Positions 1-64,000 of a stretch of 64,000 bases of DNA are shown one piece after another. This DNA comes from Croceicoccus sp. YJ47 (GTDB lineage: Bacteria; Pseudomonadota; Alphaproteobacteria; Sphingomonadales; Sphingomonadaceae), in contig NZ_CP067087.1 of the NCBI RefSeq assembly GCF_016745095.1, positions 1,476,501-1,540,500 on the forward strand. Direction: 5' to 3'. A program made the position numbers and the translations under genes. How positions within the stretch are numbered: position 1 is the first letter of the stretch; each line of letters opens with the position of its first letter. Under the pieces are notes generated by a model that saw nothing but the letters and a program-made list of their open reading frames with translations, searched no databases and was not told where the DNA came from.

Positions 1-544
1 GCGGAAGGAGCGTGTCCGCCTCTCCGGAGCCGGAGCGTTCCCATTCCTCGCGGCTGATATGGCCGTCACCGTCGAGATCGCGGCGTTGAAAATTCGTGTT
101 GGCCGCGCCGACATATTCGGCAAGCGTGAGCGTGCCGGTGTTATCCTGATCGGCGAGTTCGATCAGCCGTTCCGAGGACAATGTGCTCAGCCGCCCGATC
201 GCGGTGCGCGCGGCGTCCAGTTCCTCGACCGTGAGCGTTCCGTCGCCATCGCTGTCCATCGCCTCGAACGTGCGGGACCATCCTTGCGCATATTCGGCGG
301 ACGACACGAAGCCATTGCCGTCCGCGTCCAGCCCGTCGAAAGAGAACATGCGGCGCGTGCCGTCCGGATTTTCGGTCGCGGCGGGAACGGGGCTGGCAAC
401 ATCGGGGGCGGTGGTATCGTCCACCTCGGTCTGCGGGCCGGTGTTCTTCTCGCCGCATGCGGAAAGCGCGCCCGCCAGCATCAGGGACAGCAGCAACGCG
501 GGCGCGGCCCTTTTCCGTGTCCGGCCCTCGATTCGCCTGCGCAT
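1..544 (-). CDS. EF-hand lipoprotein (C-terminus cut by window edge)
   Basis: The minus-strand frame is open from an ATG at 544, with a GAAGG-type ribosome site just upstream, to the window edge, giving 181 codons without a stop. The N-terminus is a short basic stretch, a hydrophobic run and the lipobox LSAC, so the product should be an exported lipoprotein with the lipid on Cys at about residue 30. Downstream are EF-hand-like loops of the DxDxDG type (DADGNGFVSSAEY, DSDGDGTLTVEEL, DQDNTGTLTLAEY, DLDGDGHISREEW), with four visible before the sequence ends. This suggests a calcium-binding envelope protein. The family is common in sphingomonads but the exact role is unknown. The C-terminus is not in the window. 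Confidence 0.8.
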   Translation of the reverse strand, partial: MRRRIEGRTRKRAAPALLLSLMLAGALSACGEKNTGPQTEVDDTTAPDVASPVPAATENPDGTRRMFSFDGLDADGNGFVSSAEYAQGWSRTFEAMDSDGDGTLTVEELDAARTAIGRLSTLSSERLIELADQDNTGTLTLAEYVGAANTNFQRRDLDGDGHISREEWERSGSGEADTLLP

Positions 545-717
545 TCCTTCGATCCCTTCTTCTGCCGACCCTGCCGCCGCTATTGCGCCCATACCCCTGC
601 GGCGCAAGATAGGACCTTCGCCCGGCGGTGCAATGGCGCGATGACGGACATCGCGGCACCGATCTTAACGCAGCGTGGCCGGAACGAATTGCCCGGCCGG
701 TCCATTTCCATCGGACC

Positions 718-1773
718 ATGCCCGCCGCCTTGCCCACATCCGTATCAAGTGCCGAGCCGGCCCGCCCGTTCGGGTGGATCCGCGCCGAACCGTGGGGCAT
801 TCACGTCGTGCCCTGCGATGCCTGGGTCGACCCCGCGCGCGAGGTCGCGACCGCTCTCGTCACCCATGGCCATGCCGATCATGCGCGCGGCGGGCACGGG
901 CGGGTGTTCGCAACGCCGGAAACGCTGGCGATCATGCAATTGCGTTACGGCGTGGGGGCGGATGGCGGCAGCGAAGGTGTGCCGGTCCCCTTGCGCGAAC
1001 CGGTCGATCTGGGTTGCGGCGTGACGGCGACTTATTTTCCGGCGGGGCACGTGCTCGGCTCGGCGCAGATCCTGCTCGAACATAGGGGCGAACGGGTGGT
1101 GGTGACGGGCGATTACAAGCGCCGCGCCGATCCGACCTGCGAATTGTTCGAGGTGGTGCCCTGCGACATCTTCATTACCGAGGCGACATTCGGCCTGCCC
1201 GTTTTCACCCATCCGCCCATTGGCGGCGAGATCGCCAAATTGCGCGATGCGCTGGCCGCCAATCCGGACCGCTGCGTCGCGGTGGGCGCCTACGCGCTGG
1301 GCAAGGCGCAGCGCGTGATCGCCGAATTGCGCGCGGCGGGCCATGACGATCCGATCTACCTGCACGGTGCGCTCGAAAAAATGTGCGCGCTTTACGAAGA
1401 GCACGGCGTGAATCTCGGCGAATTGCGGCCCGCCACCGGCGCGACGAAGGACGCCATGCGCGGGGCGATCGTCGTGTGTCCGCCCGCCGCGCTGAACGAC
1501 CGGTGGAGCCGCCGCCTGCCCGATCCGATCACCGCGATGGCATCGGGATGGATGCGGGTGCGGCAACGCGCGCGGCAGCGCAATGTCGAATTGCCGCTTA
1601 TCATTTCGGACCATGCCGACTGGAACGAACTGACCGCGACGATTACGGAGGTGAACCCGCGCGAAAGCTGGATCACCCACGGGCGGGAGGAAGCGTTGCT
1701 GCGCTGGTGCCAGCTGCATCAGCGGCGCGCACGGGCGCTCGCCATGGTGGGATACGAGGACGAGGATGACTGA
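718..1773 (+). CDS. Ligase-associated DNA exonuclease (metallo-beta-lactamase/beta-CASP fold)
   Basis: A 351-residue protein of the mRNA 3'-end-processing-factor-like nuclease family. The metallo-beta-lactamase motif THGHADH appears early, at about residues 44-50. Further metal-ligand candidates are GHVLGSAQ, TGDYK and SDHADW near the C-terminus. Members next to an ATP-dependent ligase are annotated as ligase-associated DNA damage response exonucleases. The ligase gene follows after 18 bp on the same strand, which supports that assignment and an operon. I chose the ATG at 718; an upstream in-frame ATG at 628 would add about 30 residues that do not resemble the family. Nuclease polarity and substrate cannot be read from the sequence. 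Confidence 0.88.
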   Translation: MPAALPTSVSSAEPARPFGWIRAEPWGIHVVPCDAWVDPAREVATALVTHGHADHARGGHGRVFATPETLAIMQLRYGVGADGGSEGVPVPLREPVDLGCGVTATYFPAGHVLGSAQILLEHRGERVVVTGDYKRRADPTCELFEVVPCDIFITEATFGLPVFTHPPIGGEIAKLRDALAANPDRCVAVGAYALGKAQRVIAELRAAGHDDPIYLHGALEKMCALYEEHGVNLGELRPATGATKDAMRGAIVVCPPAALNDRWSRRLPDPITAMASGWMRVRQRARQRNVELPLIISDHADWNELTATITEVNPRESWITHGREEALLRWCQLHQRRARALAMVGYEDEDD

Positions 1774-1791
1774 GCGCGGGGCGATCCGCTG

Positions 1792-3393
1792 ATGCGCGCG
1801 TTTTCCATCCTCATGGACCGGCTGACCTATACCAATGGCCGCAACATGAAGCTGTCGCTGATCGCGGATTATTTGCGCGATACGCCGGACCCCGATCGCG
1901 GCTGGGCGCTTGCCGCCTTGACCGATGCGCTCGACTTTCCGGCGGTGAAGAGCAGCACGGTGCGAAAACTGCTGACCGAGCGGGTGGACCCGGTGCTCTA
2001 TGCGCTGAGCCGGGATTACGTTGGCGATACGGCCAAAACGGCGAGCCTGCTGTGGCCCGCGCCGGATGCGCAGGATGTGGTGCCGGACGCGCTTTCGGTG
2101 GCCGATACCGTCGCCATGCTGCGCAGCATGACGCGCGCCACCGTCATGACGGAACTGCCGCCGCTGCTCGACCGGCTGGACGCGAACGAACGCTACGCGT
2201 TGATCAAGCTGGCGACGGGGGCCATGCGCATCGGCATTTCCGCGCGGCTGGCCAAGGTCGCCTTTGCGCAGGCGTTCGACGTGTCCGTCGACGCGGTGGA
2301 GGAATACTGGCACGGGCAGGAGCCGCCCTATACCGAATTATTCGCCTGGGCCGCCGATGGCGCGGAGCCGCCGCGCACGGATCTGCTGCCGCTGTTCCGG
2401 CCCTTCATGCTGGCCCATCCGCTGGAAGAGGCGGAGGTCGACATGGCCGAATATGTCGCGGAATGGAAATGGGACGGCATCCGCGTGCAGATCGTGCATG
2501 TGAATGGCGAGACGCGGGTCTATTCCCGTTCGGGCGACGATATTTCCGCGACCTTTCCCGAGATCGCGGGCGCCCTCCCCTTCCCCGCCGTGCTCGACGG
2601 CGAATTGCTCGTGCGCGGGACGCACCAGGGCGGCGAGGAAGGCGGCGCGGCCAGTTTCAACGCGTTGCAGCAAAGGCTGGGCCGCAAGACCGTGTCGAAG
2701 AAAATGCTGCGCGAGGCGCCTGCTTTCGTGCGGCTTTACGATGTGCTGCTGCTCGACGGTGAAGATTTGCGGGAATGCGCGTGGGAGGACCGCCGCGCCC
2801 GGCTCGAGGCGATGATGGACCGCCTCGATCCCGAACGGTTCGACCTGTCGCAGATCATCCCCGAAAACGATTTTGCAAACCTCACCGCCATACGCGAGAA
2901 GGCGCGCGACGACGCGATCGAGGGCGTCATGCTGAAACGCCGGACATCGCCCTATGTCGCGGGGCGGCGCACCGGGCTTTGGTACAAGTGGAAACGCGAT
3001 CCGCTGCTCATCGATTGCGTGCTGATGTATGCGCAGCGCGGCTCGGGCAAGCGGTCCAGCTTCTTTTCCGATTTCACCTTCGGATGCTGGTCCGGCGATC
3101 CCGATGCGGATGGCGAACTGCTCCCGGTGGGGAAGGCCTATTTCGGGTTTACGGACGAGGAGCTGAAAATGCTCGACCGCCATGTCCGCGGGCACACGAT
3201 CAATCGCTTTGGCCCGGTGCGCGAAACGGACAAGTCGCTGGTGCTCGAAATCGCATTCGATTCGGTGCATGACAGCAAGCGCCACAAATCGGGCCTGGCC
3301 ATGCGCTTTCCCCGCATCCATCGCATCCGCACGGACAAGCCCGCGCACGAGGCCGACCGGATCGAAACCCTGCGCGAGATGGTCCGCGACTGA
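1792..3393 (+). CDS. ATP-dependent DNA ligase (bacterial, exonuclease-associated type)
   Basis: A 533-residue ATP-dependent DNA ligase, distinct from the NAD-dependent replicative LigA. Domain order: an N-terminal DNA-binding region (about 1-200), the nucleotidyltransferase core with motif I EWKWDGIR whose Lys (about residue 224) is adenylated, and a C-terminal OB-fold ending in a conserved RFPRIHRIR segment. Length matches the bacterial group encoded with an exonuclease. The ATG at 1792 gives the usual start of this group, with DRLTYT and ADYLRDTPDPDRGWALAAL in the first 45 residues. The immediately upstream exonuclease suggests the two act together in nick or break repair. Helicase and phosphoesterase partners often seen in such loci are not adjacent here. 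Confidence 0.93.
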   Translation: MRAFSILMDRLTYTNGRNMKLSLIADYLRDTPDPDRGWALAALTDALDFPAVKSSTVRKLLTERVDPVLYALSRDYVGDTAKTASLLWPAPDAQDVVPDALSVADTVAMLRSMTRATVMTELPPLLDRLDANERYALIKLATGAMRIGISARLAKVAFAQAFDVSVDAVEEYWHGQEPPYTELFAWAADGAEPPRTDLLPLFRPFMLAHPLEEAEVDMAEYVAEWKWDGIRVQIVHVNGETRVYSRSGDDISATFPEIAGALPFPAVLDGELLVRGTHQGGEEGGAASFNALQQRLGRKTVSKKMLREAPAFVRLYDVLLLDGEDLRECAWEDRRARLEAMMDRLDPERFDLSQIIPENDFANLTAIREKARDDAIEGVMLKRRTSPYVAGRRTGLWYKWKRDPLLIDCVLMYAQRGSGKRSSFFSDFTFGCWSGDPDADGELLPVGKAYFGFTDEELKMLDRHVRGHTINRFGPVRETDKSLVLEIAFDSVHDSKRHKSGLAMRFPRIHRIRTDKPAHEADRIETLREMVRD

Positions 3394-3408
3394 TCCTGTC
3401 TCGCGCGC

Positions 3409-4511
3409 TCAGCCCGCCTCTTTCGTCAGCACCGCCACGATCCTTTCGGCGGCTCGGCCATCGCCAAACACCGGATCGGGCGCGGGCCTGTCGCGTGACA
3501 GCATCGCCCGCGCCGCGGCGAGAATCGCGGTCTCGTCATGTCCCACCAGCGTGGCCTGCCCGTGGTGCAGGATCTCGCCCCGCTCCGTCACATCGCGCAG
3601 CACGACGACGCCCCGGCCCAGCGCGACGGCCTCCTCCTGTATCCCCCCGCTGTCGGTGAGCACCATGCGGCACGCGTCCATCAACCGCAGAAACGCGAAA
3701 TAGTCGAACGGCGGCACCACCGCCACGTCGTCGCAATCCGAGAGCCGTTCGGTCAGGATGCGGCTCTGCGGTAGGGATGGGCCGGCAGCACGACCGCAAT
3801 GTCCCGCGAGAGGGTGCACAGCGCCTCCGCGATCGCGCGCAGGGCCGCCGCGTCATGTTCGCGCCGATGCACCGTGGCCAGCGCAAAGGGACGCCCGGCA
3901 AAGCGTGCGAGCACCGCGTCCGCCGCCGTGCCGCGCGCGGGATCGCGGCGCAGCATTTCGCGTGCCATGCGCTGTGCATCGATGACCGTGTTGCCGGTCA
4001 CGTGCACATGGGCGGCGGGCGTGTTTTCGGCGAGCAGATTGGCGCGCGCCGCCGGCGTCGGCGCAAAGTGCCAGCGCGCGAGCTGCGTGATCGTCCGCCG
4101 GTAGCCTTCCTCCGGCCAGGGTTGCGACAGATCGCCGCTGCGCAGCCCCGCCTCCACATGGGCGACGGGTATGCCGCGGTGAAAGGCACATAATGCCGCC
4201 GCCGCCGCGCTCGCCGTGTCCCCCTGCACGATGAGGCAGTCGGGCCGCCCCCGGTCCATCACCGCACCAATGCCGGTCAGCAGCGACGCGAACAGGCCCG
4301 ACAGCCCGCCCGCCGGCGAGCGATGCAACGTGTCATCGGCGCAAAGGCCGAACGCGTCGAGCAAGCCAGAGCCAAGATCGCGATGCTGCCCCGTGTGGCA
4401 AAGGCGGCTGTCCACGCCGGCATCGTCGCGCAACGCGCACAGCACCGGCACCAGCTTCACGATTTCCGGACGCGTGCCCAAAACGGTCAGAATGCGCAAA
4501 GCTTCAGCCAT
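3409..4511 (-). pseudogene. wecB: UDP-N-acetylglucosamine 2-epimerase, frameshifted
   Basis: Two overlapping minus-strand frames together make one complete non-hydrolysing UDP-GlcNAc 2-epimerase, which makes UDP-ManNAc for surface polysaccharides. The first (from ATG 4511, 252 aa) carries the N-terminal TVLGTRPEIVKL, HTGQHRD, VQGDTAS and HVEAGLRS motifs and stops at 3753. The second (to 3409) continues with DYFAFLRLMDACRMVLTDSGG, the typical C-terminal UDP-binding part. The break lies near 3768-3777: restoring one base in CATCCCTACCGC, for example a C, gives the family HPxP sequence and rejoins the frames. So this is either a real -1 mutation or a consensus error. It overlaps the DUF167 gene by 8 bp and would be the last gene of that operon. 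Confidence 0.85.
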
Positions 4512-4785
4512 GCGCGATCCGGAAGCGTTTCAGCCGCGACGTCTGCCCGTCGATCAGCATGACGCGGCCCTTCGCCACGCCCATGGCACGCGCGATCAGC
4601 GCGGCAACCGCCGCATTGGCGCGGCCATCCTCGGGCACGGCGCGCACGCGGGCGGACACCGTGCCATCCGCGATCCGCAACGCGTCGCGATCGGCGCGCG
4701 GCGTCACGCGCACGGCCAGCATGTCGCCTGTCATCGCCGCCCGGATGGCATCGGCATCGGGCAGTTCGGGCGCGGGTCTAGCCAA
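4504..4785 (-). CDS. DUF167/YggU family protein
   Basis: A small alpha/beta protein of the DUF167 (UPF0235) family, recognised by RVTPRA, the motif EDGRANAAV and the C-terminal SRLKRFRI. No biochemical role is established. A TTG at 4785 overlaps the TAG of the preceding carbonic-anhydrase gene and gives the N-terminus (M)ARPAPELPDADAIRAAM. An ATG at 4734 is the alternative and would drop the first 17 residues. The 3' end overlaps the start of the wecB region by 8 bp, so the gene sits in a tightly packed leftward operon. Confidence 0.8.
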   Translation of the reverse strand: MARPAPELPDADAIRAAMTGDMLAVRVTPRADRDALRIADGTVSARVRAVPEDGRANAAVAALIARAMGVAKGRVMLIDGQTSRLKRFRIAHG

Positions 4786-5407
4786 TGGCCTTTTCGATCT
4801 CTGCCTTGTGGCGGCGGGCATTTTCCACGTAATGCGCCGTGCCCGTCGCCATTTCGGCAAGCGCACCGTCGGACAATTCGCGCATGTGTTTGGCCGGGCT
4901 TCCGGTCCACAGTTCGCGGGCGCCGATGGTCTTTCCCGCGGTCAGCATGCCATTGGCGCCGAGCATGCCCTCACGCTCGATCTTCGCGCCGCTCAGCACG
5001 ACGGCGCCCAGCCCGACAAAGCCGCGATCCTCGATCTCGCAACCATGCACCATGGCGAGATGGCCGATCAGCACGTCCTCGCCGATGATGGTGGGATAGC
5101 CGTCGGGATGCCCGGCATCGGGGCTGTCGCAATGGATGACGGAGCCATCCTGCACATTGGTGCGCGCGCCGATGCGGATATGGTTCACATCGGCGCGGAT
5201 GACGCAATTGTACCAGATGCTGACGTCGGGGCCGATCTCGACATCGCCGATGATGCGGCAACCCGGCGCGATGAAAGCGCTGTCGTGGATGCGCGGGCGC
5301 TTCCCGCCAAACGGCAGGATCGTCACGCCCGGACGCGGATTATGGCGACGCCGGGACCGCCCGCGCAGGCGGTTGCGGGTGCGGCGGGGAAGGCTCGGTT
5401 TGGGCAT
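4778..5407 (-). CDS. Gamma-carbonic-anhydrase family protein
   Basis: A 209-residue left-handed beta-helix protein with hexapeptide repeats, such as IIGDVEIGPDVSIW, VRADVNHIRIGARTN and IGEDVLIGHLAMVHG. The likely metal histidines lie in SVIHCD and in LIGHLAMVHG, the spacing of gamma-class carbonic anhydrases and related YrdA/PaaY proteins. Family members are trimeric; many have low or no carbonic anhydrase activity, so the activity is uncertain. The ATG at 5407 has an AAAGGA ribosome site six bases upstream. It adds a basic Arg-rich leader of about 25 residues before the conserved core, which is unusual, and a later GTG could be the true start. The downstream DUF167 gene overlaps its stop. 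Confidence 0.85.
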   Translation of the reverse strand: MPKPSLPRRTRNRLRGRSRRRHNPRPGVTILPFGGKRPRIHDSAFIAPGCRIIGDVEIGPDVSIWYNCVIRADVNHIRIGARTNVQDGSVIHCDSPDAGHPDGYPTIIGEDVLIGHLAMVHGCEIEDRGFVGLGAVVLSGAKIEREGMLGANGMLTAGKTIGARELWTGSPAKHMRELSDGALAEMATGTAHYVENARRHKAEIEKAIG

Positions 5408-5435
5408 GAAATGTCCTTTCGTTCGCGGCTTCGTT

Positions 5436-7643
5436 CTACCAGCGGATCAGCGGCAGGATCGACGCATTGTCGTCGGTCCACGCGCGTCGGGCGGGCGGCG
5501 GCAAGGCCTCCCAATCGGTCTGGCTCTCCTGTTCCAGCGCATTGAGCACCGCTTCGTTCCGGGCGAGCGCGATCCAGATCGACGGGGTGATCGCCTCGCC
5601 CAGACCGGTGAGGTCGCGCCGCACCCGCCCGTGCCAGCCATCGGCGCGGGCCAATGCGGCGATCATCGGCGACAGGTCGATATAGCGGTTGGAGACATGG
5701 ACCATCAACACGCCATCCTCCGCGAGCGCCTCGCCATAGGTGGCGAAGGCTTCCTTCGTCATGAGATGCATCGGGATGGAATCGGAGGAAAACGCATCGA
5801 TGGCGAGCAGGTCGAACCGCCCGCGCGGCTGCTCCGCCAGCTTGAGCCGGGCATCGCCGATGACGACATCCGCGTCCGGCGCACAATCGCGCAGGAAGGT
5901 AAACGTCCCGCCCTCCGAATAGGCGAGCACGGTGGGGTCGATCTCGAAAAAGGTCCAGTCCTGCCCCGGCCCGCGATAGCAGGCGAGCGTGCCGGTCCCC
6001 AGCCCCACCACGCCGACCTGCGCACCCGGACCCAGCAGGGCGTCGGCATTGTCGAGCGCGAGACCGATACCGGCGGAATGACCGTAATAGCTCGTCGGTT
6101 CATGCGCGCGGACAGGGTCGGTCCATTGCTGTCCATGCAAGGTGGTGCCATGGGTCAGCTGCCGCAGCGCGCCATCCTTCGCCAGCGTGACCTCGTAGAT
6201 CCCGAAATAGCTGCGCGTGCGTGCACCGTCGAGGCTTTTGCCCATGGTCGCCCAGCCGCCGTTCCCGATCATCAGCGCGGCAAAGATCGCCGCAAAGGCC
6301 CAGCGCACGCCCAGCGCGATCACGCCCAGCGCCGCCATCACGAACACCAGGATCAGCAGGAAATCCGCCTGCGTCAGCGCGTCGAGCGAGGCGATGCCCC
6401 ACGCCACCAGCACAGCGGCCACGACGAGGCCGACCATGATGCGCCGGCGCGGCAACCCGTCCCAGAACCCCTCCGCCATGGGGAGGATCTGCCGGTCGCC
6501 GAGCAGCCATGCCGCGCAGAGCAGCAGGATCGCATGTTCATAGACCCAGTCGAACAGCACCGGCGCGACGAGCGCGGTGAACACCCCGCCCAGCGCACCG
6601 CCCGCCGCCACGACGAGGTAAAAGAACGTCAGTTGCGACGGATCCGGCCGCAACAGATAGAGCCGGTTGTGAAGCGCGACGGCGAGGATGAAGAGAAGCG
6701 CCACCATCGCCAGCGCCACCGCCGGATTGGATTGCCCGCCCGATCCCATGGCGAGGCTCCCGACGAGCAGCAGCATCAGCGGCGCATAGCGCGACAGGAT
6801 CGCGGCCCAGTCGCCGCCTTGCGAAAACGCGACCGAAAAGCTCAGGAGATAAAGCCCGAGCGGAATGACCCAGAGCAGCGGCATCGCCATGATGTCGGTC
6901 GTCAGCAATGTCGTCGTCGACAGCATCAGCCCCGACGGCACCGCCGCCAGCGCGACCCACATCGCGATGCGGCGCGGCGAAACCGGTTCGGCAGACGGCG
7001 CGTCATCCTCCGCCACCGCGTCGACCGGGGCATCCGCTCCGCCGCGCCAGCGCGACGCGGCGGCCAGCGCGACCAGCACGAACAGGAGCCCGTATCCCGC
7101 CGTCCAGATCCAGCTTTGCACCCCCAGCGAAAACCGCGGTTCGAGCCAGAGCGGACAGGTCAGCAATCCTGCAAAACTGCCGAGATTGGACGCGGCATAG
7201 AGCGGATAGGGATCGCCCGCTGCGCTCGACGCCGCGAACCAGCGTTGCATCAACGACGCCTGCGCCGAAACCAGCAGGAACACCGGCCCGATCGTGACCG
7301 CGAATAGTGCGGGCACCCAGAGCACCTCCCACCCCGGTGCGGGCGGCGGCAGGTCGGCGAGCGCAATCGGCAGCGTCAGCCCCGCCAGCGCCATCAGCCC
7401 CAGATGCCACACCGCCTGCCGCCGCACCGGCATTCGCGACAGCGCATGGGCATAGGCATAGCCGCCGAGCAGCAGCGCCTGAAACACCAGCATGGCGCTG
7501 TTCCAGACATTGGGCGCCCCGCCGAGCAGCGGCAGCGCAAACCGCGCAACGAGCGGCTGCACCAGGAAAAGCAGGAAGCTCCCTGTCAGGATGACGAGCA
7601 CGAACAGGGCGCGGCGCGGCGGCGTGGAAACGATGGCGGTCAC
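5436..7643 (-). CDS. Fused MFS-like membrane / spermidine-synthase-like protein
   Basis: A 735-residue fusion. The N-terminal half holds many hydrophobic segments, beginning FVLVILTGSFLLFLVQPLVA, a polytopic membrane domain of the fused MFS/spermidine-synthase family. The C-terminal third is a Rossmann methyltransferase-like domain with VGVVGLGTGTLACY and FFEIDPTV, the SAM/dcSAM-binding region of spermidine synthases, followed by DARLKL and IDAFSSDSIP. The substrate is unknown; polyamine synthesis is only one possibility. A GTG at 7643 overlaps the upstream GNAT stop as GTGA and starts just before the first membrane segment. A longer reading from 7880 would run Arg-rich nonsense over the GNAT gene and is rejected. 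Confidence 0.85.
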   Translation of the reverse strand: MTAIVSTPPRRALFVLVILTGSFLLFLVQPLVARFALPLLGGAPNVWNSAMLVFQALLLGGYAYAHALSRMPVRRQAVWHLGLMALAGLTLPIALADLPPPAPGWEVLWVPALFAVTIGPVFLLVSAQASLMQRWFAASSAAGDPYPLYAASNLGSFAGLLTCPLWLEPRFSLGVQSWIWTAGYGLLFVLVALAAASRWRGGADAPVDAVAEDDAPSAEPVSPRRIAMWVALAAVPSGLMLSTTTLLTTDIMAMPLLWVIPLGLYLLSFSVAFSQGGDWAAILSRYAPLMLLLVGSLAMGSGGQSNPAVALAMVALLFILAVALHNRLYLLRPDPSQLTFFYLVVAAGGALGGVFTALVAPVLFDWVYEHAILLLCAAWLLGDRQILPMAEGFWDGLPRRRIMVGLVVAAVLVAWGIASLDALTQADFLLILVFVMAALGVIALGVRWAFAAIFAALMIGNGGWATMGKSLDGARTRSYFGIYEVTLAKDGALRQLTHGTTLHGQQWTDPVRAHEPTSYYGHSAGIGLALDNADALLGPGAQVGVVGLGTGTLACYRGPGQDWTFFEIDPTVLAYSEGGTFTFLRDCAPDADVVIGDARLKLAEQPRGRFDLLAIDAFSSDSIPMHLMTKEAFATYGEALAEDGVLMVHVSNRYIDLSPMIAALARADGWHGRVRRDLTGLGEAITPSIWIALARNEAVLNALEQESQTDWEALPPPARRAWTDDNASILPLIRW

Positions 7644-8233
7644 TGTGCGGCCCAATCCTCGCGGGTGATGTCGTAGACGATGATGTTTTCCGCCCATGCG
7701 GCGTCGCCCTCGGCGCGAAAATCGCGGGCCGCGCGGCGTGTCATGCCGAGCCGTTCCATCAAGCGCCGGCTCGCCATGTTTTCGAGCACGGTGAGCGCGA
7801 TCACATGCGGCGCCCCGAAACGCTCGAACGCGAGGGCCAGCGATTTTCGCGCGGCCTCCGCGGCATAGCCATGGCCCCACGCATCCTCGCGCAGGCGCCA
7901 GCCGATCTCCATCTCGCCGATGGGTCCGGGTTCGAGATTGGACCGCTTCAACCCACAGAAGCCGAGCAATTCGCCCGCCATATGTCCGCCATCACCCTTG
8001 CGCGTCACGGCCCAGAAGGTGAAACCATGATCCGCGCGATAGGACAGCAGCCGGTCCCTGACCGCTGTTTGCTTCTCCGCGTCGAGCACACCGCCGAGCC
8101 AGCGCATGACGGCGGGCGTGTTGGTGTGCCGGAAAAACGGCGCCCAATCCGACGCCCTCCAGTCGCGCAGCACCAGCCGCGATGTTTCCACGTGAAACGC
8201 TTCGCCTGTGTCGGCGGCGTGGTCCTCAACCAT
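7640..8233 (-). CDS. GNAT-family N-acetyltransferase (RimJ-like)
   Basis: A 197-residue GNAT acetyltransferase of the RimJ/RimL-like subgroup. It starts with ETSRLVLRDWRASDWAPFF and has the acetyl-CoA region WGHGYAAEAARKSLALAFERFG, then NMASRRLMERLGM, a typical motif-B ending. The acceptor is unknown. Its ATG overlaps the end of hemB by 8 bp and its stop overlaps the next gene as GTGA, so translation is probably coupled through the three genes. A parS-like 14-mer (8185-8198) lies inside the coding sequence near its 5' end. Confidence 0.88.
   Translation of the reverse strand: MVEDHAADTGEAFHVETSRLVLRDWRASDWAPFFRHTNTPAVMRWLGGVLDAEKQTAVRDRLLSYRADHGFTFWAVTRKGDGGHMAGELLGFCGLKRSNLEPGPIGEMEIGWRLREDAWGHGYAAEAARKSLALAFERFGAPHVIALTVLENMASRRLMERLGMTRRAARDFRAEGDAAWAENIIVYDITREDWAAQ
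8185..8198. other. parS-like site 1 (inside GNAT gene)
   Basis: TTTCCACGTGAAAC matches the window consensus GTTYCACGTGRAAC at 13 of 14 positions and is centred on CACGTG. It is the outermost left site, about 23.5 kb from the proposed oriC. Being isolated and one base off, it is weaker than the sites around parB-mnmE. Confidence 0.55.
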
Positions 8234-9269
8234 TCAGCAGCTTTGCGACGAGAGGCGCGTGATAGGTGAGGACGCCCGTTGCGCCCGCGCGCTTGAACGC
8301 GGTCATGACCTCCATCACCATGGCGTCGCGGTCGCCTGCGCCGACCTTGGCCGCGGCCTCGATCATCGCGAATTCGCCGCTGGTATGGTAGGCGAACACC
8401 GGCACGTCGAAATTTTCGTATACGCGGCGCACGATGTCGAGATAGCAGGCGCCCGGCTTCACCATCACGCTATCGGCGCCTTCCTCGATATCGGCGGCGA
8501 CCTCGCGCAGGGCCTCATCGCCGTTGGCGGGGTCCATCTGATACGTTTTCTTGTCGCCTTTCAACAATCCGGCCGACCCGACCGCATCGCGGAACGGGCC
8601 GTAGAACGCGCTGGCGAATTTCGCGGCATAGGCCATGATCTGCACATTATGATGCCCGCCATGTTCGAGCGCGTCGCGGATCGCGCCCACGCGCCCGTCC
8701 ATCATGTCGGACGGCGCGACGATGTCGGCGCCCGCTTCCGCCTGGACCAGGGCCTGCGCCACGAGGCGGTCCACCGTCACGTCATTGGTGACATAGCCCG
8801 ACGCATCGAGGATGCCGTCCTGCCCATGGCTGGTATAGGGGTCGAGCGCGACATCGGTCAGGATGCCGAGATCGGTGCCGGTCGCGTCGCGGATCGCGCG
8901 GATGGCGCGGCACATCAGATTGTCGGGGTTCAACGCCTCGCGCCCCGTCTCATCGCGCAGATGGGCCGGGGTATTGGGGAACAGCGCGACGCAGGGAATG
9001 CCCAATGCCGCTGCTTCCTTCGCCCGTGCCGCGATCACGTCGACCGAACCGCGCGACACGCCGGGGAGTGCGGCAACAGGCTCCTCCACCCCCTGCCCGT
9101 CGCATACGAAGAGCGGCCAGATGAGATCGGCGGGGCTGAGCCGGGTTTCGCGCTGCATCGCCCTGCTCCACCCATGCCGGCGCGTGCGGCGCAGCCGTTT
9201 GCGCCCGCGCGGATCGGAACGGAATTCGGGATGGATCGTGCCAGTTTCGGGTTTTGCGCTGTCGGTCAT
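8226..9269 (-). CDS. hemB: Delta-aminolevulinic acid dehydratase (porphobilinogen synthase)
   Basis: HemB joins two 5-aminolevulinate molecules to porphobilinogen, the second common step of tetrapyrrole synthesis, in the cytosol. The protein is 347 residues, the usual length. It contains RLRRTRRHGW, PLFVCDG, APSDMMDGR, the first active-site lysine in YAAKFASAFYGPF and the Schiff-base lysine in VMVKPGACYLD. The start is the ATG at 9267-9269; upstream in-frame codons give no family similarity. hemB leads the GNAT/fused-spermidine-synthase run, with overlapping junctions. Two later heme genes, hemE and hemJ, lie elsewhere in this window beside oriC. Confidence 0.96.
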   Translation of the reverse strand: MTDSAKPETGTIHPEFRSDPRGRKRLRRTRRHGWSRAMQRETRLSPADLIWPLFVCDGQGVEEPVAALPGVSRGSVDVIAARAKEAAALGIPCVALFPNTPAHLRDETGREALNPDNLMCRAIRAIRDATGTDLGILTDVALDPYTSHGQDGILDASGYVTNDVTVDRLVAQALVQAEAGADIVAPSDMMDGRVGAIRDALEHGGHHNVQIMAYAAKFASAFYGPFRDAVGSAGLLKGDKKTYQMDPANGDEALREVAADIEEGADSVMVKPGACYLDIVRRVYENFDVPVFAYHTSGEFAMIEAAAKVGAGDRDAMVMEVMTAFKRAGATGVLTYHAPLVAKLLNG

Positions 9270-9342
9270 GGCGCGGGGTGATGCCCCAAGGGCGCCTGCG
9301 ATGGAAGGGGCGAGTTGGTCCGATACGTGAATTCGGTCGCCC

Positions 9343-10866
9343 TCAATCCGGCGCGTTCGACAGGCGGTCGATCTCCCGCACCGGTTCCGCCTCCCGCGCC
9401 GCATCGGGGACGAGCGGACGCAGCGCGGCGCCCGGCTCGACCTCGCGCAATTGGGCAAGGCGGGCGCGGAACTGCTTCAGCTCGGCGCCGGACAGCAGGG
9501 CACGGGTCACGAACTTGACCGAGAGCGGGTCGATATTGCGGCCCCCGCGATACAGCTCGTAATGAAGATGCGGCCCCGTCGACAGGCCGGTGGAGCCGAC
9601 ATAGCCGATGACCTGCCCCCGCCGGACCGACGCGCCGTTCGACACCGCGATCCGGCTCATGTGGCTATACCCGCTCGCCAGCCCGCCGCCGTGATCGATG
9701 CGCACGTAATTGCCGTGCCCGCCATTGCGTCCGGCCCGGATGACGCGCCCGTCGGTCACGGCATAGATCGGCGTACCGGTCCGCCCGCGAAAATCGACGC
9801 CATTGTGCATGCGTTTGTATTTGAGGATCGGATGACGCCGCATGCCAAAACGCGACGAGATCGCCCCGTTGACCGGCGCGATCATCCCGCTGCGCAATTC
9901 GCCGGTACCATTGGCGTCGAAAAAGCGCCCCTCCCGGCCCCAGCGCAGCAATTGCGCCTTTGCCTTGCCGCCGCCCGACAGCCCGGCATAGAGGAGATCG
10001 CCAACCTCGACCTCGCCCGTGGCGGCGCGGCGATAGGCGACGATCATGTCGAATTCGTCGTCGGCGCCGACCACGCGATCGAGATCGACCGCCTCGTCCA
10101 GCGCGGCGAGATATTGCTGCACCGAGCGCGCCGGGGCACCCGCGGCACGCGCCGCGCGATAAAGCCCCGCGCCCACCTTGCCGCGAATGCGCAGCGGCGT
10201 ATCGTCCACGCGGATCGGCTTGCGGATGAGCGCGAGCGGCCCGCCATCGCGCGCCACGCCAAGCTCCAGATCGAAGCGCGCCCGGAAATCGAGCCGCTCG
10301 AGCGGGCGCGGCATGTCGGGCGAAGGCCGCCGTCCCAGCCGCAGATCGAAGGCCGTGCCGTCCGCAATCGCATTTTCCGGCATCGCCCCGCCGATGAGCG
10401 CGGCGGCGCGCTCCGCATCGCCTTCGCCGACCCCGGCGCGGCGCAACATCGCCATCACGCTGTCGCCGGCGCCCAGCGTGCTGGTCAATTCCACCACCGG
10501 ACGTTCGGGCGCCGCGGCCAGCGGCACGACCAGCCGCGATGGCCCCATCCGCCGCCCGCTATCGGCGCCAAGGGCCAGCGGCATGATCATCTGGCTGCGA
10601 TATTCATCGCGTTCAGACCGGGTCAGGTTCGTGGTCGGCGCGGCACTCACGGTGGAAAAATCGGGCCAGAACGCCAGCGCCGCGGCCATCAGCGCAAGCA
10701 TGATGCCCAGCGACCGGAACCAGCGCAACGTGCCGATCCCGCTGGCAAGATCGCTCACCAACCGGGCCGGTGGGCGCGCCAGTGCGGCGGCAGCACCCAC
10801 GCCGCGCCGGCCAAATCCGCGCCGTCCCGCGTTCCGCTCGCCCTTGATATCCCCCGTCATGACCAT
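9343..10866 (-). CDS. M23-family metallopeptidase, membrane-anchored
   Basis: A 507-residue protein with a basic N-terminus, one membrane segment at about residues 52-67 (LGIMLALMAAALAFWP), a long periplasmic linker and an M23 (LytM) zinc-peptidase domain near residues 340-440. Zinc-site motifs are intact: HNGVDFRG, GYSHMSRI and GPHLHYELY. The fold therefore should be active, probably cleaving peptidoglycan cross-links during growth or division, which is inference from the family. GTG 10866 or ATG 10860 can start the protein. The region before the catalytic domain (SVMAMLRRAGVGEGDAERAAALI) resembles the OapA/LysM-like part of division-linked M23 proteins. Confidence 0.9.
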   Translation of the reverse strand: MVMTGDIKGERNAGRRGFGRRGVGAAAALARPPARLVSDLASGIGTLRWFRSLGIMLALMAAALAFWPDFSTVSAAPTTNLTRSERDEYRSQMIMPLALGADSGRRMGPSRLVVPLAAAPERPVVELTSTLGAGDSVMAMLRRAGVGEGDAERAAALIGGAMPENAIADGTAFDLRLGRRPSPDMPRPLERLDFRARFDLELGVARDGGPLALIRKPIRVDDTPLRIRGKVGAGLYRAARAAGAPARSVQQYLAALDEAVDLDRVVGADDEFDMIVAYRRAATGEVEVGDLLYAGLSGGGKAKAQLLRWGREGRFFDANGTGELRSGMIAPVNGAISSRFGMRRHPILKYKRMHNGVDFRGRTGTPIYAVTDGRVIRAGRNGGHGNYVRIDHGGGLASGYSHMSRIAVSNGASVRRGQVIGYVGSTGLSTGPHLHYELYRGGRNIDPLSVKFVTRALLSGAELKQFRARLAQLREVEPGAALRPLVPDAAREAEPVREIDRLSNAPD

Positions 10867-11088
10867 CCTGATTTCGCGCGGGTTTTTGCACCCATGCGCC
10901 CGCCCTTGTTTTTCGATCCGCCTTCGACTGACGCAAATTCGTGGCGTTCAAAAGTTAATATCGCCTTGATCGCACGATGCCGTCGGCAGGCCGAGGCACA
11001 GATGCGGTGAACCGCAAGCATGCTGCTCCATGGGCCCTATCCGGCTCCACTTGCGGTGCGGCGGCGGTGGTGCCACATTGGGACGATC

Positions 11089-13674
11089 ATGCATGACGGG
11101 GTCATCAAGGCGGTCCTGGGACCGACCAACACGGGCAAGACCCATCTCGCGGTGGAACGGCTCTGCGCGCATTCGAGCGGGGCCATCGGCTTTCCCCTGC
11201 GCCTGCTCGCGCGGGAGGTGTACGACCGGGTCGTCGCGATCAAGGGCGCCGACAAGGTCGCGCTCATCACCGGGGAGGAGCGGATCGAACCGCCCGGCGC
11301 GCGCTGGAAACTGTGCACGGCGGAGGCGATGGACCGCGATGCTGATCTCGCCTTCATGGCCATCGACGAGGCGCAGCTCGGCGCGGATCGCGAGCGCGGG
11401 CACGTGTTCACCGACCGCCTGCTCAACATGCGCGGGCGGGAGGAGACGATGATCCTCGGCTCGTCCGCGCTGGCGCCCGTGATCGACACGCTCATCCCCG
11501 AGGCGGAGATCGTCACCCGCCCGCGCTTTTCCACATTGTCGCATGCAGGACCGGTGAAGCTGAGCCGTGTTCCGCCGCGCAGCGCCATCGTCGCCTTTTC
11601 GGCCGAGCAGGTCTATGTCGTGGCCGAAATGCTGCGCCGGTTTCGCGGCGGCGCGGCGGTGGTCATGGGCGCATTGAGCCCGCAGACCCGCAATGCGCAG
11701 GTCGAACTGTTCCAGTCGGGCGAGGTCGATTACCTCGTCGCGACCGACGCCATCGGCATGGGGCTGAACCTCGATGTCGCGCATGTCGCCTTTGCCGGGC
11801 TTGCCAAGTTCGACGGGGTGCGCAGGCGGCGGCTCACCATTCCCGAAATGGCGCAGATCGCTGGGCGCGCCGGACGGCATCAGAAGGACGGCACCTTCGG
11901 CACGCTGGCGGGCGAAGGGGCGGAGTTTACCGAGGACGAGATCTTCGCCATCGAGGAGCATCGCTTTGCCCCGCTCGACCGGTTGTTCTGGCGCGACGCA
12001 CGGCCCCGCATGGACAATCTCGGCATGTTGATCGGCGATCTGGAAGCCGCGCCGCATGACGATGCGCTGGCCGCGGCGCCCGAAGCCATCGACCTTTCCG
12101 TGCTCAAGATCCTGTCCTCCGACCCGGCCATTGCCGACACGGTGCGCGGGCGCGCGATGGTGAAGCGGTTCTGGGACGTGTGCTCGCTTCCCGATTTCCG
12201 GTCGCTGGGCGCGGATAATCATGCACGGTTCGTGGCGCGCCTGTGGCAGGATCTGTCGAAGGGGACGGGACGGCTGGGGCATGATTTCGTCGCCGGAAAG
12301 ATCGCCGAACTGGACCAGACGAGCGGCGATATCGACACGCTTCAGGGACGCATCGCCGCCATTCGCAGCTGGGCCTATATCGCGCAGCGTCCCGACTGGG
12401 TGCTGAACCGCGAAGAGATGGCGGAGCGGGCGCGCGCGGTCGAAACCCGGCTGTCCGATGCGCTGCACGCACGGCTGACCGAACGGTTCGTCAATCGCCG
12501 CACCACGGTGCTGCTGCGCAAGCTCGGCGCGGATACGGGGCTCTTGCCGGTCAAGATCGACGATGAAAACGCGGTGCAGGTCGATGGCGAGGAGATCGGC
12601 AAGCTCGACGGTTTCCGGTTCGAGGTCGATCCGCAGGCGCGGCTCGAAACGCGGCGCCTGCTGCTCGCCGCGGCGGAGCGGCACCTGCCCGGCCTGCTGC
12701 AACGCCGGGCCGAGGCGCTGATCTCGGATTGCGCCGCCGATGCACCGGATGACGCGGCGCCCGTGTGGCAGGATGCGGAGATCGTATGGCGCGGCACCGC
12801 CATCGCAAAAATCGAGGGCGGACGCAGGCTGTTCGGTCCGAAGGTCCGGCTCGATCCCGGTCTCAGCCTGCTTCCGGCGCCGACCCGCGCGCGGATTGGC
12901 GAGGCGCTGACCGAATGGCTGCACCGTGCCATATCGCGCGATCTGAAACCGCTGCGCCGCCTGGCCGACGCGGCTGAGGACAAGGACGCCGGGCCGGAAC
13001 TGCGCGCGCTGCTCATCGCCATGGTCGATGCGGGCGGCGTGGTCGCGCGGGATCTGTCCGGGCTCGACGCGCTCGACGAGGCGCAGAAACACCGCATGCG
13101 AAAGCTCGGGGTGAGGATCGGCGCGCTCGACCTCTTCGTGCCGGCGATGCTGCGGCCTGCGCCCTTGCAACGCTGGACCGTGCTCAGTGCGCTTTGCGGC
13201 GGGATGAAGCGCGCCGTCGCCGACCCGTTCTCGCCCGCGCGCGATGCCGACGGTCCGCCGCCTGTCGGATACCGCCGCGCCGGGCCGCAGCATATCCGCG
13301 TCGACATGGCGGAGCGGCTTCTTGCCGCCGCCCATGAGCGCCGGGCCCGCTGGGCCGGGCCGCCCCGCCGCCAGCGATCGAATCGCGCGGCGCCGCGAAC
13401 CCCGCGCTTCACCCTCGACCCGACGCAGGCGCTTTCCATGGGCCTCACGACGCAAAGCTATGCGCATCTGTTGCGGCAGGCCGGCTTTGTCGCCGACGTT
13501 CCGCCCGCCCTCCCCGACCGGATGTTCGGCCCGCCCGCCCCGCCCCGCTGGCACTGGAAACCGCGGCGGCGTCCCGATGCGCGGCGCCCGCGGGCCGGGC
13601 CGAGCAAGCCCGGCACCCGCACGGTGCCGCGCGCCGGCAATCCGTTTGCCGAACTTGCCCAATTGCTCCCGTAA
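11089..13674 (+). CDS. SUV3-like superfamily 2 RNA/DNA helicase
   Basis: An 861-residue DExH-type helicase. Walker A is GPTNTGKT (about residues 9-16), followed by AREVYDR, ALITGEER and the Walker B-like FMAIDEAQL. The C-terminal RecA lobe ends with VATDAIGMGLNLDV and QIAGRAGRH. This is the pattern of bacterial homologues of mitochondrial SUV3; targets in bacteria are not well defined. A basic C-terminal tail, rich in Pro and Arg, follows the helicase part. The ATG at 11089 is preceded by GGGA. The S4 RNA-binding gene follows after 13 bp, the usual alphaproteobacterial pairing, which suggests a shared RNA-related role. Confidence 0.9.
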   Translation: MHDGVIKAVLGPTNTGKTHLAVERLCAHSSGAIGFPLRLLAREVYDRVVAIKGADKVALITGEERIEPPGARWKLCTAEAMDRDADLAFMAIDEAQLGADRERGHVFTDRLLNMRGREETMILGSSALAPVIDTLIPEAEIVTRPRFSTLSHAGPVKLSRVPPRSAIVAFSAEQVYVVAEMLRRFRGGAAVVMGALSPQTRNAQVELFQSGEVDYLVATDAIGMGLNLDVAHVAFAGLAKFDGVRRRRLTIPEMAQIAGRAGRHQKDGTFGTLAGEGAEFTEDEIFAIEEHRFAPLDRLFWRDARPRMDNLGMLIGDLEAAPHDDALAAAPEAIDLSVLKILSSDPAIADTVRGRAMVKRFWDVCSLPDFRSLGADNHARFVARLWQDLSKGTGRLGHDFVAGKIAELDQTSGDIDTLQGRIAAIRSWAYIAQRPDWVLNREEMAERARAVETRLSDALHARLTERFVNRRTTVLLRKLGADTGLLPVKIDDENAVQVDGEEIGKLDGFRFEVDPQARLETRRLLLAAAERHLPGLLQRRAEALISDCAADAPDDAAPVWQDAEIVWRGTAIAKIEGGRRLFGPKVRLDPGLSLLPAPTRARIGEALTEWLHRAISRDLKPLRRLADAAEDKDAGPELRALLIAMVDAGGVVARDLSGLDALDEAQKHRMRKLGVRIGALDLFVPAMLRPAPLQRWTVLSALCGGMKRAVADPFSPARDADGPPPVGYRRAGPQHIRVDMAERLLAAAHERRARWAGPPRRQRSNRAAPRTPRFTLDPTQALSMGLTTQSYAHLLRQAGFVADVPPALPDRMFGPPAPPRWHWKPRRRPDARRPRAGPSKPGTRTVPRAGNPFAELAQLLP

Positions 13675-13687
13675 CGGCGGCGGCGCG

Positions 13688-13996
13688 ATGAAGCCCCCTG
13701 TCGATCCGCCGCGCGAAACCCTGCGGATCGACCGGCTGCTGTGGATGTTGCGCATGGCAAAGACGCGCAGCCAGGCGCAGGCGCTGGTCGCGAAGGGTCA
13801 TGTGCGTTTGAACGGGCGGCGAGTGCTGCGCGCCGCGTGCGGGGTGGGCACCGGCGACGTGCTGGTCCTCCCCATGGCGAGCGGGGTGCGCGTCATCGCG
13901 ATCGACGCCCTGCCCGCCCGGCGCGGCCCGGCGGACGAAGCGCGGCGCCACTATCATGAAATCGAGAGTGTCTCGCAACAAGCCACCGATGCTTGA
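13688..13996 (+). CDS. S4-domain RNA-binding protein (Hsp15-like)
   Basis: A 102-residue protein with an S4 RNA-binding fold: LRIDRLLWMLRMAKTRSQAQALV, then GHVRLNGRRVLRAACGVGTGDVLVL. It resembles Hsp15 (HslR), which in E. coli binds blocked 50S subunits; the same role here is inference. The start at ATG 13688 lies 13 bp after the helicase stop. The C-terminus is short and charged. It probably shares a transcript with the helicase. Confidence 0.85.
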   Translation: MKPPVDPPRETLRIDRLLWMLRMAKTRSQAQALVAKGHVRLNGRRVLRAACGVGTGDVLVLPMASGVRVIAIDALPARRGPADEARRHYHEIESVSQQATDA

Positions 13997-14070
13997 CGCC
14001 GGCCCAAAGCCGCCATAACCCGGCCTGAAACACCGATTAAGCGGCCAGCAAAGGGGCCAGGGGAACACGC

Positions 14071-14409
14071 ATGACCTACGTCGTCACCGAAGACTGCATC
14101 AAGTGCAAATATATGGATTGCGTCGAGGTTTGCCCCGTCGACTGCTTCTATGAGGGCGAGAACATGCTCGTCATCAATCCCAGCGAATGCATCGATTGCG
14201 GCGTTTGCGAACCGGAATGCCCGGCTAAAGCCATCCTTCCCGATACCGAGAACGGGCTGGAAAAATGGCTTGAGCTGAACACGCAATATTCGGCGGAATG
14301 GCCGAATATCACGGTGAAGAAGGATTCGCCCGACGACGCCGACGCGCACAAGGGCGAAGAAAACAAGTTCGAGAAATATTTCAGCGCGGACGCCGGCGAA
14401 GGCGACTGA
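14071..14409 (+). CDS. fdxA: Seven-iron ferredoxin (3Fe-4S/4Fe-4S)
   Basis: A 112-residue ferredoxin of the FdxA type. Cys9, Cys17 and Cys50 should bind the 3Fe-4S cluster and Cys21, Cys40, Cys43 and Cys46 the 4Fe-4S cluster; this spacing matches Azotobacter ferredoxin I offset by one residue. Cys12 and Cys25 are the extra cysteines seen in the family. The acidic C-terminal half, with many Asp and Glu, is typical. It is a soluble electron carrier whose partners are unknown. It sits between the helicase/S4 pair and carD, a recurrent alphaproteobacterial order. No clear U-rich terminator follows it. Confidence 0.95.
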
Positions 14410-14688
14410 TCGCTCCGGTCGGCGGGCTTTGCGGCGGCGGGCGCCCCTGCGCACAGCGGAGGGCGCGCGTCGTCGTGCGCAATACGCAAATGCTGGCGTT
14501 TGCGCTTGCACTGTGGTAATGGGGCGTCAGTGCCGGGCGATACACCCATCGTGCGGCCCCGTCAGTAACGGCGATATCCCGCAGATCTGACCTGCCATCG
14601 GGCCGGTGTCATCCGGTCGGGCGGGTTTTCGGTCCTCTCGATGCCCTATGGCATTTGTGGGATACGAACGCCATAGAAAGGACAATGC

Positions 14689-15219
14689 ATGACTGCCAAG
14701 GCGAATGCCTTCGACGTCGGAGACTATGTCGTTTACCCCAAGCACGGCGTCGGCCGCGTCATCGAACTGCAAAGCCAGGAAATCGCCGGCATGCAGCTCG
14801 AACTCTACGTGCTGCGCTTCGAAAAAGAACGCATGACGTTGCGCGTTCCCACCAACAAGGTGGAATCCATCGGCATGCGCAAGCTGTCCTCGGACAAGAC
14901 GCTGCGCGAAGCGATGGACGTGCTGAAGAGCAAGCCCAAGGTCAAGCGGACCATGTGGTCGCGCCGCGCCCAGGAATACGAAGCGAAGATCAATTCGGGC
15001 GATCTGGTGTCCATCGCCGAGGTCACGCGCGACCTGTTCCGCGCCGACGATCAGCCGGAACAAAGCTATTCCGAGCGTCAGATTTTCGAAGCGGCGTCGA
15101 GCCGTCTCGCCCGCGAGCTCGCGGCGATGGAAAACACGGATGAGCCGACCGCGCTCGCCAAGATTCTCGAGGTGCTGAACGAGCACGCACCCAAATATTA
15201 CGAGCAGCAGCCCGCCTGA
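14689..15219 (+). CDS. carD: CarD-family transcriptional regulator
   Basis: A 176-residue CarD/CdnL protein. The N-terminal Tudor-like RNA-polymerase interaction domain contains DYVVYPKHGVGRVIEL, and the C-terminal helical part contains RTMWSRRAQEYEAKINSGD and LARELAAMEN. Family members bind the RNA polymerase beta subunit and stabilise open promoter complexes, often at rRNA promoters. The ATG at 14689 follows GAAAGGACA, a good ribosome site. The 279-bp upstream gap should hold its promoter; I could not assign -35/-10 boxes with confidence. A strong intrinsic terminator follows directly. Confidence 0.95.
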   Translation: MTAKANAFDVGDYVVYPKHGVGRVIELQSQEIAGMQLELYVLRFEKERMTLRVPTNKVESIGMRKLSSDKTLREAMDVLKSKPKVKRTMWSRRAQEYEAKINSGDLVSIAEVTRDLFRADDQPEQSYSERQIFEAASSRLARELAAMENTDEPTALAKILEVLNEHAPKYYEQQPA

Positions 15220-15243
15220 CCCGGCGCTTCTCGATCGGAAAAA

Positions 15244-15274
15244 GGGCTGCCGGTCATGCCGGCGGCCTTTTTTT
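15244..15274 (+). terminator. Intrinsic terminator after carD
   Basis: A GC-rich stem (GGCTGCCGG pairing with CCGGCGGCC, one G-T wobble) is followed by a run of seven T residues. It lies 25 bp after the carD stop, so carD transcription ends here. Confidence 0.9.
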
Positions 15275-15436
15275 CGCGCAGGTGCCATGGGCGATGGGAC
15301 GTGTTGCCCGTCGGTTTGCAATCGCCTCTTGTCGAATCGCGCTCCATATTCTCTGGAATGATACGCAGGGGTCGCAGCACGAAATGACAGACCGCGCCAT
15401 GTCATGGCGCGCCGACGCCGAACGAGGAGTATCGCC

Positions 15437-16153
15437 ATGCGTATTTCGACCGCGCCTTTGATCATGGCCCTGATCGCGACGACCGCCGCGTGCGGCGACG
15501 ATACGAAAACCGTGTCGGGGCGGCAGGGCATACCGCTGAGCGAGCTTGAGCTCGACGTGCCCGCGCCCGATAGCCTGACCCTGCACGGACCCGACACGGT
15601 GACTGTACGGGAGGGCGACAAACTCGCCATTTCGGTCGATGGTGAACCGGAATCGAGCGATGCCCTGCGCTTCTCGATCGCCGATGGCACGCTCGTCATC
15701 GTGCGCAAGGGCACGACCGATGCACCGGCCACCGTCACCGTGACCATGCCGGCGCCAAGCAGCGTCTCGATGGCGGGAAGCGGCGAAGTACGCGTTCCCG
15801 CCCTTGCCGAAGGGGGCGCCCGGGTCACGGTTGCCGGATCGGGAACGGTGACCGCGCGCCAGGTGAAGACCGCGAAGCTCGACGTGCGCATCGGCGGCTC
15901 CGGCACCTTCGCCGGGACGGGGCACGCACGTGCGCTCAATCTCGACATTGCGGGGTCGGGCGTGGCGGACATGGGCACGCTGACGACCGAAATGGCCAGC
16001 ATCAGCATAACCGGATCGGGCACGGGTCAGTTTCGGTCCGAGGGGACCGTCACGGCGACGATCGTGGGGTCGGGCCGGGTTCAGGTCGATGGAAATCCCG
16101 TGTGCGACATCAATACGCTGGGATCCGGGGCGGTTCTTTGCGCCGGTTCGTGA
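15437..16153 (+). CDS. Putative lipoprotein with GIN (DUF2807) domain
   Basis: A 238-residue exported protein. The start at ATG 15437 follows a GAGGAG site and gives a short signal ending in the lipobox TAAC. The mature part has repeated short strands around glycine-serine pairs (SMAGSGEVRV, TVAGSGTVTA, RIGGSGTFAG, DIAGSGVADM, ITGSGTGQF), the right-handed beta-helix pattern of the 'putative auto-transporter adhesin, head GIN' domain DUF2807. Function is unknown. Two C-terminal cysteines (PVCDIN, VLCAGS) are common in this group and may form a disulfide. An in-frame upstream start at 15404 would spoil the signal peptide. Confidence 0.85.
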   Translation: MRISTAPLIMALIATTAACGDDTKTVSGRQGIPLSELELDVPAPDSLTLHGPDTVTVREGDKLAISVDGEPESSDALRFSIADGTLVIVRKGTTDAPATVTVTMPAPSSVSMAGSGEVRVPALAEGGARVTVAGSGTVTARQVKTAKLDVRIGGSGTFAGTGHARALNLDIAGSGVADMGTLTTEMASISITGSGTGQFRSEGTVTATIVGSGRVQVDGNPVCDINTLGSGAVLCAGS

Positions 16154-16236
16154 TCGATTGAACCGCGTTCAGCATTCCGCCATCGGTCATGCGACAGCCT
16201 GAGCCGACAACGGCCTTGTTTTGCAAAGGATGGCCC

Positions 16237-16554
16237 ATGGTTTCCCGGCGACGCGCGACGAGATGGGCAGTGCTGGCGGCGATGATACCGCTTTTGTCCG
16301 CCTGCCTTGCGAAGGCTGCTTTCGACGTGGCGACCGCGCCCGTCAGGGTCGCGGGCAAGGCCATCGACCTTGCCACCACGAGCCAGTCCGAAGCCGACGA
16401 GAAACGCGGCCGCGCGCTGCGCAAGCAGGAGGAGCGTCTCGGCGCGCTGGACCGGAAATACCGCCGTGCCCTGCGCGATTGCGACGACGGCGATGCGCGT
16501 GCCTGCGACCGGGCGCGCGTTCTGTTCGAGGAAATGGAACGCCAGCCGCGCTGA
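16237..16554 (+). CDS. Small hypothetical lipoprotein
   Basis: A 105-residue protein starting at ATG 16237 after an AAAGGA site. It has a basic N-terminus, a hydrophobic core and the lipobox LSAC. The mature part is short, helical and highly charged (EEKRGRALRKQEE-like pattern at about residues 55-70), with two cysteines near the C-terminus. I do not recognise a named family. It runs convergently with tsaC, 22 bp apart. Confidence 0.7.
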   Translation: MVSRRRATRWAVLAAMIPLLSACLAKAAFDVATAPVRVAGKAIDLATTSQSEADEKRGRALRKQEERLGALDRKYRRALRDCDDGDARACDRARVLFEEMERQPR

Positions 16555-16576
16555 CGCCCTGCGTGCTGGCGCGGTT

Positions 16577-17530
16577 TCAGAATGCGGCGCGGCGTAGTCG
16601 GTCGTTGATCGCGGCCCCGATGCCCTCGTCGGGTATGGGCGCGACGGCGATCCGCTCCTCCGCCGCGTGCGACGCGCGGTGGAGCGCGTCGTAAAGGCGG
16701 CTCCCCGCCTCCACCAGATCGCCGCCCGGCGACAGGTCGAAATCCCCGCGCACCGCTCCGAACCCGATGAGGAATTCCCCCGCCTCGGCATGAGAGGCGT
16801 TGAGCCGGACCGGCTTTCCCGGTGCGTAGTGGCTGCTGAGCTGGCCCGGTGCTTCGATGCCGGTGGACCTTTCGCCCGTTGCCGGCCCGAGCAGTCCGGC
16901 GATCGCTGCGCCGGTCACGGGACCGGGGCGGAGCATGCTCCACCCCCGATCGCGGATCGCCACGATCGTGGATTCGAGCCCGGCACGCGTCGGCCCGCCA
17001 TCGACGATCATCGGCACGTTTTCCCCGAGCGAATCGCGGACATGCGCGGCACAGGTCGGACTGACCCCCCCGCTGCGATTGGCGGAGGGCGCGGCCAGAG
17101 GCGCGGCGCAGCGGGCCAGCACCGCCCGCATGACCGGATGCGCCGGACAGCGCACCGCAATGGTGGGAAGCCCGGCCCGCACCGCCGGCGCCAGCGGCGA
17201 CGGATCGCGCGCCGGCAGGACCAGCGTCAGCGGCCCCGGCCAGAACCTGTCCATCAAAAGCGCCGCACGATGTCCGACATGGACCAGACGCCGCGCACAC
17301 GCCCCGTCGGGCACATGCACGATCAGCGGATTGAACGAGGGCCGACCCTTCGCGGCATAGATCCGCGCGACCGCCGCTGCATCGTCGGCGCGCGCGGCGA
17401 GACCGTATACTGTCTCGGTCGGGAGCGCGACGATTTCGCCCTTGTCGAGCCGGGCGGCCGCCTCGGCAATGATCGCGTCCGGGACGGCGGCGGTGTCTTC
17501 GCCGGGATCAGGGTGTGTGGCGTCCTTCAT
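16577..17530 (-). CDS. tsaC: L-threonylcarbamoyladenylate synthase (Sua5/YwlC/YrdC)
   Basis: A 317-residue Sua5-type enzyme that makes threonylcarbamoyl-AMP from threonine, bicarbonate and ATP for the t6A37 modification of ANN-decoding tRNAs. The YrdC domain (about 15-205) has VALPTETVYGLAA, the KxR region KGRPSFNPLIVH and APSANRSGGVSPT. A linker with LRPGPVT leads to the C-terminal Sua5 domain starting at SSHYAPGKPV. The length shows the long Sua5 form rather than the short TsaC form, so the symbol could equally be sua5. Start ATG 17530; no strong ribosome site is visible. Confidence 0.93.
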   Translation of the reverse strand: MKDATHPDPGEDTAAVPDAIIAEAAARLDKGEIVALPTETVYGLAARADDAAAVARIYAAKGRPSFNPLIVHVPDGACARRLVHVGHRAALLMDRFWPGPLTLVLPARDPSPLAPAVRAGLPTIAVRCPAHPVMRAVLARCAAPLAAPSANRSGGVSPTCAAHVRDSLGENVPMIVDGGPTRAGLESTIVAIRDRGWSMLRPGPVTGAAIAGLLGPATGERSTGIEAPGQLSSHYAPGKPVRLNASHAEAGEFLIGFGAVRGDFDLSPGGDLVEAGSRLYDALHRASHAAEERIAVAPIPDEGIGAAINDRLRRAAF

Positions 17531-17580
17531 TGCGCAGGTCTATAGGCTGCGCACACGCCGCTGGACAGGAGCAATGCGCG

Positions 17581-18420
17581 ATGGGTGGGGAATCGGGTTC
17601 GGAACTTTCGGGACTGCTTTTGCGGATTGCCGACGCGCTCGACCGGATGGCGCCGCCGCCTGCGCCGCCTGTCGATCTGCATGCCGCCCCGGCCTATCGC
17701 TGGGACGCATCGGGGCTTACCGCGGTGCCGCGGATCGACGCGCCGGAGACGCCCCTGCTGTGCGGGATCGACCGGCAACGCGATGCGGTGCTGTCCAACA
17801 TGCGCCGCCATGCCGCCGGGTCCGCCGCGCATGACGTGTTGCTCTGGGGTGCGCGGGGCACGGGAAAATCCGCGCTGGTCCGTGCCGCGGTGCGCGATGC
17901 GGCTGCGCATGGCGACATCGCGCTGGTGCAGGCGAGCGCGGACAGCCTCGACAGCCTTCCGCGCCTGCTTGCCATGTTGAACGACGCGGGGCGGCGTTTC
18001 GTTCTGTTCATCGACGACCTGGGTTTCGCGCCGGGCGAGGAACGCACCGTGCGGCAATTGCGATCGCTGCTGGAGGGGGGCGTGGCACCGCGGCCCACCA
18101 ATGTGCGGCTCGCCGTGACCGCCAACCGCCGGGCCATTGTCGCGCGCCACGCGGGCGAGCAGGACGACCCGATCAATCCGCGCGACGCGGTGGACGATGC
18201 GCTGGCTCTTGCCGACAGGTTCGGGCTCGTGCTGGGCTTTCACGCGGTGTCGCAGGACGATTACCTCGCCATCGTCGCGGCCTATGCCGATGCCCATGCG
18301 CTGCACTATGAGACGGCCGATGCGCTCGCCTGGGCACAGCGGCGCGGGGCGCGGTCGGGCCGTGTCGCCCGGCAATTCGTCACCGAACTCGCCGGGCAGG
18401 CAGGCCGTAACCTCGGTTAA
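17581..18420 (+). CDS. DUF815-family AAA+ ATPase
   Basis: A 279-residue P-loop ATPase of the DUF815 family. Walker A is GARGTGKSAL (about residue 92), Walker B is VLFIDDLGF, and the sensor-like segment NVRLAVTANRR follows. Length and order agree with the family, which has no settled function. The ATG at 17581 was chosen; translation from 17515 would overlap the start region of tsaC and adds no conserved residues. It is divergent from tsaC (50-bp gap) and convergent with the sorbosone-type dehydrogenase, with only four bases between the stops. Confidence 0.88.
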   Translation: MGGESGSELSGLLLRIADALDRMAPPPAPPVDLHAAPAYRWDASGLTAVPRIDAPETPLLCGIDRQRDAVLSNMRRHAAGSAAHDVLLWGARGTGKSALVRAAVRDAAAHGDIALVQASADSLDSLPRLLAMLNDAGRRFVLFIDDLGFAPGEERTVRQLRSLLEGGVAPRPTNVRLAVTANRRAIVARHAGEQDDPINPRDAVDDALALADRFGLVLGFHAVSQDDYLAIVAAYADAHALHYETADALAWAQRRGARSGRVARQFVTELAGQAGRNLG

Positions 18421-18424
18421 GAGG

Positions 18425-19807
18425 TCAGCGTGTCGGTTCGGACCCCGCCCTCGCCGACGCCGGTGAGCGCGCGCCCGTCACGCGCCAGATGATGCCCGCC
18501 GTATCGTCACTCACCAGAAGACCGCCCGCGTTGTCCCATGCGAGCCAGGTGGGACGGCCATGCGCATCCTCGCCATCCTCGGTCAGAAATCCGGTCAGCA
18601 CGGGCAGCGGCGTTTCCCCTTCCGGATTGCCCCGCGCATCGAACGGCACGAACACCACGTCATAGCCCGATTTCGGCACCCGGTTCCACGACCCGTGCCG
18701 CGCCACGAACGCGCCCCGGTCATACGCGCCGCCAAGCCCGTTCCCGTCCGCAAACACCAGCCCCAACGGCGCCGCATGCGTACCCAGCGCATATTCCGGA
18801 CGCCGCGTATATTCGGTGAGGAAATTGGGCATCGGCTCCTCGACCCGTTCGTCGACGTAGGTTTTCCAATACACCCAGGGCCAGCCATATTGCGCGCCCA
18901 CGGGCACGTTCGTCAGATAATCGGGCGGAACGTCCGGCCCGATCATGTCGCGTTCGTTCACCGTGGTCCACAATTCGCCGCTCGACGGTTGAATCGCGAG
19001 CCCGTTCGGATTGCGCAGGCCTACGGCAAAGAGGCGGTGGCTGCGCGTCGCGAAATCATATTCGTGGATCGCGGCGCGGCCGGTTTCCTCCGCCATGCCG
19101 TTTTCGGCCACGTTGCTGGCCGAACCGACGGTGATGAAAAGCCGGTCGCCTTCTGCATCATAAAGCACGTTGCGGACCCAGTGATTGCCGCCACCGGGCA
19201 GATCCATGAGCTTTTCCGGCTCCGCCGTGATCCGCCCCTGCCCCACTTCGAATGGGAAGGACAGGAGCGCGTCCGTATTCGCAACGATCAGCCGCCCGTT
19301 GCGAAGCGCCATGCCGAAAGGCGAGTGCAAGCCGTCGAGCAGGACCGAGCGTTGATCCGCCTGCCCGTCCCCGTCACTATCGCGCAGCAACGTGATACGG
19401 TCCGCCGACACGCCGCCCGCCCCGACCCGGTCCATGAACAGCCCCATGATCCAGTCGGTGATACCGCCGCCATCCGCGCTCGCCGGGCCGCGCGTTTCGG
19501 CCACGAGCACGTCGCCATTGGGAAGCGTGAATACCGAACGCGGATGATCGAGCCCTTCGGCAAAGCGTGCGACGGAAAGGCCCGCCGCCGCCGTCGGCGT
19601 GGCATCCGCCGCCCACCCGGCCGGTTCGGCGAGTGCGATGCTGGGGAAGGTTTCCTCGTCCGCCTCGGCAATGACGGGGTCGGGGCCGGTCAGCTGCGCA
19701 TCGGTATATTCGGCGCGGGTCGGGCGCAGAACGAGGTAGAAAATGATGGCCGCCACCAGGACGACAATGCCAATGACGATAATCGTCTTGCGGGTTTTCG
19801 ATGTCAT
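18425..19807 (-). CDS. PQQ-type sugar (sorbosone) dehydrogenase-like protein
   Basis: A 460-residue protein with an uncleaved N-terminal membrane anchor (IIVIGIVVLVAAIIFYLVL) and a periplasmic six-bladed beta-propeller of the glucose/sorbosone dehydrogenase family. Blade-like segments include LDHPRSVFTLPNGDVLVAE, LHSPFGMALRNGRLIVAN, GLRNPNGLAI and HAAPLGLVFADG. Relatives use pyrroloquinoline quinone, but neither the substrate nor cofactor use can be shown here and no pqq biosynthesis genes are in the window. A DSDGDGQADQ loop may bind calcium. Confidence 0.85.
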   Translation of the reverse strand: MTSKTRKTIIVIGIVVLVAAIIFYLVLRPTRAEYTDAQLTGPDPVIAEADEETFPSIALAEPAGWAADATPTAAAGLSVARFAEGLDHPRSVFTLPNGDVLVAETRGPASADGGGITDWIMGLFMDRVGAGGVSADRITLLRDSDGDGQADQRSVLLDGLHSPFGMALRNGRLIVANTDALLSFPFEVGQGRITAEPEKLMDLPGGGNHWVRNVLYDAEGDRLFITVGSASNVAENGMAEETGRAAIHEYDFATRSHRLFAVGLRNPNGLAIQPSSGELWTTVNERDMIGPDVPPDYLTNVPVGAQYGWPWVYWKTYVDERVEEPMPNFLTEYTRRPEYALGTHAAPLGLVFADGNGLGGAYDRGAFVARHGSWNRVPKSGYDVVFVPFDARGNPEGETPLPVLTGFLTEDGEDAHGRPTWLAWDNAGGLLVSDDTAGIIWRVTGARSPASARAGSEPTR

Positions 19808-19890
19808 GGGCGAAGAATAGTCCGTGCCACGACCCCCGGCAATGGGCAGCTTCGCATTGCGTCCGCCGCCGGGATCGTTAAGGCGGTGTC

Positions 19891-20373
19891 ATGTTCGATT
19901 TCGCCCCCTCCGACGCCGCCGACAAACCGCTCCTCTATCGCGAATTGTGCGAGGCCGCCGATGCGCTGACCTCGGGCGAGCCTGACGGGATCGCCAACAT
20001 GGCGAATGTCGCGGCGTTGGTCTGGGGCTTCGTGCCGGACCTCAACTGGGCCGGGTTCTACCGCGTGATCGGCGATGGGCTGGTGCTTGGCCCGTTCATG
20101 GGGCGCCCGGCCTGTATCCGCATTCCACTCGGCCAGGGCGTATGCGGCACCGCGGCGGGGGAGGCACGCTCCGTCCTGGTGGAGGACGTGCACAGCTTTC
20201 CCGGCCATATTGCCTGCGACGCGAACAGCCGTTCAGAGCTCGTCGTGCCCATCGTCGTCGATGGCACAGTGAAGGCAATCATCGATCTCGACAGCCCGCT
20301 GCCGTCGCGTTTCGATGACGAGGACCGGGACGGTTTCGAAGCGCTTGCCGCGATCCTCGCCGCGCGAATCTAG
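19891..20373 (+). CDS. msrC: Free methionine-(R)-sulfoxide reductase (GAF domain)
   Basis: A 160-residue single GAF-domain enzyme that reduces free methionine-R-sulfoxide with thioredoxin-type electrons. The three catalytic cysteines are present as Cys75, Cys85 and Cys109, the same 10- and 24-residue spacing as in the E. coli enzyme (84, 94, 118). Other signatures are LNWAGFYRV, GVCGTAA and SRSELVVPI. The stop codon TAG abuts the parB stop on the other strand with no base between them. Confidence 0.93.
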   Translation: MFDFAPSDAADKPLLYRELCEAADALTSGEPDGIANMANVAALVWGFVPDLNWAGFYRVIGDGLVLGPFMGRPACIRIPLGQGVCGTAAGEARSVLVEDVHSFPGHIACDANSRSELVVPIVVDGTVKAIIDLDSPLPSRFDDEDRDGFEALAAILAARI

Positions 20374-21306
20374 TTAGATTTCACCGCCCGAAAGCCGCTG
20401 ACAGACGAGATCGAGCTGATCGAGCGTCTTGTAGCGCACGGTAACGGCACCGCCCTGCTCCGACCCGTCGGGCTCGATCCGGATGGGCAGGCCGAGAAAC
20501 TCCTCCAGCTGCTTTTGAATGGCCAGAATATCGGCATCGTTTTCGCGCGTGCCGGGCCGCGCGGCGCGGTGGCGCGGCTCCTTCACCGGTGCATTGCGGC
20601 GACGGATCAGCTTTTCGACATCGCGCACCGACAAATTGTCATCGACGACGGTCTGCGCAATCTCTTCCGCATTATCCACGTTGATGAGCGCACGCGCATG
20701 GCCCATCGACAATGCGTTCGCTTCCACCATGGTCAGAACCGGCTCCGGCAGGGCGAGCAGGCGCATGAGATTCGCAACATGGCTGCGCGACTTGTCGACC
20801 ATGCGCGCGATCTCGGTCTGCGACATGTCGTTACGGGTATGGAGACGGTGGTAAGCGCGCGCCTCCTCCACCGGATTCAGATCCTCACGCTGAATATTCT
20901 CGATCAGGGCGAGCGCCGCGACATCGCGGTCGGCGAGATCGCGAACGATCGCCGGAATTTCATGCAATTGCGCCTTCTGCGCCGCGCGCCAGCGTCGTTC
21001 ACCCGCGACGAGCCGGTAACGCCCGTGACCGCTCGCCATCACGATCACAGGTTGAATGACGCCCCTGCTCGCGATGGATCGGGCCAGATCGTCAAGCGCA
21101 TCGGCATCGAAATTGACGCGCGGATTCTCGGGATGCGGCTCGATCGAGGCGACCGGCAATACGGTCAGGCCGTCCTTCCGCCCGGTGTCTTCGGACGTAT
21201 TTGTTCCACGTGAAACAGGCCGCTCGGTTTGTGTATCACCGAGTAGCGCGCCAAGCCCGCGACCGAGCGCGGCTCGCTTCTTTGGTGCTTTCGTCGCGTC
21301 GTTCAT
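20374..21306 (-). CDS. parB: Chromosome-partitioning protein ParB (own start inside the fused frame)
   Basis: ParB is recognisable from Met 21306, preceded by GAGGAAGG, a strong ribosome site five bases away, so it can be made on its own whatever happens to parA. The 310 residues contain the N-terminal ParA-contact segment KKRAALGRGLGALLGD, the CTPase/ParB-N core HPENPRVNF, LVAGERRWRAAQ with ENIQREDLNPVEEA, the helix-turn-helix SQTEIARMVDKSRSHVANLMRL, and a C-terminal dimerisation region. A perfect parS lies inside the coding sequence (21203-21216). It ends exactly against msrC. ParB loads at parS, slides as a CTP clamp and organises the origin. Confidence 0.93.
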   Translation of the reverse strand: MNDATKAPKKRAALGRGLGALLGDTQTERPVSRGTNTSEDTGRKDGLTVLPVASIEPHPENPRVNFDADALDDLARSIASRGVIQPVIVMASGHGRYRLVAGERRWRAAQKAQLHEIPAIVRDLADRDVAALALIENIQREDLNPVEEARAYHRLHTRNDMSQTEIARMVDKSRSHVANLMRLLALPEPVLTMVEANALSMGHARALINVDNAEEIAQTVVDDNLSVRDVEKLIRRRNAPVKEPRHRAARPGTRENDADILAIQKQLEEFLGLPIRIEPDGSEQGGAVTVRYKTLDQLDLVCQRLSGGEI

Positions 21307-22080
21307 GCGGCCTTCCTCTGTTCGGGGTAGCCGGCTGATCAGCTCGCGCGCCAGTTCCATATAGGCGCGCGATCCGGCGCAATGATGGTCGTAAACGATT
21401 GCCGGCAAACCATAGCTCGGCGCTTCGGAAAGGCGGACGTTACGAGGGATCACGGTGTCGAAGACCACATCGCCCAGTACGGCGCGAACGTCATCGGAAA
21501 CGGACTCCGTCAAACGGTTGCGGCGGTCGAACATCGTCAACGCAATGCCAATGATATTAAGAGCCGGATTGAAACGTTCCTTAACCAATTCAATGGTTTG
21601 CATGAGCTGGCTCAACCCCTCAAGCGCAAAGAACTCGCATTGCAACGGGACGAGAATTTCATGCGACGCAGTCAGCGCATTCAGCGTCAGCAGCCCAAGT
21701 GAGGGCGGACAATCGATGAAGCAGATATCGTAATCACTCGCCGCATCGAGCGCGGTTTGAAGACGACGCGTGCGATTGTCATATCCCACCATCTCAATCT
21801 CGGCGCCCGAAAGATCGACCGTCGCGGGCACGATGTCGAGCCCGGTAATCTGCGTCGCCATCTTGCACGCGTCGAGCGATTTGCAGTCGATCAGCAAATC
21901 GTAACTCGAACGTTCGCGATTGTTCGTTTCGATCCCCACGCCGGTCGATGCGTTGCCCTGCGGATCGAGGTCGATAAGCATCGTGCGCCACCCGATCGCC
22001 GCGAAAGACGTCGCCAAGTTGATCGCAGTCGTCGTCTTTCCGACACCGCCCTTCTGGTTCGCGACCGATACCGTAATCAT
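20374..22080 (-). CDS. parA: ParA-ParB read as one continuous frame
   Basis: From ATG 22080 the frame runs 258 codons of ParA and, with no stop, straight into ParB, giving 568 residues. The ParA part is the chromosome-partitioning ATPase: deviant Walker A KGGVGKTT at residues 8-15, LIDLDPQGNAST, and CFIDCPPSLG. Its ATG overlaps the rsmG stop as ATGA. The junction has a CCCC run at 21324-21327. Deleting one C makes ParA end RLPEQRKAA with its TGA overlapping the parB ATG as ATGA, the normal tight parA-parB arrangement. So this is either a true translational fusion or the effect of one extra C. ParA moves ParB-parS complexes during segregation. Confidence 0.85.
   Translation of the reverse strand: MITVSVANQKGGVGKTTTAINLATSFAAIGWRTMLIDLDPQGNASTGVGIETNNRERSSYDLLIDCKSLDACKMATQITGLDIVPATVDLSGAEIEMVGYDNRTRRLQTALDAASDYDICFIDCPPSLGLLTLNALTASHEILVPLQCEFFALEGLSQLMQTIELVKERFNPALNIIGIALTMFDRRNRLTESVSDDVRAVLGDVVFDTVIPRNVRLSEAPSYGLPAIVYDHHCAGSRAYMELARELISRLPRTEEGRMNDATKAPKKRAALGRGLGALLGDTQTERPVSRGTNTSEDTGRKDGLTVLPVASIEPHPENPRVNFDADALDDLARSIASRGVIQPVIVMASGHGRYRLVAGERRWRAAQKAQLHEIPAIVRDLADRDVAALALIENIQREDLNPVEEARAYHRLHTRNDMSQTEIARMVDKSRSHVANLMRLLALPEPVLTMVEANALSMGHARALINVDNAEEIAQTVVDDNLSVRDVEKLIRRRNAPVKEPRHRAARPGTRENDADILAIQKQLEEFLGLPIRIEPDGSEQGGAVTVRYKTLDQLDLVCQRLSGGEI
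21203..21216. other. parS site 2 (inside parB)
   Basis: GTTCCACGTGAAAC, and with flanks the full 16-mer TGTTCCACGTGAAACA, a perfect match to the general bacterial parS consensus TGTTNCACGTGAAACA. It is the best site in the window. Confidence 0.9.
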
Positions 22081-22736
22081 GAACACGATTTTCCCGATAA
22101 GTTTCGCATGGTGCCCACTATAACACCGGATTGTGGATCGGTCACCGAGTGTTCCACGTGAAATCCATGCGGCGCGGCTATCCCGTCCAGTTCGGAAAAG
22201 GCTCCCCGCCCTTTCGGAAGAAGCCAGAACGTATCGGGACGGGCAAGGTGGCTGGCCATCGCGACGAGCTTGTCCGTTGCGGCAACCGCGCGCGCCGAAA
22301 TGACATCGACCTTATCCCGAACGACATTCTGTATCGTCGATGGCTCAACACGAACATTGCCCAAGGATAGCGCGCCCACTACGCTCCGAAGAAATTCAAC
22401 CCGCTTCGTGCGCGGTTCGATCAATGTGAATTCGCAATCCGGCAGCAAAATGGCGCAGACCATTCCCGGCAATCCGGCACCCGTCCCGACGTCAACCCAT
22501 GACTCGAACCGTGTTTCACGTGGAACGAAGCCGATGAGCTGCGCCGAATCAAGGATATGACGCGACCAGATGTTCCCGACGGTGGACCGTGCGATAAGGT
22601 TCTGATGCCCAGTTTCCGCGAGCAACGCCGCCACATAGTCATCGAGCAAGGGAACCCTAGCCACATCCATCCGCGGTATCTGGCGGATGCGGACCAGACT
22701 CTCGTCACGGTCTCTGGGATCGACCGCATCGGTCAT
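22077..22736 (-). CDS. rsmG: 16S rRNA (guanine-527-N7)-methyltransferase
   Basis: A 219-residue RsmG (GidB). The SAM site VDVGTGAGLPGMV lies at about residues 81-93, with FTLIEPRTKRVEFL and ISARAVAATDKLVA following. It methylates G527 of 16S rRNA; loss gives low-level streptomycin resistance in other bacteria. It stands in the classic origin-proximal order mnmE-mnmG-rsmG-parA-parB and overlaps parA by four bases (ATGA). Two parS-like sites fall inside the gene. Confidence 0.95.
   Translation of the reverse strand: MTDAVDPRDRDESLVRIRQIPRMDVARVPLLDDYVAALLAETGHQNLIARSTVGNIWSRHILDSAQLIGFVPRETRFESWVDVGTGAGLPGMVCAILLPDCEFTLIEPRTKRVEFLRSVVGALSLGNVRVEPSTIQNVVRDKVDVISARAVAATDKLVAMASHLARPDTFWLLPKGRGAFSELDGIAAPHGFHVEHSVTDPQSGVIVGTMRNLSGKSCS
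22151..22164. other. parS-like site 3 (inside rsmG)
   Basis: GTTCCACGTGAAAT, 13 of 14 to the window consensus, in the 3' part of rsmG about 360 bp from site 4. Confidence 0.75.
22513..22526. other. parS site 4 (inside rsmG)
   Basis: GTTTCACGTGGAAC matches the consensus fully (14 of 14); read on the other strand it is GTTCCACGTGAAAC. Confidence 0.85.
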
Positions 22737-22761
22737 GACACCATCTCGAACTTGCGCAGCG

Positions 22762-24576
22762 CTACAAGTACGGCCTATACGGCGCAGGTGTCACCCCCCT
22801 CACCCGCTCCGCCGATGCCAGCGTTTCGGGCCGGGCCTGCGTCAAGCGCTCGACCATTTCGGCAGAAAGACCCGGCACCTGCGCGAAATCGAACGTGTAC
22901 GGGATCGCGAGCGCTTCGCTCTGCCGCAGGTCGCGCAATTCGGCGTCCTGGCGTTGCAAATAGGGACGGTAGCGACAATCCTCGATCAGGCCGTCCCATA
23001 CCTCGGCATCCGCGACATCGGTGTCGACCAGTGCGGCAATATTCGTTGCGACAAGATCATGCCGAAGCCAATCCGAAAGCGGCATCGTGTCATGGCCGCG
23101 GATGTCCACGCCGGCATCGCGCAATTGCTTTCCGGTATAGACCGCCTGCAATTCCTCTTCGGCGCGGCGAACCGCATCCTTTCGCGCGGCGAACCACGCG
23201 CTGCGTTCGGCGCCCACGGCCCCGGCCTCGATTGCCAGTTCGGTCAGCCGCGTCGCCGCATTATTCGCCCTGAGGCGGAGGCGATATTCCGCCCGGGACG
23301 TCAACATGCGGTACGGTTCGGTCACGCCATGAAGCGTCAGATCGTCGATCATTACACCGATATAGCTGTTGGCGCGATCGAGCGGGATCGTGCGCGATCC
23401 GGTCGCCACCGCCGCGGCCGAAATTCCGGCGACGAGACCCTGCGCGCCCGCCTCTTCATAGCCGGTCGTGCCGTTGATCTGACCAGCGCAGAACAACCCT
23501 TCGATGTCCTTCAACTCCATCGAGCGTTTGAGCGCACGCGGGTCGATGTGATCATATTCGACGGCATAGCCCGGCTCCACGATCTCAACCTGCTCAAGCC
23601 CCGCAATCGTGCGGACCATGGCATGCTGAACATCGACGGGCAGTGACGTGCTGATCCCGTTGGGGTAGACGAGATGGCCGGTCAGCGCCTCCGGCTCCAG
23701 GAAAATCTGATGCCCGGTCCGGTCGGCAAAGCGATGGATCTTGTCCTCGATCGACGGGCAATAGCGCGGCCCCACCCCGGAAATCGACCCCCCGAACAAG
23801 GGTGAGCGGTCGAGATTGCGCCGAATGAGGTCGTGAGTCGCCTCGTTCGTCCGGGTGATCGCGCAGGACAATTGCGGATTGCATCGCCGGGTCGACAATG
23901 GCGACATGGTCCATTGATCTTCATCCGAAGGCTGCCGCTCAAGCTCGGACCAATCGATCGTGCGCCCATCAAGCCGAGGCGGAGTGCCGGTCTTGAGCCG
24001 CGCCATCGGAAGCGCAGCGTCCCGCAATTGCTGTGCAAGAATCGACGCAGCGGATTCTCCGATCCGCCCGCCCTCGAACCGCTCTTCCCCGCGAAACAGC
24101 CTTCCGCCGAGAAACGTGCCCGTGCACAGGACGACCGAACGCGCACTAATCCTGTCGCCCGCCCCGGTGACGACACCCGAAACGCGCGATCCTTCGAAGA
24201 TCAACCCCGCGGCTTCCGCCTCGATCTCCTCCAGATTGGGCAAGGCGCGGATCATATTCTGTATTGCGCGTCGGAAAAGAACGCGATCGGCCTGAATTCG
24301 CGGGCCCTGCACCGCGCTCCCCTTGGAGCGGTTGAGCATGCGATAATGAATCGCCGCCGCATCGGCAGCGCGGCCCATCAAGCCATCGAGCGCGTCAATT
24401 TCCCGGACCAGATGGCCCTTGCCCAATCCGCCAATGGCCGGATTGCAGGACATGGCGCCCGTGCGCTCCTTGTCAAAACTGATCAAGGCAACGCACGCGC
24501 CGGTACGGGCCGCGGCGGCGGCGGCTTCGCAGCCGGCATGGCCGCCCCCTATGACTATGACGTCGAATGTGCGCAT
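22762..24576 (-). CDS. mnmG: tRNA uridine-5-carboxymethylaminomethyl modification enzyme, FAD subunit
   Basis: A 604-residue MnmG (GidA). It starts with the FAD dinucleotide motif [18 protein letters not shown] and continues with [23 protein letters not shown] and GTFLGGRLF, and has the C-terminal helical tail that contacts MnmE ([11 protein letters not shown] at the end). With MnmE it makes the cmnm5U34 modification of tRNAs. It lies 25 bp before rsmG and 54 bp after mnmE on the minus strand; the mnmE-mnmG gap holds a parS site. Start ATG 24576. Confidence 0.96.
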
Positions 24577-24615
24577 GGCGCGTCTATAACCGAAGATCGT
24601 CTTCGCGAAAACCGC

Positions 24616-24629
24616 GTTCCACGTGAAAC
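24616..24629. other. parS site 5 (mnmE-mnmG gap)
   Basis: GTTCCACGTGAAAC, a full 14-base match, immediately next to the mnmE stop codon. Confidence 0.88.
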
Positions 24630-24630
24630 G

Positions 24631-25911
24631 TTATTTCCCGATGCAGAAGCGCGAGAAAAGCCGATCGAGCATCGCTTCCACATCGCTCTTGCCCGTAAGC
24701 CGATCGAACGCCACCCTCGCCAAGCGCAGACGTTCGGCGAAAACGAGCATGTCCTCCGAAGCCGGAATGTCGCACAATGCATCCAGAGCATCGCAAATCT
24801 GTGCGCGCTGAAAATTCGAGATGGCCACCGATCCCGGCGCGGGCATACGGTCACGCGCGAGTGTCACGAGATCGCGAACCAGATCATCGACACCCGCCCC
24901 GGTACGGGCGGACACGACGGCGACGGGCATTTCCTTCATGCGGCGATTCGCAACGTCGGATTTGGTTTCAATCTCCCAAGCGCCCGCCGGCCCCTCACCC
25001 TCCGGTCCAAGCCAGAGAACGACATCCGCGGTCGCGAGGGCCGATTTCGCACGTTCGATGCCAATTTTCTCAACCTGGTCCGTCGTCTCATTCCGGATCC
25101 CCGCCGTATCCACGAACTGAAACGGAATTCCGTCAATCGCAACCGGACGGAACAGCACATCACGGGTCGTGCCCGCGATGGGCGTCGCGATGGCCACATC
25201 TTCGCGCAGGATTGCATTGAAAAGACTGCTTTTTCCTATATTCGGCGGCCCCGCAATAACCACCCGAAATCCTTCCCGCAATGCCTCAAGCCGCGGTGCA
25301 TCGGCCCATCGTTCGAGTTCCGCCTGCAGGGCAGCGCGTTTCACGTGAAACGTCGGTGATAGATCCTCCCCATCCTCCTCGTCGGAAAAATCGAGAACCG
25401 CCTCGACTTCTGCGCCGAGCATGAGGACGGTTTCGCGCCATTCGGCGACCTGCTGCGAAAGGGCGCCATCAGCAAGGCTCTGCGCGTTCCGTCGCTGTAG
25501 CTCCGTTTCAGCCTCCAGCAGGTCGGCCAAACCCTCCGCTTCGCTCAAATCCAGGCGCCCGTTCGCGAAGCTGCGCCGCGTGAACTCGCCGGCTGATGCG
25601 GGGCGAAATCCCGGAAGAGTGCTCAGCTCCCGCTCCACAGCGGCGATGACCGCGCGCCCGCCGTGGAGGTGAAATTCGACGCTGTCCTCCCCCGTCGCAC
25701 TCGCCGGGCCGGGAAAAAAGAGGACGATCGCCTTGTCGAGGATAGCGCCTTCGCTGTCGCGCAGGTGGCGCACGCTCGCTTTTCGGGGCGGCACCATTCC
25801 GCCCGCCATACCGACGAGCGCATCCGTCGCCCGTGGTCCGCTTATGCGCAGCACCGCAATCGCCGCCGGGGGTCGCCCGCTCGACAGCGCGAAAATCGTC
25901 GCATCGGTCAT
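24631..25911 (-). CDS. mnmE: tRNA modification GTPase
   Basis: A 427-residue MnmE (TrmE), the GTPase partner of MnmG in wobble-uridine modification. The N-terminal folate-binding domain starts MTDATIFALSSG, and the G domain has G1 GPPNIGKSS, DTAGI and LWLGPEG. The C-terminal catalytic tail FCIGK carries the conserved cysteine. I chose ATG 25911 because the conserved N-terminus begins there; a longer reading from 25974 overlaps the DUF6489 gene. A parS site lies inside the gene. Confidence 0.95.
   Translation of the reverse strand: MTDATIFALSSGRPPAAIAVLRISGPRATDALVGMAGGMVPPRKASVRHLRDSEGAILDKAIVLFFPGPASATGEDSVEFHLHGGRAVIAAVERELSTLPGFRPASAGEFTRRSFANGRLDLSEAEGLADLLEAETELQRRNAQSLADGALSQQVAEWRETVLMLGAEVEAVLDFSDEEDGEDLSPTFHVKRAALQAELERWADAPRLEALREGFRVVIAGPPNIGKSSLFNAILREDVAIATPIAGTTRDVLFRPVAIDGIPFQFVDTAGIRNETTDQVEKIGIERAKSALATADVVLWLGPEGEGPAGAWEIETKSDVANRRMKEMPVAVVSARTGAGVDDLVRDLVTLARDRMPAPGSVAISNFQRAQICDALDALCDIPASEDMLVFAERLRLARVAFDRLTGKSDVEAMLDRLFSRFCIGK
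25338..25351. other. parS site 6 (inside mnmE)
   Basis: GTTTCACGTGAAAC, a perfect 14-base palindrome. Confidence 0.9.
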
Positions 25912-25936
25912 CTCGCGCTCGACGTTGGAAACGAGG

Positions 25937-26194
25937 TCAGTCTTTGCGGGAACTGCTCTTGCCGAATGCGGCATTTGCGCTGTTTTCCATCATCTGACGA
26001 AACATCTTCAGCCCCAGCTCGCCCATGGGGGCGAATTGCTTCATCATGTCCTGAAGCTGCTCGATATTGCCGGTGCCCTTCATCGCGTTGACGAGGCTGT
26101 CGACATAAAGATCATTGGCACGCGAGACATCGGGCAGACCGAGAAACCGCCGCGCTTCCTCTGGCGAGCACTCGAACTCGAAATGACCTTTCAT
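25937..26194 (-). CDS. DUF6489 family protein
   Basis: An 85-residue soluble protein of the sphingomonad DUF6489 family: MKGHFEFECSPEEARRFLGLPD at the N-terminus, a predicted helical middle with MKQFAPMGELGLKMF, and a basic tail KSSSRKD. Function is unknown. It precedes mnmE by 25 bp on the same strand, so it probably leads the mnmE-mnmG-rsmG-parAB transcript. The 103-bp gap to the divergent dienelactone hydrolase gene should hold both promoters. Confidence 0.85.
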   Translation of the reverse strand: MKGHFEFECSPEEARRFLGLPDVSRANDLYVDSLVNAMKGTGNIEQLQDMMKQFAPMGELGLKMFRQMMENSANAAFGKSSSRKD

Positions 26195-26297
26195 AATGCT
26201 CTCCTCTTTTATTGACGCTCCTCACGCTGTCACAGCGGCTTTGCAAAGTCCATCGCGGCCCCCTACTTAATCGTAAACGCCACGAAGGAGATACGCG

Positions 26298-26996
26298 ATG
26301 ACTCTCGACACCCGGATCAAGACACTCGACGGAGATCAGGAATTTGCCGCCTATGTCGCAAAGCCGGCGGGAAATCCGAAGGCGGCGATGATCGTCATCC
26401 AGGAGATCTTCGGCGTCAACGACGGCATTCGCAAGAAATGCGACGATTGGGCCGCAAAAGGCTATCTCGCCATCGCGCCGGACCTGTTCTGGCGCGTGGA
26501 ACCGGGCGTCGAGACCAGCTGGGACGACGAAGACGAACGGCAGAAAGCGTTCGACATGATGGGCAAGAACAATCCCGACCGCAATGTCGAGGATATCGAA
26601 GCCACGATCCGCTGGCTCCGCGCCGAGCGCAATATTGCCAAGGTCGGCGCCGTCGGATTCTGCCTCGGCGGGAAGATCGCCTACATGACCGCGGCGCGCA
26701 CCGATGTCGATGCGACGGTCGGCTATTACGGGGTCGCCATCGACGAAATGCTGGACGAGAAGGAGGCGATCGCAAAACCGCTCATGCTGCATATCCCGAC
26801 CGCGGATGATTTCGTCGGTCCCGATGCGCAGGCCCGGATGCATGCCGGACTCGACGATCATCCCAAGGTCACGCTGCACGATTACGAAGGGCTCGGCCAT
26901 GGATTCGCAACCGCGGACGGATCGCGCCGGGACGAGGATGCAGCCATGCTCGCCGATCGCCGGACCGACGAGTTTTTTGCGCAGCATCTGGGTTGA
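26298..26996 (+). CDS. Dienelactone hydrolase family protein
   Basis: A 232-residue alpha/beta hydrolase of the dienelactone hydrolase family. The nucleophile elbow GFCLGG carries a cysteine (about residue 122), with the acid Asp in TADDFVG and His in GLGHGF, the Cys-Asp-His triad of the family. IQEIFGVNDGIRKKCDDWA is a typical N-terminal signature. The natural substrate is unknown. The ATG at 26298 follows AAGGAG. The FMN glutamate-synthase-like gene begins 11 bp after its stop. Confidence 0.9.
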   Translation: MTLDTRIKTLDGDQEFAAYVAKPAGNPKAAMIVIQEIFGVNDGIRKKCDDWAAKGYLAIAPDLFWRVEPGVETSWDDEDERQKAFDMMGKNNPDRNVEDIEATIRWLRAERNIAKVGAVGFCLGGKIAYMTAARTDVDATVGYYGVAIDEMLDEKEAIAKPLMLHIPTADDFVGPDAQARMHAGLDDHPKVTLHDYEGLGHGFATADGSRRDEDAAMLADRRTDEFFAQHLG

Positions 26997-27007
26997 ACCA
27001 GCGCAGC

Positions 27008-28627
27008 ATGGACAACAAATCGAACGCCCGCAGTTCGGCAAACCTGGTCCGCCGCTTCCTCGCTCCTGCGGTCCTGCTGGTGCTGTCCGGCCTCGCGTTG
27101 ATATGGGAGCCGACGCGCTGGGCGTTGCTCCTTCTGCTGCCGCTGCTGGCCATTGCGGTGTTCGATTTTTTTCAGAAGCGCCATACGCTGCGCCGCAATT
27201 ACCCGCTCATCGCGCGGTTTCGCTGGCTCATGGAGGATTTGCGACCCTATCTGCGCAGCTATATCGTCGAAAGCGATCTGGAGGGACGGCCGTTCAACCA
27301 TGACGAGCGCGCGCTCGTCTATGCCCGGTCAAAGGGGCAGCTCGACGCGCATCCCTTCGGCACCGAGCTCGACGTCTATTCCGATGAATATGAGTGGCTC
27401 AGCCATTCGATCGTCCCCAATGCCGACGCGCCTTCGGAATGGCGCGTTCCGGTCGGCAATGCGCAATGTTCGCGACCGTATCACGCCTCGCTGCTCAATA
27501 TTTCGGCGATGAGCTTCGGCTCGCTGTCCGCCAATGCGATCATGGCGCTGAACAAGGGTGCGGCCATGGGCAATTTCTACCACGATACGGGCGAAGGCGG
27601 GCTTTCGCGCTATCACCGGTCGCACAATGGGGATCTGGTCTGGGAAATCGGGAGCGGCTATTTCGGATGCCGCACCGATGACGGCGGCTTTGACCCCGCG
27701 CGTTTCGCCGATGTCGCGCAGGATCCGCAGGTCAAGATGATCGAGATCAAGCTGAGCCAGGGCGCGAAGCCGGGTCACGGCGGCATGCTGCCCGGCAGCA
27801 AGGTAACCCAGGAAATTGCCGAGGCACGCAATGTGAAAATCGGCGAGGATTGCCTGTCGCCGCCCGGTCATTCGACCTTTTCGACGCCGATCGAAATGCT
27901 CGAATGGGCGGCAAGCCTGAGGGAGAAATCAGGGGGCAAGCCCGTCGGCATCAAGCTCTGCGTCGGACAGCCGCACGAGGTTTTCGCCATTGCGAAGGCC
28001 ATGCTCGACACCGGGATCTATCTCGATTTCATCACCGTTGACGGTGCCGAGGGCGGCACCGGCGCCGCGCCGATCGAATTGTCGAACCGCGTCGGCATGC
28101 CGCTGCGCGAAGGGCTGATCATGGTGCGCAATGCGCTGGTCGGGACCGACCTCAAACGGCATGTAAAGATCGCCGCGGCGGGCAAGGTGCATTCCGGCGC
28201 GCAGATGGCGATGAATTTCGGACTGGGCGCCGATTGGTGCAATGCCGGGCGCGCCTTCATGTTCGCGCTGGGCTGTGTGCAATCGATGCGGTGCCACGAC
28301 GACACCTGCCCCACCGGTGTCGCGACGCAGGATGCCACGCGCCAACGCGGCCTCGTCGTGATGGACAAGGGAGAGCGCGTCGCCCGCTTTCAAAGCCACA
28401 CGCTCCACGGCCTGCGCGAGATCGTCGTGGCGATGGGACTGGAAAACCCGTGGCAGATCGCGCCGCATCATATCGGCGAGCGGTTCAACACGGTGCGGTC
28501 GGATTCGATGGACCGGTTCTACAATTTCCTCAAACCGGGCGAGTTGCTGAACGATCCGGGCGATACGCAATATCTGCGCCACTGGAAAGCGGCGCAGGCG
28601 GACAGTTTCCGGGTCCGTACGGCGTAA
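27008..28627 (+). CDS. FMN-binding glutamate-synthase-family membrane protein
   Basis: A 539-residue protein. Two N-terminal hydrophobic segments (about residues 16-55) anchor a large FMN-binding TIM-barrel like the synthase domain of GltB. Signatures include ISAMSFGSLSANAI, GEGGLSRYH, GAKPGHGGMLPG, TVDGAEGGTGAAP and a cysteine cluster CVQSMRCHDDTC that would bind a 3Fe-4S cluster. It lacks the GltB glutaminase domain, so it is not a full glutamate synthase; the reaction is unknown. ATG 27008 was preferred to the TTG at 26993. A hairpin separates it from rho. Confidence 0.88.
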   Translation: MDNKSNARSSANLVRRFLAPAVLLVLSGLALIWEPTRWALLLLLPLLAIAVFDFFQKRHTLRRNYPLIARFRWLMEDLRPYLRSYIVESDLEGRPFNHDERALVYARSKGQLDAHPFGTELDVYSDEYEWLSHSIVPNADAPSEWRVPVGNAQCSRPYHASLLNISAMSFGSLSANAIMALNKGAAMGNFYHDTGEGGLSRYHRSHNGDLVWEIGSGYFGCRTDDGGFDPARFADVAQDPQVKMIEIKLSQGAKPGHGGMLPGSKVTQEIAEARNVKIGEDCLSPPGHSTFSTPIEMLEWAASLREKSGGKPVGIKLCVGQPHEVFAIAKAMLDTGIYLDFITVDGAEGGTGAAPIELSNRVGMPLREGLIMVRNALVGTDLKRHVKIAAAGKVHSGAQMAMNFGLGADWCNAGRAFMFALGCVQSMRCHDDTCPTGVATQDATRQRGLVVMDKGERVARFQSHTLHGLREIVVAMGLENPWQIAPHHIGERFNTVRSDSMDRFYNFLKPGELLNDPGDTQYLRHWKAAQADSFRVRTA

Positions 28628-28648
28628 CCTCCGCTTCGATGCGCGAAA

Positions 28649-28678
28649 CAGGGGACCGCCGCCAGCGACGGTCCCCTG
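28649..28678. terminator. Hairpin between convergent genes
   Basis: A perfect 10-bp stem, CAGGGGACCG paired with CGGTCCCCTG around a 10-base loop, sits between the stops of the glutamate-synthase-like gene and rho. There is no clear T-run on the plus side and only a short TTT on the minus side, so termination strength is uncertain. Confidence 0.6.
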
Positions 28679-28686
28679 TGCGATCT

Positions 28687-29943
28687 TTACTGATTCATCG
28701 TCGTGAAGAAATCCTCGTTCGTCTTGGAATCCTTCATCTTGTCGAGCAGGAATTCCATCGCGTCGATCGTGCCCATCTGCATGAGAATCCGGCGCAGCAC
28801 CCACATCTTCGACAGCTTGTCCTTGTCGACGAGCAGCTCTTCCTTGCGCGTGCCGGACTTGCCGACGTCGAGCGCGGGGAAGATGCGCTTGTCCGACACC
28901 TTGCGATCGAGGACGATTTCCGAATTGCCGGTGCCCTTGAATTCCTCGAAAATCACCTCGTCCATGCGGCTGCCCGTGTCGATCAGCGCGGTCGCGATGA
29001 TGGAGAGCGAACCGCCCTCCTCGATATTGCGGGCCGCACCGAAGAACCGCTTCGGCCGCTGCAGCGCATTGGCATCGACACCGCCGGTGAGCACCTTGCC
29101 CGAGGACGGCACGACGGTGTTGTAGGCCCGGCCGAGACGCGTGATGGAATCGAGCAGGATGACGACATCCTTCTTGTGCTCGACCAGGCGCTTCGCCTTC
29201 TCGATCACCATTTCGGCGACCTGCACGTGGCGCGTGGCCGGCTCGTCGAAGGTGGAGGAGATGACCTCGCCCTTGACGCTACGCTGCATGTCGGTGACTT
29301 CCTCAGGCCGTTCGTCGACCAGCAGGACGAGCAGGAACACCTCCGGGTGATTGTCGGTGATCGCCTTGGCGATGTTCTGCAGCAACACGGTCTTCCCGGT
29401 GCGCGGCGGCGCGACGATCAACGCGCGCTGCCCCTTGCCCTGCGGCGAGATGATGTCGATCACGCGGGAGGATTTGTCCTTCACCGTGGGGTCGGCAATG
29501 TCGAGCGTGAGCTTCTCTTCGGGATAGAGGGGCGTCAGATTGTCGAAATTGACGCGGTGACGCACGACGTCCGGATCGTCGAAATTGATCTTCAGCAGCT
29601 TGGTCAGCGCAAAATAGCGTTCGCCGTCCTTGGGTGCGCGGATCTCGCCCTCGACCGTGTCGCCGGTGCGCAGGCCGAACTTGCGGACCTGGTTGGGCGA
29701 GACGTAAATGTCGTCCGGCCCGGCGAGATAGTTCGCCTCCGGGCTGCGCAGGAAACCGAATCCGTCGGACAGGACCTCGATCGTGCCGATGCCGAGGATC
29801 TCCTCGCCATCGTCCGCAACCTCTTTCAGGATGGCGAACATGAGGTCCTGACGGCGGAGCGTGGACGCGCCCTCGACGCCCATTTCCTCGGCCATTTCGA
29901 CCAGTTCGGCGGGTTTTTTCTGTTTGAGTTCTTTAAGATGCAT
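28687..29943 (-). CDS. rho: Transcription termination factor Rho
   Basis: A 418-residue RNA-dependent ATPase, near the usual length. The N-terminal domain ([22 protein letters not shown]) is followed by the RNA-binding cold-shock-like domain with GFGFLRSPE, then the RecA-type motor with Walker [24 protein letters not shown] and [13 protein letters not shown]. It lies leftward from oriC after hemE and hemJ, the usual alphaproteobacterial order. The 229-bp gap upstream may hold its promoter and leader; I see no defined element there. Confidence 0.97.
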
Positions 29944-30172
29944 GGGCTTTGTTCCGTGGCGCGGAGGCCGGGTGTCATGGGAATGGACGATCGCGTTGCG
30001 GATGCCCGCAGGCCGGATCGACGATAGGAAATTGGATCGTACCGCCGCGATGGGCGCAGACCGTGCCGTCCGGGAGGACGAGGAGCGGCAGGACGCCGTC
30101 TTGGCTTTGCGAATTACGCGCCCGCGCGCAAATCGTCAATCCGGATTCGAGCAAACCCCGGATCCCGGCGGT

Positions 30173-30628
30173 TCAGCCCGGCAGGTACAGGCGGACCACG
30201 ATCACCGTCGTCACGATGAGAATGACGGCAATGCCCGGCACCTCGTTGACGAGGCGCAGCGCCTTGCCCGAAAGGCGTTTTTCGCCGCGCGCCAGTTTCT
30301 TGCCATAGCCGATCATCCAGCCGTGATAGCCCGAGAGCAGCAGCACCAGCAGCAGCTTCACGTGGAACCACGGCGCGCTCCACGCGTCGGTCACGAAGGC
30401 CAGCGCCAGCCCGAAGCCCCAGACCGCCACGATCGCGGGGTTGAGGATGATCGTGCGCAGCTTCGCCTCGCGCTCGACCCAGCGGGCCGCCTCGTCCGAT
30501 CCCTCGACCGCTTCCTGATGATAGACGTAGAATCGGGGCAGCATGAACAGGCCCGCCATCCAGAAGATGACGAAGACCAGATGGCCAACCTTGAGCCAGG
30601 GATAGAGCACGGCGATACCTTCCATCAT
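30173..30628 (-). CDS. hemJ: Protoporphyrinogen oxidase HemJ
   Basis: A membrane protein of about 151 residues with four hydrophobic segments (VGHLVFVIFWMAGLFMLP, NPAIVAVWGFGLALAFV, VKLLLVLLLSGYHGWMIGY, GIAVILIVTTVIVV). HemJ oxidises protoporphyrinogen IX to protoporphyrin IX and is the enzyme used by most alphaproteobacteria. Conserved His in LKVGHLVF, arginine/tyrosine in LPRFYVYH and LSGYHGWMIGYGKKLARGE agree. Start ATG 30628 or the next ATG at 30625; GTG 30634 is also in frame. It lies about 58 bp after the hemE stop on the same strand, so the two heme genes are probably co-transcribed. Confidence 0.92.
   Translation of the reverse strand: MMEGIAVLYPWLKVGHLVFVIFWMAGLFMLPRFYVYHQEAVEGSDEAARWVEREAKLRTIILNPAIVAVWGFGLALAFVTDAWSAPWFHVKLLLVLLLSGYHGWMIGYGKKLARGEKRLSGKALRLVNEVPGIAVILIVTTVIVVRLYLPG
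30355..30368. other. parS-like site 7 (inside hemJ)
   Basis: GCTTCACGTGGAAC, 13 of 14 to the consensus. It is weaker than sites 2-6 but only about 1.4 kb from the proposed oriC. Confidence 0.5.
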
Positions 30629-30686
30629 AGCCACGCAGATAGGGCATCACGGCCCCTGCCGAAAGCCCCGCCTTAAACGCTCCCGC

Positions 30687-31712
30687 TTAGCGCCGCCAGC
30701 CCCGCACGGCCTGCAACAATTGCTCGACATGGGCGATCGGCGTGTCCTTGCCGATGCCGTGGCCAAGGTTGAACACGTGCGGACGATCGGCAAAGCAATC
30801 GAGGATAAATTGCGCGCGGCGCGTCATCGCCTCGCCGCCGACCAGCAGCAGCAGCGGATCGATATTGCCCTGCACTGGCATGCCGGCCTACAGTTCGCGC
30901 GCGGCCCATTGCGGATCGACCGTTTCGTCGACGCCGACCGCATCGATCCCGGTTTCGCGGGCATAGGCGGCCAGCTTCTCGCCCGCGCCTTTGGGAAAGC
31001 CGATGAAGGGCGTGTCGGGGCATTGCGCCTTGAACGCCTCCACGATGCGCACCGTCGGCGCGATGACCCAGCGTTCGAATTCATCGGGGGCGAGCGTGCC
31101 GGACCAGCTGTCGAACAATTGCACTGCCTCCGCGCCCGCCTGTGCCTGCTTGACCAGATATTCGACCGTCACATCGGCGATGGCATCGATGATCGCGCCG
31201 AATGCGACCGGATCGCGATAGGCTAGGGCGCGGGTGGCATGCTGATCCCGGCTGCCTTCGCCGTTCACCATGTAGGTCGCGACGGTCCACGGCGCGCCGG
31301 CAAAGCCCAGCATCGTCCGCTCCGCGCCCAATCGTTCCCGCACCAGGGCCACGGTCCGGTAGATCGGTTCAAGACGCTCAGGCACGGCCTGGAGCGCCCC
31401 CAGCGCATGATCGGCGAGCCGGGGCGAGAGATGCGGCCCCTCCCCTGCGAGGAATTGCAGGTCCTGCCCCATGGCGTAGGGCACGATGAGGATGTCGGAA
31501 AACAGGATCGCCCCGTCGAACCCGAACCGGTCGATCGGCTGCATCGTGATCTCCGCGGCGGCCTCGCTATCGTAAACCAACGCCAGAAATCCGCCCTTTT
31601 CCGCGCGCAACGCCCGGTATTCGGGGAGGTAGCGCCCGGCCTGCCGCATGAGCCAGAGCGGGCGTTCGGCAAGGTTCGCACCATTCAGCGTGTCGAGGAG
31701 AAGTCCGGCCAT
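30687..31712 (-). pseudogene. hemE: Uroporphyrinogen decarboxylase with an in-frame TAG
   Basis: HemE decarboxylates uroporphyrinogen III to coproporphyrinogen III. From ATG 31712 the frame is intact for 274 residues, with RPLWLMRQAGRYLPEYR, GFDGAILFSDIL, FAGAPWTVATYM and QLFDSWSG. It then meets TAG at 30888-30890, and the same frame resumes with 66 more family-like residues (PVQGNIDPLLLL and FNLGHGIGKDTP). The family context favours Gln there, so a single C-to-T change of CAG fits. Loss of the C-terminal part would inactivate an enzyme that is normally essential, and TAG is used as an ordinary stop by other genes here. A sequence error is likeliest. Confidence 0.88.
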
Positions 31713-32077
31713 TTTTTGAAAAGCTCCGCGCAGAATACAGAATAATAAGATTCTAGATAAGGATGATGAGAGTTGTTGACCCTGTGGATATCGGGGAAAC
31801 ATGGCGCCTGCCCGAAATATCACCCGATGGCCACGGGCAATTGCAACTGCGACTCCCGACCCGGCATGAGTCAAAGCATAGTTGTCCGCCTTATGCACAG
31901 GCTGTGCACGTTTCGCCGCCCTGTCCACAACCCGCAGCACCGATTCCGGCATAGCGGGGACAGCTCCGCAGCCCGGACTTGTCCACAAGCCTGTCCCGTG
32001 GTTTATCGGCGGATCTGTGCACAGCCTGCCCGGCCCATTCACCCGATGGGCAAAAACAGACGAAAGAGGACGTTCGC
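31713..32077. other. oriC: Candidate chromosomal replication origin (oriC)
   Basis: This 365-bp gap lies between divergent hemE and ppsR, where Caulobacter and other alphaproteobacteria carry oriC. It holds no credible gene. An AT-rich stretch (about 31711-31780) could be the unwinding element. DnaA-box-like 9-mers: TTATGCACA at 31891-31899 (perfect TTATNCACA), TTGTCCACA at 31979-31987 (one mismatch), TGTGGATAT at 31783-31791 (reverse strand, one mismatch), CTGTCCACA at 31921-31929 and CTGTGCACA at 32015-32023 (two mismatches each). Eight parS-like sites flank it. Promoters for hemE and ppsR should also lie here. Confidence 0.85.
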
Positions 32078-32932
32078 TTGACCCCCCTTCATCTCCATCT
32101 GCTGTCGGATTCCACGGGCGAAACGCTGGAGATGATCGCCAAGGCTGCGCTCGCGCAGTTCGAGAATGCGATCGTGGACCGGCATTTCTGGCCGATGGTC
32201 CGCTCGCAGCAGCATCTCGACCGGATCATGAACGAGATCGTGACGAAACCGGGGCTGGTCCTGTTCACGGTGGTGAACGAGGCCCTGCGCGACAGTCTTG
32301 AGAAACGCTGTGCCGAGGCGGGTCTGAAAACGGTCAGCGCGCTTGATTCCGTGACCGATCCGCTGGCGCGCCTGCTCGACAAGGAAAAGGTGCATCGGCC
32401 GGGACGCCAACACGTGCTCGACGATGCCTATTTCGAGCGGGTCGAGGCGATCCAGTTCACCATCGCGCATGACGATGGCCTGCTCTGGGAAGAATGGGAG
32501 GAGGCCGACATCCTGCTCGCCGGCGTTTCGCGTACGTCGAAGACGCCGACGTCGATCTATCTCGCCAATCGCGGTTTTCGCACCGCCAATATCCCGATCG
32601 TGGTGGAATCGCCGCCGCCGAACGCGCTTTTCGGCCTGCGCCATCCGATGGTCGTGGGGCTCACCACCTCGACCGACCGGCTGGTGCAAGTGCGGCGCAA
32701 CCGGCTGCTCTCGCTGAACCAGACGCCGGAAACCGATTACGTGGACAAGGATCGCGTGGAGAAGGAGGTGAAATATGCCCGCCGTATGTTCGCCGACAAC
32801 GGCTGGGCGGTGATCGACGTCACGCGCCGCTCGATCGAGGAAACCGCCGCCGCCGTGATCAAGCTTTATAATGAACGCAAGGCAAGGCTCGCCGCCGACC
32901 CGGACAACATCGGCGGGACGAAACCGATATGA
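32078..32932 (+). CDS. ppsR: Pyruvate, phosphate dikinase/PEP synthase regulatory protein (DUF299)
   Basis: A 284-residue bifunctional serine/threonine kinase and phosphorylase that switches PPDK or PEP synthase off and on. It has HLLSDSTGETLEMIAKAAL at the N-terminus, the P-loop-like GVSRTSKTPTSIYLA and HPMVVGLTTSTDRLV. No ATG stands in front of the conserved start; the TTG at 32078, eight bases after AAAGAGGA, begins exactly at TPLHLHLLSDSTGE. A longer ATG-less reading from 31979 would run through the DnaA-box region. It heads the overlapping ppsR-maf-aroE-coaE chain that flanks oriC in many alphaproteobacteria. Confidence 0.92.
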   Translation: MTPLHLHLLSDSTGETLEMIAKAALAQFENAIVDRHFWPMVRSQQHLDRIMNEIVTKPGLVLFTVVNEALRDSLEKRCAEAGLKTVSALDSVTDPLARLLDKEKVHRPGRQHVLDDAYFERVEAIQFTIAHDDGLLWEEWEEADILLAGVSRTSKTPTSIYLANRGFRTANIPIVVESPPPNALFGLRHPMVVGLTTSTDRLVQVRRNRLLSLNQTPETDYVDKDRVEKEVKYARRMFADNGWAVIDVTRRSIEETAAAVIKLYNERKARLAADPDNIGGTKPI

Positions 32933-33552
32933 GCATGGCCGATAGGAGCAGGGCGCCATCGCCGCCGGACCTCGTACTCGCGTCGCGCTCCGCCTCGCGC
33001 CGGGCCATGCTCGACGGGGCGGGCGTGGCCTATACCGCGCGCCCCGCCGATGTGGACGAGGCCGCGATGAAGATCGCGATGGCGGGCGAAGAGCCCGAAA
33101 CAATCGCGCAGGCGCTTGCCGATGCAAAGGCACTGGCCATTGCCGGAGACGCCGGGGATGCGCTCGTGCTCGGCAGCGATTCGCTGGTCCAGTGCGGCGG
33201 ACGATTGTTCGACAAGCCGGAGAGCCGCGAACAGGCGGCAGAGCATTTGCGCTGGTTCTCGGGCAGGACGATGGAACTGCATAGCGGTGCAGCATTGGTG
33301 CAGCATAAAGCGGTAAAATGGCGCCATGCCGCGCTTGCCCGCCTCCACGTGCGCGAATTGTCCGACGATTTCATCGCCGCCTATCTCGACAGCGAGTGGC
33401 CGGACGTCGGCGCCTGCGTCGGCGTTTTCATGATCGAGGGGCCCGGTGTGCAATTGTTCGAATCGGTCGATGGCGATTATTTCTGCATCCTGGGCATGCC
33501 TTTGTTCCCGGTGCTTTCGGCGCTGCGCCGGTTCGGAGCGTTGCGGTCATGA
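32929..33552 (+). CDS. maf: Maf-family nucleotide pyrophosphatase
   Basis: A 207-residue Maf-like protein, a house-cleaning nucleoside triphosphate pyrophosphatase acting on non-canonical or modified nucleotides. Motifs: LVLASRSASRRAML, VLGSDSLVQ and KPESREQAAEHLRWFSGR, with GVFMIEGPG near the end. Start overlaps the ppsR stop as ATGA, and its own stop overlaps aroE as ATGA. Substrate specificity cannot be fixed here. Confidence 0.9.
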   Translation: MSMADRSRAPSPPDLVLASRSASRRAMLDGAGVAYTARPADVDEAAMKIAMAGEEPETIAQALADAKALAIAGDAGDALVLGSDSLVQCGGRLFDKPESREQAAEHLRWFSGRTMELHSGAALVQHKAVKWRHAALARLHVRELSDDFIAAYLDSEWPDVGACVGVFMIEGPGVQLFESVDGDYFCILGMPLFPVLSALRRFGALRS

Positions 33553-34403
33553 GCATTCCCTTTGCCGAGGTGATCGGCGATCCCATCGCCCAATCGAAAT
33601 CGCCGGCGATCCACGGATTCTGGCTCGAACGGCTCGGTATCGAGGCTGCGTATCGCAGGTTTCACGTGACCGCGGGCGATCTGCGCGACTATCTCGACGA
33701 ACGACGCGGTAATGCCGATTGGCGCGGGTGCAACGTGACCATGCCGCACAAGCAGGCGATCATTCCGCTGCTCGACCGGGTCGATGCGATGGCCGCGCAG
33801 ATCGGTGCGGTGAATACCGTCGTGCGCGAGCATGGCGCGCTTGTCGGCTACAACACCGACGCGCCGGGATTTCTCGAACCGTTGCGGCGCGATCTGGCGC
33901 AGACGCATCTGTTCCGCATGGCGCGCATCCTGGGCACGGGCGGTGCGGCGCGGGCGATCGTCGCCGCGCTGGCCGACGCGGGGGCGGTGCTGGTGCTGGC
34001 GGGCCGTGACCCGGCCAAGGCGCGGGCGATACTGGACACGCTCGATCCCGGTGGGGAGCATCACGCCGTGCCGCTGTCCCATTTCGCGGAGCCGACCGAT
34101 TTCGCGTTCGACGACCGGGAGGGCTGTCTCGACCTCGTCATCAACGCGAGCCCGCTGGGCATGACCGGCCAACCGCCCCTCCCCTTCGATTTCAGCCATG
34201 TCCCGCCGCGCAGCATTTGTTATGATATCGTCACCGCGCCCGCGCGCACGCCCTTTCTTAACGAGGCGTCGCGGCGCGGATATCGCACGGTGGACGGCCT
34301 TTCCATGCTCATCGGGCAGGCGGACCATGCCTTTCGCCGGTTTTTCGGCGCGCATCCGCCGCGCGGCGAAGACGAGGAATTGCGGCGGCGGTTGAAGGCA
34401 TGA
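33549..34403 (+). CDS. aroE: Shikimate dehydrogenase (NADP+)
   Basis: A 284-residue AroE, reducing 3-dehydroshikimate to shikimate in aromatic amino-acid synthesis. Motifs: SKSPAIHGFWL for substrate binding, NVTMPHKQAIIPLLD with the catalytic Lys, NTDAPGFL, the nucleotide site ILGTGGAARAIVAAL, and INASPLGMTG. Start overlaps maf by ATGA and the stop overlaps coaE by ATGA. A longer frame beginning at 33318 is maf read out of frame and is not used. Confidence 0.95.
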   Translation: MSIPFAEVIGDPIAQSKSPAIHGFWLERLGIEAAYRRFHVTAGDLRDYLDERRGNADWRGCNVTMPHKQAIIPLLDRVDAMAAQIGAVNTVVREHGALVGYNTDAPGFLEPLRRDLAQTHLFRMARILGTGGAARAIVAALADAGAVLVLAGRDPAKARAILDTLDPGGEHHAVPLSHFAEPTDFAFDDREGCLDLVINASPLGMTGQPPLPFDFSHVPPRSICYDIVTAPARTPFLNEASRRGYRTVDGLSMLIGQADHAFRRFFGAHPPRGEDEELRRRLKA

Positions 34404-34990
34404 GCAAGCCTTTCATCCTCGGCCTGACCGGCGGGATCGGCATGGGCAAATCGACGGTCGCGGGCATGTTTCGCGCGGCCGGCGTGCCGGTCTTCGATGC
34501 CGACGCGGTGGTGCACAGGTTACAGGGGCCGGGCGGACGCCTGCTCCCCGCGATCGAAGCGGAATTTCCGGGCAGCACCGGGCCGGATGGGGTGCGGCGC
34601 GCCGCGCTGGGCGACATGGTGTTCGGCGATGCGGCCGCGCTGTCCCGGCTGGAAGCGATCATCCACCCCGCCGTGCGCGAGGAGCGCGACACGTTCATGG
34701 GCGATAATGCGAATGCGACGCTGATCGTGTTCGACATCCCCTTGCTCTATGAAAAGACGGGCACTGCCGGGCTCGACGCGGTGGCGGTGGTGTCCGCTCC
34801 GCCCGAGGTGCAACGTGCCCGCGTCATGGCGCGCCCCGGCATGACGGCGGAAAAATTCGATCATATTCTCGGATTGCAGGTGCCGGACGCCGAGAAACGC
34901 GCGCGCGCCGATTACGTTATCGACACCGGCACGACGCTGGAGGAAACGCGCGGTGCGGTCGCCGCGCTGATCGCGAAAATCCGGCCATAA
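34400..34990 (+). CDS. coaE: Dephospho-CoA kinase
   Basis: A 196-residue P-loop kinase for the last step of coenzyme A synthesis. Walker A is GLTGGIGMGKSTVA at residues 8-21; DADAVVH, HPAVREER, DIPLLYE and ARVMARPGMT are typical. It is the last gene of the ppsR-maf-aroE-coaE chain and ends in a symmetric terminator shared with clpA. In many relatives dnaQ follows; here clpA follows on the opposite strand. Confidence 0.95.
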   Translation: MSKPFILGLTGGIGMGKSTVAGMFRAAGVPVFDADAVVHRLQGPGGRLLPAIEAEFPGSTGPDGVRRAALGDMVFGDAAALSRLEAIIHPAVREERDTFMGDNANATLIVFDIPLLYEKTGTAGLDAVAVVSAPPEVQRARVMARPGMTAEKFDHILGLQVPDAEKRARADYVIDTGTTLEETRGAVAALIAKIRP

Positions 34991-35016
34991 AAAGGGCGAC
35001 CCGCGGGCCGCCCTTT
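34991..35016. terminator. Bidirectional terminator between coaE and clpA
   Basis: AAAGGGCG pairs with CGCCCTTT around a GC-palindromic inner part; T-runs follow on the plus strand and, through the A-run, on the minus strand. It starts directly after the coaE stop and lies just before the clpA stop. Confidence 0.88.
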
Positions 35017-35020
35017 TCAC

Positions 35021-37403
35021 TCAATCCTCGGCGCTGGGTTCGCCGGAAGTCGTGCCCGTTTCGGAGCCTTCCTCGCCCGGCGCGTCCTTTTTCGGTTTCT
35101 TGCGCTTCTTCACCGCCTTGGGAGGGGCGGGCGTCAGCTCGAAATTCAGCACCGGCTTGCCGTCCTCGCCATCCTTCGCGCCGACATGGACCTCGCCGCC
35201 CTGCGCCAGCTTCCCGAACAACAGCTCCTCGGCCAGCGGCTGCTTCACCTTTTCCTGGATCAGCCGGCCCATCGGGCGCGCACCGTAGAGCCGGTCGTAA
35301 CCGCGTTCACCCAGCCATTCGCGGGCATCGCTATCGAACTGGATATGCACGTTCTGATCGGCGAGTTGCAGTTCGAGCTGCAGGATGAACTTGTCCACCA
35401 CGCGGCTGACGATCGTCTTGCCGAGATAGGCGAAGGGCACGATCGCATCGAGACGGTTGCGGAATTCGGGGGTGAACATCTTCTTCACCGCCTCTTCGCT
35501 CGCATCGTCCTTCGATACGTCGCCGAAACCGATGCCGCTGCGCTGCATGTCGGCGGCGCCCGCATTGGTCGTCATGATCAGCACGACATTGCGGAAATCG
35601 ACCGTCTTGCCGTGATGGTCGGTCAGGCGTCCGTTATCCATGACCTGCAACAATATGTTGAAGAGGTCGGGATGCGCCTTCTCGATCTCGTCGAGCAGAA
35701 GCACGCAATGCGGCTGCTGATCGATGGCATCGGTGAGCAGGCCGCCCTGATCGAAACCGACATAGCCCGGAGGCGCGCCGATCAGCCGCGAAACCGAATG
35801 CCGCTCCATATATTCCGACATGTCGAAACGTTGCAGCGGAATGCCCATGATGTCGGCCAGCTGCCGCGCGACTTCGGTCTTGCCGACGCCGGTGGGGCCG
35901 GAAAACAGGAACGATCCGATCGGCTTGTCCGGATCGCGCAGCCCCGCGCGGCTCAGCTTCATTGCGGTGGACAGCACCTCGATCGCGCGGTCCTGTCCGA
36001 ACACGACATGTTTGAGATCGCGGCTCAGGTTTTCGAGCGCCTTCTTGTCGTCCTTCGACACCGATTTGGCCGGGATGCGGGCCATGGTGGAGATGACTTT
36101 CTCGATCTCCTTGGCGGTGATCGTCTTCTTTCGGCGGCTGGGGGGCACGAGCATCTGCATCGCGCCGACCTCGTCGATCACGTCGATCGCCTTGTCCGGC
36201 AATTTGCGGTCGTTGATGTAACGCGCGGACAGTTCCACCGCGGTCTTGATCGCGTCGGGGGTGTATTTCACCTTGTGGTGATCCTCGAACGCGGTGCGCA
36301 GGCCGCGCAGGATCTTCACCGTATCCTCGACCGACGGTTCGTTGACGTCGATCTTCTGGAACCGGCGCAGCAGGGCGCGGTCCTTTTCGAAATGGTTGCG
36401 GAATTCCTTGTAGGTCGTCGACCCGATGCACCGGATCGCACCCGACGACAGCGCCGGCTTCAACAGGTTGGACGCATCCATCGCCCCGCCGCTGGTCGCG
36501 CCAGCTCCGATCACGGTGTGGATCTCGTCGATGAACAGCACCGCGTCGGGCATTTTCTCAAGCTCGGAGACGACCTGCTTCAACCGCTCCTCGAAATCGC
36601 CGCGATAGCGCGTGCCCGCGAGCAACGAGCCCATGTCGAGCGAATAGATGACGGCATCCTGCAACACCTCGGGCACCTGGCCCTCGACGATCTTGCGCGC
36701 CAGGCCCTCCGCGATCGCGGTCTTGCCCACGCCGGGATCGCCGACATAGAGCGGGTTGTTCTTCGACCGGCGGCACAGGATCTGCACCGTGCGGTCCACC
36801 TCGGAATTGCGGCCGATGAGCGGATCGACCTTCCCGCCGCGCGCCTTTTCGTTGAGGTTGACCGTGAACTGGTCGAGCGCGGTTTCCTTCTTGCCCTTGC
36901 CGTCGGCCTTGTCCTCGGCGCGGGGTTCGTCGTCCGCGCCCTTGGCCGGGGGCTTCGGCACGGCCGGTCTTGCCGATGCCGTGGCTGATGAAGCTGACCG
37001 CGTCGAGGCGGCTCATGTCCTGCTGCTGCAGGAAATAGACGGCATAGGAATCACGTTCGGAAAACAGCGCGACCAGCACGTTCGCGCCCGTCACGGTATC
37101 CTTGCCCGACGATTGCACGTGCAGGATCGCGCGTTGAATCACCCGCTGAAACCCGGCGGTGGGGGACGGGTCGGCCTTTTCCGCGGTCTTGAGCGACTGA
37201 TACTCCTGATCGAGATATTGTTTGACCACGCCGCCCAGTTCGGAGGTGTCGACGCCGCAGGCTTCCATGACCTGCGCGGCATCGTCATCGCCGATGAGTG
37301 CGAGCAGGAGATGTTCCAGAGTCGCATATTCGTGACTGCGCTCTGCCGCATTGGCGAGCGCGGTATGCAGCGTCTTTTCGAGGCTCTGGGCAAATGAGGG
37401 CAT
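35021..37403 (-). pseudogene. clpA: ATP-dependent Clp protease ATP-binding subunit ClpA, frameshifted
   Basis: Two frames make one ClpA. The first, from ATG 37403, holds the N-terminal domain (MPSFAQSLEKTLHTALANAAERSHE to about residue 146, SFISHGIGKTGR). The second, open from 36961 to 35021, holds both AAA+ modules: GDPGVGKT and VLFIDEIHT, then GPTGVGKT and LLLDEIEK, and ends in a charged low-complexity tail. Frames join at 36962-36970, where one base appears extra in GGCCGTGCCG. ClpA feeds substrates to ClpP. A true mutation would split the protein, although the second piece might still be made from an internal start. No clpS gene is next to it. Confidence 0.88.
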
Positions 37404-37596
37404 ATCTTACTTCAATCCTTGCCGAAATCTGATTGCGGGACCGATGATACGATACCGGGTATGAACGGATCGCGAATGCCATGGTCCGCACGGGCTTCCG
37501 CGCGATTCATCGCGGGTCTTTCCAGGCGGGTCTGTCCGGGGATACGCGCAGGCGAAACGCACGCCACCATTCGCATGGGCGAGGCGGCGCGAACCA

Positions 37597-37797
37597 TCAC
37601 GCAGGCGGCCTGAACAAGAGCTCTGCCGCCCGACGGTGCCGGTCCGCTTTATCCATGTGGGAACGGGTGCGCGCGATTTCCAGTTCGAGGCGCCCGATAC
37701 GATCGCGCAATTCATCCTGTGACAGGGAATCGAGCGATTCGGCTGCGAGCATGCTCGCCAGGTCGCCCTTTGTGCGTGGAAGATCGTCGCCGTCCAT
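37597..37797 (-). CDS. DUF1192 family protein
   Basis: A 66-residue protein with an N-terminal DDLPR motif and a short coiled coil (SLDSLSQDELRDRIGRLELE followed by IARTRSHMDKADRHRRAAELLF), the pattern of the alphaproteobacterial DUF1192 family. Function is unknown. The start at Met 37797 gives the family N-terminus; the in-frame extension to 37839 does not. It sits alone between clpA (193 bp away, same strand) and the divergent quinone oxidoreductase. Confidence 0.78.
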   Translation of the reverse strand: MDGDDLPRTKGDLASMLAAESLDSLSQDELRDRIGRLELEIARTRSHMDKADRHRRAAELLFRPPA

Positions 37798-37982
37798 TGC
37801 AGTGCACAATGTTGGCCGTGATCGGCTTGCTGTCAACACGGTAGCGCGTTAACGGTTCGATTGTGGCGCGAAATCCACATGCCATCCGTGCGTGGACGAT
37901 CCGTCTCTAAGTGCATGGGCCGGCATGCGAGGCGCCCGCCCCGCCCCACGATGGCCCGTTCCCAGTGATGGAAGGAATTGCG

Positions 37983-38981
37983 ATGACGCAGGACGAGATG
38001 ACCGCGGTGCTTTTCGAAAAACCCGGCGGTCCCGAAGTCGCACGGACGCAGACCGTGGCCCGTCCGAAACCGGGTCCGGGGCAGGTGCTCATCCGCGTCG
38101 CCCATGCCGGGGTGAACCGACCCGACATCATCCAGCGTGAGGGCAAATACCCCCCGCCGCCCGGTGCACCGGACATTCCCGGCCTCGAAATATCGGGCAC
38201 GGTCGCGATGCTGGGCGACGGGGTGGATACGCTGGCGGAAGGGGACCGGGTCTGCGCGCTGGTATCGGGTGGTGGCTATGCGCAATATTGCGTGGCGGAT
38301 GCGCGCCATTGCCTGCCGGTGCCGGACGGGCTGTCCATGGCGGAGGCCGCGGCCATGCCCGAAACGCTGTTCACCGTGTGGCACAACGTGTTCGACCGCG
38401 GATCGGCCGCGGATGGCGATACGATGCTGCTGCATGGCGGGACGAGTGGCATCGGCACGATGGCCGCGATGCTGGCGAAACTGTTCCGGGTGCGCACGAT
38501 CGTGACCTGCGGAAGCGATGAAAAATGCGAGGCCGCGCTGCGCATCGGGGCGGATCATGCCATCAATTACAAGACGCAGGATTTCGTCGCCGAAACCGCC
38601 CGCATCACCGGGGACAAGGGCGTGAACGTCGTGCTGGACATGGTGTCGGGCGATTATGTTGCGCGCAACATCGAATGCCTCGCGCCCGATGGGCGGCACG
38701 TGACGATCGCGGTGCTCGGCGGCGCGAAGGCGACTATCAATATGGGCAATGTCATGCGCAAGCGCCTCCGTCTCACCGGCTCCACGCTCCGCCCGCGCAG
38801 CGCCGATTTCAAGGCCGCGCTGGCGCAGGAAATCCGCCGGGTGGTCTGGCCCTTCGTCGAAAACGGACAGCTGCGCCCGGTCATGGACCGCCGTTTCGCG
38901 CTTGCCGACGTGGCCGATGCGCATGCCTACATGGACAGCGGCGATCATATCGGGAAGGTCGTGCTCGACGTTGAGGGGTGA
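37983..38981 (+). CDS. NAD(P)H quinone oxidoreductase (zinc-less MDR)
   Basis: A 332-residue medium-chain dehydrogenase/reductase of the quinone-oxidoreductase type. N-terminal GroES-like domain with VAHAGVNRPDIIQREG and IPGLEISG, then the NADPH-binding Rossmann part with LLHGGTSGIGTMAAMLAK. It lacks the zinc-binding cysteines of alcohol dehydrogenases. Substrate unknown. ATG 37983, after GGAAGGA, was chosen; two earlier in-frame starts (37911, 37968) are possible. Confidence 0.88.
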   Translation: MTQDEMTAVLFEKPGGPEVARTQTVARPKPGPGQVLIRVAHAGVNRPDIIQREGKYPPPPGAPDIPGLEISGTVAMLGDGVDTLAEGDRVCALVSGGGYAQYCVADARHCLPVPDGLSMAEAAAMPETLFTVWHNVFDRGSAADGDTMLLHGGTSGIGTMAAMLAKLFRVRTIVTCGSDEKCEAALRIGADHAINYKTQDFVAETARITGDKGVNVVLDMVSGDYVARNIECLAPDGRHVTIAVLGGAKATINMGNVMRKRLRLTGSTLRPRSADFKAALAQEIRRVVWPFVENGQLRPVMDRRFALADVADAHAYMDSGDHIGKVVLDVEG

Positions 38982-39155
38982 GTGCGCGGGCTGGCGCCCC
39001 TGCCCCCGGTCTGCCACTAATGCTTGCCCTTGTGCGCTCTATGGCGTAATCGGCACGGGCAAGCGGCCGCTCCGGGAAGGGGCGGCCCTTATCGTATTCA
39101 ACCCCCGCGCGCAGGCCGTTCCCGGCCCGCCGGGGCCAAGCCAGAGGGTTTTCCC

Positions 39156-39863
39156 GTGAGCCAGAACCAAGCAACTCCGCTGATGCCGCATGCAACCGCG
39201 AGCTGGCTGGTGGACAACACCGCCCTGACCTTCGACCAGATCGCCGACTTCTGCGGCCTCCACATCCTCGAGGTGCAGGCGATGGCCGACGACATGGCAG
39301 GACAGAAATACACCGGGCGCGATCCCGTCCGCGCCGGCGAACTCACCCATGCCGAGATCGAGAAGGCGCAGGACGATTTGTCCTACCGCATGAAGATGCA
39401 CAAGGCGCCGGTGCAGATGCAGCGCACCAAGGGCCCGCGTTATACCCCGGTGTCGAAGCGCCAGGACAAGCCCGATGGCATCGCGTGGATCCTGCGCAAC
39501 CATCCGGAAATTTCCGACGCGCAGATTTCGAAGATGATCGGCACCACGCGCAATACGATCGCCGCGATTCGCGACCGTTCGCACTGGAACATTCAGAACA
39601 TTAATCCCAAGGATCCGGTCACGCTCGGCCTGTGTTCGCAGCGCGAGCTCGACGCCGCCGTCACCAAGGCGGCGAAGAAGGCCGGCACCGACGAGGCGGA
39701 GCCCAAGACCGACACCCGCCTCACCGACGATCGCCAGGCGCTCATCGACGAGCTCAAGGCCGAGCGCGTACAGGCGGCACAGGACGCGGTCGAAGCCGCG
39801 CAGGAAGCCGAGGCGCAGGCCTGGCTCGACGCCCGCAAGGCCGAGGGCAACGCGCAGGATTGA
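39156..39863 (+). CDS. trcR: DUF1013 protein, TrcR-type cell-cycle transcriptional regulator
   Basis: A 235-residue protein of the alphaproteobacterial DUF1013 family, whose Caulobacter member is annotated as the cell-cycle transcriptional regulator TrcR. The N-terminal PLMPHATASWLVDNTALTF, the helix-turn-helix-like FDQIADFCGLHILEVQAMADD and NTIAAIRDRSHWN are family features. The C-terminus is a long Ala/Glu/Lys-rich helix. GTG 39156 begins (M)SQNQATPLMPHA as in relatives; an in-frame ATG at 39024 adds unrelated residues. A terminator follows. Confidence 0.85.
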   Translation: MSQNQATPLMPHATASWLVDNTALTFDQIADFCGLHILEVQAMADDMAGQKYTGRDPVRAGELTHAEIEKAQDDLSYRMKMHKAPVQMQRTKGPRYTPVSKRQDKPDGIAWILRNHPEISDAQISKMIGTTRNTIAAIRDRSHWNIQNINPKDPVTLGLCSQRELDAAVTKAAKKAGTDEAEPKTDTRLTDDRQALIDELKAERVQAAQDAVEAAQEAEAQAWLDARKAEGNAQD

Positions 39864-39900
39864 TCCGCGCCATCGGCCGCGACAATCCGGCAATTGCTTG

Positions 39901-39938
39901 AAAAAGCCCGGCCCCCATTGCGGGAGCCGGGCTTTTTC
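39901..39938 (+). terminator. Intrinsic terminator after trcR
   Basis: AAAAAGCCCGGC pairs with GCCGGGCTTTTT around a short loop: a perfect, near-symmetrical stem with flanking A and T runs, 37 bp after the trcR stop. Confidence 0.93.
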
Positions 39939-40036
39939 ATGCGCGCGGCGGGCGCGAAACCGGTGCCGGATCGGCTTGCAGGAACGGGCGGACTGTGCAA
40001 AATAGCTTACAAAGATGTAAGTAGGAGAGTGTGCAC

Positions 40037-41722
40037 GTGTCCGAATGGCCCCCGCAGGATGCGGGCGAAACCGCACTGGTTGAAAACTACCGCCACCCGG
40101 GAAGCTGGGATCAGCAGTTCGAGCCGTTGACGGTGCCGGCCATGTTCGCGGCATCGCGGGACCGTGCGGGCGGGGATGCGCTGGTCGATTTTTACGGACG
40201 CCGTTTCACCTATCGCGAGATGCACCGGGAGGCATCGCGCATCGCCGCCGCGCTGCAGGCGCGGGGCATCGGCAAGGGCGACCGCGTCGGCCTGTTCCTG
40301 CCGAACGTGCCGATGTACGTCAGCGCCTATTACGGCATCATGATCGCAGGCGCGTCGGCGGTGAATTTCTCACCCCTCTACACCGTCGAAGAACTCGCCG
40401 CGCAGGTCGCGGATTCCGGGATCGACACGCTCTTCACGCTCGACAGCAGCGCGCTTTTCCCCACCGCGTGCAAGGTGCTGGACCAGTCGCGGCTCGAACG
40501 GCTCATCGTCGGGCGGCTGAAGCACATGTTGCCCATCGGCAAGAGCGCGCTTTTGCGGGCGTTCGGGCGAAAGCAGGTGTCGGACCTGCCCGATGACGAC
40601 CGCATCGTCGACCTCTGGGCGTTCATGGCGGGCCATACCGATCCCGAACCAGTCGAACTCGACCCGATGGACGATGTCGCGCTGATCCAATATACCGGCG
40701 GCACCACCGGCGTTCCGAAGGGCGCCATGCTCACGCATCAGAACCTTACCGCCAATGCGCGGCAGGTCGCACGGATCGACGCGCATCGCGGCGAACGCGA
40801 CGTGATCGTCGGCGTGCTCCCGCTGTTCCACGTGTTCGCCAATACCTGCGTGCTCAATCGCACCGTGCTGTCCGGCGGGATGATTGCGATGCTGCCGCGA
40901 TTCGATGCGCGCGATACGCTCAAAACGATCGAGCGGGTCGAGGCGACCTCTCTGCCCGGCGTTCCGACGATGTATCAGGCGCTGATCGACCGGCCCGAAG
41001 CCGCGCACACCGATTTTTCGTCCTTGCGCGTCTGTATAGCCGGCGGGGCGCCCCTGCCCCTCCCGCTCAAGGAGAAGTTTCAGCACACGACCGGCGCGAA
41101 ACTGATCGAGGGTTACGGGCTCACCGAAAGTTCGGGCGTGGTGTCGGCCAATCCTTATGAAGACGGCGAAAAGGTCGGGACGATCGGGCAATTGCTGCCC
41201 GGCACGCGCATTCGCCTGCTGAACAAAGAAGACCCGTCGCAGATGGCCGCGGCCGGTGAGCCGGGCGAGCTCGCGATCAAGGGGCCGCAGATCATGAAGG
41301 GTTACTGGGGCAGGGAATCCGGCGATGATTTCGCCGATGGCTATTTCCGCACCGGCGACGTGGCGACCGTCGACGCGGAGGGGTTCCTGAACATCGTCGA
41401 CCGGATCAAGGACATGATCAGCGTCGGCGGGTTCAAGGTGTTCCCCAGCCAGATCGAGGACATCTTGCTCGAATTCGACGCGGTGAAGGAAGCTTTGGTG
41501 ATCGGCGTGCCCGATGCCTATCGCGGCGAGAGCCCCAAGGCGTTCGTCACGCTGAACGACGGGTTTGCCGAGGATGGCGATGTGCTCAAGGACCGGCTGA
41601 ACGCGCGTCTGGGCAAGCATGAGCGTGTCGTCGGGGTCGTCGTTCGCGAGGAACTGCCGAAAACCATGATCGGAAAGCTCGACCGCAAGGCTTTGCGGGC
41701 GCTGGAGGCGGTTCCGGCATGA
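40037..41722 (+). CDS. Long-chain acyl-CoA synthetase (AMP-forming)
   Basis: A 561-residue ANL-superfamily enzyme that activates a fatty acid to acyl-AMP then acyl-CoA. The P-loop YTGGTTGVPKGAMLTH (about residues 222-237), the acid-binding loop EGYGLTESSG, YFRTGDVATVD and the C-terminal DRIKDMISVGGFKVFPSQIE with the late catalytic Lys in PKTMIGKLDRKAL are intact. Length and order fit the FadD group; the preferred chain length is not readable. GTG 40037 lies nine bases after GGAG; GTG 40031 is also possible. A parS-like site follows its stop. Confidence 0.92.
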   Translation: MSEWPPQDAGETALVENYRHPGSWDQQFEPLTVPAMFAASRDRAGGDALVDFYGRRFTYREMHREASRIAAALQARGIGKGDRVGLFLPNVPMYVSAYYGIMIAGASAVNFSPLYTVEELAAQVADSGIDTLFTLDSSALFPTACKVLDQSRLERLIVGRLKHMLPIGKSALLRAFGRKQVSDLPDDDRIVDLWAFMAGHTDPEPVELDPMDDVALIQYTGGTTGVPKGAMLTHQNLTANARQVARIDAHRGERDVIVGVLPLFHVFANTCVLNRTVLSGGMIAMLPRFDARDTLKTIERVEATSLPGVPTMYQALIDRPEAAHTDFSSLRVCIAGGAPLPLPLKEKFQHTTGAKLIEGYGLTESSGVVSANPYEDGEKVGTIGQLLPGTRIRLLNKEDPSQMAAAGEPGELAIKGPQIMKGYWGRESGDDFADGYFRTGDVATVDAEGFLNIVDRIKDMISVGGFKVFPSQIEDILLEFDAVKEALVIGVPDAYRGESPKAFVTLNDGFAEDGDVLKDRLNARLGKHERVVGVVVREELPKTMIGKLDRKALRALEAVPA

Positions 41723-41732
41723 GCGTACGGGT

Positions 41733-41746
41733 GTTTCACGTGAAAT
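41733..41746. other. parS-like site 8 (intergenic, before proA)
   Basis: GTTTCACGTGAAAT, 13 of 14 to the consensus. It lies in the 288-bp gap between the acyl-CoA synthetase and proA and is the only clear site on the right arm, about 9.7 kb from the proposed oriC. Confidence 0.7.
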
Positions 41747-42010
41747 AGGATGGTGGAGAGTCTCGGCGTCACCGGCGGCGGGGGCGGATCGAAACGCCAC
41801 ACCCATACGACGGCACGGGCAATAGCGGTTTGGTGACGTTTGCGGCGAATTGCAGGCTTTGTGAGGTCGGGCGTGGAACCCTCGCCGTGCCCAACCTGTC
41901 CGTCGCGCGAATCGTGCGGCAACCTTGCATTGATCATGCATCCCGCACATCCTGCCGTAAATTCCGGGCTTGCCCCTGACTTTTGCAGTGCAACATGCTA
42001 TGTATGGGCC

Positions 42011-43300
42011 ATGAACATGACAGAGACGCTCGAACCCGAAACGAAGGCGGAAACGCCCGAACACCTGATCTCCCGCCTGGCCAAGGATGCCCGCGCCGCA
42101 CAGCGCGTGCTCGCCGGCATGGCCGATGGCGACAAGGCCGATGCCTTGCGCGCCGCCGCCGCCGCGCTGCGGGAGGACAAGGATGCCATCCTCGCCGCCA
42201 ATGCCAAGGACATTGCCGCCGGCAAGGAACGCGATCTGCCCCCTGCCATGCTCGACCGGTTGAAGCTGGACGAGGAACGGCTCGAAGGGATTGCCAGCGC
42301 GGTGGAAAACGTCGCCGCCCTGCCCGACCCCGTCGGCGATGTGATCGACCGTTCCGAAATGCCCAACGGCCTCAAGATGTCGCGCGTGCGCGTGCCCATC
42401 GGCGTGATCGGCATCATTTACGAAAGCCGCCCGAACGTGACCGCCGATGCCGCTGCACTCTGCGTGCGGGCCGGGAACGCGGCGCTGCTGCGCGGCGGGA
42501 GCGAGGCGGTGCATTCCAACCGTGCCATCGACGCCGCTATGTCGCGCGGCCTTCTATCGAAGGGCGTGCCCGAAGGCGCCATCCAGCTGATCCCGACGCA
42601 GGACCGTGCCGCGGTCGGCGCGCTGCTCAAGGCGGCGGGCAAGGTTGACATGATCGTGCCACGCGGCGGCAAGTCGCTGGTCGCGCGGGTGCAGGAAGAG
42701 GCGCGCGTGCCGGTGCTCGCGCACCTCGACGGGATCAACCACACCTATGTCCACGCCGCTGCCGCGCCCGACATGGCAGAGGCGGTCGCCGTCAATGCCA
42801 AGATGCGCCGGACCGGCGTATGCGGGGCGCTGGAAACGCTGCTGCTCGACGCGAACTATCCCAAGAGCGAGGCGCTTCTAAGCAAAATTCTCGATTCGGG
42901 TTGCGCCCTTCGCGGCGACAGCCGGGCGCGTTCGCTCGACAGCCGGATCGACGCCGCCGATGACGAGGATTGGGACACCGAATATCTCGATGCGATCCTC
43001 GCGGTGAAGATCGTCGACGGTCTGGACGAGGCACTGGCGCACATCTCGGCGCATTCGTCGGGCCACACCGATGCCATCGTCACCGGCGATGCCGACACCG
43101 CCGAACGCTTCCTCAACGAAGTGGACAGCGCCATCGTCATGGCCAATGCGAGCAGCCAGTTCGCCGATGGCGGCGAATTCGGACTCGGCGCGGAAATCGG
43201 CATTGCCACCGGCCGCCTCCACGCACGCGGTCCGGTCGCGCTCGAAGGGTTGACGACCTATAAATGGCAGGTCCGCGGCACGGGGCAGACGCGCCCCTGA
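42011..43300 (+). CDS. proA: Glutamate-5-semialdehyde dehydrogenase
   Basis: A 429-residue ProA, reducing gamma-glutamyl phosphate to glutamate semialdehyde in proline synthesis. Motifs: GVIGIIYESRPNVTADAAALC, KSLVARVQEEA, the catalytic cysteine in RRTGVCGALETLL, and SSQFADGGEFGLGAEIGI near the end. The ATG at 42011 (or 42017) was chosen; translation from 41840 would cross the upstream gap. It begins the rightward run proA-nadD-rsfS-rlmH. Confidence 0.95.
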   Translation: MNMTETLEPETKAETPEHLISRLAKDARAAQRVLAGMADGDKADALRAAAAALREDKDAILAANAKDIAAGKERDLPPAMLDRLKLDEERLEGIASAVENVAALPDPVGDVIDRSEMPNGLKMSRVRVPIGVIGIIYESRPNVTADAAALCVRAGNAALLRGGSEAVHSNRAIDAAMSRGLLSKGVPEGAIQLIPTQDRAAVGALLKAAGKVDMIVPRGGKSLVARVQEEARVPVLAHLDGINHTYVHAAAAPDMAEAVAVNAKMRRTGVCGALETLLLDANYPKSEALLSKILDSGCALRGDSRARSLDSRIDAADDEDWDTEYLDAILAVKIVDGLDEALAHISAHSSGHTDAIVTGDADTAERFLNEVDSAIVMANASSQFADGGEFGLGAEIGIATGRLHARGPVALEGLTTYKWQVRGTGQTRP

Positions 43301-43329
43301 TGCGCCATTTGATGCGCATGGCGGGTTGA

Positions 43330-43998
43330 ATGCCCGCCATGCATCCCGTGCACACCGGGCTTCTGGGCGGGAGTTTCAATCCCGCCCATGGCGGCCACCG
43401 GCGGATCAGCCTGTTCGCGATGGATGCGCTGCACCTCGACGAGGTGTGGTGGATGGTATCGCCCGGCAATCCGTTGAAGGCAAAGGCGGGCATGGCCCCC
43501 CTTCCCGCCCGGCTGGCGTCGGCGCGCGATATGGCGCGCGGCACTCGCATCCGTGCCACCGCGATCGAGGCGCAGATGCAGACCCGCTACACCGTCGATA
43601 CGCTGCGTGCGCTCATCCGGCGCTATCCCGGACGGCGATTCGTGTGGCTAATGGGGTCGGACAATCTGGCGCAGTTTCACCGCTGGCGCGATTGGCGCAC
43701 GATTGCCCGGCTGTTGCCGATCGCGGTCATCGCACGGCCGGGATATGATGCGGCTGCGCTGCGCAGCCCGGCGATGGCGTGGCTCCGCCGCTATCGCGTG
43801 TCGCCGGCGCATCTGCAGGACAAGGGCCATACCCGCGGGTCTGCGCAGCGTCCAGCCTGGGCGTTTCTGCGGTTCGATCCCGACCCGCGTTCGGCCACCG
43901 CCATTCGCGCGAAATCGCCGGGCTGGGCAACGGATCACGCATCTCTGCGACCGCGCGACGGCGTGACCCGCCGCATCATATCGCAACCAAAGGGTTGA
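43330..43998 (+). CDS. nadD: Nicotinate-nucleotide adenylyltransferase
   Basis: A 222-residue NadD, joining nicotinate mononucleotide and ATP in NAD synthesis. The nucleotidyltransferase motif GGSFNPAHGGHRRIS holds the HxGH histidines (with PAHGGH); VWLMGSDNLAQFHRW and the C-terminal RSATAIRAK, equivalent to the ISSTxIR motif, follow. ATG 43330 or 43339 can start it. It lies 29 bp after proA. Confidence 0.95.
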   Translation: MPAMHPVHTGLLGGSFNPAHGGHRRISLFAMDALHLDEVWWMVSPGNPLKAKAGMAPLPARLASARDMARGTRIRATAIEAQMQTRYTVDTLRALIRRYPGRRFVWLMGSDNLAQFHRWRDWRTIARLLPIAVIARPGYDAAALRSPAMAWLRRYRVSPAHLQDKGHTRGSAQRPAWAFLRFDPDPRSATAIRAKSPGWATDHASLRPRDGVTRRIISQPKG

Positions 43999-44127
43999 GC
44001 CGCGGCCCAAGAGGGGCCACATTCATACGCGCAAGGCGCGGCCACGACCGGTCCATCGGCGAATCGATGAACCTTTTTTCCGCGACCCCATTTTTTTGAC
44101 CACATCGGGAGGCCTAAACACCCCATA

Positions 44128-44544
44128 ATGAATGAGGCGCACACTACGCCGGAACCGTCCGGCAACACCCCCACCGGCGATGCCGGTTATGCCAGCCCCG
44201 CCGACGCAGAGCCGGGCTCGCTTCACGAACTCGTCCTGCAATCGCTCGACGACGATCAGGCGCAGGAAACCGTGACCATCCCGCTGGAGGGCAAAAGCTC
44301 GATCGCGGATCACATGGTCATCGCATCGGGCCGGTCGAGCCGGCAGGTCGCCGCCATGGCGCAAAAACTGTCCGAGCGCGTGAAGCAGGGCGGCTTTGGC
44401 CCCGTGCGGATCGAAGGCTTGCCCGCGGCGGACTGGGTGCTGGTCGATGCGGGCGACGTGATCGTCCATCTCTTCCGGCCCGAGGTCCGCACCTTCTACA
44501 ATCTGGAGCGGATGTGGGGCTTCGGCGAGGGCGGCACGGCCTGA
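44128..44544 (+). CDS. rsfS: Ribosomal silencing factor
   Basis: A 138-residue RsfS (Iojap) protein, which binds uL14 on the 50S subunit and keeps the subunits apart in poor growth. After a polar N-terminal extension of about 30 residues come LQSLDDDQAQETVTIPL, MVIASGRSSRQVAAMA, GLPAADWVLVDAGDVIVHLF and FYNLERMWG, the typical order. It sits between nadD and rlmH as in many bacteria. The 129-bp upstream gap has a T-rich stretch but no clear terminator. Confidence 0.94.
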   Translation: MNEAHTTPEPSGNTPTGDAGYASPADAEPGSLHELVLQSLDDDQAQETVTIPLEGKSSIADHMVIASGRSSRQVAAMAQKLSERVKQGGFGPVRIEGLPAADWVLVDAGDVIVHLFRPEVRTFYNLERMWGFGEGGTA

Positions 44545-44589
44545 GCCGACCGGCTGGACCGGCGGGAGACGGGGCGATAGGGTCGCGCG

Positions 44590-45012
44590 ATGCGTTTGCA
44601 CATCATCGCCCGCGGAAAGATCGCCCGCTCCCCCGAAGCCGAGCTCGTCGACCGCTATATGAAGCGGATCGCCTGGCCGGTCCGTCTCACCGAACTGCCC
44701 GATAGCGGCGGTTCCATTCCCGCGGCGCAGACCCCGGCGCGCGAAATCCTGCTCGATGAACGCGGGCAGCAGATGTCGTCGGAAGATTTCGCCGCACTGC
44801 TGTCCAAATGGCGCGATACCGGCGTGCGCGAGGCGCGCTTTGTCATCGGGGCCGCCGATGGCCATGGCGATGCGGCGCGCCGGGATGCGGACCTCCTGCT
44901 CGGCTTTGGTCCCATGACCTGGCCGCATCTCATGGTGCGGGCCATGCTCGCCGAACAATTGTGGCGTGCGACCAGCATCGTGGCTGGCCACCCCTACCAC
45001 CGCTCGGGATGA
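44590..45012 (+). CDS. rlmH: 23S rRNA (pseudouridine-1915-N3)-methyltransferase
   Basis: A 140-residue SPOUT-class enzyme. Sequence features are IIARGKIARSPEAELVDRYMKRI at the N-terminus, VIGAADGHG for SAM binding in the trefoil knot, and a C-terminus ending WRATSIVAGHPYHR. It methylates pseudouridine 1915 in helix 69. Stop at 45010-45012; the envC-like gene follows within five bases. Confidence 0.95.
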   Translation: MRLHIIARGKIARSPEAELVDRYMKRIAWPVRLTELPDSGGSIPAAQTPAREILLDERGQQMSSEDFAALLSKWRDTGVREARFVIGAADGHGDAARRDADLLLGFGPMTWPHLMVRAMLAEQLWRATSIVAGHPYHRSG

Positions 45013-45016
45013 ATGC

Positions 45017-45511
45017 GTGCGGGGCGTCGTCATCCTGCTCGTATCGCTTTCCATGCCGCTCGCGTCCGCGGCAGGGTCTGGCGCATCTGCTGCCGAACCG
45101 CCCGGACATGGCCCCGCGCCGCGCGACAGGGACACCGCCGCGAACCGGCGGCTCCCGGTGGAGGGTACGATCCTGTCCGCCTATCATGCGCGGGATGCGG
45201 CCGGTTTGCGCAATCCCGGCGTCACCATCGCGGCCCGTGCCTCCGCCCCGGTGATCGCACCGCGGGCCGGCGAAATCGCGTTCGCCGGGCCGTTTCGCGG
45301 CCATGGCATGGTCGTCATCATCCGCCACCCGGCCCGGCTGACCAGCGTGATCGCCGGGCTCGGCGAATTGGCGGTGGTGCCGGGACAGCCGGTGGGTCGG
45401 GGCGCGTTGCTGGGCCGGGCTGGCGGCGATCCGGCGCGCATCTTCTACCAGATTCGCTGTGATGGGAGGCCCATCGATCCGCTGCGCGTTTCAGAAGGCG
45501 AGGACCGGTGA
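45017..45511 (+). CDS. EnvC-like degenerate LytM (M23) protein, short form
   Basis: A 164-residue exported protein with a signal-like N-terminus (VVILLVSLSMPLASAAG) and one LytM-like domain. The zinc-ligand motifs are lost: where active enzymes have HxxxD there is RNPGVTIAA, and where they have HLHxE there is RIFYQI. The fold survives in APRAGEIAFAGPFRGHGMVV and GRPIDPLRV. Catalytically dead LytM domains such as EnvC and NlpD activate amidases; that role is inferred. It lacks the long coiled coil of EnvC. GTG 45017, four bases after the rlmH stop, is the best start. It precedes ctpA. Confidence 0.75.
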   Translation: MRGVVILLVSLSMPLASAAGSGASAAEPPGHGPAPRDRDTAANRRLPVEGTILSAYHARDAAGLRNPGVTIAARASAPVIAPRAGEIAFAGPFRGHGMVVIIRHPARLTSVIAGLGELAVVPGQPVGRGALLGRAGGDPARIFYQIRCDGRPIDPLRVSEGEDR

Positions 45512-45587
45512 AAAAGGCCATCTGGCGTTCAGTCGCAATCGGCTATAGAACGCGCGATCGAAGACAAAGGATTTCGCCATTTCCACG

Positions 45588-46940
45588 ATGACCCGCCCCC
45601 TTTCGCATCGTTTCAAATCCCGCCTGCGCGCAGGGGCGCTGGTGGCGGGGCTCGCGCTTCTGCCCGTGGCGACGGCGGGGCTTGCCGCCGTCGATGGACG
45701 CAGCGCGCCGCAATTCGGCGAATTGATGGCGGTGTACCAACGGATCCAGTCCACCTATGTCGACGAGGTCGATAGCGAAACGCTGATCCGCGGTGCGATC
45801 GACGGCATGCTGGCCAGCCTCGACCCCCATTCGACCTATCTCGATGCGACCGATTTCGAAAACCTGCGCACGCAGACGGAGGGCAGCTATGGCGGGCTCG
45901 GCCTTTCGGTCACGATGGAGGACGGGGTGGTCAAGATCATCGCCCCCACCCGCGGCAGCCCGGCGGACGAGGCGGGGCTGAAAGCCGGCGATTACATCAC
46001 CCATCTCAACGGAAAGCTGGTCTATGGCGGGACGCTGGACGAGGCGGTGGAACAGATGCGCGGCCTGCCCGGCACGGGTATCGAGCTGACCGTGTTCCGC
46101 CCCGGCCGCGATGAACCGTTCGAGGTGGAGATTACCCGCGACATCATCGAATTGCGCCCGGTCGAACATGCGGTCGAAGGGAAGATCGGCATCATCACCG
46201 TCTCTACGTTCAGCGCGAATGTCGGCCGCGAGGTGGAACGCGCGATGGAATCGATCCGGGCGGAGATGGGCGGCGCGCCGGAAGGCATCGTGCTCGACCT
46301 GCGCTCCAACCCCGGCGGGCTGCTGGACGAGGCGATCAGCCTGTCCGACCTGTTCCTCGAAAAAGGGCAGATCGTGTCGCAGCGTGGCCGTTTCGCGCGC
46401 GACAATGAAAGCTATTCCGCACGGTCGGGCGATATTGCGAAGAATATCCCGGTCGTCGTGCTCATCGACGCGGGTTCGGCCTCGGCCTCCGAAATCGTCG
46501 CCGGCGCGTTGCAGGATCACCATCGCGCGCTGATCATGGGCGAGCGCAGCTTCGGCAAGGGCAGCGTGCAGACGCTCGTGCCGCTGTCGAACGACAGCGC
46601 GCTCAAGCTGACGACGGCGCGGTATTACACGCCCTCGGGCCGGTCGGTGCAGGAGGGCGGGATCGCGCCCGATATTCGCGTGCCGCAGATTTCCGACCCC
46701 GATGCCCGCGCCCGTGCCGCGCGGACCGTGCGCGAATCCGACCTGCGCGGCCATCTCATCAACGAGCTGGAGCTGGACGACAAGGAGCTGGAGGCCGATC
46801 TCATGGAGGATCCCCGCTTTCAATTGACGGCGGAGCAGCTCGAAGAGCGCGGCATCGAGGATTTCCAGCTGCATTACGCGATCCAGACGCTGCGCAATAC
46901 GCGGCTCGCCAATGTCCCGGTCAAGCGCCGCAGCAATTGA
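45588..46940 (+). CDS. ctpA: S41-family C-terminal processing protease
   Basis: A 450-residue periplasmic serine protease with an N-terminal signal-like segment (ALVAGLALLPVATAGLAAV). Domain order: helical cap, PDZ domain (VKIIAPTRGSPADEAGLKAGDYI), then the S41 catalytic fold with the Ser in DAGSASASEIVAGAL and Lys in SFGKGSVQT. Family members trim the C-termini of envelope proteins and control peptidoglycan hydrolases. The upstream EnvC-like gene is a frequent neighbour, suggesting a cell-wall role. Confidence 0.93.
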   Translation: MTRPLSHRFKSRLRAGALVAGLALLPVATAGLAAVDGRSAPQFGELMAVYQRIQSTYVDEVDSETLIRGAIDGMLASLDPHSTYLDATDFENLRTQTEGSYGGLGLSVTMEDGVVKIIAPTRGSPADEAGLKAGDYITHLNGKLVYGGTLDEAVEQMRGLPGTGIELTVFRPGRDEPFEVEITRDIIELRPVEHAVEGKIGIITVSTFSANVGREVERAMESIRAEMGGAPEGIVLDLRSNPGGLLDEAISLSDLFLEKGQIVSQRGRFARDNESYSARSGDIAKNIPVVVLIDAGSASASEIVAGALQDHHRALIMGERSFGKGSVQTLVPLSNDSALKLTTARYYTPSGRSVQEGGIAPDIRVPQISDPDARARAARTVRESDLRGHLINELELDDKELEADLMEDPRFQLTAEQLEERGIEDFQLHYAIQTLRNTRLANVPVKRRSN

Positions 46941-46948
46941 GCATCGCC

Positions 46949-47449
46949 ATGCCGCCTCGCCCCGGTCCCCTGCGAAAGGCGCAGGCTATCGTCGCAATCG
47001 TACCTGCGGCGCTGCTGACGGGTGCGTATGTGTCGCAATATGGCTTTGGCCTGTTCCCGTGCGAAATGTGCTGGTGGCAGCGTTACGCGCATTTCGCGGC
47101 GCTGGTGCCGGCGGTGCTGTCCTTTGTCGTGGGCGGCGACATGCGGCCCTGGCTGGTGCGGATCGCCGCGGTGCTGCTGCTTGTCGCGGGGCTGCTCGGC
47201 GGGTTTCACGCGGGCGTCGAATATGGCTGGTGGGAAGGCATGACGAGCTGCGCGATGAATGCCGATACCGGCGGCGGCAACGCGCTCGACGCGATCATGA
47301 ACGCGCCGATCACCCGGTGCGACGTGGCGCCCTGGGACCTGTTCAGAATATCGCTCGCGGGGTGGAATTTCCTCATTTCGACGGGTGCGGCGATCGCCGC
47401 GCTGATCTTTTCGGCACCGCGCGCCGGTTTGCGCGTTGATAGGGCATGA
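46949..47449 (+). CDS. dsbB: Disulfide bond formation protein DsbB family
   Basis: A four-helix inner-membrane protein of about 166 residues. The first periplasmic loop carries FPCEMCWWQ, the CxxC that passes electrons to quinone; the second has single cysteines in TSCAMNA and TRCDVAPW, the pair that oxidises DsbA. Start ATG 46949; a TTG at 46937 overlapping the ctpA stop is also possible. The coq7 gene overlaps its end (ATGA). Confidence 0.9.
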   Translation: MPPRPGPLRKAQAIVAIVPAALLTGAYVSQYGFGLFPCEMCWWQRYAHFAALVPAVLSFVVGGDMRPWLVRIAAVLLLVAGLLGGFHAGVEYGWWEGMTSCAMNADTGGGNALDAIMNAPITRCDVAPWDLFRISLAGWNFLISTGAAIAALIFSAPRAGLRVDRA

Positions 47450-47979
47450 CACAGGCGGTGAAAGACAGGCAGAACGACATCGACGCCATGGTGCGCGTCG
47501 ACCACGCCGGCGAATTCGGCGCCACCCGCATCTATGCCGGGCAGCTCGCCGTGATGGGCGACCGCGCGCCGGGCAGCAATGAAATCGCCGCCATGGCCGC
47601 GCAGGAAGCGGAACATCGCGCCCGCTTCGACGCGCTTCTGATCGAGCGGGGCGTGCGGCCCACGGTTCTGCAACCGTTCTGGGACGTGGCGGGTTTCGCG
47701 CTCGGCGCGGCGACCGCTCTCATCGGGCCGGAGGCGGCGATGGCCTGCACCGCCGCGGTCGAGACCGAGATCGACAAGCATTATTCGGATCAGCTCGACG
47801 CGCTGGGCGACGATGATGCGGAGCTTTCGCAAATCATTCACAAGTTCCGCGACGAAGAGCGCGAGCATCACCAGACCGCGATCGAAAGCGGCGCCGAACG
47901 CGCGCCTGCCTATGCGCTACTCTCGGGCGCAATCCGGCTCGGGTGCAAGGCGGCGATCGCGGTGTCGAAACGCATATGA
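47446..47979 (+). CDS. coq7: Demethoxyubiquinone hydroxylase family protein
   Basis: A 177-residue di-iron protein of the Coq7/UbiF-replacing family, hydroxylating demethoxyubiquinone in ubiquinone synthesis. Di-iron ligand motifs are present: HAGEFGATRIY, AQEAEHRARF, AVETEIDKHY and DEEREHHQ. Length is usual for the alphaproteobacterial short form. Start overlaps the dsbB stop by four bases. Confidence 0.93.
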   Translation: MTQAVKDRQNDIDAMVRVDHAGEFGATRIYAGQLAVMGDRAPGSNEIAAMAAQEAEHRARFDALLIERGVRPTVLQPFWDVAGFALGAATALIGPEAAMACTAAVETEIDKHYSDQLDALGDDDAELSQIIHKFRDEEREHHQTAIESGAERAPAYALLSGAIRLGCKAAIAVSKRI

Positions 47980-48070
47980 CGGCCATGCGGAGAGGCGGGC
48001 TTCACCGCCGGTTCACGCCTTTTGCGGCTGTATGAAGACGAATGAAGACGCGCATGGAGGCGCACGCATT

Positions 48071-48649
48071 ATGACCGGACCTGAGTTTCGCACCCGCTGG
48101 GCAAAAGGCGCCGCGCTTGTCACCGCGATGACGATGGGCGCCTTCGCGATGCCCGCCGCTGCGCAGGATGCGGCTAAACCGACGGTCAACCAGGTCATCG
48201 TCTATGGCGATCAGCCCTGCCCCGAATCGACGGAGCAGGAAATCACCGTCTGCGTCCGGCAGGAAGATCCCTACCGCATCCCCGCCCCGCTGCGACAGTC
48301 GGACAGCCGGCAGAACGAAAGCTGGAACGAGCGCGTGATGGCGAATCGCGACGTCGGCGCGACCGGTGCGCAAAGCTGTTCCACGGTCGGGCCGGGCGGC
48401 TACACCGGTTGTGAAGCGGAGCGGATCAATGAAGCCTATGCCGAGAAGGAAAATGGCTCCGACGTGCGTTTCGGGCAGCTGATCGCCGAAGAACGGGCCC
48501 GCAGGCTCGCCGAAATCGACGAGGATGCGGCGGCGGAACAGGCACGCGTCGAACAGCTCGAGCAGCAATATGAAGCCCGCCTGCGCGCCGAAAGCGAGGC
48601 CGAGGGCGAAACGTCCGGCGAAATGGGCGCGCCGCTCCCCAACCCCTGA
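48071..48649 (+). CDS. Hypothetical secreted protein
   Basis: A 192-residue exported protein: signal peptide ending AMPAAAQD, then NQVIVYGDQPCPESTEQEITVCVRQ, a central part with two further cysteines (AQSCSTVG, TGCEAER) and a Glu/Ala-rich coiled-coil-like C-terminus (EEQLEQQYEARLRAE-like). Four mature-part cysteines suggest two disulfides. Similar proteins occur in sphingomonads; no function known. ATG 48071 lies ten bases after GGAGG; earlier in-frame ATG 48032 would spoil the signal. Confidence 0.75.
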   Translation: MTGPEFRTRWAKGAALVTAMTMGAFAMPAAAQDAAKPTVNQVIVYGDQPCPESTEQEITVCVRQEDPYRIPAPLRQSDSRQNESWNERVMANRDVGATGAQSCSTVGPGGYTGCEAERINEAYAEKENGSDVRFGQLIAEERARRLAEIDEDAAAEQARVEQLEQQYEARLRAESEAEGETSGEMGAPLPNP

Positions 48650-49017
48650 TCGCGCGATTCCGAACGGTGTTGTCGCACGGCTGCGACGAAATTCTCCTTG
48701 CGATATGGGCAATTGCATATAGGAGAGCGGCCATTCCATTGCGGCCCGGAGTGGCCGGACCGCATGGGCCGAACCGTTAGCTTGCGATTCGAAAAAAGGC
48801 GCGACCGGCGCGATGCGGGGGTCGCGTCCGGGCCGACCGGAATGTTTCCGAGGGAAACGGATGCGAACGGTCTGCCTTTCGCGGCCTGGCCCCGATTTCC
48901 ACCGGCGGCAAGCACAGGTTAACCAAGTTCGGCATATTCGCGCCGCTGTGTTAGGGACCGCTCGCCAGTCGCGATTGACGGCGGGCAGGTCGGGGCTTCT
49001 TCGGGAAGGTGTCTCTT
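48650..49017. other. Intergenic region before the type I secretion genes
   Basis: This 368-bp gap has no credible gene. It contains AT-richer patches near 48690-48720 and 48915-48935 that could hold the promoter of the tolC-like gene. I could not place -35 and -10 boxes at proper spacing, and I saw no clear hairpin terminator for the preceding gene. Confidence 0.4.
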
Positions 49018-50409
49018 TTGGTTTCAAAGGCCGAACCGGGTAATCTTTCATGCTCGGTCAGGAAACATGCGTCGCGTTTTGCCGCCGGTCTGAGCCTCGT
49101 GCTCATGGCCGGCGTCGCGCATTCCGCCGCGCAGGATAGCTATGGACCGCCGGTCCCGGCGGACATACGCGCCGCGAACACGGCGATTCCGTTGCCCCCC
49201 GCGGTTCCGGACCGGCTCGGCATGGCCGCGGCGCGCACGGTATCGACCTACCCCGCGATGGACGCGGCGCAGGCGCGGATCCGGGCGAGCGAAGCCGATG
49301 TGGACGCGGCGGAATGGATGCGCTTTCCCAGCGTTTCGGTCGGCGGGCGGATCGGCGACAACGCGCGCAGCGATTTCGCCCCGCAGATACAGATCGAGCA
49401 GCCGATCTGGACCGGCGGGCGCATTACCGGCAATATCGAGCGGGCCGAGGCGGTATCTTCCGTCGCCGATGCACAGCTCGCCGAAACGGCGCAGCAGCTC
49501 GCGATGCAGACGATCAACGCCTATTACGAGGCGGTGCGCGCCACCCGGCGTGAAAAGATCCTCAACGTCAGCCTGGCCGAGCATCAGCGCCTCGTCGAGT
49601 CGATGACGCGCCGGGTCGAGCAGGAAGTCAGCCCGCGCTCCGATCTCGACCTTGCCAAGTCGCGCACGGCGCAGGTCCGTCAGCAGCTCAGCCAGACCAT
49701 CGCGCAGCGGTATACGAGCCTGCAACGGCTCGCGCAGCTCACCGGCAATGCCGATTTCGAGCTGGGGCCGGTCCCCGAATATTCGCGCGCCCTGCACCAC
49801 CCGCCGACCGATTCGGCCGTGCTGCAGGCGCTGACCTGCGATCCGACGCGCCGGCGTTTTGCCGCCGAGGCGCAGGTCGCCGAGGCCGACCGCAAGCTTG
49901 CCAAGGCGCAGATCATGCCGAACGTCGGCGTGCAATTGTCCGATGACGAGATTTACGGCACGCGTTTCGGCGTGGTCGTCACGGCGCAGTCCTCTGGCGG
50001 GCTTGCGCCGTTTGCCGCGGCGCGCGGCGCGGCGCTCCGCGAGCAGGCCAGCCTGTTGCAGATCACCGTGGCCGAACGCGAATTGCGCGAATCCATCCTC
50101 CTCGACGTGGTGGAAAACGCAACGTCCGCCGAAACGATCGAGAGCAGCGACGCCGCCGCGATCGCCACCGACAATGTCACCGAATCCTTCGTGCGGCAGT
50201 TCATCACCGGTAAGCGGACCTGGCTCGACGTGATGAATGCCGTGCGCGAAAGCATGGCGGCGCAGATCACGCTGGTCGATGCGCAGACGACCGCGATGGC
50301 GTCTGCGGCTCGCCTTCTCTTGCGCACATGCGAATGGCGCCCCGACCTCATGGAAACTGGCGACCGCATGGACGCTGCCGATCTCATGGAAGCTGAACGT
50401 GAAGAGTAA
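49018..50409 (+). CDS. TolC-family outer-membrane channel of a type I secretion system
   Basis: A protein of about 463 residues with a signal peptide (AAGLSLVLMAGVAHSAAQD) and the two outer-membrane-efflux halves typical of TolC: long helices (QARIRASEADVDAAEWM, NAYYEAVRATRREKIL, VEQEVSPRSDLDLAKSR) and beta segments (VSVGGRIG, QIQIEQPIWTGGRITG). It should form the trimeric exit channel. TTG 49018 is eight bases from GGGAAGG; GTG 49009 is in frame but too close to that site. The stop overlaps the ABC exporter gene by 11 bp, and the next genes encode its inner-membrane partners. Confidence 0.88.
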   Translation: MVSKAEPGNLSCSVRKHASRFAAGLSLVLMAGVAHSAAQDSYGPPVPADIRAANTAIPLPPAVPDRLGMAAARTVSTYPAMDAAQARIRASEADVDAAEWMRFPSVSVGGRIGDNARSDFAPQIQIEQPIWTGGRITGNIERAEAVSSVADAQLAETAQQLAMQTINAYYEAVRATRREKILNVSLAEHQRLVESMTRRVEQEVSPRSDLDLAKSRTAQVRQQLSQTIAQRYTSLQRLAQLTGNADFELGPVPEYSRALHHPPTDSAVLQALTCDPTRRRFAAEAQVAEADRKLAKAQIMPNVGVQLSDDEIYGTRFGVVVTAQSSGGLAPFAAARGAALREQASLLQITVAERELRESILLDVVENATSAETIESSDAAAIATDNVTESFVRQFITGKRTWLDVMNAVRESMAAQITLVDAQTTAMASAARLLLRTCEWRPDLMETGDRMDAADLMEAEREE

Positions 50410-52735
50410 ACTCAAGCAACTCGTCGAAGTCTTCGCGCGGCAACGTGGGGTGGAATTGCCGCCCGACTGGGACGCGAACACACAGAACGACGAGCCCGAC
50501 GACGCCTCCGCCATCTATGCGCTGGCCGACGCCGCCGGATGGAAGGAGCCGACCGAGGTCACCGGGCGCCCGCGTCCGAACCAGTTTCCGCTGCTCATCC
50601 ATTCGCCGTCGCGCGGGTGGGGCATCGCGGATCAGTGGGAAAGCACCGAGACGCTGCGCGTCTATTCGGGCGAGAAGAACGAACGCTGGGAATATCGCAG
50701 CGGGGTAAGATTCTTCGAACTCGCCCTGCCCCGCTCGGTCGAGCGGGAGGACGTGCCGAGCGCGCTTTCCGTATTCTGGCGCTCGCTTTTGCTGCGCAAG
50801 AAGGTGTTCCTTTCCGCCGTCGTCGCGACGATCGTCATCAATCTCGTCACGCTGGCGACCTCGCTCTACTCGATGCAGGTCTATGACCGCGTCATCCCGC
50901 GCAGTGGTTTTTCCACGCTCTGGGTGCTTACCGCGGGCGTGCTGTTCGCCCTGCTCATCGATTTTGCGCTGCGCACGACGCGCTCGCTCATGATCGAGCG
51001 CGAGGCCGCCAAGATCGACGCCGAGGTGTCGGAATTCTTCTTCGCCCGGGCGCAGGCCGTCCGGCTCGATGCGCGGCCGGGCGGGATCGGCACGATGGCG
51101 GCACAGCTGCGCGGGCTGGAGCAGGTACGCTCGCTGCTCAGCTCGGCCTCGATCTTCCTGATCGCGGATCTGCCCTTTGCGCTGTTCTTCATCTTCGTCA
51201 TCGCCAGCCTTGCCGGCATCGTCGCCATCGTGCCGATCATCAGCTTCCCGGTCGCGCTCATCATGGCGTTCACCATTGCCCGGCTGATCCGCAAGGACAC
51301 GGCCAAGGCGCAGGTCAGCGGCAATCGCAAGAATGGCCTGCTGGTCGAATCGCTCGACGCGGTCGAGACGGTGAAGGCCAATCGCGGCGGGTGGCACATG
51401 CTGTCGCGCTGGAACACGCTCATGGACGAGCTGCAGCTGCATGAAGACCCGGTGAAACGCTGGCAGGCGATCGCCGGCTCGATCTTCAGCAGCCTGCAGC
51501 AGATCGCCTATGTCGCGATCATCGCGCTCGGCGCCATCCAGGTCAGCGATGGCAAGATGACGATGGGCGCGCTGATCGCCTGTGCGATCATTGCCGGCCG
51601 CATCAACGGCCCGCTCGTCAGCCAGCTTCCCAATTTCCTCATTCAGTGGGGCTATGCGCGGTCCTCGCTGTCCATGCTGGACGCGATTCTCGCACTTCCG
51701 CTCGACCGGCCGACGGATATGGAGCCGCTGCGCCCGGAAAAGCTGGACGGGCCGATCCGGCTCGAAAACGTGCAATTCGCCTATGCCGGGGCGCGTTCGG
51801 GGCTGCATATCCCGCATTTGGAGATAAAGCCGGGCGAACGCGTTGCGATCATCGGCGGCATCGGCTCGGGCAAGTCGACGCTGCTGCGCGTGCTTGCCGG
51901 GCTCTATGCGCCGGCGCAGGGTTCGGTGACGATCGGCGGGCTCGACATGCATCACGTCGCGGAGGATATCCTGCGTCAGCATGTCGGATATTTGCCGCAG
52001 GATACGCGCATGCTGAACGGGACGCTGCGCGACAATATCCTGCTCGGCATGGCCAATCCGGGCGATGACGAGCTGATGCGCGTGGCGGGCGATCTCGGCC
52101 TTGCGCCGATGATCGCGGGACACCCGATGGGGCTGGACCTGCCAATTTCCGAAGGCGGGCGCGGGCTTTCGGGGGGGCAGCGCACGCTGTCCGGCCTGAC
52201 CCGGCTGATGCTGGGCAAGCCGCGGGTGATGCTGCTCGACGAGCCGACCTCCAATCTCGACCAGGCGACGGAATCGCGCGTGCTGGGCGCGCTGAAATCC
52301 GGGCTCGACAGTGACAGCACGCTGGTGCTGGTGACGCACCGGCTGCAACTGCTCTCGCTTGTCGACCGCGTGATCGTGGTCACCAACGGACAGGTCCGCC
52401 TCGACGGGCCGCCGAAGGAAGTCCTCGAAAAGCTGCGCGGCAATACGGCCGACAAGAAACAGGTCACGCAGCAAAAGCGTCAGCGCGTCACCGCCACCAA
52501 GACCGGCGAAACGACGGTCGTGCGGCGTTCGCCCGCCGCATCGGGCAATGGCGGCGGCGCGGCCGATACCCCCGCGCCGGATACCCCGGCCCCGGACCGC
52601 GCGGCATCGGGCCACGTCCATGCCGGGCAGAATGCCGGAAACACGGCGCAGGCGGGTGACGACGCATCCGCATCCCCGAAACCGGGCCCATCCGTAAAAC
52701 CCGGCGCAGGCGACACGCCGCCCTCCGGCTACTGA
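50399..52735 (+). CDS. Type I secretion ABC exporter (LapB/HlyB-like) with long low-complexity tail
   Basis: A 778-residue permease-ATPase. Residues 1-115 form a divergent domain in the place of the inactive C39-like domain of LapB/HlyB. The membrane domain (about 125-430) has six hydrophobic segments, and the ATPase has Walker A IGGIGSGKSTLL, Q-loop GYLPQDTRML, signature LSGGQR and Walker B VMLLDEPTS. After the ATPase a tail of roughly 100 residues rich in Pro, Ala, Gly and Thr is unusual for the family. GTG 50399 follows GGAAG and overlaps the tolC-like stop. It powers export of the downstream acidic proteins, by inference. Confidence 0.92.
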   Translation: MKSKLKQLVEVFARQRGVELPPDWDANTQNDEPDDASAIYALADAAGWKEPTEVTGRPRPNQFPLLIHSPSRGWGIADQWESTETLRVYSGEKNERWEYRSGVRFFELALPRSVEREDVPSALSVFWRSLLLRKKVFLSAVVATIVINLVTLATSLYSMQVYDRVIPRSGFSTLWVLTAGVLFALLIDFALRTTRSLMIEREAAKIDAEVSEFFFARAQAVRLDARPGGIGTMAAQLRGLEQVRSLLSSASIFLIADLPFALFFIFVIASLAGIVAIVPIISFPVALIMAFTIARLIRKDTAKAQVSGNRKNGLLVESLDAVETVKANRGGWHMLSRWNTLMDELQLHEDPVKRWQAIAGSIFSSLQQIAYVAIIALGAIQVSDGKMTMGALIACAIIAGRINGPLVSQLPNFLIQWGYARSSLSMLDAILALPLDRPTDMEPLRPEKLDGPIRLENVQFAYAGARSGLHIPHLEIKPGERVAIIGGIGSGKSTLLRVLAGLYAPAQGSVTIGGLDMHHVAEDILRQHVGYLPQDTRMLNGTLRDNILLGMANPGDDELMRVAGDLGLAPMIAGHPMGLDLPISEGGRGLSGGQRTLSGLTRLMLGKPRVMLLDEPTSNLDQATESRVLGALKSGLDSDSTLVLVTHRLQLLSLVDRVIVVTNGQVRLDGPPKEVLEKLRGNTADKKQVTQQKRQRVTATKTGETTVVRRSPAASGNGGGAADTPAPDTPAPDRAASGHVHAGQNAGNTAQAGDDASASPKPGPSVKPGAGDTPPSGY

Positions 52736-52753
52736 GTTTTCTCGAGGATCGAT

Positions 52754-53892
52754 ATGATCAAGCAATCGAATATCATCATCGCCCTCGCGGCGCGGCCGTG
52801 CTGGGCTTTCTTGCGTGGTCGCTCTGGGCCGAGCTCGATCAGATTACCCGCGCGCCGGGCACGGTGGTCCCGTCCGCCCGGACGCAGATCGTGCAGAGTT
52901 CGGAAGGCGGGGTCATCAGCCAGATGCTCGTGCGCGAAGGCGACCGGGTGAAGAAGGGGCAGCTTCTGGTCGTGCTCGACAAGGTGACGCAATCCGCCGC
53001 GGTCGAGGAATCGGTCGCCACGGTCGAGGATCTGCGCACGCAGATGGCCCGGATCGAAGCCGAGCTGTTCGACCGTCCGTTGCGCTTCCCCTCGGACGTG
53101 CGCGATGGCGAGTTCATCGCCAACCAGCGCGCGCTTTATTATCAGCGTCGCCGCGCCCTGCGCGAGGAGCTGAGCAATCTTCAGACCATGCTGCAACTCG
53201 TGCGCGAAGAGCTGGCCATGAACATGCCGCTCGTCGACAGCGGCGACGTCAGCCGGTCCGAGGTCCTGCGCATGCAGCGCACCGTGGCCGATCTGGAGGG
53301 GCAGATCACCAACCGGCGCAACGCCTATCTTCAGGAGCTGCAGACCGAATACGCCCGGATCGAAGGCGAACTCGCCACCGCCGAGCAATCCTTCGCGCAG
53401 CGGCAGCAGGCGTTGCAGCAGACCGAGCTCTACGCACCGACTGACGGCGTGGTCGTGAACGTCAAGTACACCACGATCGGCGCCGTGCTGAAACCCGGCG
53501 ACGAAGTGTTGCAGATCGTGCCGACCGGCGGCGCGCTCATCGTGGAGGCGCGCATTCCGCCCAGCGACATCGCCTTTATCCGCACCGGGCAGCAGGCAGC
53601 GGTCAAGTTCGATGCCTATGACGCATCGATCTACGGTTCGGCGGAGGGCGAGGTGACCTATGTCAGCGCCGACACGCTGACCGAGGAAACGCCCGACGGT
53701 CCGGTCAGCTACTATGCCGCCAATCTGGAGGTCGACACGTCCCGGATGCGGCCGCGCCGTCCCGACGAAGTCATCGCCATTCAACCGGGCATGACCGCGA
53801 CCGCGGAGATTAAAACGGGCGAGACGACGGTATTCCATTATCTCACCAAGCCGATCCTCAAGACGGCGGACGAGGCACTGGAAGAACGATGA
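52754..53892 (+). pseudogene. HlyD-family membrane-fusion protein, frameshifted near its start
   Basis: The periplasmic adaptor of the type I exporter. ATG 52754 follows GAGGA and starts MIKQSNIIIAL, but the frame then turns to nonsense and stops. The rest of the gene is in the +1 frame from about 52789: LGFLAWSLWAELDQITRAPGTVVPS continues the membrane anchor, followed by the biotinyl-lipoyl-like region, coiled coil and TDGVVVNVKYTTIGAVLKPGDEVLQIVPTGG. Removing one base from 52787-52791 rejoins them. Otherwise it has family length (about 378 residues) and order. A true frameshift would block the pathway unless a weak internal GTG at 52798 is used. Confidence 0.88.
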
Positions 53893-53989
53893 TCGACCCG
53901 ATCCCCGGCCTGGCCCATCGCGACGATGCGCCGGCCGGGGGCATTACCTCCACAACGGATCAAGTTCTTTTCCCGCGGGAGAGACGGCG

Positions 53990-54235
53990 ATGACCGCGTG
54001 GCGCGGCGATCTTGCCGCATGTTTCGACAATCTCGACCGGTTGTTCGTATCGCACGCGATGGACGAGGACCGTGCCTTTGAATTGCTCGCACGTTTGCGG
54101 ACAGAAGGAGTCGGCTGGCGGGAGCTGGATGCCGCGGTCCGCGACCTGCTGACCGAGGATGGCTGCACGGTTCAGCACATAGAGTTGCAAATGCGCCACG
54201 TAGAGCCGCGTTTCCGCCCGTGGCTCGCGCCCTGA
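53990..54235 (+). CDS. Small protein of unknown function beside the exporter
   Basis: An 81-residue acidic-to-neutral protein starting at ATG 53990 after GGGAGAG. It is helical (LAACFDNLDRLFVSHAMDEDRAFELL, WRELDAAVRDLLTED) with two cysteines and no signal peptide or membrane segment. It lies between the hlyD-like gene (97 bp) and the acidic substrate genes on the same strand. I do not recognise the family; a role as substrate chaperone or regulator is only a guess. Confidence 0.6.
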   Translation: MTAWRGDLAACFDNLDRLFVSHAMDEDRAFELLARLRTEGVGWRELDAAVRDLLTEDGCTVQHIELQMRHVEPRFRPWLAP

Positions 54236-54563
54236 TCCGGGGCGGGCTGGCCAAAACGTTCCGGAGACGCGACCGAATGCCCGTGACCAAGGGGAACCTC
54301 TTAGGTCATTGAAACGTTAGCATTAACGACCCGCTCGCTACCCCTGCCTCGTCTCGAACAGGCCGCGCGGCGCGTCAGCCCCGGTTAATCCGAAAAAGGA
54401 CTAGATAACAAACATCATACCAGCCACTCGCCCTTGTCCCATTTTGGCAAAAAACAGTTTGGCGGGGCGATTGAAGCTGTTATGCACAGCGCGTCAGGGG
54501 ACCGATTAAAGATGGCCCCCGGTGTTACATCAACTTGAACAAAATTTCAGGGAAAGCGGAATT
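54236..54563. other. AT-richer leader before the acidic protein genes
   Basis: This 328-bp gap has no gene and is clearly less GC-rich than its surroundings from about 54385. A possible weak promoter is TTGGCG (54459-54464) and TATGCA (54481-54486), 16 bases apart, giving a leader of about 75 bases. A TTATGCACA 9-mer (54480-54488), the DnaA-box form, overlaps that -10. The start ATG 54564 follows GGGAAAGCGGAATT. A separate promoter here would allow much higher expression of the acidic proteins than of the exporter genes. Confidence 0.4.
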
Positions 54564-56087
54564 ATGACACGAAGCGAAGCACCGACTGCTGTTGAGCAGG
54601 GCCAGCAGGCCGGTTCGACCGCAACACCCGCGAACGAAGCAGCCACTCCGGAAACCGCAGCGAACACTGCCGAAACCGCGAAGCCGCTGACCGCCGCCGA
54701 ACTCGCCGCGCTCGCCGCCGCCGCTTCGGAAGACGCCGTTCCGCAGGTTGAGTCGGAAGAAGCTCCCGTCGAAATGGCCGACGCCGCCCAGGCTCAGGCG
54801 AAGGCGCAGGCCGTGGTCGACGAGGACGAGAAGGAAGACGAAGACGACGCCGACGCGCAGGACGCACCCGTCGATCTCGCAATGGGTTCGGAAGCTGCTG
54901 TTTTCGAAGCGATTGCTGCGGCTGACGATGCACGCGCTGCACCGGGCGACGAAGGCGAGGAAGCTTCCGCTCTCGGTGGCGATTCGAATGGCGCGCCGAT
55001 CCTGGCCGTTGCTGCCGTTGCGGCTGCCGGTCTCGGCCTTTATGCCGTCCTCGACGACAACGACGATGACATCGACCTTCCCGAGCCCGAGCCCGAGAAT
55101 GTTGCTCCCGTCTTCACGTCGGGCACCGATGTCGATTTCGCCGAGAACACTGACGCTGGCGAAGTGGTCTATACCGCGACCGCAACCGACGCCGACGGCG
55201 ATGACATCACCTACAGCATCGATGCCGACAGCGCCGATTTCGACGCCTTCACCATCGATCCCGACACCGGCGAAGTTCGCTTCGTGGCCTCGCCCGACTT
55301 CGAGATGCAGGACAGCTACACGCTGACCGTCATCGCGACCGACTCGGAAGGCAATTCGGTTTCGCAGGACGTGGACATCGCGATCACCGACGTAGTCGAG
55401 AACACCGCGCCGACGTTCGCCAATGGTGACGACGTCACCGTCGCCATCGACGAGAATTCCGACGTCGCGACCGTCGTCTATGATGCCAATGCGGTCGACG
55501 CCGAAGGCGATGCCATCACCTACAGCATCGAAGACGGCGACGATTCCGACGCCTTCACGATCGATGCGGACGATGGCGAAGTTCGCTTCGTGGCCTCGCC
55601 CGACTTCGAGATGCAGGACAGCTACACCATCACGGTGACCGCGACCGACGCCGAAGGCAACATGACGAGCCAGGACGTCACGATCGACGTGAACGACCTC
55701 GACGATGCCATCACCACGGTCAATCTAGATGCGGTGGATACGGACAACAATCCGAACACGCCGAACCTGATCGACTCGGGTGACATGGACTACCTGCTGA
55801 CCGACGATGCCGAAGTCGCCAGCTACACGATCATCCGCAACTTCGAAGAAGGCGACATGATCGAATTCTCGAACACGGACAGCGTCAGCTTCTCGACCGG
55901 TCCGGACGATGCGAACGATCTTCAGATCATCTTCAACAACAACGGCACGGTCAGCGAGATCATTCTCGACGACGTTCTGGGTGACGATGCTGGTCTGATC
56001 TTCAACGAGGCAACTGCCGAAGCCGCTGTCGGCTTCGACTTCTTCTCCTATGCTGACGTGACTGTCGCTGCGGACACCATCGCTTAA
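54564..56087 (+). CDS. Acidic cadherin-repeat protein, candidate type I secretion substrate
   Basis: A 507-residue protein with no cysteine and, by my count, only eight Lys/Arg. Residues 1-150 are low-complexity Ala/Glu/Asp; then a hydrophobic stretch (APILAVAAVAAAGLGLYAVL) and a run of acidic residues. Two cadherin-like repeats follow (about 185-285 and 290-390) with DADGDD and DVNDLDD motifs that suggest calcium binding; they share a 53-bp perfect DNA repeat. The last 110 residues are beta-rich (DYLLTDDAEVASYTII, GDMIEFSN), resembling a C-terminal secretion region. No classic RTX nonapeptides or N-terminal signal peptide are seen, which fits type I export. The second acidic gene follows 27 bp downstream. 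Confidence 0.8.
   Translation: MTRSEAPTAVEQGQQAGSTATPANEAATPETAANTAETAKPLTAAELAALAAAASEDAVPQVESEEAPVEMADAAQAQAKAQAVVDEDEKEDEDDADAQDAPVDLAMGSEAAVFEAIAAADDARAAPGDEGEEASALGGDSNGAPILAVAAVAAAGLGLYAVLDDNDDDIDLPEPEPENVAPVFTSGTDVDFAENTDAGEVVYTATATDADGDDITYSIDADSADFDAFTIDPDTGEVRFVASPDFEMQDSYTLTVIATDSEGNSVSQDVDIAITDVVENTAPTFANGDDVTVAIDENSDVATVVYDANAVDAEGDAITYSIEDGDDSDAFTIDADDGEVRFVASPDFEMQDSYTITVTATDAEGNMTSQDVTIDVNDLDDAITTVNLDAVDTDNNPNTPNLIDSGDMDYLLTDDAEVASYTIIRNFEEGDMIEFSNTDSVSFSTGPDDANDLQIIFNNNGTVSEIILDDVLGDDAGLIFNEATAEAAVGFDFFSYADVTVAADTIA
55269..55321 (+). repeat. 53-bp perfect direct repeat, copy 1
   Basis: Starts GGCGAAGTTCGCTTCGTGG and encodes GEVRFVASPDFEMQDSYT inside the first cadherin-like repeat. 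It is identical at every base to copy 2, 306 bp downstream, although the flanking codons differ. Confidence 0.93.
55575..55627 (+). repeat. 53-bp perfect direct repeat, copy 2
   Basis: The identical partner of copy 1 in the second cadherin-like repeat. Identity at silent positions points to recent duplication or gene conversion rather than selection on protein sequence alone. Confidence 0.93.
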
Positions 56088-56114
56088 TTTCATTAGACAC
56101 AAGAGAGATAAAAA

Positions 56115-57671
56115 ATGGCACGTGTAATTCTTGAAGGTATGGGCGACGCCGTGACCGTTGGCGGTCCCGACGTTGACGTAATCGGCACCAACAACGACGA
56201 AACCGTCACCATCGTCAGCGGCAACGTCACCCTCGACGCGTCGTTCGCCAACGGCGGCGACACCATCGAACTCGCCGGCGAAGCCGAGCAGTACTCCGCA
56301 GTCCTCAGCGGCTCGCGCGTCATCATCACGAACATCGCTTCGGGCGCTACCGTCAGCATTCCTGTCGGCACCGAAGGCCTGACCGTTGAATTCGGCGGTG
56401 ACGATGCACGCGTTCTGATGATCGAAGACGGCGCCGTGATGTTTGGCGGCACCGCGATCACCACGACCGAAGCTACGCTCGAAGCGGGTGACGACGATGC
56501 CAGCGCTCTGACCGCTGCGCTTCAGCAGCTGCAGGGTGCGCAGGCCGCGCTCGACGCGTTCCTCGACAGCCAGCCGGCAAACCTCGATACCGAAGCCGAA
56601 ATCGACGCGAATCTCCAGAACCTCTCGGATGAGCTCGACACCTATCCGACGGCTGCTCAGGTTGCCGCTTCGGTGACCTCGGCGCAGGCCGATGTCGATG
56701 CGGTCGAAGAAGAGATCGCCGAGATCGAGGGTCTTGCTGCGGCGATTGCCAAGGCAGAAGCTCTCGCGGAAGAAGTTGAGGAACTCGACGCCGCTCGTGA
56801 GCTGGCTCAGGCCGAAGAGCTGTCGGCTATCGCGTTCTACAATTCGATCAATGACGAAGCCATCAACGTCCAGTCGAACGGCACTGCCACGCTGGCGGAC
56901 GGCACGCCCTTGATCATCCTGAACGCCGAGGAAGAGCTCGTTCTCAACCCCGAGCTGACCACCGATCGTGGCGACACTCAGCTGCTGGCCGCAGTGCGCA
57001 CCTCGGTTGAAGCCGAAGGCGACTACTTCGATGCGCTGGGCGAACTGACTGCGGCGCAGGAAGCCGTCGAAGCCCTCGATCCCGAGAACCTCTATGGCAC
57101 GCTGCAGGCGCGTCAGGAAACGCTCGAGAACGCTGAAAATCTGCAGGACGCACGCGCTGAGCTCGCTCAGGACGTTGCCGATGCGCAGGATCTGGCCGAT
57201 ACGCTCGACGATCTGCAGGATGACGTTTCCGACGCCATCGATGCCATCGAAGATCTGGGCTTCGAAGCTCCGCAGACCGTTGACGACATGTCGTTGACCA
57301 GCGGCACCGCAGAGAACGACATCTTCGTTCTGGCAACCGGTGACGGCACGGGTTCGGCAACCATCGACGATTTCGGTGCGGAAGGCGATGACGTTCTGTT
57401 CATCGGCGGCAACACCTACACGGTCGTTAACATCGATGCGGACGTCGATGTCTCCAACACCGATGTCGGCAATGTCGGCGTGCTCGAAGTCTTCGTCCAG
57501 CAGGACGGCGACAACACGATCATGTACTTCGAAGACGAAACCTTCTCGGGTTCGGCCTCGAACAACAGCTTCCAGGGCTTCACCCTGACGCTGAACGACG
57601 TTGATGCATCGAACGTTTCTTTCGACAGCACGGGTTACATCTCGCTCGACGACTCGGCGATGATGGCCTGA
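56115..57671 (+). CDS. Acidic beta/coiled-coil/beta protein, candidate surface-layer or matrix subunit
   Basis: A 518-residue protein with no cysteine, histidine or tryptophan and about nine Lys/Arg. Residues 1-115 are Gly/Val/Thr-rich beta strands; about 125-370 are helical heptad-like segments rich in Ala, Glu, Leu and Asp (AEALAEEVEELDAARELAQAE); the last 130 residues return to beta structure with ENDIFVLATGDGTGSATIDDF and GDDVLFIGG, a pattern seen at the C-terminus of hemolysin-type secreted proteins. No signal peptide. Start ATG 56115 follows AAGAGAG, 27 bp after the cadherin gene. Likely exported by the upstream type I system; the structural role is inference. I know no named family for it. 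Confidence 0.78.
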   Translation: MARVILEGMGDAVTVGGPDVDVIGTNNDETVTIVSGNVTLDASFANGGDTIELAGEAEQYSAVLSGSRVIITNIASGATVSIPVGTEGLTVEFGGDDARVLMIEDGAVMFGGTAITTTEATLEAGDDDASALTAALQQLQGAQAALDAFLDSQPANLDTEAEIDANLQNLSDELDTYPTAAQVAASVTSAQADVDAVEEEIAEIEGLAAAIAKAEALAEEVEELDAARELAQAEELSAIAFYNSINDEAINVQSNGTATLADGTPLIILNAEEELVLNPELTTDRGDTQLLAAVRTSVEAEGDYFDALGELTAAQEAVEALDPENLYGTLQARQETLENAENLQDARAELAQDVADAQDLADTLDDLQDDVSDAIDAIEDLGFEAPQTVDDMSLTSGTAENDIFVLATGDGTGSATIDDFGAEGDDVLFIGGNTYTVVNIDADVDVSNTDVGNVGVLEVFVQQDGDNTIMYFEDETFSGSASNNSFQGFTLTLNDVDASNVSFDSTGYISLDDSAMMA

Positions 57672-57710
57672 TCCATCGACACGGATGCTTCGGCATCCTG
57701 TCGCAAAAGA

Positions 57711-57739
57711 CCCCCGGTCCTGTTGGGCCGGGGGTTTTT
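57711..57739 (+). terminator. Strong terminator after the acidic protein genes
   Basis: CCCCCGG pairs with CCGGGGG around a short loop and is followed by TTTTT. It ends the secretion-system region and fits a highly expressed transcript. Confidence 0.93.
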
Positions 57740-57896
57740 CGTGCGCACTTCACGCTCGGTCATGTGCATCGGTTCATCCTGCATACCGTTTCAACCCCGT
57801 AGATCGTTTGACTCCAGCGCAGCAGAGTGAAATTGCGAACGAGTGCAAACAAGCCCAACCCTATTCAGGCCCCTTTGGCAGCGCCTTCCCGCACAG

Positions 57897-58940
57897 ATGT
57901 TGAAGCCTCGCCATGCATTTGCTGCGCTCCTCGCGGTGTGCATCCTGCTCGGTATCGCAGGCGACCTCACTCGCCGCCAACTTCTGAATGGTGAGGCCGA
58001 CTCCGCATCGCTTGCCTTATCGGAAGAAACGAGCCGAGGGCCGGTCAAGCTCGAAGAATTGACCGCGGACAAGATACGGCCCCTCGTCCCCGAAGATGCC
58101 CGCGCCATCAATTCACAGCAGCCGATTGCGAACGAGGCCGTCACCCCTTCGCGTGCATTCAAGCCAATGTTCGCCGCCGCGTCGCAGCGCGCCCGTGCGG
58201 TCGATTGCCTGGCGACGGCGATCTATTACGAGGCCGGAATGGAAGGCGCCGATGGCCAGCGCGGCGTGGCGCAGGTCGTCCTCAACCGCGTCCGCCACAA
58301 GTCCTATCCCAACAGCGTGTGTGGCGTCGTATTTCAGGGGGCGGAACGGCGCACAGGGTGTCAGTTCACCTTTACCTGCGACGGCTCGCTTGCGCGCGCG
58401 CCTGCACCCCGCCGCCTCGCGCAGGCGCGCAAAATTGCGGAGGATGCCCTTGCGGGATCGGTCTATGCTCCGGTGGGTCTCTCGACGCATTATCATGCGG
58501 ATTATGTCGTTCCATACTGGAGCCCGAGCCTGTTGAAGACCGCGGTGGTCGGCACGCATATCTTCTACCGCTCGCCCGGTCTGGCAGGGCGCCCGTCCGC
58601 CTTCGCCGAACGCTACGCCGGGGAGGACGCTGCCCGCCCGGAACCAACGCCGGCCCCGGATCCTGTGGCGGACGTGCCTCAGCGTCTGGCGGCCAACCCC
58701 GCGCTTGCCGCCGTGCCGGTCGCGCCGGAGGACAAGGCCGCCGAGATCGACCGCTTCGCGATCCTGGACTATAGGGAAACGGGCGAGCCGGCGCCCAGCG
58801 CGATCGATCGCCGAATTGCGGCGTCGGTCCGGTCCGCCGCCGGTGCGTCCGCGCCTATGTCGAAAGGAGAGCCGCCGTCTGGAATACGACCAGCCGGACC
58901 CTCCACCACGCGATCACGGCCGCAGATCGTTCTCGATTGA
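57897..58940 (+). CDS. Cell-wall hydrolase, SleB family
   Basis: A protein of about 347 residues. An N-terminal membrane segment (AFAALLAVCILLGIAGDL) is followed by a linker and a SleB/hydrolase-2 domain (about 100-225): VDCLATAIYYEAGMEGADGQRGVAQVVLNRV with the catalytic-type Glu, and GCQFTFTCDG. The Pro/Ala-rich C-terminal part is low complexity. Relatives hydrolyse peptidoglycan as spore or cell-wall lytic enzymes. ATG 57897 was preferred to GTG 57843; neither has a clear ribosome site. Confidence 0.85.
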   Translation: MLKPRHAFAALLAVCILLGIAGDLTRRQLLNGEADSASLALSEETSRGPVKLEELTADKIRPLVPEDARAINSQQPIANEAVTPSRAFKPMFAAASQRARAVDCLATAIYYEAGMEGADGQRGVAQVVLNRVRHKSYPNSVCGVVFQGAERRTGCQFTFTCDGSLARAPAPRRLAQARKIAEDALAGSVYAPVGLSTHYHADYVVPYWSPSLLKTAVVGTHIFYRSPGLAGRPSAFAERYAGEDAARPEPTPAPDPVADVPQRLAANPALAAVPVAPEDKAAEIDRFAILDYRETGEPAPSAIDRRIAASVRSAAGASAPMSKGEPPSGIRPAGPSTTRSRPQIVLD

Positions 58941-59014
58941 GCGCGGCACCGCAACTCACACTGGCGTCGCGGCCCGCACCCGCATAAGAGCGAGGTTCGT
59001 CCCCGCGCATCGAG

Positions 59015-59599
59015 ATGGAAAGCATCATGGCCTTTTGGAAATTCGGGATCGCCCTCGTCGCGGTCGGACTCGGCGGGTGCCAGACGCCGGGCGTCGCCGA
59101 TTATACCCCCTCCCGCGATACCCTTTCCTATCTTCAACAGGTCGGCGGCACACGCGTATCGGTCGGTTCGTTCGGAAACACGCCGGAGAGCCTCGCCGAT
59201 GCGACGGATACCGGCCTGTTCTCGGCATGCTCGCTCAAGGTCGCGGACGATCCGGACTGGACCGGCCCGTCGGGCTATATCCGCAATGCCCTGGTCGAGG
59301 AATTGACCGTCGGCGGGCTTTACGCGGAGCAGGATGCCCCCGTGATCGACGGCGCGATCGAGACGCTGTCCTTCACCCGCGATCCGGTATTTGGCGGGGC
59401 GTGGGATATTGCGGTGGTGCTTACCGGGGCAGACGGGGCGCAGTTCCGCCATGAAAACAGGTTCAAGTTCGATGTCGGCGCGCTGGGCGGACCGACGGTA
59501 TGCCGCCGCGCGATCGACGCGTTTCAGCCGGCCGTCGTGGAATTCTGGGAGAGCGCGGCCCGCTCGCCGCAGTTTCGTGCGTTCCTGAAGAATCGTTAA
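59015..59599 (+). CDS. Hypothetical lipoprotein
   Basis: A 194-residue lipoprotein: hydrophobic N-terminus and lipobox GLGGC, then a beta-rich body (GTRVSVGSFGNTP, GLYAEQDAPVIDGAIETLSF, WDIAVVLTGADGAQFRHENRF) and a second cysteine pair (SACSLK, TVCRRA). Pattern suggests a small periplasmic fold; no named family recognised. ATG 59015 or 59027. It is convergent with the M48 gene, eight bases apart. Confidence 0.75.
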   Translation: MESIMAFWKFGIALVAVGLGGCQTPGVADYTPSRDTLSYLQQVGGTRVSVGSFGNTPESLADATDTGLFSACSLKVADDPDWTGPSGYIRNALVEELTVGGLYAEQDAPVIDGAIETLSFTRDPVFGGAWDIAVVLTGADGAQFRHENRFKFDVGALGGPTVCRRAIDAFQPAVVEFWESAARSPQFRAFLKNR

Positions 59600-59607
59600 A
59601 GCCGTCG

Positions 59608-60549
59608 CTATCCTTCGGCGGGCAATTGCCCGATTTCGGCGCGCATCAGCCGCACGCGCGTGCGCCAGCCGGGATGGTCGCGTCCGGCAAACAGGCTGCG
59701 TCGACGCGGCCCGAAATGTTCCCAGAAACGCACCGCGCTCGCCGGATCGTAGCCTGCATTTTTAAGCAGGTGGATACTTTCACGATCGGCGGCGACCTCG
59801 GTCGCGCGGACATTCGCGGATTTGCGCCCCACCCGGTCGAGATAGGCCCGGTGACGCAACGTGTTGTGCGCCAGTTCGTGGGCCAGTACCGCGGCTAGCT
59901 CGCCCTCGTCCCTGACCACGCCGGAAATGGCGGTGGTCACCACGACATAGGTGCCGTCCGCGCGCGCGTTCAAGGTCGCCGACGGTTCGAGATGGAAACG
60001 CGTGGCACAGCCCGGCTCGCCGACGATGTCGACCGTCATGGCGTTGCCGTCGCGCATGATGTCGAGCGTGCCCCGGCCATCGACGAACGCGGCCATCACC
60101 GCCTCCTCGATCGCTTCGATCCCGGCCTTGCTCGCGCCATCCTCATTGCTGGCCGATGTCTTCACGCGAACACCGTCCAGCGCGCGCAGTAGGTCGCCCT
60201 CCCGCAACCCCGCCCGATCCGCGGCCCCGCCCGGAACCACGGCGAGGATGCGCGGACCATGCCCAAGCGCAAACTCCGCGACCGCCGCACCGCGAAACGT
60301 GGCCGAATATTGCGACAGATCGTGCACGCTGAAACCCGGAAGAAACGCACGGTCGGCACAGCGCCCGACATTGCCACGCGCGAGCCGGTGCCCCACCGTG
60401 GCAATCGTCCGGTCGAGCCGCGCAATCTGCCGCAGGGCGTTCTGCTTGTCATCGGCGTGCGCCTGCGCCCCGCAGAGCAGCCCCAGCGCCGCCAGGACCG
60501 CCGCACCCCGGCGCATCGCGCGGGGGAAGGGCAGGGGCACGCCCGCCAT
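59608..60549 (-). CDS. M48-family metalloprotease with PDZ domain
   Basis: A 313-residue exported protease: signal peptide (AVLAALGLLCGAQAHA), a PDZ domain (ILAVVPGGAADRAGLREGDLLRALDG), and an M48 catalytic domain with the zinc motif in LAHELAHNTLRH and the third-ligand region ATEVAADRESI. The order PDZ before the HExxH domain is less common than BepA-type TPR fusions. Start ATG 60549 overlaps the fabI stop by one base (TGATG), so it is probably translated from the fabI transcript. Confidence 0.88.
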   Translation of the reverse strand: MAGVPLPFPRAMRRGAAVLAALGLLCGAQAHADDKQNALRQIARLDRTIATVGHRLARGNVGRCADRAFLPGFSVHDLSQYSATFRGAAVAEFALGHGPRILAVVPGGAADRAGLREGDLLRALDGVRVKTSASNEDGASKAGIEAIEEAVMAAFVDGRGTLDIMRDGNAMTVDIVGEPGCATRFHLEPSATLNARADGTYVVVTTAISGVVRDEGELAAVLAHELAHNTLRHRAYLDRVGRKSANVRATEVAADRESIHLLKNAGYDPASAVRFWEHFGPRRRSLFAGRDHPGWRTRVRLMRAEIGQLPAEG

Positions 60550-61385
60550 CAGCTCAGCGCGATATCCGGCGCGTCTTCCTGCTTCATGCCGATGAGATGA
60601 TAGCCGGCATCGACATGATGCACCTCGCCCGTAACCCCGCTCGACAAATCGGACAGGAGGTAGAGCCCCGCGCCGCCGACATCCTCGATCGTGACATTGC
60701 GGCGCATCGGCGAATTGAGCTCGTTCCATTTCAGGATATAGCGAAAATCGCCGATCCCGCTCGCCGCCAGCGTCTTGATCGGACCGGCGGAAATCGCGTT
60801 CACGCGAATGTTCTTCGGCCCCAGATCGTTGGCAAGATATTGCACGCTCGTTTCGAGCGCAGCCTTGGCGACGCCCATCACGTTATAATGCGGTATGACC
60901 TTTTCCGCGCCATAATAGGTCAGCGTGACGATCGAACCGCCATCCCGCATGAGCGGCATCGCCCGTTTCGTCACCGCGACGAGGCTGTAGGCCGAAATGT
61001 TCATCGTTTTCAGGAAATTGTCGAGGCTGGTATCGACATATTGCCCGCGCAATTCGGTCTTGTCCGAAAAACCGATGGCATGGACGATGAAATCGAGGCT
61101 GTCCCACCGCTGCTCCAACTTTGCGAAGGCAATGTCGAGCTGCTCCATGTCGGACACGTCGCATTCGATGAGGAAATCGCTGCCCAGGCTTTCGGCGAGT
61201 GGTTTCACCCGCTTGGCCAGCGCGTCGCCCTGATACGAAAAGGCGAGCTCGGCACCCTGCGCGCGCAGGGCGCGGGCAATGCCCCAGGCCAGCGATTTAT
61301 CGTTCGCCAGCCCCATGATGAGACCGCGCTTGCCCTGCATCAGATTGCCGGTCGCCGGGTTGTTCTGTCCGGTTTCAGTTGTCAT
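60549..61385 (-). CDS. fabI: Enoyl-[acyl-carrier-protein] reductase (NADH)
   Basis: A 278-residue FabI of the short-chain dehydrogenase fold, the last reduction in each fatty-acid elongation cycle. The N-terminal GLIMGLANDKSLAWGIA binds NADH; FIVHAIGFSDK, and the active site YNVMGVAK with the Tyr-x6-Lys spacing, are intact. Its start overlaps the stop of the upstream YihY-type gene by four bases and its stop overlaps the M48 gene. Confidence 0.95.
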   Translation of the reverse strand: MTTETGQNNPATGNLMQGKRGLIMGLANDKSLAWGIARALRAQGAELAFSYQGDALAKRVKPLAESLGSDFLIECDVSDMEQLDIAFAKLEQRWDSLDFIVHAIGFSDKTELRGQYVDTSLDNFLKTMNISAYSLVAVTKRAMPLMRDGGSIVTLTYYGAEKVIPHYNVMGVAKAALETSVQYLANDLGPKNIRVNAISAGPIKTLAASGIGDFRYILKWNELNSPMRRNVTIEDVGGAGLYLLSDLSSGVTGEVHHVDAGYHLIGMKQEDAPDIALS

Positions 61386-62419
61386 TTATGTGTGTCCGCG
61401 TCTGTCTTGGCTCGTGATTTCGGAATCTCGGTTTCGCGCCTGACCTCACGCTCTTCGGGCGTTTCGGCAAGCGCGGCATTCAATTCCGCACCCACGACCA
61501 GCCCTAGACCCACCAGCCAGAAAAAGAAAAGGGCGATCATCACGCCGGCAAGGCTGCCATAGGTGAGATTATACGCGAACATCAGCCGCAGCGCCGGGGG
61601 CAGGGTGGTGCTGACCGTGATCCACCATGCGGTCACCAGCACAGCGCCCGGCCATTTGGGATAGTCGCGCCCCCGGTATTTCTTCGGCGTGAGCGACAGA
61701 AACAGCAGCCACAGCGACAGCAACAGCCCGAAACCGGGGATGAAGCGCGACAGCGCCAGCGTGCCAATCATGCCGCTCGCCTCCGGAAACCAGGCGCCGA
61801 TCACCTCCTGCGCGGCGGAGATGAAGAATTGCGCGGCGAGGCTCATCATCAACAGCATGACCGCGCCGACCACGACCCCTGCGAAAAAGAGCCGCTGACG
61901 CAGGAACCCGATCGTCGGCTGCGTGCCATAGGCGCGGTGCAGAATATCGCGAATGGTCCCGATCAGGCTGCCCACGGTCCAGAAGCCGAATAATGCGCCT
62001 GCCCATAACAGCCATCCGTTGCGCGCGCTGACCACGTCGCGGGCGACGGGTTCGATCACGTCGGCGACGACGGCGGGCACGGCGAGGAGAAATGCATTGA
62101 TCGCCGCGGTCCGGTCGCTGGCATCCCCGAACAGCGAGAAGATCGCCGCGCCTGTTATGAAGAACGGAAACAGCGACAGGATGGCCATATAGGCGAGATT
62201 GCCCGCGTGGATGAACCCGTCATTATAGGCGCCTGTCCACACGCGCTTCGCAATGGCGAAGAAGCGCGAGCCGGGTCCGACTTCCTGTTTTGCAACGCGG
62301 ATGCCCTTGCGCAATTCGGCGCGCAGATGGGCGGCATGGCGGCGGCGCCCCTCGGGCGTGAATTCGGCCGGGTGGACGGAGGCGGAATCGCCCTCTTCGC
62401 GGGGCGGGGGCGGCCTCAC
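61382..62419 (-). CDS. YihY/virulence factor BrkB family membrane protein
   Basis: A 345-residue inner-membrane protein of the YihY/BrkB family, with six or so hydrophobic segments: LAYMAILSLFPFFITGAAIFSLF, WLLWAGALFGFWTVGSLIG, LFFAGVVVGAVMLLMMSLA, FGLLLSLWLLFLSLTP, GAVLVTAWWIT, and GVMIALFFFWLVGLGLVVGAELNAAL. Function unknown; E. coli YihY was once mis-assigned as RNase BN. GTG 62419 overlaps the dnaJ-type stop as GTGA; ATG 62458 is a longer alternative. Its stop overlaps fabI. Confidence 0.85.
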   Translation of the reverse strand: MRPPPPREEGDSASVHPAEFTPEGRRRHAAHLRAELRKGIRVAKQEVGPGSRFFAIAKRVWTGAYNDGFIHAGNLAYMAILSLFPFFITGAAIFSLFGDASDRTAAINAFLLAVPAVVADVIEPVARDVVSARNGWLLWAGALFGFWTVGSLIGTIRDILHRAYGTQPTIGFLRQRLFFAGVVVGAVMLLMMSLAAQFFISAAQEVIGAWFPEASGMIGTLALSRFIPGFGLLLSLWLLFLSLTPKKYRGRDYPKWPGAVLVTAWWITVSTTLPPALRLMFAYNLTYGSLAGVMIALFFFWLVGLGLVVGAELNAALAETPEEREVRRETEIPKSRAKTDADTHK

Positions 62420-63393
62420 ACGCCGAGCTTTGCCCTGACCGAACGGGAATCCTGCCACCCGTCGAGCCGGGCTTTCAGATCGGGATCGTTTTCGGGGAGA
62501 TCGATGACGAGCGTCACCAGCTGATCGCCGCGCCCGCCGGCCTTGCGGGTAAAGCCGCGGCCCTTGAGGCGCAGCACCCGGCCCGACGAACTCCCCGGCG
62601 CAATGGTCAGCATCACCGGTCCCTCGACCGTGGGCACCTTGACCTTGGCGCCGTTCACCGCCTCGTCCAGTGTGACGGGGAGGTCGATCCGCACCGCATC
62701 GTCGTCGCGGCGAAAGATCGGGTGCGGCTTTTCCACGATGGTCACGATCGCATCGCCATGGCCGCCGGGGCCGGCCTCGCCCTTGCCAGAGAGGCGCATC
62801 TGCGTGCCGTCCTCGGCGCCGGCGGGCAGTTTCAGGTCGATGGTCTTCCCATCGGCCAGCGTGATCCGCTGCGTTTCGAGATTGGCGAGATCGGGAAGCG
62901 TCACGGCGAGGCGATATTGCACGTTCGCCCCCTTCGTCGCAGGGCCGCGCCGGCGTCCGCCGCCCATTCCGGCCCCGCCCATGCCGCCGCCCATGCCGGA
63001 CGAGCGACCGCCGCCGAAGATCCCCTCGAACAGGTCGGAGAGGTCGACATCTTCGGTGTGCATGCCGCCGCCGCCCATTCCGCCGCCCATGCCCCCCATG
63101 CCGCCGCGCGGATCGCCGCCGCGAAAGCCGCCGCCCGATCCGCCCCGGCCATAACCGAAGGGCGATGTCGGATCGCCGTTCATGTCGATCTCGCCACGGT
63201 CGAAACGGGCGCGCTTGTCCTTGTCGGACAGGAGGTCATACGCCTTCGTCACGTCCGAAAACCGTTCCGCCGCCTTCGGGTTGTCGGAGTTGCGATCGGG
63301 GTGCAATTCCTTCGCCAGCTTGCGATAGGCGGACTTGATATCTTTTTCGGTGGCGCCGCGCGCAACGCCGAGGGTGGAATAGGGATCAGCCAT
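62416..63393 (-). CDS. DnaJ C-terminal domain protein (CbpA-like co-chaperone)
   Basis: A 325-residue Hsp40 of the type without a zinc finger. The J domain (residues 4-70) has YSTLGVARGATEKDIKSAYRKLAKELHPDRN with the HPD motif; then a long Gly/Met-rich linker (about 88-150, repeated GGMGG units), and two C-terminal substrate-binding beta domains ending in a dimerisation region. It stimulates DnaK; specific clients unknown. It heads the leftward group with YihY, fabI and the M48 protease. Confidence 0.92.
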   Translation of the reverse strand: MADPYSTLGVARGATEKDIKSAYRKLAKELHPDRNSDNPKAAERFSDVTKAYDLLSDKDKRARFDRGEIDMNGDPTSPFGYGRGGSGGGFRGGDPRGGMGGMGGGMGGGGMHTEDVDLSDLFEGIFGGGRSSGMGGGMGGAGMGGGRRRGPATKGANVQYRLAVTLPDLANLETQRITLADGKTIDLKLPAGAEDGTQMRLSGKGEAGPGGHGDAIVTIVEKPHPIFRRDDDAVRIDLPVTLDEAVNGAKVKVPTVEGPVMLTIAPGSSSGRVLRLKGRGFTRKAGGRGDQLVTLVIDLPENDPDLKARLDGWQDSRSVRAKLGV

Positions 63394-63565
63394 GCCCGAT
63401 AGCTAGGGTGCGGGAGGGCGATAGGCAATGTTTCAATGCGCGATACGCGGCAATACCCAGTGCCCCGTGCGCGTGTCGGGAAGGCGCATTCGGGCACGGG
63501 AACGCTTTGCGCATCGCGCGCGCTTGATTTACGAGGCGCCACGCATCGCGGCAAAGGACGTGCAG

Positions 63566-64000
63566 ATGACCGAGATTTCGAACGAGACCACCATCCCCGC
63601 GCATGACCCGCACGGATTGTTCACGCAATGGATGGCCGAGGCGCGCGCATCCGAACCCAATGACGGCAATGCGGTGGCGCTGGCCACGGCAACGCCCGAT
63701 GGCGCGCCATCCGTACGCATGGTCCTGCTCAAGGGGCACGAGGACGGCACGGCGGATCGCGGGCCGGGCGGTTTCGTCTTCTACACCAACCTGACCAGCC
63801 GCAAGGCGGGCGAACTGCTCGCAAATCCGCAGGCCGCGATGCTGTTCCACTGGAAAAGCCTGCGCCGGCAGATCCGCATTACCGGCCGCGTCGCGCAGGT
63901 ATCCGATGATGAGGCCGATGCCTATTTCGCGACCCGTTCGCGCGATTCGCAGCTCGGCGCGCATGCCTCGGACCAATCCTCACCGCTGCCCGACCGGCAG
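63566..64000 (+). CDS. pdxH: Pyridoxamine 5'-phosphate oxidase (3' end beyond the window)
   Basis: The first 145 codons of PdxH, the FMN enzyme that makes pyridoxal 5'-phosphate. ATG 63566 follows AAAGGA. Motifs: [46 protein letters not shown]-like segment [16 protein letters not shown], and [12 protein letters not shown]. The C-terminal third lies outside. The start is divergent from the dnaJ-type gene, with a 172-bp gap that should hold both promoters. Confidence 0.93.

Follow-up and report, generated by a model that had tools for sequence, protein, structure and literature searches.

Type I secretion systems (T1SSs) take up their substrates C-terminus first, and one such substrate in the alphaproteobacteria is the Caulobacter S-layer protein RsaA, which lacks a signal peptide and folds as a beta-roll. 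Other described systems combine T1SS export with a second protein or with cadherin-like domains. In Methylotuvimicrobium alcaliphilum, MEALZ_0971/0972 (hauberk) comprise an RsaA-related S-layer protein and a small partner, with T1SS genes adjoining (PMC11784148). The Cdz system of Caulobacter involves two proteins with glycine-zipper motifs, CdzC (86 aa) and CdzD (84 aa), which are exported by a T1SS and retained at the surface, as well as CdzI with three predicted membrane spans (PMC5380434). The Rap proteins of Rhizobium carry cadherin-like domains, are exported by the PrsDE T1SS and play a role in the biofilm matrix (PMC9298526). In the open-licence PMC literature, titles and abstract beginnings among the matches listed name neither a sphingomonad S-layer nor a paired T1SS surface protein. 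The locus described here, from Croceicoccus sp. YJ47, is best read as a lineage-specific two-partner surface system, in which a protein A would form a retained, calcium-dependent stalk and a protein B would act as a variable subunit, either coat-forming or adhesive.

Layout of the locus and its exporter genes

Within the window, i.e., the entire analysed stretch of 64,000 nucleotides, genes for a TolC-like protein, an ABC exporter and an HlyD-like protein, a small unknown protein and two tandem genes had originally been predicted, and the open reading frames (ORFs) are indeed found in this arrangement, all on the + strand. The first gene (49009..50409) encodes the TolC-type outer-membrane channel of a T1SS (Pfam OEP, 3.3e-31; TIGR01844, 3.9e-27, below its cut-off). 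The second (50399..52735) encodes a T1SS ABC permease/ATPase of the LapB/LssB type with a divergent N-terminus of ~120 aa, and its GTG start at 50399 is proposed from the orthologue in genome G392. This protein matches the LssB-type profile TIGR03375 (5.1e-189) with 629.9 bits, under the cut-off of 693.1, and only over profile positions 138-694, the first 137 being unmatched; the exporter of one sister species reaches 694.7 bits. LapG (PF06035) has no match in the host genome, while the control was positive in Caulobacter, and membership in the LapA systems was rejected on this ground together with the exporter score.

The HlyD-type adaptor gene (52754..53892; TIGR01843, 7.6e-91, above cut-off) has its main frame open from 52798 and, in a three-frame view, is interrupted near the N-terminus relative to its orthologues, which are intact in G392 and in two further Croceicoccus genomes, G159 and G150. 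Because an in-frame stop is likewise found in this assembly's EF-G gene, which was recognised by eye, a sequence error is the probable cause of the break, and a genuine loss of HlyD was rejected. Downstream lies an ORF of 81 aa (53990..54235) with no Pfam or PHROGs match, possibly a substrate-specific helper; at the equivalent place it is 97.5% identical in G159, 96.3% in G150 and 70.9% in G392, and it was not found in the other six A-B loci searched. The genes of protein A (54564..56087; 507 aa) and protein B (56115..57671; 518 aa) follow, and the predicted strong terminator closes the locus at ~57703..57743, where the fold reaches -33.5 kcal/mol (z -5.6) and none of 200 shuffles was as good; the terminator pattern scan alone gave 7 matches where 7.4 would arise by chance.

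Both proteins had been described as acidic, free of cysteine and nearly devoid of lysine and arginine, and the counts agree: A contains 123 D+E, 8 K+R and 0 C, B contains 108 D+E, 9 K+R and 0 C, and at 1.7% each their K+R fractions are the lowest among a crude set of 48 window ORFs, the next being 6.9%. The best 19-mer in the first 43 residues has a mean hydropathy of -0.45 in A and 0.81 in B, with values up to 1.48 in relatives, so that by hydropathy neither A and B nor their relatives begin with a segment resembling a signal peptide, as expected of T1SS substrates.

Conservation of the pair and its exporter

The C-terminal domain of A occurs in 8 of the 396 order genomes sampled, and in each of these a B-type gene lies directly after A; G159 and G150 agree, giving ten A-B loci including the window. 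Croceicoccus hydrothermalis JLT1 (L108) is a relative with the pair. Homologues of TolC (38-99% identity), ABC (53-99%) and HlyD (55-99%) adjoin the pair in all nine non-window loci, so that a complete exporter set stands beside it in 10/10, although the T1SS genes are divergent in G328 and one gene separates B from TolC in G455. The comparison of Sphingomonadales called for by the original prediction thus revealed no A-B pair apart from a T1SS; A is T1SS-linked wherever found, and the N-terminal domain of B also occurs without A. In class-level samples of 385 and 240 genomes, the host genome alone was matched. Judged from this gene order, the pairing is no coincidence, and A and B very probably constitute an exported pair, with both export and pairing well supported by genomics.

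The most serious alternative is that A and B are ordinary calcium-dependent T1SS adhesins of the biofilm or matrix, comparable to Rap or Bap/LapA-type proteins, which act independently and merely have an exporter in common. The Rap proteins, with their cadherin-like domains and PrsDE export, speak for it (PMC9298526), as do the two large adhesins that share one Lap-like system in Desulfovibrio (PMC13090378). Furthermore, 11 sister species in the genus which lack the pair possess another T1SS exporter beside a cell-wall hydrolase gene, and each of the ten such loci read at length contains a long acidic, Cys-free ORF, with 950-2300 aa visible and several crossing the locus edge. However, the strict order of A then B in 10/10 loci argues for a joint function, the A proteins (422-1283 aa) are small for adhesins, and the family domains of A and B were not found in the 11 sister-species loci searched (one only 4 kb long). 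The exporters also differ: orthologues of the window ABC are present at 99% and 97% identity in 2 of the 13 other genomes of the genus, and the hydrolase-linked exporters are 32-38% identical to it compared with 53-99% for those linked to A-B, which indicates that exporter and pair travel together. Independent adhesins are thus a possible, less probable account.

Domain organisation and variability of A and B

Protein A begins with an N-terminal tail, which is followed by a Gly/Ala-rich hydrophobic segment at residues 145-163 (54996..55052), a 19-residue hydropathy peak succeeded by an Asp-rich stretch, for which we propose a role as plug or anchor. A 19-mer with a mean hydropathy of at least 2.03, starting at residue 106-202, is present in 9/9 A proteins with an intact N-terminus, and no 19-mer of the B-type proteins (n=13) exceeds 1.76. 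Behind this segment stand the two cadherin repeats predicted for one of the proteins (55131..55685), a proposed calcium-binding stalk which Pfam Cadherin PF00028 recognises in two stretches (7.8e-21; 74.7 bits, cut-off 28.8). PDB cadherins are matched with up to 1.1e-32 (CELSR1; cadherin-23, 2.3e-17), Foldseek relates the model to cadherins at 4.8e-14, and all four A proteins scanned (window, G392, G314 and part of G409) carry one to five cadherin or cadherin-like repeats. The C-terminal domain (55710..56084), aligned from nine loci, defines the A family and likely holds the T1SS signal; its profile retrieved nothing below 0.001 from the PDB (best 0.007, a designed Ig protein), and PHROGs gave one weak match to A (0.0024). 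The AF2 model of A is of low quality, with a mean pLDDT of 59.7, and the models of A and B rest on 4-5 sequences.

Protein B is defined by its N-terminal beta domain (56115..56474; alignment of 12, AF2 block with pLDDT 66-87), after which a hypervariable helical hairpin arm is predicted (56493..57254; pLDDT mostly 80-97), in which two helices (127-246 and 285-380) flank a small beta tip (250-277). The C-terminal beta domain (57285..57668), delimited by alignment and modelled with low confidence (pLDDT mostly below 65), is common to a DUF4214 protein of Devosia crocina L111 (36% identity) and likely contains the T1SS signal. The N-terminal domain also occurs by itself close to the C-terminal end of proteins of the serralysin or RTX type, e.g., in G099, G314 and G427, and in proteins without an adjoining A; it therefore represents a general module of secreted proteins and is no proof of a coat.

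No named family had been recognised for B, and this holds for Pfam, NCBIfam above cut-off (coiled-coil matches at 0.0016 and 0.056 lie below it), PHROGs and PDB sequences, profiles of its N- and C-terminal domains likewise finding nothing below 0.001 in the PDB. Foldseek returned nothing at E<1e-3 for the B model, and the best matches at ~1e-2, secreted lipases, other RTX proteins and generic coiled coils, may hint at a T1SS-type beta fold. Viral contigs gave 113 pattern matches, none of them a relative, and plasmids only one Sphingobium Calx-beta protein at 17% coverage. A family-level search with B alone matched 2 of 149 genomes, the host and G099, which shares the N-terminal domain only. 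RTX nonapeptide repeats (PF00353) are present in the B proteins of G427 and G328 but not in window A or B, for which RTX membership was rejected. Three domains of the pair without Pfam, NCBIfam or PDB sequence match can serve as markers.

B is a mosaic: species that share 97-99% identity in the exporter share 51-61% in B, and the B arm shares 37% and 47% identity with those of sister species. Measured in bins of 150 nt, DNA identity drops from 85-97% in the first half of A to 48-70% in the B arm, and the blocks are reciprocal, the 3' half of A and the 5' part of B resembling G159 and the 3' part of B resembling G150. This variability was counted toward a probable surface exposure of B. The variable stretch extends beyond B and takes in the 5' end of the hydrolase gene as well, and is thus not confined to B. 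Against a crude background of 63 ORFs, A and B among them, codon adaptation is 0.726 for B (three ORFs higher) and 0.705 for A (five higher), similar to the leave-one-out mean of 17 translation genes (0.733), which would point to abundant proteins.

Proposed function and comparison with known systems

That the pair forms a surface layer, adhesin or matrix, as originally suggested, draws indirect support from codon usage, the hypervariability of B and the C-terminus of one relative, G456_B, which matches RsaA as its sole PDB protein (E 7e-7, with a large composition bias of 48 bits). The S-layer part of this idea is weakened by the B proteins themselves: a PDB search with window B detects no similarity to S-layer proteins, RsaA included, the G427 B protein resembles RTX proteins and Calx-beta but not RsaA, and a profile of five B C-termini finds weak RTX matches only in the PDB, RsaA not being among them. 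On balance, we lean slightly towards a surface coat or adhesin function of A-B.

It is unlikely that B is a genuine crystalline S-layer protein like RsaA, with A as a minor accessory. This reading could invoke the match of G456_B, the codon bias of both genes and the methanotroph precedent of MEALZ_0971/0972, where an RsaA-related protein and a small partner lie by T1SS genes (PMC11784148), but besides the missing RsaA match of window B, the paired B proteins vary in length (518-1819 aa) as well as in their middles and C-termini, and the predicted helical hairpin does not resemble the beta-roll of RsaA. Least probable by far is a contact-dependent antibacterial pair of the Cdz kind, retained at the surface with the 81-aa protein as immunity partner, for which the T1SS export and surface retention of Cdz, the Gly/Ala-rich segment of A and the polymorphism of B would speak: A (422-1283 aa) and paired B (518-1819 aa) are not small glycine-zipper proteins like CdzC and CdzD (86/84 aa), and the 81-aa protein shows no membrane span by eye, compared with three predicted in CdzI (PMC5380434), was not found in 6/10 loci searched and is 96-97% conserved in sister species despite the variation of B, whereas a polymorphic toxin and its immunity protein would show the reverse pattern, so that such a system was rejected.

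The best explanation, which we hold to be about evenly poised, is an operon that exports two partner proteins, both remaining at the cell surface or close to it. A and B would each pass the ABC-HlyD-TolC channel C-terminus first and fold outside upon calcium binding. A would be released incompletely, its hydrophobic segment and unstructured tail staying lodged in the channel or membrane, which would leave the calcium-stiffened cadherin stalk and the C-terminal domain standing on the surface. B would leave via the same channel and dock, probably through its conserved N-terminal domain, on the C-terminal domain of A, and docked B may form a coat or adhesive fringe with helical arm and tip outward, diversified by recombination. 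The division of labour into anchor (A) and subunit (B) is only tentatively assigned. If true, a single alphaproteobacterial T1SS would export the tether of a surface system together with the variable coat subunit, with a bearing on how T1SS substrates are retained at the cell without LapG-type control and on what covers sphingomonad surfaces.

Whether it amounts to a previously undescribed, sphingomonad-specific two-component system is a more speculative step, which we consider possible yet doubtful: a hydrophobic-plug cadherin stalk outside LapG control would be combined with a docking coat partner, whose conserved ends serve docking and export and whose arm and tip are exchanged from one species to another, with phages or grazers as the likeliest selective force. 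Like RsaA, the proteins appear as T1SS substrates, and G456_B matches its C-terminal region; unlike RsaA, which is one protein, they occur as two partners in 10/10 loci, and window B has a predicted helical arm and no RTX repeats. MEALZ_0971/0972 likewise unite an S-layer-type protein and a second protein in one operon with a T1SS alongside, but they are gammaproteobacterial, the partner is small and the excerpted account describes no cadherin anchor (PMC11784148). The giant adhesins of the LapA/Bap type share the LapB/LssB-type ABC protein, cadherin/Ig-like extender repeats and an N-terminal region with a possible role in retention, whereas A is short, has a hydrophobic segment instead of a recognised retention module and a constant partner B, and its ABC protein scores under the LssB cut-off. 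The Rap proteins are not known to have a paired partner of the B type. They resemble the present system in carrying cadherin-like domains in T1SS substrates (PMC9298526). As in Cdz, two proteins are exported by a T1SS and, as proposed here, kept at the surface, but in place of glycine-zipper toxins of 86 and 84 aa with an immunity protein, the partners are A and B of 507 and 518 aa (PMC5380434).

The operon and its exporter

On the plus strand of the window, which spans positions 1,476,501-1,540,500 of one 3.35-Mb contig, the interval 49,009-57,743 holds, in order, genes for a TolC-type protein, an ABC exporter and an HlyD-type adaptor, then an 81-aa ORF and the genes of the cadherin-repeat protein A (507 aa) and the acidic protein B (518 aa), with a strong terminator at the end. 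A contains 8 Lys+Arg, 123 Asp+Glu and 0 Cys, B contains 9, 108 and 0, respectively, and the two have the lowest K+R fractions among the 48 ORFs of a crude window gene set. The original prediction of a type I secretion system (T1SS) set, followed by a tandem pair of acidic, Cys-free genes and a strong terminator, is confirmed by ORFs, composition and domain matches. In this assembly, the start and the main frame of the HlyD adaptor differ in frame (52754-52800), and the orthologues are intact in two Croceicoccus sister species carrying A-B (G159 and G150) and in Erythrobacteraceae bacterium Alg239-R51 (G392). An EF-G gene of the same genome, identified by eye (L129:2569-4662), is broken by an in-frame stop following codon 74, and this points to sequencing errors in the genome.

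When a T1SS ABC model was run against the organism's own genome, no match exceeded the family cut-off and the window exporter ranked first (319 bits, runner-up 219.5); because of this rank we assume that it is the genome's main T1SS. An LssB/LapB-type model matched it over model positions 138-694 with 629.9 bits, under the cut-off of 693.1, and the Alg239-R51 orthologue likewise stayed below (619.1 bits); the exporter of one sister species was matched from position 1 and passed (694.7 bits). The window exporter is a divergent branch, whose N-terminal ~120 residues have no model match. The genome also encodes a serralysin-type RTX metalloprotease (L041:7703-9232; Peptidase_M10_C 9.6e-18), which shows the highest codon adaptation among 63 background ORFs and is probably a further client of this T1SS.

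Conservation and mosaic structure of the A-B pair

Among 396 genomes taken evenly from Sphingomonadales, a B profile built from three species matched nine, and a profile of the A C-domain matched eight, all of them among these nine. When the loci were read, A was directly followed by a B-type ORF in 8/8 A-positive genomes (window included), and in 10/10 loci once G159 and G150 were added from the genus search. The adjacent B of G314 had been overlooked by the B profile and was found on reading (N-domain profile match 5.3e-26). Homologues of the window TolC, ABC and HlyD genes all lie beside A-B in the nine other loci (tblastn; 38-99%, 53-99% and 55-99% identity), with the set divergently oriented relative to A-B in G328 and one other gene between B and TolC in G455. 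The ninth B-profile genome (G358) holds B-type N-domains only, inside a ~3200-aa ORF, and had no match to the A C-domain profile. At class level, in thin samples and with a first-look filter that may overlook weak matches, the own genome alone matched among 385 for the A C-domain, among 385 for the B N-domain and among 240 for the B C-domain. With close B rows as the query, 84,980 species genomes yielded four loci: G159, G150, Alg239-R51 and Devosia crocina. A and B form a genuine pair that is conserved as one unit and associated with a dedicated T1SS.

Within the genus, the window exporter has an orthologue in 3 of 14 genomes, its own included. In the other 11, an exporter of 32-38% identity adjoins a gene homologous to the PF07486 cell-wall hydrolase, which in the window lies just after B (57,843-58,940; 1.2e-25). 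The A and B domain profiles had zero matches in these 11 loci. Ten of them, read at length, contain a long acidic Cys-free ORF of 950-2300 aa as seen, several running off the locus edge so that sizes are incomplete; of the eleventh (G158), 4 kb were read. A PF07486-type hydrolase gene thus accompanies the T1SS locus in 14/14 genus genomes (the window and L056-L066 among the loci), after B in the three A-B species and adjoining the ABC gene in the others. This neighbourhood suggests that peptidoglycan opening and T1SS assembly are linked.

Compared with G159 and G150, the window shows 90-99.6% identity in seven neighbouring proteins and 76-77% in the hydrolase, and B as a whole reaches 51% (G159) and 61% (G150). 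By segment, B identities to G159/G150 are 81/62% in the N-domain, 37/47% in the helical arm and 50/88% in the C-domain. The first 190 residues of A are 96-97% identical to the sister species, and its C-domain is 91% identical to G159 and 46% to G150. In 150-nt bins, a sharp reciprocal switch is seen: the 3' half of A into the 5' part of B is G159-like, the 3' part of B is G150-like, the arm DNA is unlike both, and the variable stretch extends past B, reaching into the hydrolase gene at its 5' end. The A C-domain and the B N-domain covary between the sister species, a pattern that fits a single recombination tract or, alternatively, co-adaptation of surfaces in contact.

Architecture of A and B

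A hydrophobic 19-mer with a mean hydropathy of at least 2.03, starting at residues 106-202, is present in 9/9 A proteins whose start is intact (G409_A, truncated by a contig end, was left out), and no 19-mer exceeds 1.76 in 13 B-type proteins. Residues 145-163 of the window A are a candidate element for halting complete export. Since the LapG protease family had no match in the own genome, release as in LapA is not expected. Cadherin or cadherin-like repeats follow the hydrophobic segment in 4/4 A proteins scanned, and the C-domain of ~120 residues occurs in tandem copies in G328, G314 and G455. The AlphaFold model of A (mean pLDDT 59.7) reaches fair confidence only in the repeats and in part of the C-domain; Foldseek recognised cadherins (4.8e-14).

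In B, the N-domain (12 B-type sequences aligned) is modelled with beta strands, and the middle is predicted to form a hairpin of two helical stretches, residues 127-246 and 285-380 (block pLDDT mostly 80-97), carrying a small beta tip (250-277). In this layout, the N- and C-domains would share one end, with the tip at the opposite end. The C-domain is poorly modelled and is common to the Croceicoccus and Alg239-R51 proteins and to a Devosia crocina protein of 637 aa that has a DUF4214 domain at its N-terminus. This DUF4214 and coiled-coil protein (L111:8645-10555), carrying the B-type C-domain, has ABC and HlyD homologues of 27-28% identity within ~6 kb, and DUF4214 proteins are possibly linked to T1SS surface proteins. 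The best Foldseek matches of B, secreted lipases at ~1e-2, may be taken as a hint only.

The B N-domain also occurs near the C-terminus of RTX/serralysin-like proteins of G099, G314 and G427 (L036-L039, L103, L104), several of which hold more than one copy; it is a mobile module of secreted proteins that no Pfam family covers. In G328, one A is followed by three tandem B-type ORFs of 1546, 230 and 576 aa (L097:5195-12639) and an orphan 913-aa B-type ORF lies elsewhere (L098), a local expansion of B. Four longer paired B proteins were scanned with Pfam: G427_B has RTX and Calx-beta, G328_B1 Ig/cadherin-like and RTX, G456_B Calx-beta below cut-off, and G455_B no match. The last ~316 residues of G456_B have RsaA chains 5n97 and 6p5t as sole PDB matches (7e-7, high bias), and the counterpart in G427 has matches to RTX proteins, not to RsaA.

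Proposed role and known systems

Relative to 17 own-genome translation genes recognised by eye (leave-one-out mean 0.733), codon adaptation is 0.726 for B and 0.705 for A, with three and five higher values, respectively, among the 63 background ORFs (A and B included; mean 0.563, sd 0.102). This modest signal would be compatible with abundant A and B. A surface coat or adhesin role of the pair is likely, on indirect grounds, and we propose a division into A as anchor and B as subunit. In the excerpts available from the open-licence PMC literature, a cadherin partner with a hydrophobic segment combined with a B-type partner is absent from the nearest systems identified. As represented there, these comprise the Caulobacter S-layer protein RsaA, LapA/Bap adhesins, BapP (PMC12153261), two Desulfovibrio adhesins (PMC13090378), Cdz (PMC5380434), Rap proteins and the methanotroph hauberk pair MEALZ_0971/0972 (PMC11784148).
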